DNA of 15,675 nucleotides, taken from the NCBI GenBank assembly GCA_025399215.1, contig MU621459.1, forward strand, positions 1 to 15,675, read 5' to 3'. Below are positions 1 to 15,675 of this stretch, piece by piece. Below the pieces are notes generated by a model. That model ran no database searches. It was not told where the DNA came from and saw only the letters and a list, made by a program, of their open reading frames with translations. The number at the start of each line of letters is the position of its first letter. Positions within the stretch are counted from its first letter, which is position 1. The position numbers were made by a program, and so were the translations under genes. The DNA is from Globomyces pollinis-pini (taxonomy: Eukaryota > Chytridiomycota > Chytridiomycetes > Rhizophydiales > Globomycetaceae).

Positions 1-1024
1 TCTTTTATAACGTTTCGATTTGAAACAGTGTCAAACAGATATTTGAAATGCTAGACCATGGCATTAATAGCTCATGTTTGGGTCTGTAGTCAAAGGATTC
101 AAACCCGCTTTTTTTTCCAGTACCCGTCAGTTCCTTTTTTTTTACAGAGCCTCGTTTTGGAAAGCTTATTTGGGACAACTCAGGACACGGCCAAGTGGGG
201 GTCTCAACGTTTTCTTTCACACTACAGCCAGCATTCAGACCACCTTTGTGTATACATTCTCAAATATGGTCGACACAGTTGAAACATTTGATTGGACAAG
301 TGATATTGGGTTTTCACCAATTTCAGTATCCTTGTGTTAACTTACCACTTCTATGGCTCGGTCATTATGCCTAATTGGTGTTTATTTTGCGATGTGACGG
401 CCCTTTTATCTATTGACCGTAACCCCACAGTTTCTCCATCATCAATGACTGAGTCAAGTTGATACTAATCTGTCACTTGACGGTTGAGTAGGTTCGTTGG
501 GTGAGCGTTTTGACAATTGCCTGTATGCAAATTAATCATAGTCTGTATGTAACCTTTACAATAAGCACGAAAGTCTCTATTCTGAATTCTTTCCCAACAC
601 GAACGAATGGAGTTTTGCGGGCAAACTCTAGATTCCATTACAAAACCTCAATCTTCTGCTGACGGTTATGGTATAAGTAATTCGATCGAATGTGATCTGG
701 ATAACGAGAAATACAAATCACCAACACTTAATGATGTATCACGTTGAGAATCTTAAAAAGATTCAGTTACCGTTACTAGGAATGATTTATTGATTTTTAT
801 AAGGTATCTATGTATATGGTCATATAATATCTTTTGGAAATCATATTTTGCCGTGTGTTACACGTACTTGAGAATATGATTGGTATTTGACCGGAAATAT
901 TAGTATGAATAGTATTCAGGGTAAGTAAGAGTTTAATATTTATCTCCAGGTTCGATTCATTAGTTTCGTGGCTGCTTCTGTCATGGTCAGATATTAAACA
1001 ATGGTAACTTCCATTCTCTATTTT
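1..1024. other. 5' region without a resolved gene
   Basis: About 1 kb with no reading frame I can assign, in a window where the other gaps between resolved genes are 30-170 bp. Open stretches at 58-340 on the plus strand and 5-220 on the minus strand have homopolymer-rich, non-family-like translations. An ATG-initiated 46-codon frame (607-747) is described separately. Around 920-949 lies a segment beginning GTAAGT and ending CTCCAG, 29 nt long, exactly the intron form used in the neighbouring genes, so transcribed and spliced sequence is plausible here. I could not chain it into a protein. The AT-rich stretch at about 790-850 may be promoter sequence for the gene starting at 1025. No tRNA or rRNA was recognised. 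Confidence 0.5.
607..747 (+). CDS. possible short ORF or extra 5' exon (46 codons)
   Basis: ATG at 607 has an in-frame stop upstream and opens a 46-codon frame rich in Ser, Asp, Glu and Asn (it begins MEFCGQTLDS). Near its end, GTATCA at about 732 could act as a donor, with AG acceptors 25 or 31 nt downstream. It could be a small separate gene or an additional N-terminal exon of the coiled-coil gene that I start at 1025. I could not connect it in frame to that gene. No family recognised. Confidence 0.22.
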   Translation: MEFCGQTLDSITKPQSSADGYGISNSIECDLDNEKYKSPTLNDVSR

Positions 1025-4000
1025 ATGTCAACGAAACTTGATTGGAAGGAGCCAGATACAATTGAAGTAGAATAGACACGTTATTGATTCATATTTAGGG
1101 ATGGAAACACCATTATGAATCATCTATGGCCCAGTTCCAAAAAGATCATCAACATCTAGAGAAAGAATATCAAAATGCACAGAGTAACTTTTTATATTGT
1201 CTTATATGGTTAGCTGTTATTCGTAAATCAAAAGAGGCAAGAGTGATACAAAATATGATGGATGAAATGAGTAAACTGCGCTTGGAGTTGGAAAATTTAG
1301 GTGAACAGAAACAATTGGTATCATAATATTTAATAATGAAATAGAATGAGGGACTAAAATCGAGTATACAATCTGTTGTTGCGAAATCAGAAACCCAAAA
1401 AATTGAATCTAGTAGTCTAATTGAATCTTTGAAAAAGCAATTGGTAGACTGTGGTCAAGTTCCCGTAGAATCAGCAGTTGTGGAAAAGTCAACTAAGTCA
1501 GAAGCAACAGATGGGAAGGTTTTAATTCTACAAGCTCAAATTGGAGCACTGGAAAAGTCTCAAACAGATTGGAAACAAGAGAAAGTCCGGTTGCAAAAAG
1601 TTATTGGAAATTTGAAATCTGACATTGAAGATTATAAGATGCAAGTGGAAGAGTATAAAAATCAAATTGAAGATCTAAAATCACTTGAAAAACGAAACTC
1701 AACCATTAGCTTTAGAGGATCTTTGGCCGTACCTACTAATGCACCATCTCCAGCAATTTCTCCATCTGCTTCTGGTGCACCTCCCGCAACTACAGCTAGT
1801 TCGGTACCAGCAGTGACTACAACATCTGCCATCGCAGCAGCACGCAGTTGGTGGACAAAGGGTGCTGTAAATCCAGCGCCAGTTACAACTGCAACGCCTC
1901 AGCCAACCGCGAATGCAGCAAATCCAACTACGTCACTTTCGGGTTCACTGCAGAACCTGGATCATCAGGATCACGCTGCAAAAATTAAGCAATTAGAATC
2001 CGAGATTGAAAGTCTTAAAACTGAATTAAATCAAGTTAAGGAATTAAACAAATCAGTTTTGCCAAATCTACCTACAAAAGATAAAGAAGGTGTGTAATAT
2101 TTATATCTGTTTAATATTTAGATAATTCAGCAGAGCTTGGGAAACGACTGAATGAATTAGAAGTTCAATATGCAAAATTGAAAGCGGAGAAGAATGAATT
2201 TGAGATAAAGTCACAAGAATTGGAGGCTCAGAATAAAATTCTACCGGACTTACAAAAAACAATACAAGTAACCGAAAGTCGAATCAAAGAGTTGGAAACT
2301 ATCATTGTTCCCGACTTACAAAAAGAATTAACTAGTTTGAAGTCCAAGGCCTCAAATGATGATGAGTTACAGAAGACTATAGTGAATCTAAATTCCCAGT
2401 TAACCTCATTTAAAGATGTTGAAATATTATCTAAAGCTAAAGATGATAAAATTATTACTTTAGAGACTGGATTAAGTCAACTGAAGGCCGAATTAGCAAC
2501 AATCGATTCATTGAAAGAGTCTCTTAATCAGAAAAGTAGCACCATCACAACACTTGAAAACGAAAAACATTCACTTTTAAATTGTGCTGAACAGTTAAAA
2601 GAGGTCACGGTCAATTATACTATCCTGGAAACTAAATTGACGCAAGTCCAGAACGAATTGGTCATGAAAAAAGAGGAATTTACACAAAACTTGGAAACTA
2701 TGAAACAACTTGGAACAGTTGAATTAGAGAACCAAAAGCAGCTTACGAATCAGTATTTGGATAGAAACAATGAACATGAAAAGCGTATTCATGATTTAAC
2801 TGAGGATCTTACCAATAAGATATCAGAGATAAATACACTAAAAGCGAAAATTGCTATAACAGGGTCTGAAGAAAATCCAAATAATGACAAGGCGACGGCA
2901 GTTGATGCTCTCAGGGCAGAATTTGATTCCCAATTGAAGTCCAGCAAAGAGAGTTATCAAAAGGAACTTTCTTTGAGTCAAGAGAAGCTACAGAATATTC
3001 AACAAGAGCTAATAACCATTAAAAAACAATATGATAACGTCATTGATGAAAGAAACAAGTTAGATAAAGAATTGCAAACTAAAAAACACCAGAATGAACA
3101 AGCTATTCAACAGCTAGAATCACAAATAGTAAATTTAACGAAAGAAATTGCTGCAAAGAGTAAGGACATAGAACAAGCAAACGAATTCAAATTAAGCAAT
3201 GAGAAAAAAATAGGAGAACTGACGGTAGTGATTAGAACCGCCTCACAACAACTCGAAACTCAAGCAGCTTCTGTAAAAAGATTAGAGCAGGAACTGCATA
3301 CTGCAAAAGAAACAAATTCACAATCCAATTCCACTTTACAGGCAGAGCTTTCAAAAGTTAAAGAAGATACAGAAAAACAATTGGCTGATCTTCATAACAA
3401 ACATTCGACAGAAATCAACACAATACAAACGGAGAACAAAAAGCTCTTAGAATTACAACTAACTAATCATACCACTGAAATTTCAGCAAAATCAAAAGTC
3501 TGTGATGGCTTAGAAGAGGAGTTGCGGGGTATGAAGGATGAACTATCGAAAGTTAAAACTTCCAGCGATGATTTGACAAAGAAGTTGAATACACTACAAA
3601 CGGAATATGACCAAAAAGTGAATGAACTCCAATTATTGTCCAAAACTGGGGATGATGCGTCAAAGAAAATCTCTACACTACAATCCGAATTAGATCAGAA
3701 AGTAATCGAAATTAAAGCAATTACAAAGCAATCTGATGCCTACAAAGTTGAAGTTGATAAATTACACAAATCGATTGCGACAACAAAGGAATCAAGCGAT
3801 TTTCTCTCAAAGAGTCTTCAAGAGCAAATTGCACAATTAGTGGACTCTAAAAATACTCTAGAGAAGAAACTCAAGACTGAATTTGAGGAAAAATCAAAGA
3901 AAGAAAAATTGGACATTGAAGCTGCATTTAAAAAAGAAAGGATAGATTTGGAAGAGAAAAACAAAAAAGCTGTTGTTGATGTTGAGCTTCGAACAACCAA

Positions 4001-5334
4001 AGAGAAGGTTGAATTAGAAGATAAGTTTAAGAAGGAAAAAGTAAAACTTAATCAGGACTTGGATAAAGCAAAGAAAGACTATGATACCATGAAAATTGAT
4101 TTAACCAAAAAGTTAGACTCAACAATTGCTGCAAAAGGGGAGGAGTTAGGAAAGTTGATGAGTAAAACAAAAACTTTAGAAACTGAACTGCAAGCTTCCA
4201 AAACAGAGCAAGCTAAATTGACAGAGCAATTATCAACGAAGACTAATGAATTAACTAAGGAGATTACAGCTGCAAAGTTAGAACATGAACAATTAGTTAA
4301 GATTACAGCAGATATGAGCACCTTACAAGGAAAATATGATGTGATGGTTCAAGAATTGGATGTAGCCCAAACTGGTTACAATCGTCAAACAAAGCTATTG
4401 TCTGAAAAGGAAGATGTACTAAAGAAATTAAAAGCGTCGAAAGAAGATTTGAGTAATAGCGAACAAACGTTGAAGAAAAACTTGTCCAAATCAGAAAAGG
4501 AGAAAGAATCTATAGTACAAGAACTGAATGCATTAAAATCTGAATTCGAAACGAGCAAAGCTGCCTTGGTTGCCTTAAAAACGGAAACAGATTCTGCTCG
4601 AGAGAAAACCTTAACAAGGATAAATGAATTAGAGGTAGAGTTGACAAGTGTAAAAGAAGAAAAGGAAGTGATGGCGAAAAAGCTATCTGAAACTGATCAT
4701 GAGCATTCCTTAACGGGTAGGAAAGCAACACAATTGGTATAAGTGGAATCTTCTAAATTTCAGGTCAAAGATCTACAGAAGCAACTTGCAAGAGAACGGC
4801 AGAAGAGGGAAGAAGGGGGTGAGACAAATGAACACCAAACCGCAGGTACTATTGGTTTTGAGACCTTACTGTTAGGAGCACCTGAAAATATTGTCAGCCT
4901 ACAACAAGCGAATGAAGCATTGGTTAAACGAGCAGCATATTTTGAGGAAGAGGTAATGAACATTGCTAAAACTCTTCAGCTACGAAGTGCTGATGACAGA
5001 TTTAAGAACTTAAGCCATGAGCTAGAGCAAAAGTCGAAAGTTGTTCAACAATACATATTAAGAGATCATGAAATGGCATTACAGCCAGAGGAGAGACCAA
5101 AGGTCAAGGTACATATTACACATTGTACAAACTGATTGGTAGTTTGGGATTAGTGTACTGTCCAGCTCTGCAGCAATGCAGCGATTAGATCCACAAATTT
5201 TATCTTCAATCAATATGAAAATGCAAAAGTTACTGGAGGTAAGACAACTTGTATCCATTCATATTCAGGAAATGACTGTGAAAATGCTTAGAATGGAAGA
5301 TGAGCTAAAGGCAATTAAAGGCACAAAATCATGA
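1025..5334 (+). CDS. CCDC186: CCDC186-like golgin coiled-coil protein
   Basis: Eight exons: 1025-1066, 1099-1183, 1214-1317, 1345-2089, 2122-4736, 4764-5108, 5143-5238, 5269-5334. The seven introns are 27-34 nt and the join is in frame throughout, giving about 1365 aa. A short N-terminus (MSTKLDWKEPDTIEGW) leads into coiled coil; a Ser/Thr/Ala/Pro-rich linker at about residues 194-292 separates it from a long Lys/Glu/Leu/Gln heptad rod. The C-terminal ~130 residues carry the diagnostic similarity: QKSKVVQQYILRDHE resembles the animal CCDC186 segment KKTKIIQSYILREE, and SSINMKMQKLLEEM resembles its LSLEINRKLQAVLED. In animals CCDC186 (CCCP-1) is a RAB2-linked Golgi/endosome protein needed for dense-core vesicle maturation; a Golgi tethering role here is inference. 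An upstream in-frame ATG at 1001 would add eight residues. The gene is convergent with RPB12, and AATAAA occurs at 5339 and 5389. Confidence 0.78.
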
Positions 5335-5338
5335 AATT

Positions 5339-5394
5339 AATAAATCCGTATTGTGAAAACAAACTTTTGTGTATTAGTAAATTAAGTGAATAAA
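5339..5394 (+). terminator. AATAAA polyadenylation signals after CCDC186-like gene
   Basis: AATAAA hexamers occur at 5339-5344 and 5389-5394, 5 and 55 nt after the stop of the plus-strand coiled-coil gene and before the convergent RPB12 stop at 5407. The second is better placed for 3'-end formation. If it is used, the transcript ends at or inside the tail of RPB12 on the opposite strand. Confidence 0.45.
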
Positions 5395-5406
5395 ATCAAC
5401 AAATCA

Positions 5407-5605
5407 TTAACGAGCTTCAAATTGAACCACTAGAAATCAGATAATTTGAACACTTACTTCGGTTTGTTCGTTTTTTGTACATGATACGGTATCCACAGTC
5501 GTGACAACGGATCGTTTCCTTTGGCTTGAACATATTATCTTTTCCACAGTCTCCACAAAGATAAACTACTTCGACTTTAGCTTTCGATGCTGCTTGATAA
5601 TCCAT
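5407..5605 (-). CDS. RPB12: RNA polymerase I/II/III shared subunit RPABC4 (Rpb12)
   Basis: Two exons (5605-5458 and 5429-5407) joined over a 28-nt intron (5430-5457, GTAAGT...CTAG) encode 56 aa, close to the ~58-70 aa of the family. Rpb12 is a small zinc-binding subunit common to all three nuclear RNA polymerases, sitting with Rpb3/Rpb10/Rpb11. The zinc ribbon is visible as CGDC (17-20) and CHDC (34-37), followed by GYRIMYKKRTNR. The second exon gives MVQFEAR, matching the invariant family C-terminus (yeast ends VQFEAR). Without the intron the frame would end in an unrelated tail, so the splice is well supported. The start at MDYQ is chosen because upstream in-frame sequence is unrelated and overlaps the divergent gene. 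It is convergent with the CCDC186-like gene (72 bp between stops). Confidence 0.95.
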
Positions 5606-5648
5606 CTCTGAAGAAAAAATAAAAAAAATTTGAACCTTCAAACAAGAA
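5606..5648. promoter_or_regulatory. 43-bp shared divergent promoter
   Basis: Only 43 bp separate the RPB12 start codon (minus strand) from the start of the small membrane-protein ORF (plus strand). The interval is A-rich, with a run of A's on the plus strand. Transcription of one or both genes must therefore start within this gap or inside the neighbouring coding sequence. No TATA element is evident. Confidence 0.45.
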
Positions 5649-5888
5649 ATGGACGTTTGGGACCAGACCATCCAAGAGCTGCTGATTATATTCAAACCAT
5701 TGCTCATACAGTTGCAGACGTCAACAAGATTTGGATTAAATCTATTGGAATTGTATGGGAAAGCTTCGCTTGCCAGCTTTGGTTCAATAGACCTAAGAGT
5801 TCAAGTCATTTTTGTTTGTCTAGTTGGATTCTTCTTTCTATTATGGATCTCAACAAGAAAAATAGAGTATCAAGTGAAAGAACAATAG
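5649..5888 (+). CDS. small single-pass membrane protein, unrecognised
   Basis: An intronless ATG frame of 79 aa lies between RPB12 and the HMMR-like gene. The N-terminal half is amphipathic and Leu/Ile-rich (WDQTIQELLIIFKPLLIQLQ). One clear transmembrane segment spans about residues 51-68 (VQVIFVCLVGFFFLLWIS) and is followed by a basic STRKIEYQVKEQ tail, so the tail would be predicted cytosolic. No signal peptide or known motif is seen, and I do not recognise the family. Its position in a tight divergent/convergent arrangement and the balanced residue composition argue for a real gene. The stop at 5886-5888 precedes a plus-strand AATAAA at 5928 that lies inside the last exon of the convergent gene. 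A GTGAAA donor near the stop with an AG 26 nt on could alter the last few residues. Confidence 0.55.
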   Translation: MDVWDQTIQELLIIFKPLLIQLQTSTRFGLNLLELYGKASLASFGSIDLRVQVIFVCLVGFFFLLWISTRKIEYQVKEQ

Positions 5889-5917
5889 AGTTACTGTAGA
5901 TTCCTTAAAAACAACAA

Positions 5918-5933
5918 TTTATTCAATAATAAA
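5918..5933. terminator. overlapping AATAAA signals of two convergent genes
   Basis: On the minus strand AATAAA (plus coordinates 5918-5923) overlaps the TAA stop of the HMMR-like gene. On the plus strand AATAAA at 5928-5933 lies 40 nt after the small membrane-protein stop, inside the last codons of the HMMR-like gene. The two transcripts almost certainly overlap at their 3' ends. Confidence 0.4.
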
Positions 5934-8900
5934 GCTTACTCCTCCACCACTACCTTCCATGTTCTTTATAACCGCATTTTCTTTCTCATTGTCCAACTCT
6001 TCATTGATGGGCATTGTATCCAATGGTTTTCTTTCAGTAAAGTGGTGTTTGTTTGCATTGCGACCTACACGCGACATTTTTCCAGTAACAACAACCGATG
6101 ATCCATCTTTCAAGCCCTCCAACTCCCGTTCCATAATCATCGCCTTTCGTCTGTAGCCATCTCGCTCTCGTACGAGTCCCAAGTTTGCCTTAAATATCAG
6201 TGATAATATCAACTTACCGCTTTGAGTTCAAGGTTTTCTTTCTTGATATTCTCAACATGTCTGATTTTTTGTTTACTATTCAAATGACCGAACAGTTTAG
6301 CATTCATTTCTCCAATCTCTTGAATTTCAGACGTTTTAAGTCGGTTTTGACTTTGGAACAATTTTAATTGAGAATCAAACACTTCTTGTTGATATTCTTT
6401 TTCTCGGACACTAGTTTCTAATTGCGTTTTCAAACTATGCATTAGCATTTCTTGTATAAACTTACCTATCAATTTGTTCCAACCTCTTATTATATTCTTC
6501 TTGTTTATTGGAAATTTCTTGTTGAAGACCTTCCAATTGTTGTTTGAAACGAATTGACTCCTTTTCAACTTGTGCTGTAACTTTCTTGGCAACTAAGCTA
6601 TCAGTAAGTTTTATAAGGTTGTCTTTTTCAGCTACAGTCTGCTTAAGTGATGCTTCCAACTTGGCATTATTTCTTTCCATTTCACGACACCTAGTTTCAA
6701 GTTGATCTACAATAATATCATGTTTTGATCTTTCGTTCATAGTCTGCAATTCAGCTTTATCAATAACTGACCGACAACTTTCTAGTTCAGTTCTTGTAAT
6801 CCTTAAAGTTTCATCCTTCATTTGAAGCTCCTTTTGTAACAATTCATACTTTTCATTAAACTCTTTGGACTTGTTTTCGGATTTTTCTAATCGTTCGGTA
6901 AGGTGGCCAAACTCAACTTTAGCAGCCCCATGTACCCGGTTTAATTCCTCTTTGACCATCTGATATTCTTGTTTTAGATTGTTGATTTCATGATCTTTAG
7001 ACGAAATGGCCTCCTTCATTTTCATATTCATTTGCTGCATTTCTTCAGAAGAACTTTGGAACAAGGCCAATTTTTCATCACCAAATTTCTTTTCAGCCTC
7101 TTGTAATCGCTTTGAAAGTAACAGTTCAGCGGATTGATGTTGCTCCACTACGCTTGATAATTCATTATTCAAGGATTCAATTTCTTGTTGAAGTTTTACC
7201 AATTCACCGTCTTTACGATTGAGTGATACCTCCAAGTTTGCAATCTCTTCCTTAAGACCATGACATTGAGATATCACTTGCTCTAAAGTGTTCTTGCTTG
7301 CTGTTAATTGGGTTGAGGAACTTATAGATAATGATTCGTGAGCTTCTTTTAATTTATCATGTTCAGAAGTCAAAGAAACCAATCTCTCTTCACTAGTTTT
7401 GAGCTTCTGTTCCAAAGCCAACTTTGAAGAATTCCATTCTACTTTACTTGCCTCCATATACTGCTGCAGTTTTTCACACTCTTCATTTTGTTTTTTAATG
7501 GTTTGGTTCTTTTCTGTTAAGGATGATTGTAGCTCTGCTAGAGTTTCCGTAAACTTGACAATTTCATTTTCCAGTTCATCACGACGGGTTTTGTTTTGAG
7601 TTGCTTCTACTTCCTTTTTCTTCATATTTTCATTGGACTCTGCAAGCAGTCGATTGGCAGTTTCAATTGAACTTTTGGAGTCTTCCAGCTCTTTGGCGAG
7701 TATCGATTGCTGTTTGCGTAATTGGTCCAACTGTAACTTAAGATCGGTCTCGGCATTGCATTTTTCTTCCAACTCCAATTGCTTTTCGGTAAGAATACTC
7801 TGCAAATCTTGAATAGTTAAACTCATCCTGGTAACTCGGTCATTCACAGCGCTTAAATCATCATTTTTGGAATTTATAAGCAACTTCTGTTCTTTCAATT
7901 TTTGTTCGCTTTCCACAACTTTCTTGGTCAATACGTTAATCTCTTCAACATAATGCTCATTATTCTGTTTCAGCATTTGGTTGTCATGTCCGTTAGCTTC
8001 AAGTGCTTCTTTTGCGGTGTTAAATTCCTTAAGCAGTTCGGTATTCTTTAAAGAAAGCTCTGAAATGTTCGCTTTAAGCAAACTTACTTCCTCTTGTTTT
8101 CCACTAAGTTGTTTGTGTAAATCAGCATTTGAACGTTTAAAAGTGCTAATTTCTTCATTTTGCAAGTCATTGAGGTTTTCCATTTCACTATACCTTATCT
8201 TCCAGTTGGAAATTTCTTTGATTCGCTCTGTGCATTCATTCGTTAAAGTTTCCTGAACACCGTTTAACTCCGAAATTTCACGATCCTTTTCAGCTACAGA
8301 AGTAGAGAGGGATTTGATTTTGCTGTTTAAAGATTCCATAATCGAATTTTGATCTTCTATCTCTTTTGAAAGCGATGAAATTTGAGAGTTATGCGTCTTT
8401 ACACTCTCTTCATGTTGTTCAGTCAATTGCGCTCCCTTTTTCTTTGCAAGTTCAAGCTTTACTTGACATTCTTGATATTCGTGTTGTAGAGTAACCAATT
8501 CGGAATGGTGCTTTTTATAGTCTGCTTGTACAGCATCGAGTTGGTGGCATAACTTCTCGCTTTTCAGCAGTTCAGCTTCGTTTGATTTCTTGATTAACTC
8601 CAGTTCTTTTTCAAGCGCCACATTATCTGATTGTAGTGATTCCAGCTGGGTTAACAGTTCTTTTTCAGCATCGCTTGATTTCATTTCTAGCAATTTTTTG
8701 CTTTCAGTCAGCTCTAACACCGAACGTTCAGATTTGCAAAGAGAGGTTTTCGTATTTTCAAGTTGGTCCAACAAACTATCCGAATGTGACTTCATAGATA
8801 TTAAATCAATCTCAAGTTTTTCAATCCTTGATTTCTTCTGATTCAGCTCAGTGGTTAAAGCAATATTCTGTTTTTGAGCATCTAATAAAGATGATTGGTT

Positions 8901-11683
8901 TGATTTTAACTCGGAATTGAAGTCAGATTTAACCTTATTTAAAGTACTCTCAAGTTCTTGGATGTGATTATCTTTCTTTGAGATTTGTTCCCTTAAATCT
9001 TTTCTTTGCTTTTCCCATGATAACTGTTCTTTGACTCCAAATTGTTCCATATCGATCAAAGTACTTTTTGTTTCAGTATATTTGAAAGATAGCCTTTCAT
9101 TTTCAATTTTCAGTGACTCCAATTGTTGTTCTATGTCTTTTTTATAAATTTCTTCTTTTTTTGCACGATCACACAATACCTTCTTCTCATTTTCAAATGC
9201 TATTTTCTGTTCCAATAGCTCAGCATCATATTTCTGTTTCAATTCCATCAATTCAGCATCCTTTTGTTTTACAGCACCGTTCAAACCATCAACCACATCA
9301 CGAATCTTTTCAAGTTCATTCACAAAAGTTTGATCAGATACAAATTTTTCTGCCTTAAAGTTTTCCGAACTGGATTTTTCATGCTGTAAAGCTTCCTGGA
9401 GACCCTTGATGGCATTCGAATATGTATGTTCAAGATGTGTGATCTCCTTCGTTTTACTTTCAATCGTAAGATTTAATTCCTTATATTCGACTTTCCATTG
9501 CTTCAATTGATGTTCTTGTTCTGATAGTTTACTTTCAAGCTCCTTTTCAACTTGGCTTAACTTTTCTTTCAAGACATTTGTTAACTTCATATGCTCGCTT
9601 TGATCGCATTTTGTAAGCTCGTAATTTTCAGCCAATTCATTATAAGAATTTTGATGAGACACTATCTGATTTTTTAAATCTGAAAGCAAACTGTCCTTTT
9701 CAGAGAGTGACTTTAATGATAATTCTAAATCAGCTTTAATCTTCAAGTATTTAGCATTTAAACTCTCAAATGCGTTGTCTTTTTCATGCAACTCTTCTTG
9801 ATGTTTGACTTGCATTCCATCCATTTTGTTCTTTTGATCTTCCACTAATGTTTGTAATTCATTCAATCTGTTCGTGTATTCCAAAGCTCGTTGTTTTGCT
9901 TCGGCTATGGATGTGGCAAGTTTACTTTCAACCAAATCATTGGATTCAGTTTTTGCCTTCAATTCAGTCTTCACTAAATTGATCTCTGATCGCATGAACT
10001 CTACTTGTTTCTTGAAATTTTCTAGAGATTGATTTTTAGCATCTAGATCAAATTGATGCCGTTTCACTGTGGACTCTTGATCAAGTTGGTATTGTTCCAA
10101 ATTACTTTCCAATGAGCGTATTGTATCTTCCAGCTGTGCACGCTGTTTTTCGTGACTTTCTTTGTTACTTTTCAATTCATTTTGAATGGTGGACAGTTGA
10201 TAAACTAAGTCTTCATGTCCAAGTTCAATCTGTTTTTTCAATTTCAAAATTTCATCTGAATGCTCAGCTTCGGCTTTAGAAGCCAATCGCAACTGTTCTG
10301 ATAAATTATCGTTGACTTGTGATAATTGGGACTTTAGATTTTCAATTTGAGAATCCTTTTGCATTAAGGCACGTTCTGTGATTTCTAGATCAGTTTCCTA
10401 CAAAGCAATTAAAATAACAACTCTTTACCAGTTGATTTATACGAGTTAGGTAGGCTTGCTTTTGAAGCTCAAAGGTTTTGGCTTCTGATGCAAGATTATC
10501 CTTGTATTCATCGCATTGTTTATTCAATGATTGTACAGTTCCAGTAAACTCTTCTTTTTGATTCTGGAATTTTTCAGTTAATGTAATGTAACGTTTAGTC
10601 AACTCTTTAGCTTCCTCTTTGAGTTTTGACTCTTTAACACTCCACGCTTCTTTGGAAGTTTGCAATAAATCATTAATCTCAGTATATTTGAGTTTCAAAG
10701 CTTTCTTCTCTTGCGATATATGAAGCAACGAAGTAGAAATCGTTTCTTTTTCAGTCATTAGATTCTTTAATTGTAATTTAATTTTTTGAATATCTTGTTT
10801 CAAGGTATCATTCTCTTGTGCCAACTTTTTTTCAGAGATAGACTTGAACTTTCCATTTTGTTTTTCTAAATCATCAATTTTTTTTTGAAGAATTTCAGAT
10901 TTTGCAGAAGTTTGATGAAATTGCATGGATGTCTTTTCATTTTTATCCAACTACAATTAATATGATATAAATTGTATACTTTAGAACGAAGTAGGTTATG
11001 TTTATGTGATAATTCCGATAATTGTTTTTCTTTTAATGTAGATGTTGTTTGAAGTGTGTTTTTTTCCTTTACAAGTATCTGACATTGTGCATCAACACCT
11101 AACCGATTAGCGCTTATTTCTAATTACGGTTAATTTTTTCTGTCAAGTTGATAATTTCTTTATCTTGATCCATCAAAAGTTTCTCATACTGTTGTTGCAT
11201 TTTTTGATGCTTCATATTTTAGAAAGAAATATAGATACCTAGAAGAGTGAGTCAAAGAAATGTATTTGAACCTCCTTTTTTAACTTTAAAAGTTGTTCTC
11301 GTTCTTTTTGATCGTGGTTGAACATCTTAGGAGCAATATGTGAAGTATTGGCAATATTCTCCTCCTCTGTCGTATGAATTTCAGATAGTGCTAATAAAAA
11401 TTAAATGGTTTTGGAATTACTTTCTAAAAGAATGAATTAACGTTTTTGATCTGATCAATACCAACTAAGATGAATCAGCATATAATGATCTACCTGATTT
11501 AGATAAGAATCTATTTGATTTCCCAAGAAATCCGTAACGCTTGTATTGATCATTGTCCAACAATGTAGATGTATTATTCAAGTATTCACCAGGACCAGGA
11601 GTATCCGATACTAGAGATAAGTCCAATTATCCAATACCTTGAACAGGAAACCTCTTCGCATCAGACTTTGAAAAAGTCGACAT
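5919..11683 (-). CDS. HMMR: HMMR/RHAMM-like spindle coiled-coil protein
   Basis: Exons: 11683-11638, 11610-11494, 11390-11272, 11209-11128, 11098-10980, 10950-10429, 10397-6466, 6434-6218, 6188-5919. Six simple introns are 27-31 nt; gaps of 103 and 62 nt are composite (see separate entries). The join is in frame, about 1807 aa. The N-terminus has KRF (10-12) then TPGPGEY (19-25) and a basic KRYGFLGKSNRF, matching the HMMR N-terminus (KRF...PSPGAYD...SFQKSQRF). A very long heptad rod fills most of the protein. Near the C-terminus GHLNSKQKIRHVENIKKEN (about 1695-1713) matches the HMMR C-terminal motif GHQNLKQKIKHVVKLKDEN, which in vertebrates targets spindle poles and centrosomes. Human HMMR has 724 residues, so this rod is far longer. 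A spindle or microtubule role is inferred from homology. A GTAAGC near the end could be an alternative donor. Confidence 0.85.
11099..11127 (-). other. 29-nt intron resolving an apparent frameshift
   Basis: Read straight through, the HMMR-like frame hits a stop after EKINRN and would need a one-base shift to continue. Removing a 29-nt GTAATT...GGTTAG segment, with a CTAAT branch-like motif 12 nt before its end, joins EKIN-R-VDAQCQ in frame. The apparent frameshift is therefore an intron and the gene is intact here. Confidence 0.85.
11210..11271 (-). other. 62-nt composite intron (33 + 29 nt, AG|GT junction)
   Basis: Between exons ending LKLKKE (GAG) and starting HQKMQQQ (CAT) lie 62 nt with stops in the needed frame. 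The segment divides exactly into a 33-nt GTTCAA...TTCTAG piece (11239-11271) and a 29-nt GTATCT...ATGAAG piece (11210-11238) that abut with no exon between them. Each has the standard length for this window. GTTCAA also serves as the donor of a well-supported intron in the AKR1-like gene. Either one intron twice the normal size or two sequentially removed introns would fit. Confidence 0.6.
11391..11493 (-). other. 103-nt composite intron with possible 3-nt microexons
   Basis: The exon ending FLSKS+G (phase 1) and the exon starting CA-CTA-TCT (phase 1) are separated by 103 nt. The gap divides into introns of 29 nt (11465-11493), 38 nt (11424-11461) and 30 nt (11391-11420) with TTG (11462-11464) and AAA (11421-11423) left between them. 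Those two triplets keep the phase, giving SKS-VET-LSEIH instead of SKS-A-LSEIH. Each sub-intron has its own branch-like motif (CTGAT, TTAAT, TTAAT) 9-13 nt before its AG. A single 103-nt intron is the alternative. Confidence 0.5.
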
Positions 11684-11765
11684 GATTCAAGTGGTAGTGA
11701 AATGAAAAACTTGTTTTTGTTCGGACACCTGAAAAAGTGACACAGACAGAATTAAACCATTATCT

Positions 11766-11771
11766 TTTATT
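11766..11771 (-). terminator. AATAAA after AKR1-like gene
   Basis: A minus-strand AATAAA lies 8 nt after the stop of the palmitoyltransferase gene, within the 96-bp gap before the HMMR-like start codon. It is the only hexamer of this kind in the gap, so it is the probable polyadenylation signal, although unusually close to the stop. Confidence 0.4.
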
Positions 11772-11779
11772 CTAGTAAA

Positions 11780-13940
11780 TTAAACTAATTCTTCCATGGT
11801 AACTCCAGCTACTTCTGCACGCGTATACCCTTTCTTACGCATCGCCATATTTTGAAGTTCATCCGGAGTTTCATACAAAGTATACCACGATATATTCTTC
11901 AATTGACCACCACCTCCTGTCCAAAAGTCAAAGCAATTAGCAATTGGGCCTAAATTGAATGGATTCACCACTCTCTTTCTATACCCTGGTACATGCTGAT
12001 CATCAGGATGTATTAGATATTCAAATCTTTGGAAGTTTATAGCTTCATTAGTGGTATATGCTGATATAATCTGTCCAGATTGGGAAAAGACCAAAAACAA
12101 TACCCAAAGACTTTGAAGTAAAGTCCAAGAAGTAATTGATACAATCCACGGATCATAGGATAAAAACTTACAAGGCAATTCTCCAAAAATACATGTACCA
12201 AATTGGTTCGTCAACTCCACAGTATCAGGATCCATGGATGTAAGGTCTAACGTCAATTTGAAAAGAATCATTACAATAATAAGACAAATAAATGAAACAC
12301 CAAGCACCAATAACTAAAGTAATGCAAAACACCATAAAATAGCGATGATTGGCGACACCAATACAATTATGAGTCCATGGACAATGACTATTCTTATAAA
12401 CATACAAACACTTACTGATCAAATTTTGCTACACATCGATTGCATATCCTGCAATGTTTACTACGAATTGGCTTTCTGATTTGACATGTAACACAATAAT
12501 ATCGGGCAGTTAACTTTCCAGTTTGTGCCAAGTAAGAAACGGTTTCATTTTTCTCTTCGAATGATGAAGATTGTCGTATATAACCAGGATTTGAAGAGCA
12601 ACCCTTATACAAACAGTAGCAGCAAATCGCAAAATTGGATATGAAAGTCAAATGCGTTAAAAATAAATATGCAGTATCTATAATGTTAAAAATATTCAAT
12701 TGGTTGAACCTTTGAAAATCAGAACCCAAGAGATAAAAACATAAAAAAGTGTAGCTTGGCAAATAGAACTAGTTAAAGGCGTTTCAGCCAACACAGAGGG
12801 ATCGCCACCCAATAAATAGGTAACAATCAAGTGTTTGTGAACCAAGTAAAGAATATAAAATATCAACGGCAAGGCAATATAGATGGCAAACTTCCCAAAA
12901 ATGTAAAACGAAAACGGTATCATGATATATGGAATTAAGTAGAGTGATCTATCTCGAAATTGCTAAAACAATTAACTTTCGATAACGGTAAACCTTGGAG
13001 TTTCCTTGTTTGAGCCCTTTTGCATTCTCCTTCACCAGACGTTCATATGTTGCAAGTGTATCTCTTTCTTTAGCCCAATCAGCAGGAGTCTTTCCTGCAG
13101 GATCTTGTGTATTAATATTAGCACCTTCCTGCAATAGCCTCTGTACAAACTCATAATGTTGAGAAATAACCTTTCGTTAAAATCACGAATATTACTGCCC
13201 AGTGAAGTGGTGTATATCCTGTAGAATCAACCATTTCCATACTTGCGTTATTTCTTAATAATTCTTCCATTCCTTCAATAGAGTTTCCCTGGTAAGCTGA
13301 CCACATGAGAGGTGTTCTTTGCATAGAATCTCTCGAGTTAACGTCCATTCCAATAGATAATAGATAAACAATCATCATGGCATGGCCAGCATGAACAGCA
13401 AGATGTAAAGCATTGTATCCTTGGGAATCTTTCAAAGTGATGTTTGCTCCACGTTTGAACAATAAAGTGACCATCTGAGTATGACCAGAGCGAGCAGCCC
13501 AATGAAAAGGGGTAGCAATTAAATCACCTTCAATTAACTGGATGAAAAAGAGATACCTCCTAAGGCATCAATTTCTGCACCTCGATCCAACAAATATTTA
13601 GCAACAGCTACATGATTATTTATTGCAGCCCAATGTAAGGCAGTCACATTTCCAGAATCTCTATCAGAAGCAAAAACTTTCCCAGATTCCAATAATTCAG
13701 TGACTCTTCCGAGTGCCCCACGTTGCGAAGCATTCCATAAATCCAATTCTAAAACATTAAATAAAATGAATTTAAACCTGATACAGCAGGTAAAGGAGGA
13801 GCAACTGATTCTTTTTTGTGATTTCCACAACAAGCATCATCGATATCAGAATCTGCTGCTTTTGTAGCTACGACATGACCATTCCAGTGCTTGTGTTCTT
13901 TCTTTTCAACATCTAATAAAGGAATATCATCATCTTCCAT
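11780..13940 (-). CDS. AKR1: ankyrin-repeat DHHC palmitoyltransferase, Akr1/HIP14 type
   Basis: Eight exons (13940-13778, 13748-13557, 13527-13196, 13170-12994, 12962-12710, 12677-12416, 12387-12275, 12246-11780) with seven introns of 25-32 nt give 652 aa in frame. The enzyme transfers palmitate from palmitoyl-CoA to protein cysteines on Golgi/endosomal membranes. After an acidic N-terminus, ankyrin repeats occupy about residues 55-270 (TALHWAA, TPFHWAARSGH, NALHLAVHAGH, TPLMWSAYQG, TPLHWAVISQH). Four hydrophobic segments (about 293-395) precede the cysteine-rich domain (C434, C437, H447-C448, C451, C454). The catalytic DHHC is 459-462, its second codon split by a 28-nt intron, followed by CIGVANHRYF. 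Another membrane segment follows at once (about 477-498), then one at 533-551 and the conserved TTNE (562-565). All motifs needed for activity are present. Length fits the family (about 630-760 aa). Known relatives lipidate casein kinases and vacuolar or neuronal proteins; the substrate here is unknown. Confidence 0.94.
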
Positions 13941-14110
13941 TTTAGAAAAGCGAAGATTATTTGGTTAGGGAACAGATTAAATGACCGAAATAACGCCACA
14001 CAGGGTGAAGAATGTTCATGTTAAAAAGGTATAAAGGTAAGGATTATAGTGGGAAAAATTTATATTTTCAGTAACTGAATTCAGATGGTTGCGTTGGTGA
14101 ATCCAATGGG
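13941..14110 (-). promoter_or_regulatory. intergenic gap between URA3 stop and AKR1-like start
   Basis: These 170 bp must contain the URA3 3' end and the promoter of the palmitoyltransferase, since both genes read on the minus strand. No canonical AATAAA on that strand and no clear TATA element were found. Nothing else is visible. Confidence 0.35.
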
Positions 14111-15044
14111 TTAGTTAGTACTGTTGATTCTCTCCAGATACGCTTCCCAACCTGCTTTCTGGTATGCCTTAGCATTCGATACTACATCCCCACTGCCATA
14201 AATACCACGGCCAACTATAATAACATCACTCTGGCTATCAATGATCACTTGCTTAGGTGTACGATCTACTATTTAATACAAAATATTGTTACATTGTTGA
14301 CCGAGACTATCTCCTTTAGCAATCAATCCAACTCCCGGTGTCATATATATAAAATCATCCTCAATCAATTTGCCTTCAATACTGGTCAATCTGTTTTGGC
14401 CAATGAACCCAACACAAAAATCACGATGTCTTTGAGCCATTTTGATTGCTTCAATTGTATAAGTACCTGTAGCTAAAGATCCAGCAGAAGACATTTCAGC
14501 TAAAATCAAAAGACATCGCTCTTTTGGTAGCCCTACTTCTTTCAAACCATTAACGATCCCATCGCCAGGTATTGGATGTGCATTTGTAATATGTGCCCAG
14601 TCAGCAATGTGATAGACACCTTTACTATATTGTAACTTGACTGTGTTTCCGATATCCTAATATCAAATGGATGAAATTAACTGCAAACTAGTTCATTAGA
14701 TTAAATTATTGATACTTTTCTATCTTCAAAAATGAGAAAGTTATGAATTTTGGATAATTCAGTCAATTGATGTGTTAAATCCAAATCAAAATCTTCTACA
14801 ATATCGATATGCGTCTACAATTAGAACGATATTCTAACCTTCAACACACAAATAAATGGACCTATTGAATATTAATATCATAAACAGTCAACTTACCCAA
14901 GATATTAGCCAATTCCAAAAGTTCTTTTTTTGTAGTGACATCAACGGCTACACTTAGATTTGACTTTTTATCTTCCATGATTTGAAGAAGTCTCTTTGCA
15001 GTAGGGTTTGTATGTAATGCAATTCTTTGTTGATATGTTGACAT
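14111..15044 (-). CDS. URA3: orotidine-5'-phosphate decarboxylase
   Basis: Six exons (15044-14897, 14861-14839, 14814-14716, 14687-14682, 14656-14293, 14265-14111) joined over introns of 35, 24, 28, 25 and 27 nt give 264 aa, the usual size of the free-standing fungal enzyme. It converts orotidine 5'-phosphate to UMP in the last step of pyrimidine synthesis, in the cytosol as a TIM-barrel dimer. Visible motifs: [28 protein letters not shown] with catalytic K57, FEDRKFADIGNTVK with D88, K90 and D93 (yeast D91/K93/D96), [32 protein letters not shown] and [12 protein letters not shown]. The start at MSTYQQR is chosen because it matches the fungal N-terminus; the frame runs further upstream without similarity. 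The second exon is only 23 nt and the fourth only 6 nt. It is not fused to orotate phosphoribosyltransferase, unlike the animal and plant enzyme. All catalytic residues are intact. Confidence 0.97.
14682..14687 (-). other. URA3: 6-nt microexon in the URA3 active-site motif
   Basis: The hexamer TTTGCA is flanked by AG of a 28-nt intron (14688-14715, with CTAAT 11 nt before its end) and GT of a 25-nt intron (14657-14681). It encodes Phe91-Ala92 of the near-invariant DRKFADIGNTV motif. The upstream exon ends exactly after Lys90 and the downstream exon starts with Asp93. Skipping it would delete FA between two catalytic residues while keeping the frame. Confidence 0.9.
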
Positions 15045-15468
15045 TTGTTTGGTATACTTCCAATTGATGAAAATCTCTCTTTTCAATGAAAAATCAATCA
15101 ATAGAATTCAAAATTTAGATGTTATTTCATATGCTATGATCATATCCTTTACCAAAATGATGCCTTTTTAAAGGTCTTCTGTTTAAGTTATACCAAATTC
15201 GAATAGACTTTATCAAAGTTTAATTAGACTTCAGTAAAGTTTAATTAGACTTTGTTGTGTAGCTTAATTAGACTTTATCAAAGTTTAATTAGAACAAGTT
15301 AATGCAGTCAGGTCCATATGGGTTGTTACACACATACAAATTTTCAAAAATGGAAAAATTATTTTCCCAGTTGGGAATCCATACTTTGTTGAGTTAAATA
15401 AGCTTTCAAAGGATGAAAGACTATCATCTATTATCTCTAAACATAATCTTTGGTTTATAGCCCATCAT
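15045..15468. promoter_or_regulatory. URA3 upstream region
   Basis: This 424-bp interval upstream of the URA3 start carries the promoter plus a degenerate tandem repeat (separate entry). Directly before the ATG, on the minus strand, the sequence is CCAAACAA, a favourable A-rich context. No clear TATA box was seen. A plus-strand frame without an ATG is open from about 15286 to 15492; I do not annotate it as a gene. Confidence 0.4.
15198..15298. repeat. degenerate 21-23 bp tandem repeat, about 4.7 copies
   Basis: Units at 15198-15218, 15219-15239, 15240-15262, 15263-15283 and a partial one at 15284-15298 share the core TTAATTAGACTT; three also end in a form of TNNNNAAAG. Copies 1 and 4 contain ACTTTATCAAAG, whose ends form a short inverted CTTT/AAAG pair. 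The array lies 154-254 bp upstream of the URA3 start. It may be a minisatellite or a cluster of protein-binding sites with a TAATTA core. Confidence 0.75.
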
Positions 15469-15675
15469 TTATTCAAGTACGGATTCAATTGACATCAAAT
15501 CTGAATACCATTCATAGATTTTACGCATCTCTCGTAATAGTAGACCAGCAATCTAAACAAACATCATTATTTTAATATTGTGGAACTTCTGTTACATTTA
15601 ATACTCCCTTTTCTTTAATTCATATCTCAAATTCATAAGTTATACACTTATTCTAATGTACTTTGCTGATAACGT
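15469..15675 (-). CDS. possible 3' end of an unidentified gene (partial)
   Basis: Reading from the window edge on the minus strand, three exons (15675-15648, 15612-15587, 15552-15469) can be joined in frame over introns of 35 and 34 nt (GTGTAT...AAAG and GTTCCA...TTTAG). The result is 45 C-terminal residues including KYIRIKKGVLNVTEIAGLL and a helical LLLREMRKIYEWYSDLM, ending SVLE and TAA. Intron sizes and the absence of stops fit the style of the other genes, but GT donors here are weak and no family is recognised. Only the last exon is reasonably convincing. The gene would continue beyond the window and be followed by URA3 on the same strand. Confidence 0.38.

Follow-up and report, generated by a model that had tools for sequence, protein, structure and literature searches.

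The window, a stretch of 15,675 nucleotides that forms positions 1 to 15,675 of contig MU621459.1 in the Globomyces pollinis-pini assembly GCA_025399215.1, carries the gene for OMP decarboxylase (URA3) at its right end, on the minus strand. The gene has six exons separated by five introns of 35, 24, 28, 25 and 27 nt, and its fourth exon is only 6 nt long (Table 1). Translation of the spliced model gives a predicted protein of 264 amino acids that reads open through to the TAA. The protein is 79–81% identical to its nearest independent homologues, contains no stop and is gap-free in the other conserved blocks. With the Phe-Ala of the microexon included, it spans positions 1–221 of 221 of the Pfam OMPdecase profile PF00215 at 211.4 bits, and the active-site block DxKxxD is present as EDRKFADIGNTV. 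A single copy of URA3 was found in the 18,547,825-base (18.5-Mb) assembly, which may be incomplete. Reading intron 5 by hand at 24 nt produced GQQLDRTP, which was rejected in favour of the 27-nt parse and its GQQYRTP, the form seen in homologues. Upstream of URA3, at about 15200–15296 of the window, several imperfect direct repeats of ~21 nt (of the TTTAATTAGACTT.. type) were noticed by eye; these are possibly promoter elements.

Three further minus-strand features were seen in the window. A small zinc-ribbon ORF at 5417–5707 presumably resembles the RNA polymerase subunit RPB12. The long coiled-coil gene at about 5919–11680, which we take to be HMMR-like, has two predicted 3-nt exons in its 5' part, unbacked by homology, and a possible back-to-back intron pair at about 11493–11209. 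The gene at about 11780–13940, presumably an Akr1-like ankyrin-repeat DHHC palmitoyltransferase, has predicted introns of 25–32 nt.

Table 1. Positions of the URA3 features in the window and of tiny exons and intron arrays at other loci of the assembly
Feature	Position	Strand	Length	Remarks
URA3 exon 1	14897..15044	-	148 nt	ATG start; profile alignment and translation
URA3 intron 1	14862..14896	-	35 nt	
URA3 exon 2	14839..14861	-	23 nt	(G)PFICVLK; second small exon
URA3 intron 2	14815..14838	-	24 nt	
URA3 exon 3	14716..14814	-	99 nt	3' end ...FEDRK, AGAAAA at 14716
URA3 intron 3	14688..14715	-	28 nt	GTATCA...ACTAG; branch-like CTAAT near 3' end
URA3 microexon (fourth exon)	14682..14687	-	6 nt	TTTGCA, Phe-Ala
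URA3 intron 4	14657..14681	-	25 nt	GTTAAT...TATTAG; weak donor GTTAAT, branch-like TTGAT
URA3 exon 5	14293..14656	-	364 nt	begins GATATC, DIGNTV
URA3 intron 5	14266..14292	-	27 nt	splicing yields GQQYRTP
URA3 exon 6	14111..14265	-	155 nt	up to stop TAA at 14111
Tiny exons, acyl-protein thioesterase and TOP3	L040 (G000:C16), reverse-complement 445-449 and 7049-7053	-	5 nt each	
Tiny exon GC, nitronate monooxygenase-like gene	L027 (G000:C66), reverse-complement 3018-3019	-	2 nt	
Intron-like arrays, gamma-tubulin	L039 (G000:C15), 105-212 and 479-530	+	108 and 52 nt	4 and 2 units
Intron-like array, GAA1-like gene	L036 (G000:C11), 8751-8835	+	85 nt	3 units

A probable 6-nt exon in the URA3 active site

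The reading EDRK-FA-DIGNTV was obtained only when TTTGCA (14687–14682) was kept between the 28- and 25-nt introns. A profile made of 20 homologues out of the 120 listed (the protein P0003 was deliberately excluded), with any GT-AG intron of 18–400 nt allowed, picked this structure unprompted (923.8 against 907.4 when the microexon was forbidden). Enumeration of GT-AG parses with one or two introns here, requiring introns of 18 nt or more and a middle exon no longer than 40 nt, returned 27, three of them in frame; the 28+25 parse yields EDRK-FA-DIGNTV and the remaining two yield EDRK-DIGNTV, lacking FA. The preliminary description had proposed TTTGCA as an exon of its own between these two introns, and the free alignment, the parses and the coordinates confirm it. 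The DRKFADIGNTV motif was also said there to be strongly conserved, which its FA bears out: of the 120 listed homologues (the best 120 of 7,197), 119 have FA there, flanked by the conserved Lys and Asp, with 118 matched by pattern and P0102 (EDHKFADIGNT) added by eye. Without FA, the Pfam OMPdecase score falls to 196.3 bits, a drop of 15.

The exon has the sequence features of a coding microexon, being far shorter than 30 nt and flanked on both sides by GT-AG introns with branch-like CTAAT and TTGAT, and the signals of the 25-nt intron are weak. On a splice model trained on Prp8 introns, with branch-site weights set by hand, the strong signals of intron 3 are matched by 0.9% of the GT-AG spans of 22–36 nt in the sampled loci; intron 4 scores 3.2, a value equalled by 12% of such spans. 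Four other outcomes were translated. Skipping of TTTGCA stays in frame, as had been claimed, and is the only one to do so. Keeping either intron 3 or intron 4, or splicing to the CAG within TTTGCAG, leads in each case to an early stop in URA3. The enzyme made from a skipped transcript would presumably be inactive, going by the roles of the active-site Lys and Asp.

Judged from the DNA and its homologues, TTTGCA is very probably a constitutive coding microexon in the single functional URA3 of this rhizophydialean chytrid, produced by two separate gains of minimal introns. It is improbable that the 59 nt are instead removed as one intron, leaving a protein without Phe-Ala that is either a tolerated variant or inactive. 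The undivided span does score 7.6 on the Prp8-trained model, above the 3.2 of intron 4 by itself, and P0003 is a protein of this kind. However, such an intron would be twice the usual size, FA is near-universal among the listed homologues, and FA codons would have to lie between an AG and a GT by chance; this arrangement, with flanks of at least 20 nt, arose in 11 of 400,000 draws of random 59-nt intron-like sequences.

P0003 is the annotated URA3 protein of Globomyces sp. JEL0801, which belongs to the chytrid order Rhizophydiales and is the best named URA3 relative among the matches listed. The protein comes from a nearly identical gene and is the sole listed homologue lacking FA (1 of 120). 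Its gap is what would be expected had 28+6+25 been merged into a single 59-nt intron. It carries a second plain error, since it reads into the 27-nt intron 5, stops there and loses the conserved C-terminus; on sequence comparison it therefore looks like an annotation failure. Its last residues are CNNIVY, where the window reading has CNNILY, so P0003 derives from a different sequence than the window. That a public URA3 protein lacks two active-site residues and its C-terminus, apparently as a consequence of gene structure, means that enzyme losses called from annotation of this kind may be false.

Intron size and tiny exons in the genome

The 15 introns of Prp8 are all 27–33 nt long, in a model aligned over profile positions 8–2336 of 2336 with one 7-residue gap and two inserted residues (profile built from 15 of 120 listed homologues). 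The donor is GTA in 13 of the 15 and the acceptor YAG in 14, with frequent branch sites of a CTAAY- or TTAAT-like form. Ab initio prediction over 21 loci (209,278 bases, 9,880 N) plus the window, with introns above 45 nt disallowed, gave 544 introns with a median of 28 nt. When introns of up to 200 nt were allowed, the median was 29 nt and 112 of 648 exceeded 45 nt, many of them in stretches judged non-coding. Introns of 24–35 nt are the usual size for this genome, where sampled. The preliminary description was right that the introns flanking the microexon are tiny, but they are not unusual in this sample.

Internal exons of 1–6 nt were predicted 12 times in the run limited to introns of up to 45 nt, and four of these are backed by homology: 6 nt in URA3, 5 nt in an acyl-protein thioesterase gene, 5 nt in TOP3 and 2 nt in a nitronate monooxygenase-like gene. 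Alignment to solved structures supports the latter three. The thioesterase exon, GCCTG, lies between introns of 29 and 28 nt and gives QMP-AW-YDII, where human APT1 has MPSWFDII. The site reads SW, AW or GW in 112 of the 120 listed homologues, with 8 outside the pattern, and the public G. pollinis-pini thioesterase P0241 is identical to the spliced model at 223 of 223 residues, the AW of the 5-nt exon included. The TOP3 exon, AGAGG, between introns of 28 and 31 nt, gives WTDCDREGENIG, identical to human TOP3A. The 2-nt exon, GC, between introns of 29 and 31 nt, belongs to the sole parse of 283 that gives K-A-GVDG, a reading that aligns ungapped with FabK/nitronate monooxygenase structures. An exon this short could also be the product of an insertion or deletion error in the assembly.

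Other candidates fared less well. The 5-nt exon predicted at L021- is intergenic and has no homology backing. Those of 6 and 2 nt at L024- lie in a noisy stretch ahead of a gene and are likewise unbacked. The 2-nt exon at L032+ appears by eye to be a piece of a longer coding exon with a HExxH motif, and the exons at L033+ (5 nt) and L039- (6 nt) are without homology backing. At L030, a strong-looking intron pair 6 nt apart was discarded because the second of its two 'introns' reads, by eye, as the coding sequence of a Walker A motif. At L040, a candidate 15-nt TOP3 exon was also seen.

Predicted introns number 544 per 156,882 predicted coding bases, or 1 per 288. Against random intron placement among 477 internal exons, the 12 exons of 1–6 nt compare with 9.8 expected, while exons of 7–12 nt (3 vs 9.6), 13–24 nt (13 vs 18.6) and 25–50 nt (27 vs 37.8) fall below expectation and those of 51–200 nt are in excess (232 vs 162.3). 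Tiny exons may be somewhat depleted, yet they are present, and their number fits the view that they arise incidentally where introns are gained densely. Such an origin speaks against a special regulatory role for the URA3 exon.

The preliminary description had suggested that the microexon might act as an all-or-nothing control point for pyrimidine synthesis, with inclusion giving active enzyme and skipping an in-frame dead one. We consider a regulated cassette of this kind very unlikely. Skipping is indeed the one frame-keeping alternative, and a microexon of 20 nt in Trichoderma has been described as a switch responding to glucose (PMC11121469). However, skipping any of the 5-, 5- and 2-nt exons would, from their lengths, shift the frame, so that frame-keeping is not a shared property of the homology-backed microexons, and the count of predicted 1–6-nt exons is close to the random expectation, though only 4 of the 12 are backed. 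A further reading, that of a decaying URA3 in which the 59 nt are debris, has nothing beyond the odd structure in its favour. It is hardly credible for the only copy found in the assembly, given its 264 open residues, its close identity to independent homologues and its gapless conserved blocks.

Proposed splicing order and related systems

If the constitutive microexon arose as proposed, two minimal introns (24–35 nt) would have been gained separately at adjacent sites, leaving six ancestral coding bases between them. Exon length would be nearly irrelevant under intron definition, in which the two splice sites of a single short intron are recognised as a pair. Two spliceosomes hardly fit on 59 nt, so introns 3 and 4 would be too close to be engaged together, and their removal is presumably sequential. 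Perhaps intron 3 goes first, since its splice signals are stronger than those of intron 4, although this is a guess. Work by Romfo et al. in 2000 on cgs2 of Schizosaccharomyces pombe is said to have found a microexon that could not be made to skip, and reportedly took this as a sign of intron definition and steric occlusion.

A review states the rule that in intron definition the two ends of a short intron are paired (PMC8624252). In human cells, the exon junction complex (EJC) represses donors just after an exon junction (PMC6224609), and a match to Mago, a core EJC protein, was found in the chytrid genome; together these would imply that intron 4 is removed first, or that such repression is weak here. 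The recursive sites and cryptic microexons of the human study resemble URA3 in having a donor a few bases past a junction, including that of a 6-nt reporter microexon (PMC6224609). They differ in that the EJC represses the second donor, whereas in URA3 inclusion is needed for the conserved active-site spacing. The SRRM_C domain (PF15230) of the animal-type SRRM3/4 microexon programme had no match in this genome and likewise none in the control genomes.

A 6-nt exon as such is not new. The view that it is smaller than a spliceosome can define is not supported, as 1-nt exons are in print for a plant (PMC4674806) and a fungus (PMC12940212), and exons of 2, 5 and 5 nt occur within conserved motifs in this genome. 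The Arabidopsis APC11 exon is constitutive, as the URA3 exon would be, and its authors propose intron definition with one-after-another removal, much as suggested here, for a plant gene (PMC4674806). The Fusarium CYP621A exon, which has SRA read support, resembles that of URA3 in being fungal, in lying within a conserved protein motif, and in having come to light through comparison after gene models missed it (PMC12940212). It differs in scale: in F. graminearum, where the median intron is 56 nt, a single nucleotide lies within 139 nt of intervening sequence (PMC12940212), against 6 nt in 59 nt for URA3, between introns of 28 and 25 nt. The Trichoderma Xlr2 microexon was also missed by the gene model, but it is 20 nt long and is reported as a regulated switch (PMC11121469). 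Stwintrons, in which two U2 introns are excised successively at one place, recall the sequential removal proposed for URA3 (PMC5639578; further papers on stwintrons are PMC12403724, PMC9024468 and PMC8469720). In a stwintron one intron splits the splice signal of the other (PMC5639578), whereas introns 3 and 4 of URA3 are both complete, neither interrupting the other, with six coding bases between them. No fungal microexon between introns this short was found in the available portions of the openly licensed literature on microexons, stwintrons and intron definition.

Discussions of microexons often present them as exceptions that are rare, regulated or aided. A compact fungal genome in which several exons of 2–6 nt lie between introns of ~28 nt, possibly at a near-random number, would suggest that intron-definition splicing has no minimum exon size. 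Such a genome would suit as a natural test bed of sequential splicing.

Intervals of zero between introns may also occur. Two sites in the gamma-tubulin gene can be divided into intron-like units that meet at AG/GT, one of 108 nt into four and one of 52 nt into two, and the protein is contiguous across both arrays, ungapped against human TUBG1. In a GAA1-like gene, 85 nt split into three back-to-back units of 27+32+26; the alignment is gap-free at this site, within a weakly conserved stretch. Held to the score of the weakest unit in the gene, random sequences divided likewise in 0 of 60,000 cases for 108 nt (score 6.5), in 285 of 60,000 for 52 nt (-3.0) and in 1 of 60,000 for 85 nt (-3.0). The gamma-tubulin and GAA1 sites may instead hold single longer introns, and the unit proposals do not count as independent evidence because the gene-finder is biased towards dividing long introns. 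Across the 21 sampled loci, zero gaps were in excess at one threshold, with five against a mean of ~0.35 per gap, three of the five belonging to one gamma-tubulin array. Genome-wide, tandem AG/GT units were not enriched, with 65 pattern matches against 66 for the reversed pattern, a crude control.

We tentatively suggest, while thinking it somewhat doubtful, that the spliceosome of this chytrid has no lower limit on exon length: it would remove introns of 24–35 nt in pairs lying 6, 5, 2 or 0 nt apart, and the seemingly longer introns of gamma-tubulin (52 and 108 nt) and of GAA1 (85 nt) would be chains of 24–32-nt AG/GT units taken out stepwise. The URA3 microexon might then, with the same reserve, be one point on a scale of spacings of 6, 5, 2 and 0 nt. 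As a separate observation, G000:C191:21057-21220 and C264:19752-19866 hold intron-like repeat arrays, with CTAAT...AGGTAT... recurring every ~25–35 nt, in five and four overlapping matches.
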